Notes under the pieces: model-generated
The model's database searches: none
What the model saw: only the letters and a program-made list of their open reading frames with translations
What the model was told of the DNA's origin: nothing
From: Candidatus Tectimicrobiota bacterium
Lineage (GTDB): Bacteria > JACPSX01
Length of the DNA: 10,981 nt
Assembly (NCBI GenBank): GCA_016193065.1
Contig: JACPSX010000017.1
Span: 1-10,981 of the forward strand
Reading direction: 5' to 3'
Translations under genes and position numbers: made by a program
In this document: in pieces, positions 1 to 10,981 of the stretch
Layout: every line of letters begins with the position of its first letter
Position numbering within the stretch: position 1 is the first letter of the stretch

Positions 1-467
1 ATCCCGGGGATGGATATCCCTTCCGCATGGATGTCATAGCCGTTGGGGAAATACCCTCCCGGGTAGGCTCCCCCGGAATCCATCTGGTGGGCCCGGCACA
101 GGGTAAAGAACAGGAGCTCGCCCTTGTAGAAAATGGGGCGGTAGAACCCCCAGTCGGGCAAGTGGCAGCAATAGCCGTGGTAGGGGTCGTTGACCAGGAT
201 CACGTCCCCCGGATTCAAGTTCCCCTTGAACTTGTTCAGCACGTACTCCACGGAGAGCTTCCCCCCCAGGTACTGGATGGACAGGCCGATGGGGATGGCC
301 ACCGTGCGCCCCGTGCCGTCCCAGATCCCCATGGAGACGTCGTGGAGCTGGGCAATCAGGTAATTCTGGGCGGTGCGATCGATGACGTGGCGCATCTCCT
401 TGCAGGTATTCTGGAAGGAGTGCCACACGGTGGACAGAGTGAGGGGATCGACTCGACCGGCAACCAT
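1..467 (-). CDS. hyuB: Hydantoinase B / acetone carboxylase alpha-type subunit, N-terminal part (cut by window edge)
   Basis: The first 155 residues of a HyuB-family protein (N-methylhydantoinase / 5-oxoprolinase / acetone or acetophenone carboxylase) are readable; the rest lies beyond position 1 (full members are usually over 500 residues). In this family the B subunit pairs with HyuA, which uses ATP to activate the substrate. Visible family motifs are G-D-V-I-L-V-N-D-P-Y (87-96), H102-L-P-D, R-A-H-x2-D-x-G-G (125-133) and E-G-I-S-I-P (149-154). The His and Asp of the last two blocks correspond to the likely metal-binding region of acetone carboxylase-type enzymes. The ATG at 467 is chosen because it gives the usual N-terminus and has GGAGG (478-482) 10 nt upstream, lying inside the end of hyuA. 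The gap to the hyuA stop is 7 nt, so the two are co-transcribed. Odd detail: the usual Gly-Gly-Thr before the HLPD motif is replaced by Tyr-Cys-Cys. The substrate cannot be told from the sequence. Confidence 0.9.
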   Translation of the reverse strand, partial: MVAGRVDPLTLSTVWHSFQNTCKEMRHVIDRTAQNYLIAQLHDVSMGIWDGTGRTVAIPIGLSIQYLGGKLSVEYVLNKFKGNLNPGDVILVNDPYHGYCCHLPDWGFYRPIFYKGELLFFTLCRAHQMDSGGAYPGGYFPNGYDIHAEGISIPG

Positions 468-474
468 TCTCGTT

Positions 475-2547
475 TTACCTCCGGGTGAGGATGTAGTTTT
501 TCACGCCGTCAACACAGCAGCGGTAGGAAGACGGGATGACCACCGTCGTGGTCTTCTCCTCGACGATTGCCGGGCCTTCCAGTGTGTGCCCGGCGCGTAA
601 TTTGCTGCCATCATAAATCGGGGTGTCTTCATACCCCTTGGTCAGGTTCCACAGGACAGGACGGCGGCGCTTGAGGGCCTGATCGGCCTTCACTGTCGCC
701 TGCGGAATCTCGGCCAGCTTCAAGGGGTCCTGGCGCGCCGTGGCTTTGAGCCGCGCATTGAGGAACTCTACCTCCCGCCCGGGCATGTGGAACGTAAAGA
801 GATCCTGGTGGCGGCGGTGAAAGGCCTGCACGATCTCCTCCAGTTCCCGGGAACCGATCTTCCCGATAGGTACCTCGGTCACCTCCACCTCGTGGAACTG
901 CCCCAAATAGCGCATCTCCAGCGAGCGCCTCAGCACCGTATCCTGCGGGGAAATCCCAATCTCCCCCAGAACCTGGCGGGCCTCCACCTCCATCTCCGCA
1001 AAGAGCCGGTTCACCCGCTCCAGCTCCAACAAGCTCTTGCGGGAAATAATCGAGCGGGCAAAATCCCGCCCCACCTCCATGTTCAGCATCCCAAAGGCAC
1101 TGTAGGTGGCCGCATAGCGGGGGATGATCACCGTGGGAATCTCCAGAAGCTCGGCCAGGTGCGCCCCGTGCACGGGCCCCGCGCCCCCGCCCACCACCAG
1201 GGCAAAGTCCCGCACGTCGTAGCCCCGCTTGGTGGAAATCTCGGTCATCTTGTCGGCCATCACGGAATTGACCGTGGTGAAGATCGTGCGGGCCGCACTG
1301 GGGACATCGAGCCCCAGAGGCTCCCCCACGGTGCGGATCGCCTGCTCGGCCAGATCGGGCTTCAGGGGGATTTCTCCCCCCAAGAAGTAATCCGCCGGGA
1401 CGTAACCCAACATCAGGTCCGCGTCGGTCACCGTGGGCTGGGTGCCCCCCTTCCCGTAGCATGCGGGTCCCGGATCAGCACCCGCGCTTTGCGGACCCAC
1501 CTGCAGGAGCCTCAGGGAATTGATCCAGGCAATGCTCCCCCCGCCGGCCCCCACGCTGGGGACGTCCACCATCTTCATGGCCACCCGCTCATCCCCAACC
1601 CAGTTATAATCCGTCGTCGGGATCATCCCATCCCGGATCAGGCAGACGTCGTAGCTCGTGCCGCCCATGTCCACGGAGAACAGGTTGTTGCTGTGGATGC
1701 ACTGGCCCAGCCGGATGGCGCCCGCCGGAGCCGCGGCGGGGCCCGAGCCGATCAGGGAGACCGCCCGGCGCGCCGATTCCTCCACGGATTGAACCAGGCC
1801 CCCGCCCTGAACCAGGTAGAGCGTCCCCTTGAATCCAAGCTCCCTCAACCGGTTCGTTAGGGCCTTCAGGTAATTGGCAGTAATCGGCCCCACCGCAGCA
1901 CTGACCACCGTGGTGCTGAAGCGTTCGTATTCCCTGTAGACGGGGAGGACCTCGTGAGAAGCGGTCACATAGGTACCGTTCAATTCCTGCCGGCAGATCT
2001 CCAGTGCCCGCTTTTCATGGGCTGGGTTGATGTAGCTATGTAGAAAGCAGATGGCGACTGCTTCGACCTTGTCTTCCTTTAATTTCTTGATGGCGGCGTA
2101 AACGTCTTCTTCCTTTAGAGGCTTCAGGATCTCCCCCGTATGAATCGTTCTCTCCTCGACGGGGAGGCGTAAATAGCGCGGCACCAGGGGCTTGTACGGA
2201 GGAACAAAGACATTAAAGCGGGAGGTGCGGAGGTTTTTGTAGCCCCGGCGAATCTCGATGGTGTCCCGAAACCCTTTGGTGGCCATAAGTCCCACTTTGG
2301 CGATCCGGCCCGTCAGCAAGGCATTGGTGGACAAGGTGGTGCCGTGGGCAATGAGCAGTCCCACATTGGACATGAATTGCGGCAACTCCAGGCCGAAAAA
2401 CGCAGCCGCTTTCGTTAAGACATTGGTCAAGCCAAGAGTGGGATCCTGCGGTGTGGTTGGGGACTTAAAAGCATGAACTTGTCCCTGCTCGTCAAGGACG
2501 AGGCAGTCCGTAAAAGTCCCCCCCACGTCTATCGTGGTCTTGATCAT
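475..2547 (-). CDS. hyuA: Hydantoinase A / acetone carboxylase beta-type ATP-dependent subunit
   Basis: This 690-residue protein has the usual length of the HyuA/OplaH family, whose members hydrolyse ATP to activate cyclic amides or to drive carboxylation of ketones. The N-terminal hydantoinase/oxoprolinase domain has the phosphate-binding D-V-G-G-T-F-T-D (7-14) and H-G-T-T-x-x-T-N (68-75). The central hydantoinase A domain has V-D-M-G-G-T-S-Y-D (292-300), G-A-G-G-G-S (333-338), G-P-x-S-A-G-A-D-P-G-P-A-C-Y-G (351-365) and V-V-G-G-G-A-G-P-V-H-G (451-461). These are actin/Hsp70-type nucleotide-binding motifs, and none is missing. It is probably cytoplasmic: no signal peptide or membrane segment is seen. 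The ATG at 2547 has AAGGAG (2556-2561) at a spacing of 8 nt. It is the promoter-proximal gene of a hyuA-hyuB unit divergent from the regulator gene. Hydantoinase, oxoprolinase or ketone carboxylase activity cannot be separated from sequence alone; the anaerobic aromatic/2-oxoacid context makes a ketone carboxylase worth considering (inference). Confidence 0.93.
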   Translation of the reverse strand: MIKTTIDVGGTFTDCLVLDEQGQVHAFKSPTTPQDPTLGLTNVLTKAAAFFGLELPQFMSNVGLLIAHGTTLSTNALLTGRIAKVGLMATKGFRDTIEIRRGYKNLRTSRFNVFVPPYKPLVPRYLRLPVEERTIHTGEILKPLKEEDVYAAIKKLKEDKVEAVAICFLHSYINPAHEKRALEICRQELNGTYVTASHEVLPVYREYERFSTTVVSAAVGPITANYLKALTNRLRELGFKGTLYLVQGGGLVQSVEESARRAVSLIGSGPAAAPAGAIRLGQCIHSNNLFSVDMGGTSYDVCLIRDGMIPTTDYNWVGDERVAMKMVDVPSVGAGGGSIAWINSLRLLQVGPQSAGADPGPACYGKGGTQPTVTDADLMLGYVPADYFLGGEIPLKPDLAEQAIRTVGEPLGLDVPSAARTIFTTVNSVMADKMTEISTKRGYDVRDFALVVGGGAGPVHGAHLAELLEIPTVIIPRYAATYSAFGMLNMEVGRDFARSIISRKSLLELERVNRLFAEMEVEARQVLGEIGISPQDTVLRRSLEMRYLGQFHEVEVTEVPIGKIGSRELEEIVQAFHRRHQDLFTFHMPGREVEFLNARLKATARQDPLKLAEIPQATVKADQALKRRRPVLWNLTKGYEDTPIYDGSKLRAGHTLEGPAIVEEKTTTVVIPSSYRCCVDGVKNYILTRR

Positions 2548-2606
2548 CCAAAATTCTCCTTAAATGCGTAAAGATGGGCTGGCTAGACTGCCCCCCGGCC
2601 AACTAC

Positions 2607-2636
2607 TCTGATTCCAGTTATTTACAGGGAATCAGA
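2607..2636 (-). repeat. 9-bp perfect inverted repeat in predicted hyuA leader
   Basis: TCTGATTCC (2607-2615) and its exact reverse complement GGAATCAGA (2628-2636) are separated by 12 nt. It lies downstream of the predicted hyuA transcription start (about 2669) and 46 nt upstream of the hyuA Shine-Dalgarno. It could therefore be a leader hairpin or a protein-binding site. No T-run follows on the minus strand, so it does not look like an intrinsic terminator. Confidence 0.55.
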
Positions 2637-2675
2637 AGGGTAATTTCAGGGCAGGAACCGCAGAACAAAAGCAAG

Positions 2676-2703
2676 ATTATCACAGGCAATTGCCCATTCT
2701 CAA
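2676..2703 (-). promoter_or_regulatory. Predicted sigma70 promoter of hyuAB
   Basis: On the minus strand a -35 box TTGAGA (2698-2703, 5 of 6 to TTGACA) is followed by a 16-nt spacer and a -10 box GATAAT (2676-2681, 5 of 6 to TATAAT). An extended -10 TGT precedes it at 2682-2684. Transcription would start near 2669, giving a leader of about 120 nt before the hyuA ATG. The box match and spacing are seen directly; use of the promoter is inferred. Confidence 0.65.
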
Positions 2704-2710
2704 TAGGCAA
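2685..2710. promoter_or_regulatory. Candidate operator: two overlapping dyads over the hyuA -35 and spacer
   Basis: A 21-bp imperfect dyad, TTGCC-N11-GGCAA with inner ATT/AAT arms, spans 2690-2710 (8 of 10 pairs match). A perfect 10-bp palindrome GGCAATTGCC spans 2685-2694. Together they cover the -35 box and most of the spacer of the predicted hyuAB promoter, a position typical of a repressor site. The half-site spacing does not fit a canonical 22-bp Crp site, so the protein that binds is unknown. Confidence 0.5.
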
Positions 2711-2973
2711 CCAAGATTATTTTTGTAGCACGTTTTTCCCGGGAATAATCCCGCTCCTTTCGCCGTTTCTCTCCGCTGCATACGACTTTCCAGCACTGCT
2801 TTGGATGGCCTCTTCGGACCTTTCCCGCCACAGGCCCAGGGTAGGGAAAATGGCTCAAGAAAATGATGTAACTACATTCTGTACCGGGGCTGGGATCAAT
2901 GTTAATTCTTTCATGGTTGTTCTTCGAAAGGCGTGTTGGTCCATTGCCATCCCGGCGAGATCCGAAGGGACGG

Positions 2974-3672
2974 ATGACCATGCTGAAATGCCGTTGGGAA
3001 CTCTGCCCCCTGCGCCGCAACGGGATTCTCGCGGAGGAAAACGCCCAGCAGCTTGATGATTACCGGCGCCAGATCTACCCCAGTTTTTACGCCAAGCGCC
3101 AGGTCATCTTTCACGAGGGCAACCCCTGCTTGGGAATCCACGTGCTGTGTTCGGGAACAGTAAAACTGACCCAGACCGATCGCTTCGGTAGGATCCACCT
3201 GCTGAAAATCGTCAAGCCGGGAGACATCATCGGGGACATGGCAGCCTATGAATACCCGGTCTATGCGGTCACGGCCGAAACGGTCGAAAACTGTACGATC
3301 TGTTTTCTACCCAAAGCCGCCCTGCTCGAATTTCTGAACCGCCATTCCGACGTGGCTCTGCGCCTCATCTCCTTGCTGAGTCAGGAATTGCGCAACTCCC
3401 AGGAAAAGATGCGGGATTTCGCCCTGAAAGATGCCGAGGCTCGGCTGGCCACTTTCCTTACAAAACTCGGTGCCGATTACGGCGAGCGCAGCAAGGAAGG
3501 GGTCCGTTTTCGGCTCCCCTTGTCCCGCGGGGAGTTAGCCGAAGCCATCGGAGTCGCACCTGAGACCGTAATTCGCCTCCTGGGCAAGCTTTCCGAAAAA
3601 CGGATTCTAAAGGTCAGAGGCCGTCACTGCGTCATCTCGGACCCCAGCCGCCTGCAAAAGATCGCGGACTAA
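2974..3672 (+). CDS. Crp/Fnr-family transcriptional regulator
   Basis: This 232-residue protein has the Crp/Fnr two-domain layout. An N-terminal cyclic-nucleotide-binding-type beta-roll covers about 38-125 (V-I-F-H-E-G 44-49, S-G-T-V-K-L 60-65, P-G-D-I-I-G-D 82-88), a dimerisation helix about 125-155, and a C-terminal winged helix about 183-222 with L-A-E-A-I-G-V-A-P-E-T-V-I-R at 188-201. Glu197 and Arg201 match the FNR residues that read the TGA half-site; the FNR Ser between them is Ile200. Cysteines are C6, C11, C52, C59, C107, C110 and C219; by my alignment C107 falls on FNR Cys122, but the N-terminal CxxC of FNR is absent. The start at 2974 is chosen for its AAGGGA (2965-2970) and because homology starts here; an in-frame ATG at 2899 would add 25 residues with no domain and a poor ribosome-binding site, and ATG 2980 is also possible. 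Between two catabolic units, it probably controls one or both; its effector is unknown. Confidence 0.88.
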   Translation: MTMLKCRWELCPLRRNGILAEENAQQLDDYRRQIYPSFYAKRQVIFHEGNPCLGIHVLCSGTVKLTQTDRFGRIHLLKIVKPGDIIGDMAAYEYPVYAVTAETVENCTICFLPKAALLEFLNRHSDVALRLISLLSQELRNSQEKMRDFALKDAEARLATFLTKLGADYGERSKEGVRFRLPLSRGELAEAIGVAPETVIRLLGKLSEKRILKVRGRHCVISDPSRLQKIAD

Positions 3673-3698
3673 GGCGGGAGGCAGGTCGCGGTGGAAAA

Positions 3699-3712
3699 CT
3701 GATTATTATCAA
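3699..3712. promoter_or_regulatory. FNR-type box upstream of the oxidoreductase operon
   Basis: CTGAT-TATT-ATCAA matches the FNR consensus TTGAT-N4-ATCAA at 9 of 10 defined positions and is nearly palindromic. It lies 26 nt after the regulator stop codon and 109 nt before the gamma-subunit ATG. The regulator encoded just upstream keeps the Glu and Arg of the FNR recognition helix, so it is the natural candidate to bind here. No -10 box at the ideal distance for a class II FNR promoter is obvious, so activation or repression cannot be decided. Confidence 0.6.
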
Positions 3713-3785
3713 TGTAGACCTTGCTCTTCCTCCTTGTTCGTAAGGCAGACCTACTTAAACTTGGGTCTAAACAGATACCTGAACG

Positions 3786-3798
3786 GTTGTTTAACAAC
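3786..3798. repeat. 13-bp perfect palindrome just upstream of the gamma-subunit gene
   Basis: GTTGTTTAACAAC is GTTGTT-T-AACAAC, a perfect dyad around one central base, ending 23 nt before the ATG at 3822. It may be an operator, or a weak hairpin near a start that lacks a strong Shine-Dalgarno (only AGGA at 3805-3808, 13 nt away). Its role is inferred only. Confidence 0.4.
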
Positions 3799-3821
3799 TC
3801 CATCAGGATACCAAAGATTCC

Positions 3822-4412
3822 ATGTGGGAGATCCGGTTCCACGGCAGAGGAGGACAGGGAGCCGTTATTGCGTCCAAGATCCTGGCGTCCGCCCTTTTTA
3901 GGGAAGGCCTGTACACCCAGGCTTTCCCTTCCTTCGGGGCGGAGCGGCGCGGGGCTCCAGTGGCGGCTTTCCTGCGCGCCGATCGGGCTCCCATCCGGGT
4001 GCGGGGGGAGATGGCAGGCGCCGACCACCTGCTGATCCTGGATGTCTCCCTGCTTGCTCTCCCGGATCTCCTGAAAGGGTACCGGGAGTCGGGATGGATC
4101 ATCATCAACAGCCCCTGTGCCCCGCTGGATCTGGGTTTCCCCCTTCACTATCGGGTGGCCACCGTGGATGCCGACCGGATTGCCTGGGGCCTGGAGCTGG
4201 GGAGCCGGGCTTTCCCCATCGTCAACACCGCCATACTCGGGGCCTTTGCCCGGGCCAGCGGTCTGGTCTCGGTAGAGTGCCTAAACGACGCTATGAACCC
4301 CTTTATCTCCGTGAAACCCGAGAGGAATCGGAAGGCGATCCGTCAGGCCTACGAGGAGGCAAACCTTAGCGCTCCGCGACCCTTTGAGGTGGAACCGTGC
4401 GCGCAGGGATAG
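3822..4412 (+). CDS. 2-oxoacid:acceptor oxidoreductase, gamma subunit (PorG/PadE type)
   Basis: This 196-residue protein has the usual length of the gamma subunit of the four-subunit pyruvate/2-oxoacid:ferredoxin oxidoreductases, which oxidatively decarboxylate a 2-oxoacid to acyl-CoA. Visible family motifs are R-F-H-G-R-G-G-Q-G-A-V at the N-terminus (5-15), F-G-A-E-R-R-G-A-P-V (38-47), L-I-L-D (71-74) and F-P-I-V-N-T-A-I-L-G (131-140). The subunit helps bind CoA and hold the complex together; it carries no cofactor motif of its own. The ATG at 3822 puts the canonical M-x-E-I-R-F-H-G at the N-terminus even though the ribosome-binding site is weak. It is the first gene of a plus-strand operon, and the next gene starts inside its last 16 nt. 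It could serve pyruvate, branched-chain, 2-oxoglutarate or aryl-glyoxylate substrates; sequence alone does not say which. Confidence 0.92.
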   Translation: MWEIRFHGRGGQGAVIASKILASALFREGLYTQAFPSFGAERRGAPVAAFLRADRAPIRVRGEMAGADHLLILDVSLLALPDLLKGYRESGWIIINSPCAPLDLGFPLHYRVATVDADRIAWGLELGSRAFPIVNTAILGAFARASGLVSVECLNDAMNPFISVKPERNRKAIRQAYEEANLSAPRPFEVEPCAQG

Positions 4413-6094
4413 AAAGCAGTCAGACCTCTACCCTCGTCGCCATATCCACCGGGACGATGGACTGGAACCACACGGGGACTTGGCGCACGCTAAAACCCGT
4501 CTTTCAGACGTTCATCCCCCCTTGCGAGTTGGGTTGCCCCACTGGCGGAAAAATGCGGGAAGTCGCGGCGCTCTTGGCTGCCGACCGATTGCGAGAGGCA
4601 TGGGAGACCTTGGTTATGAACAACCCCTTGCCCGCCGTCTGCGGCCGGGTCTGCAATCATCCTTGCGAGGAGGCCTGCAGCCGCAAGGAACTCGATGAAG
4701 CCGTTTCCCTGCGCGGAATCGAGCGTCACCTGGGGGACTTGGCCCTCAAGAATGGCTGGCACTTCTCTCCTCCAGACCAGATCTGGCCCGAGCGCGTTGC
4801 CATCATCGGCAGCGGTCCCGCAGGTCTTGCTTGCGCTTTCCACGTGCGCCGGCTCGGTTATGGAGTCACCCTGTTTGAAGCCCGAGAGACCCCTGGCGGC
4901 CTTTTACGCTACGGGATCCCCGAGTACCGCCTGTCCCGCGGCATTCTCGATGGGGAGATCTCCCACATTCTGAGCTTAGGGATCGAACTCCAGTTGCGGA
5001 GGTCACTGGGCCAAAATCTCTGGATACAGGATCTGCAGGGCTTCAGGGCGATCTTCCTGGCTACTGGTTTGAGCAAGAGCCGCCGCCTCTACATTCCCGG
5101 AGAAACGTTGCCCGGCGTCCTGTCCGGGCTGGAGTTCCTGGATACAGTGAACAGCAATTCCCGTCCCAACCCGGGCCACCATGTGGTGGTCGTTGGCGGC
5201 GGAAACACGGCCATTGACGCCGCCCGTTCAGCCCTGCGTCTTGGAGCGCGAACCCACGTGGTTTACCGGCGCACACGGGAAGAAATGCCCGCCATCTCTG
5301 AGGAAGTCGAGGCGGCTCGCAGGGAAGGGGTCGAGTTCACATTTCTCACCATACCCGTCTCCATTGAGCACTCCCAGGAAACTACAAGCGGCCGGACGTC
5401 GTTACGGCTGTGCTGCCGGCGCGCGCGCTTCGGAACCTCAGACGCCGGCGGTCGCCCGCAAGTATTCCCGATCCCCCACACCGATTTCATCATAGATGGG
5501 GTCACCAGCGTCATCGCGGCGGTCGGAGAAGAGGCAAACCTGGAGGAGCTCGATCTAAGCCATCTGCAAAGTGACGGCGGAAAACTGGCACTCAGTGCCG
5601 AGCAAGAGAGCGTGATCCCGAACCTCTTCGTGGGGGGAGATCTGGCCTCCGGCGCAGACACCGTGGCGTCGGCCCTGGCCAGCGGCAAGCAGGCCGCCCG
5701 GGCAATTCAGCGGCGTCTGCGAGGCCTGCCGGAAGGCATCTCACCAGAAACTCCCTGGACGGGAAAGATTAACCCCGATTATTTTCTCTCTTCCCCACGA
5801 GCCTCTGCTGCGACTCTTCGCTTAAGCCAACGGGAGAGTTCGTTTGCGGAGGTGAACCAGGGACTTACCCACGAGACCGCCGTTCAGGAATCCCGCCGCT
5901 GTCTTTCCTGTGGATTATGTACCCGCTGCGAGGTCTGCTGGGCCTTCTGTCCCGACCGGGCGGTGGAAAAGGGGGATGACGAATACTGGATCGATTACGA
6001 GCACTGTAAGGGCTGCGGCATCTGCGCCGTGGAATGTCCCCGGGGGGTTATCGCTCTGGCCTTGGAACACCCCTATGCGGGCCGGGAGCTCTAA
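4397..6094 (+). CDS. Fused GltD-like FAD/NAD(P) oxidoreductase with C-terminal 2[4Fe-4S] ferredoxin domain (electron-transfer subunit)
   Basis: This 565-residue protein is built of several parts. The T-G-x-W-R segment (26-30) resembles the start of PorD-type delta subunits. A GltD/DPYD-like Fe-S domain has C43, C47 and C82-x3-C86-x3-C90-x3-C94. The FAD fold has V-A-I-I-G-S-G-P-A-G (134-143) and F-V-G-G-D (411-415), and the NAD(P) fold has G-G-G-N-T-A (267-272) and Y-R-R-T-R-E-E-M-P (290-298). The C-terminal ferredoxin domain has C508-x2-C511-x2-C514-x3-C518-P and C537-x2-C540-x2-C543-x3-C547-P, with extra C502 and C505. It probably passes electrons from the alpha/beta subunits to NAD(P)+; the Tyr-Arg-Arg is compatible with NADP (inference). 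The start is GTG 4397 with GAGGTG (4386-4391) ahead of it, overlapping the gamma gene by 16 nt; ATG 4457 (M21, just before T-G-x-W-R) is the alternative. In the Azoarcus phenylglyoxylate enzyme these parts are, to my knowledge, separate subunits (PadF and PadH). Confidence 0.9.
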   Translation: MRAGIESSQTSTLVAISTGTMDWNHTGTWRTLKPVFQTFIPPCELGCPTGGKMREVAALLAADRLREAWETLVMNNPLPAVCGRVCNHPCEEACSRKELDEAVSLRGIERHLGDLALKNGWHFSPPDQIWPERVAIIGSGPAGLACAFHVRRLGYGVTLFEARETPGGLLRYGIPEYRLSRGILDGEISHILSLGIELQLRRSLGQNLWIQDLQGFRAIFLATGLSKSRRLYIPGETLPGVLSGLEFLDTVNSNSRPNPGHHVVVVGGGNTAIDAARSALRLGARTHVVYRRTREEMPAISEEVEAARREGVEFTFLTIPVSIEHSQETTSGRTSLRLCCRRARFGTSDAGGRPQVFPIPHTDFIIDGVTSVIAAVGEEANLEELDLSHLQSDGGKLALSAEQESVIPNLFVGGDLASGADTVASALASGKQAARAIQRRLRGLPEGISPETPWTGKINPDYFLSSPRASAATLRLSQRESSFAEVNQGLTHETAVQESRRCLSCGLCTRCEVCWAFCPDRAVEKGDDEYWIDYEHCKGCGICAVECPRGVIALALEHPYAGREL

Positions 6095-7264
6095 ATGGAA
6101 AGTCTCAAAGCGGGAGCGCAGGTCATCGAAGGGAACACCGCGGCGGTCATCGCTGCCGCCCTCGCCCGCGTGCAGGTGATTGCGGCTTACCCGATCACCC
6201 CCTCCAGCCCCATCGTGGAGAGCCTCTCCGATTTGTGCGCCCAAGGCAAACTCCAGGCCCGCTTTATTCCCGTGGAATCTGAACATTCCGCCATGGCCGC
6301 TTGCATTGGAGCGGCCATGACCGGATGCCGGACCTTTACGGCCACCTCTTCCCAAGGGCTGGCCCTCATGCACGAGCTTCTGCACTGGTCGGCCGGCAGC
6401 CGTCTTCCGATCGTTCTGGTAAATGTGAATCGGGCCCTGGCTCCCCCCTGGACCATCTTCTGCGACCAGAGCGATGCGTTCTCCCAAAGGGACACGGGGT
6501 GGATGCAGATTTACTGCGAAACCGCCCAGGAGGTTTTGGACTCGGTCCTGCAGGCATACCGGATCAGCGAGGAAGTCCTCCTGCCCTGCATGGTGAACAT
6601 GGACGGTTTCTATCTCTCCCACACCGCAGAGCCCGTAGAGGTTCCAGATCCTAAGGAAGTCGATTGCTTTTTGCCTGGTTTTGAACCCCGCTTCCATCTC
6701 GACGCAGCCGATCCTCATGCCTTCGGTGGGGGCACTGCACCGGCCCCCTACATGGAGTTTCGCCATCAGATGCAAGAGGCCATGGAGGAGGCCAAGGACC
6801 GGATCGTGAGGGTGGGTGAAGAATTCGGCCGGCAGTTCGGCCGTTCCTACGGCTTGCTGGAACTCTACCGGGCAGAGAATGCCTCCCTTCTGGTGGTCAC
6901 CTCGGGCTCGATCACCGGTACTGCGCGCGAAGCCGTGGACGGGCTCCGGGATCAAGGGCTCGCCGTAGGGCTGCTGCGGGTGCGGTTCCTGCGACCTTTT
7001 CCCGCTGAAGAGGTACGTCGGGCGGTTTCAAGCGCAGAAACTCTCCTGGTTCTGGACCGGGCCGTCTCTTACGGCCAGGGGGGCACCTTAGCCCAGGAAT
7101 TCAAGGCAGCCCTCTACGGCCAGGACCGGCTTCAAATTTTCTCGATCGTCATGGGACTCGGCGGCGCTCCGGTGACCCGGCAGATGATCGAGGAGACCAC
7201 CCTGATGGCCCTGGAGAGGACGCTGGATCCCTGCCGGTCTCACTGGCTTGGAGGAACGATATGA
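6095..7264 (+). CDS. 2-oxoacid:acceptor oxidoreductase, alpha subunit (PorA/PadG type)
   Basis: This 389-residue protein has the usual length of the alpha subunit of four-subunit 2-oxoacid oxidoreductases, which contributes the pyrimidine-binding side of the thiamine diphosphate active site and binds the 2-oxoacid. Motifs are E-G-N (12-14), A-Y-P-I-T-P-S-S-P-I (31-40), P-V-E-S-E-H (59-64), T-S-S-Q-G-L (84-89), C-D-Q-S-D (123-127), L-R-P-F-P (299-303) and D-R-A-V-S-Y-G-Q-G-G (321-330). The last two belong to the C-terminal transketolase-like domain. The ATG at 6095 follows the TAA of the previous gene directly, with GGGAG (6084-6088) 6 nt upstream, so translation is likely coupled. Its stop overlaps the next start as ATGA. 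Substrate specificity (pyruvate, branched-chain, aryl-glyoxylate or other) cannot be read here; the context favours a larger or aromatic 2-oxoacid (inference). Confidence 0.93.
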   Translation: MESLKAGAQVIEGNTAAVIAAALARVQVIAAYPITPSSPIVESLSDLCAQGKLQARFIPVESEHSAMAACIGAAMTGCRTFTATSSQGLALMHELLHWSAGSRLPIVLVNVNRALAPPWTIFCDQSDAFSQRDTGWMQIYCETAQEVLDSVLQAYRISEEVLLPCMVNMDGFYLSHTAEPVEVPDPKEVDCFLPGFEPRFHLDAADPHAFGGGTAPAPYMEFRHQMQEAMEEAKDRIVRVGEEFGRQFGRSYGLLELYRAENASLLVVTSGSITGTAREAVDGLRDQGLAVGLLRVRFLRPFPAEEVRRAVSSAETLLVLDRAVSYGQGGTLAQEFKAALYGQDRLQIFSIVMGLGGAPVTRQMIEETTLMALERTLDPCRSHWLGGTI

Positions 7265-9498
7265 TCGGCGCTCAACCTCCATTGTCCCTGCCCGCCCCGG
7301 AACTGATGGGGGCCGGCAACTTGGCCTGCGCAGGCTGCGGAGCCAACCTGGCCATGCGTCTGGCTTTGAAGGCCCTGGGAGAGAAGACCATCGTCCTGAT
7401 CCCCGCCTCTTGCTGGGCCGTCTTTGACGGCCCGTATCCGTTCTCCTCTCTGCGCGTCCCCCTGCTCCACGTGGCCTTTGAGGCAGCCGCTTCAACCGCT
7501 GCCGGCGTACGGGCAGGCCTTGCGGCCCGGGGAGATGATCAGACGCTGGTCATGGCGTGGGCAGGAGACGGGGGGACTTTCGACATCGGTCTGCAGGCCC
7601 TGTCTGCTGCGGCGGAGCGGAACGACGATTTCCTCTTTGTCTGCTATGACAATGAAGCCTACATGAACACGGGAATCCAGCGCAGTTCAGCCACGCCGCA
7701 GCAAGCTTGGACGACGACGACCCCCCTCCCAACTCCCAAAAGCCAGCCCAAGAAAAACATCATGGCCATCATGGCCGCCCATCGGATCCCTTATGGTGCT
7801 ACGGCCTGCGTAGCCTATCCCGAAGATTTGGTCGAAAAATTCCGGACCGCCCGGGAGATTCGAGGGTTCCGGTTTATCCACCTTCTAGCGCCCTGCCCCC
7901 CGGGGTGGAAGTGTGACCCCTCGCTCACGGTAACCCTGGGGAGGCTCGCGGTCAGGAGCTGTTACTTCCCTCTCTATGAGGTTCGTGCGGGGAAGAACTA
8001 CCGGATCACCATTCAGGAAAACCAGACTCCCCTCCAGGATTACGTGGCCCCCCAAGGGAGGTTCCAACACCTCACCTCGGCGGACATAGAAACCCTGGAA
8101 CGGGAAGTTCAAGAAGAATGGCAGAGGCTCCAGAGTTGCGCCTCATCGCAGACTCCGCCTTCCAGCATCCAGTTCGTCCCCATCCGGAGGAAAAAGACCA
8201 TGTATTGGGAAAAAGAGATGGAGTGCATGCCCCGTGAAGAGCTCAGGACCGTTCAGCTTCGCAGGCTGAGGGATACGGTACAGCGTGTTTCGGAAAAGGT
8301 CCCCTTCTACCAGGCAATCCTCAAGGAAAGAGGGGTGCAGGCGGACGACATCCGCTCCCTGGAAGACATAAAGGGCTTGCCTTTCACACTGAAGGACGAC
8401 TTCCGCAAGACCTATCCGTTTGGCCTCTTTGCCGTTCCGCTCAAAGAAATCGGCCGGATTCATGCCTCCTCGGGAACCACGGGGAAACCCATTCTGGGCG
8501 GGTACACACGCAAGGATCTAGATCTGTGGAGCGATCTCATGGCCCGCACGTTGACAGCGGGCTCCGTCACCCACGAAGACGTGGTGCAGAACGGCTACGG
8601 CTACGGCCTTTTCACGGGCGGGTTGGGCTTCCACATGGGAGCCGAGCGCATCGGAGCTGTGGTCATCCCTATGTCGGCGAGCGCTACAGACAGGCAAATC
8701 CTGTTCATGCAGGACCTGGGTCCCACAGTCCTTACCTGCACCCCCTCCTTTGCCCTTTACCTGGCAGAGACCATGGAGGGCATGGGAATCGACCCGCGCA
8801 AGCTCAAGCTGCGGGTGGGATTCTTCGGCGCCGAGCCTTGGACCGCGGAAGCCCGCCGCCAGATCGAGGAAAAACTCGGCTTGAGAGCCCATGACATATA
8901 CGGCCTCACGGAGATCATCGGGCCCGGAGTTTCAGTGGAGTGCGAGGCTCAAAACGGACTCCATTTGAACGAGGATCACTTCTACCCGGAGCTGATCAAT
9001 CCCGACACCCTGGAGCCCGTGGGCCCCGGCGAACCGGGGGAGCTTGTGCTGACCACCCTGACCAAGGAAGCTCTGTCGGTCCTCCGCTATCGCACCCGGG
9101 ACATCACCACCCTGAACTGGAGTCCCTGTGAATGCGGGCGTACCCTGGTCCGCATGGGGAAGGTTCTCGGTCGCAGCGACGACATGCTCATATACAGGGG
9201 AGCCAACCTCTACCCCTCTCAGGTGGAGGGCCTCCTCTTCGCCTTTGCGGAGCTGGAGCCCATCTATCTGATTGTCCTGAGCCGGGAAAAGCAACGCGAT
9301 GAACTTGAGATCCGGGTGGAGGCCAAGCCCGAGATTTACCGGGGTGGCCCCACAGCCCTCATGGAACTGGCCCAACGGATCCAGAACAAGTTCCGGGACT
9401 TCATCAACCTGTCTCCCAGGATCTCCGTGGTGGAGAGGGGATCCATCGAGCGCAGCATCGGCAAGGCCAAGCGGGTTATGGACCTGCGGGCGCAATAG
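7261..9498 (+). CDS. 2-oxoacid oxidoreductase beta subunit fused to phenylacetate-CoA ligase-type domain (PorB-PaaK fusion)
   Basis: This single open frame of 745 residues joins two complete enzymes. Residues 1 to about 291 are a thiamine-diphosphate-binding beta subunit: C23-x2-C26, C51 and C212 match the [4Fe-4S] ligands of the family, G-D-G-G-T-F-D-I-G (102-110) with N131-E-A-Y-M-N-T-G-I-Q-R-S is the ThDP/Mg site. A Ser/Pro-rich linker (about 292-313) follows. Residues 314-745 are a full-length PaaK-type AMP-forming ligase: S-S-G-T-T-G-K-P (403-410), Y-G-L-T-E (547-551), Y-R-T-R-D (610-614), G-R-S-D-D-M-L (637-643) and the A10 segment G-K-A-K-R-V (734-739). The start is ATG 7261 with GGAGG (7250-7254) 6 nt upstream, overlapping the alpha gene by 4 nt. 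An internal ribosome-binding site and ATG at 8200 sit exactly at the junction, so free ligase may also be made. A lost stop codon between two former genes is the likely origin; a sequencing error is less likely since no stop lies nearby in the other frames. Confidence 0.9.
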   Translation: MIGAQPPLSLPAPELMGAGNLACAGCGANLAMRLALKALGEKTIVLIPASCWAVFDGPYPFSSLRVPLLHVAFEAAASTAAGVRAGLAARGDDQTLVMAWAGDGGTFDIGLQALSAAAERNDDFLFVCYDNEAYMNTGIQRSSATPQQAWTTTTPLPTPKSQPKKNIMAIMAAHRIPYGATACVAYPEDLVEKFRTAREIRGFRFIHLLAPCPPGWKCDPSLTVTLGRLAVRSCYFPLYEVRAGKNYRITIQENQTPLQDYVAPQGRFQHLTSADIETLEREVQEEWQRLQSCASSQTPPSSIQFVPIRRKKTMYWEKEMECMPREELRTVQLRRLRDTVQRVSEKVPFYQAILKERGVQADDIRSLEDIKGLPFTLKDDFRKTYPFGLFAVPLKEIGRIHASSGTTGKPILGGYTRKDLDLWSDLMARTLTAGSVTHEDVVQNGYGYGLFTGGLGFHMGAERIGAVVIPMSASATDRQILFMQDLGPTVLTCTPSFALYLAETMEGMGIDPRKLKLRVGFFGAEPWTAEARRQIEEKLGLRAHDIYGLTEIIGPGVSVECEAQNGLHLNEDHFYPELINPDTLEPVGPGEPGELVLTTLTKEALSVLRYRTRDITTLNWSPCECGRTLVRMGKVLGRSDDMLIYRGANLYPSQVEGLLFAFAELEPIYLIVLSREKQRDELEIRVEAKPEIYRGGPTALMELAQRIQNKFRDFINLSPRISVVERGSIERSIGKAKRVMDLRAQ
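8186..8202 (+). promoter_or_regulatory. Internal Shine-Dalgarno and ATG at the PorB-PaaK junction
   Basis: GGAGG at 8186-8190, 9 nt ahead of ATG 8200-8202, lies in frame inside the fused gene and exactly where a stand-alone PaaK would begin. This is as good a site as those of the real gene starts here. It suggests either a relic of an ancestral gene start or a working second start. Confidence 0.6.
8200..9498 (+). other. PaaK-type CoA ligase module, possible separate product from an internal start
   Basis: From M314 the frame encodes 432 residues, the normal length of bacterial phenylacetate-CoA ligases, with nothing missing at the N-terminus (M-Y-W-E-K-E-M-E at the start, then L-R-D-T-V-Q-R-V-S-E-K-V-P-F-Y). 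The family activates phenylacetate or related aryl and indole acids with ATP to the acyl-AMP and then the CoA ester. If translated alone, the cell would hold both the fused subunit and the free ligase. In the Azoarcus phenylacetate/phenylglyoxylate cluster the ligase (PadJ) is a separate gene beside the oxidoreductase genes. Acid specificity is not readable from sequence. Confidence 0.5.
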
Positions 9499-9508
9499 GA
9501 GACCACCC

Positions 9509-10621
9509 ATGGCAAGAATTGCCGTCATCCCCGGAGACGGCATCGGCGTGGACGTCACCCGGGAAGCCATCAAGGTCCTGGAGACCTTAAGGGAGCTGAT
9601 GGGGACTCCACTGGAACTCGTCGAGTTCGATCTGGGCGCCGAGCGAACCCTGAGGACAGGGGTGTCCCTTCCTCCAGGAACCTTCGAGGATTTCCGGCAA
9701 AACTACGATGGGATCTTCCTGGGCGCCCTGGGGGACCCGCGGATTCCCGACATGTCTCACGCCCGGGAGATCCTCCTGGAGATGCGCTTTCAACTGGATC
9801 TCTACATCAACCACCGCCCCGTCCGCCTCCTGGACGAATCCCTCTGCCCTCTGAAAGGTAAAGGAGTAAGCGACGTCAACTTCGTGGTCTTCCGGGAAAA
9901 CACCGAGGGGCTCTATGTGGGCATCGGAGGAATCTTCAAGAAGGGGACGCCGGATGAGGTGGCCCTTCAGGAAGAAGTGAACACCCGCAAGGGGGTCGAG
10001 AGGATCATTCGCCACAGTTTTGAGTACGCCCGGGCCCATGGCCTGGGCAAGGTGACCATGGCGGACAAGAGCAACGCCCTGCGCTACGGCCACGATCTCT
10101 GGCAGCGTGCCTTCCAGGAAGTGGCAGCGGAGTACCCGGAAGTGGAAGCGGAGCATCTCTTCATCGATGCCCTGACCATGCAGATGATCCGCAAACCGGA
10201 GCAATTCCAGGTCATCGTGACGAACAACATGTTTGGCGACATTATCACAGATCTCGGCGCTGCACTCCAGGGCGGGCTGGGCATGGCGGCTTCCGGGAAC
10301 ATCAACCCGAACGGTGTCTCCATGTTCGAGCCGGTCCACGGGTCAGCTCCAAAGTATGCGGGGCAGAACGTGGCCAATCCCATCGGGGCCGTCCTCACGG
10401 CGCAGATGATGCTCCAGCACCTGGGCTTCCCACGGGAGGCGGCGGTGGTGGAAGAGGCAGTCGTGGAGGCAATCCGCCGCCGGCAAGTGACGCGTGACCT
10501 GGGAGGCCCTCTGGGCACGCGAGAGGTAGGGGATTTCATCCGTCGGGAGATCGGTGAATTGGCCAAAACCATGACGCACGGCAACTCATTGGGGCGTGCG
10601 ACGGGCACCCGTCCATCGTGA
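9509..10621 (+). CDS. Isocitrate/isopropylmalate dehydrogenase-family beta-decarboxylating dehydrogenase
   Basis: This 370-residue enzyme belongs to the family that oxidises a 3-substituted malate and removes CO2 to give a 2-oxoacid, with NAD(P)+ and Mg/Mn. Motifs are G-D-G-I-G (9-13), the substrate arginines of R93, R103 and R129 (V-F-R-E-N), Y136, Lys187 in M-A-D-K-S-N-A-L, and the metal aspartates D220, D244 and D248 (M-F-G-D-I-I-T-D). The cofactor loop reads H-G-S-A-P-K-Y-A-G-Q (277-286); the Lys-Tyr pair is that of NADP-isocitrate dehydrogenase rather than the Asp-Ile of NAD-type LeuB. The substrate region (P-R-I-P-D-M-S-H-A-R-E-I-L-L) is neither typical LeuB nor Icd, so isopropylmalate, tartrate, homoisocitrate or another alkyl-malate is possible. 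The start is ATG 9509 with AGGAG (9497-9501), which overlaps the stop of the preceding gene; the frame is open farther upstream, but that part overlaps the ligase domain and lacks family sequence. Confidence 0.88.
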   Translation: MARIAVIPGDGIGVDVTREAIKVLETLRELMGTPLELVEFDLGAERTLRTGVSLPPGTFEDFRQNYDGIFLGALGDPRIPDMSHAREILLEMRFQLDLYINHRPVRLLDESLCPLKGKGVSDVNFVVFRENTEGLYVGIGGIFKKGTPDEVALQEEVNTRKGVERIIRHSFEYARAHGLGKVTMADKSNALRYGHDLWQRAFQEVAAEYPEVEAEHLFIDALTMQMIRKPEQFQVIVTNNMFGDIITDLGAALQGGLGMAASGNINPNGVSMFEPVHGSAPKYAGQNVANPIGAVLTAQMMLQHLGFPREAAVVEEAVVEAIRRRQVTRDLGGPLGTREVGDFIRREIGELAKTMTHGNSLGRATGTRPS

Positions 10622-10631
10622 AGGAAACGCC

Positions 10632-10981
10632 ATGGGAATGACGATCAGCGAGAAGATCCTGGCCGGTCACTCGGGAAAACCCGAAGTGGAGCCTGGCCAG
10701 CTCCTCTTTGCAAAGGTGGACCTTTCCCTGGCCACGGATATCGTCACCGCGCTGACCGTCCAGGTCTTCGAGGAGATGGGGGGGAAGATGCTCGCCGATC
10801 CGGAACGGATCGTTCTGGTCAACGATCACTATGTACCTGCCAAGGACATTGCGTCGGCCAAGCTCTCCAAGACCATGCGGGAGTTTGCCCGCCGCTACGG
10901 GATTAAATACTACTACGAGGTGGGCCGGGCCGGAATCTGTCACGTTCTCCTCCCCGAGGAGGGACACGTCCTCCCGGGAGA
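10632..10981 (+). CDS. 3-isopropylmalate dehydratase / homoaconitase large subunit, N-terminal part (cut by window edge)
   Basis: Only the first 116 residues are present; LeuC/HacA-type subunits are usually about 420 residues. The start M-G-M-T-I-S-E-K-I-L-A and the blocks F-E-E-M-G-G (46-51), N-D-H-Y-V-P-A (64-70), R-E-F-A-R-R-Y-G-I (83-91), G-I-C-H-V-L-L-P-E-E-G (101-111) and P-G (115-116) fit the compact aconitase-family large subunit. In this family the enzyme interconverts 2- and 3-substituted malates by dehydration and rehydration, using a [4Fe-4S] cluster whose cysteines lie beyond the window. The ATG at 10632 has AAGGA (10621-10625) 6 nt upstream, 10 nt after the stop of the dehydrogenase gene. 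It would feed that dehydrogenase its substrate. A small subunit (LeuD-like) and a synthase would be expected next if the pathway is complete. Confidence 0.85.
   Translation, partial: MGMTISEKILAGHSGKPEVEPGQLLFAKVDLSLATDIVTALTVQVFEEMGGKMLADPERIVLVNDHYVPAKDIASAKLSKTMREFARRYGIKYYYEVGRAGICHVLLPEEGHVLPG

Follow-up and report, generated by a model that had tools for sequence, protein, structure and literature searches.

The window analyzed here, a 10,981-nt stretch from Candidatus Tectimicrobiota, belongs to a 2.9-Mb MAG (294 contigs, 86% completeness). It carries an operon for a four-part 2-oxoacid:acceptor oxidoreductase (PorC, GltD-PorD, PorA, and PorB) and a PaaK-type AMP-forming ligase (Table 1). 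The last two of these share a single frame, which opens with an ATG, overlaps the PorA gene by 4 nt (ATGA at 7261–7264), and runs for 745 codons with zero internal stops. Residues 1–745 were matched as a single unit in a search of the host genome, and Pfam assigns TPP_enzyme_C to residues 69–207, AMP-binding to 403–597, and AMP-binding_C_2 to 647–743. Within the fused frame, 22 linker residues connect a full-length PorB-type beta subunit to a full-length PaaK-type ligase.

Table 1. Features of the window in order of position, with the evidence for each
Feature	Position	Strand	Evidence
PorC-type gamma subunit, 196 aa	3822..4412	+	Pfam POR PF01558 (1.8e-29); TIGR02175 above cut-off
GltD-like NAD(P)/FAD subunit with PorD-like C-terminal 4Fe-4S domain, 565 aa	4397..6094	+	PRK12771, 513.9 bits (cut-off 516); PorD models, ~503–557
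PorA-type alpha subunit, 389 aa	6095..7264	+	Pfam POR_N, PFOR_II
Fused PorB-ligase frame, 745 aa	7261..9498	+	ORF; Pfam; single match in own genome
PorB beta-subunit domain, residues 1–291 (C23, C26, C51, C212, GDGGTFDIG)	7261..8133	+	Pfam; NCBIfam; alignment; structure model
Linker, 22 residues (292–313), probably once the PorB end and the gene boundary	8134..8199	+	PorB ends of relatives; low model confidence; weak coding signal
GGAGG, Shine-Dalgarno-like, 9 nt before ATG 8200	8186..8190	+	Sequence
PaaK-type acyl-CoA ligase domain, 432 aa (residues 314–745), ancestral start at 8200	8200..9498	+	Pfam; NCBIfam; alignment; PDB relatives
LeuB-like 3-isopropylmalate/tartrate dehydrogenase family gene, same operon	9509..10621	+	PRK03437, 414.8 bits (cut-off 393)
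LeuC-like (aconitase family) gene start, cut by contig end	10629..10979	+	TIGR02083, 5e-38 over first 114 positions

Beyond the ligase, the operon continues with the LeuB-like and LeuC-like genes. A canonical-looking LeuB (the label is our reading of its sequence) lies on another contig of the host genome; since LeuB is encoded there, the pair in the operon probably serves another acid, and these genes may, together with the oxidoreductase and ligase, form a 2-oxoacid conversion chain for such an acid. The host genome contains a further LeuB-like/LeuC-like pair (L183:672–3010); its identity to the LeuB-like protein of the window is 36%. Divergent from the operon is a HyuB/HyuA-like pair (3–2547, minus strand), whose best NCBIfam matches, to caprolactamase and acetophenone carboxylase subunits, stay below the cut-offs. 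A gene for a CRP/FNR-family regulator (2899–3672, plus strand), likely a local regulator, separates the oxidoreductase operon from the HyuA gene.

PorB/VorB-type membership of the first half of the fused frame is indicated by the ThDP-binding motif and the four cluster cysteines, and by the genes for the partner alpha, gamma, and delta subunits (PorA, PorC, and GltD-PorD) upstream in the operon. The cysteines C23, C26, C51, and C212, singled out in the earlier note, are invariant across 36 PorB sequences, all 63 of the 63 columns conserved at ≥95% are kept, and PDB 9bt4 and 5c4i are solved relatives. The ligase half carries SSGTTGKP, YGLTE, and YRTRD, together with an AMP-binding_C_2 domain (PF14535, 4.4e-24) with the C-terminal GK..R; it keeps 59 of the 61 columns conserved at ≥95% among 72 ligases and has solved relatives in PDB 2y27 and 4r1l. 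From their sequences both domains look catalytically intact, and the earlier description of a single open frame with two full domains is borne out by ORF reading, Pfam, and conserved columns alike. The best NCBIfam matches are PorB/VorB-type models for one half and PaaK models for the other; these make the family of each half sure but assign no substrate, because all the scores fall below the substrate-specific cut-offs. The PorB half misses the substrate-named models PRK11864 (VOR-type, 388.3) and PRK11865 (PorB, 350.1), in both cases against 405, and the PadI (phenylglyoxylate dehydrogenase) equivalog is not reached either (217.8 vs. a cut-off of 700): this model, of 443 positions, has an N-terminal part absent from the window frame, and the match begins at profile position 151. 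The ligase half scores 525.9 bits against the PaaK equivalog TIGR02155, vs. a cut-off of 646.3, and the label "phenylacetate"-CoA ligase that had been proposed for it is not established.

The joint between the two halves has much in common with a gene boundary. The structure model has a confident C-terminal helix at residues 273–295 of the PorB half; the PorB proteins of relatives end a few to ~20 residues past a conserved W, and those of five relatives terminate within ~20 residues of the equivalent of residue 290. Model confidence is low at 298–322, which supports a linker that appears disordered or flexible; modeled without relatives, the ligase part came out poor and was left aside, and it gives no information on domain packing. 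From the last conserved PorB residues it is 69 nt to ATG 8200. This ATG encodes M314, which in the alignment coincides with the first Met of free ligases, and the GGAGG before it is a 5-nt Shine-Dalgarno match at the proper distance; among the 59 further internal ATGs that lie in frame within genes of the window, just 2 share this feature. Both elements had been pointed out in the earlier note and both hold; judging from the alignment, the internal ATG is the ancestral ligase start, its ribosome-binding site kept. By codon score the linker ranks in the 4.7th percentile when compared with coding stretches and in the 88th when compared with intergenic stretches, and it therefore resembles a former spacer more, though 23 codons cannot settle the matter. 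The computed chance that 23 codons contain no stop is 0.48; with one in three gene pairs in frame, in-frame run-on after the loss of a stop would be expected in ~1/6 of cases.

The same layout—a usual PorB end, a short spacing, a Shine-Dalgarno sequence, and an ATG at the normal ligase start—is also consistent with two genes that are truly separate, the PorB stop having been erased by an assembly base error or by a minority strain variant. Such an explanation draws further on the linker, in which 8 of 23 codons are one substitution away from a stop, on the contig number and incompleteness of the MAG, and on the stops found at the joint in related operons (below). However, all other window genes checked are open, without frameshifts or stops; the contig is thus not error-rich, making a base error less likely. 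An error would also need to strike one of three particular bases, and consensus substitution errors are rare in assembled short reads. We therefore regard separate genes as unlikely, albeit with an appreciable probability.

Separate genes are nonetheless what relatives possess. At four loci in the Methylomirabilota phylum (L167, L170, L175, and L176), a ligase 57–58% identical to that of the window lies directly 3′ of PorB, and three of these four genomes show the whole order PorC-PorD-PorA-PorB-ligase. In L167, L175, and L176, the PorB stop and the ligase start form a 4-nt overlap (ATGA) behind a Shine-Dalgarno-like GGGAGGAG; in L170, PorB ends with TAG, followed by a 147-nt gap to the ligase. 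Given these stops, the known state is two genes, tightly coupled in three cases, and the earlier claim that the two proteins are normally separate is upheld: the relatives checked for a stop at the joint yielded two clean genes at all four loci, and none carries the fusion. These clean genes are one half of the pattern that the earlier note took as counting against a fusion; nothing points to the other half, a base-call error. In heteromeric complexes, short overlaps between the genes for the subunits are enriched (PMC10666635). These operons resemble that of the window in gene order (three complete cases) and in having ligases of a sister clade; they differ in the stop between the genes, in a PorB that is 47–52% identical (complete sequences), and in their surroundings, where LeuB/LeuC-like neighbors were not found. 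Among the 80 PorB loci closest to that of the window (up to 63% identity), most have the PorC-PorD-PorA-PorB cluster, and no ligase is present in any of the flanks retrieved.

Ligases of this kind have other partners as well. PaaK-type ligases of the same family often adjoin IorA/IorB (indolepyruvate oxidoreductase) in other genomes, an arrangement that, like the window, sets a ligase directly beside a 2-oxoacid oxidoreductase but involves another oxidoreductase class and separate genes; the pairing is therefore ordinary, and the covalent join alone is new. In the anaerobic phenylacetate (Pad) pathway, the ligase PadJ and the phenylglyoxylate oxidoreductase PadEFGHI serve one route (PMC5109826). 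Here too an acyl-CoA ligase is paired, in a pathway, with a multi-subunit 2-oxoacid oxidoreductase, though as separate proteins.

The two halves of the frame differ in their apparent affinities. In two quick trees, each with SH-aLRT as its sole support measure, the ligase half falls, on a long branch, as the sister (SH-aLRT 90) of a Methylomirabilota-phylum clade that holds all the POR-linked ligases, whereas the window PorB groups with a ligase-free Methylomirabilota PorB and with Elusimicrobia (SH-aLRT 97), apart from the ligase-linked PorBs, its identity to which (47–52%) is lower than to others (60–63%). Since the PorB branch differs from that of the ligase-linked PorBs, the pairing may have arisen repeatedly, or oxidoreductase genes may have been exchanged; the Methylomirabilota operons may, by their sequences, be parallel cases rather than the direct ancestor of the fusion. 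As for the host, its RpoB is nearest that of a Methylomirabilota genome (64%) and then Desulfobacterota among 35 named genomes; a 16S rRNA was not found in the host genome. A difference in closest lineage between PorB and ligase could also arise from a chimeric assembly, in which two unrelated contigs were joined inside the frame. But the occurrence of the same gene order in other genomes speaks against a chimera, as does a junction that is in frame and at a natural gene boundary, and we consider this origin very improbable.

No second fused frame was found in ~1,275 genomes or in plasmids. The genomes comprised 386 from across the domain, 95 of the Methylomirabilota phylum (G067), 395 of the G083 phylum (Desulfacinum), and 400 of the G059 phylum (Anaerolineae MAG); the last two sets were searched at an E-value of 1e-168, meant to pass fused relatives alone, and are thus silent on separate genes. 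The literature searches made turned up no paper on a fusion between a PaaK ligase and a ferredoxin oxidoreductase. The fusion of these operon neighbors is so far unique—known from one MAG contig, with the host the sole genome of its phylum in the comparison set—and does not amount to a new type of system. In G+C-rich genomes (G509, G502, G426, and others), long open frames surrounding ligases initially appeared fusion-like and were rejected: in L167, L170, L173, L175, and L176, the upstream PorB or IorB either lies in a different frame or terminates with a stop codon of its own, and the remaining long ligase frames of such genomes showed no oxidoreductase domain.

It is conceivable that the frame encodes an old, selected bifunctional enzyme, made in tethered form only and channeling acyl-CoA between ligase and oxidoreductase. 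Both domains are intact, acyl-CoA is a substrate or product common to both, and the linker, as modeled, looks flexible. The retention of a Shine-Dalgarno sequence and of the ancestral ATG argues against such an enzyme, however, as do the weak codon score of the linker and the lack of a second example in the genomes searched, and we think it quite unlikely.

A stop-loss fusion of adjacent operon genes, PorB and a PaaK-type ligase, which would yield the fusion and probably also free ligase, is the explanation that we find likely. The PorB stop would have been lost, and translation would then have continued through a short old spacer, now part of the flexible linker, to enter the ligase in frame. 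A mix of fusion and free 432-aa ligase would be expected, because the Shine-Dalgarno sequence and start codon of the ligase (8186–8202) persist. Against this account stand the occurrence of the fusion on a single MAG contig and in no close relative, the alternative that the lost stop is an assembly error or strain variant, and the position of the window PorB outside the group of PorBs from ligase-linked operons. On balance, the fusion is probably real and recent, and the loss of a stop is its most likely cause. The open frame, the intact motifs, the two-gene operon of relatives, and the ancestral start with its Shine-Dalgarno sequence are observed, whereas the expression of both products, the reaction direction, the substrate, and any benefit of the tether are inferred. 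Acyl-CoA is common to both enzymes: the ligase may convert a free acid to acyl-CoA, which would then be reductively carboxylated to a 2-oxoacid, or may instead remove the acyl-CoA that arises from oxidative decarboxylation, releasing the acid; the sequence does not decide between these directions.

It is only a possibility that the fusion channels acyl-CoA, and PMC4921024 notes findings in which simple fusion did not promote channeling. A bifunctional subunit, in which each beta subunit carries a ligase, fusion and free ligase are both output, and acyl-CoA passes directly between activation and (de)carboxylation, seems unlikely. The understanding of either enzyme family is unchanged by the fusion. 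Should the tethered product exist, it would provide a natural system in which to ask whether acyl-CoA transfer improves when a CoA ligase is tied to a 2-oxoacid oxidoreductase. More broadly, this is a case of the Rosetta Stone type: the fusion, together with the 4-nt overlaps in relatives, indicates cooperation of a PaaK-type ligase with a VOR/POR-like oxidoreductase, a reading that helps to annotate both enzymes in uncultured bacteria.
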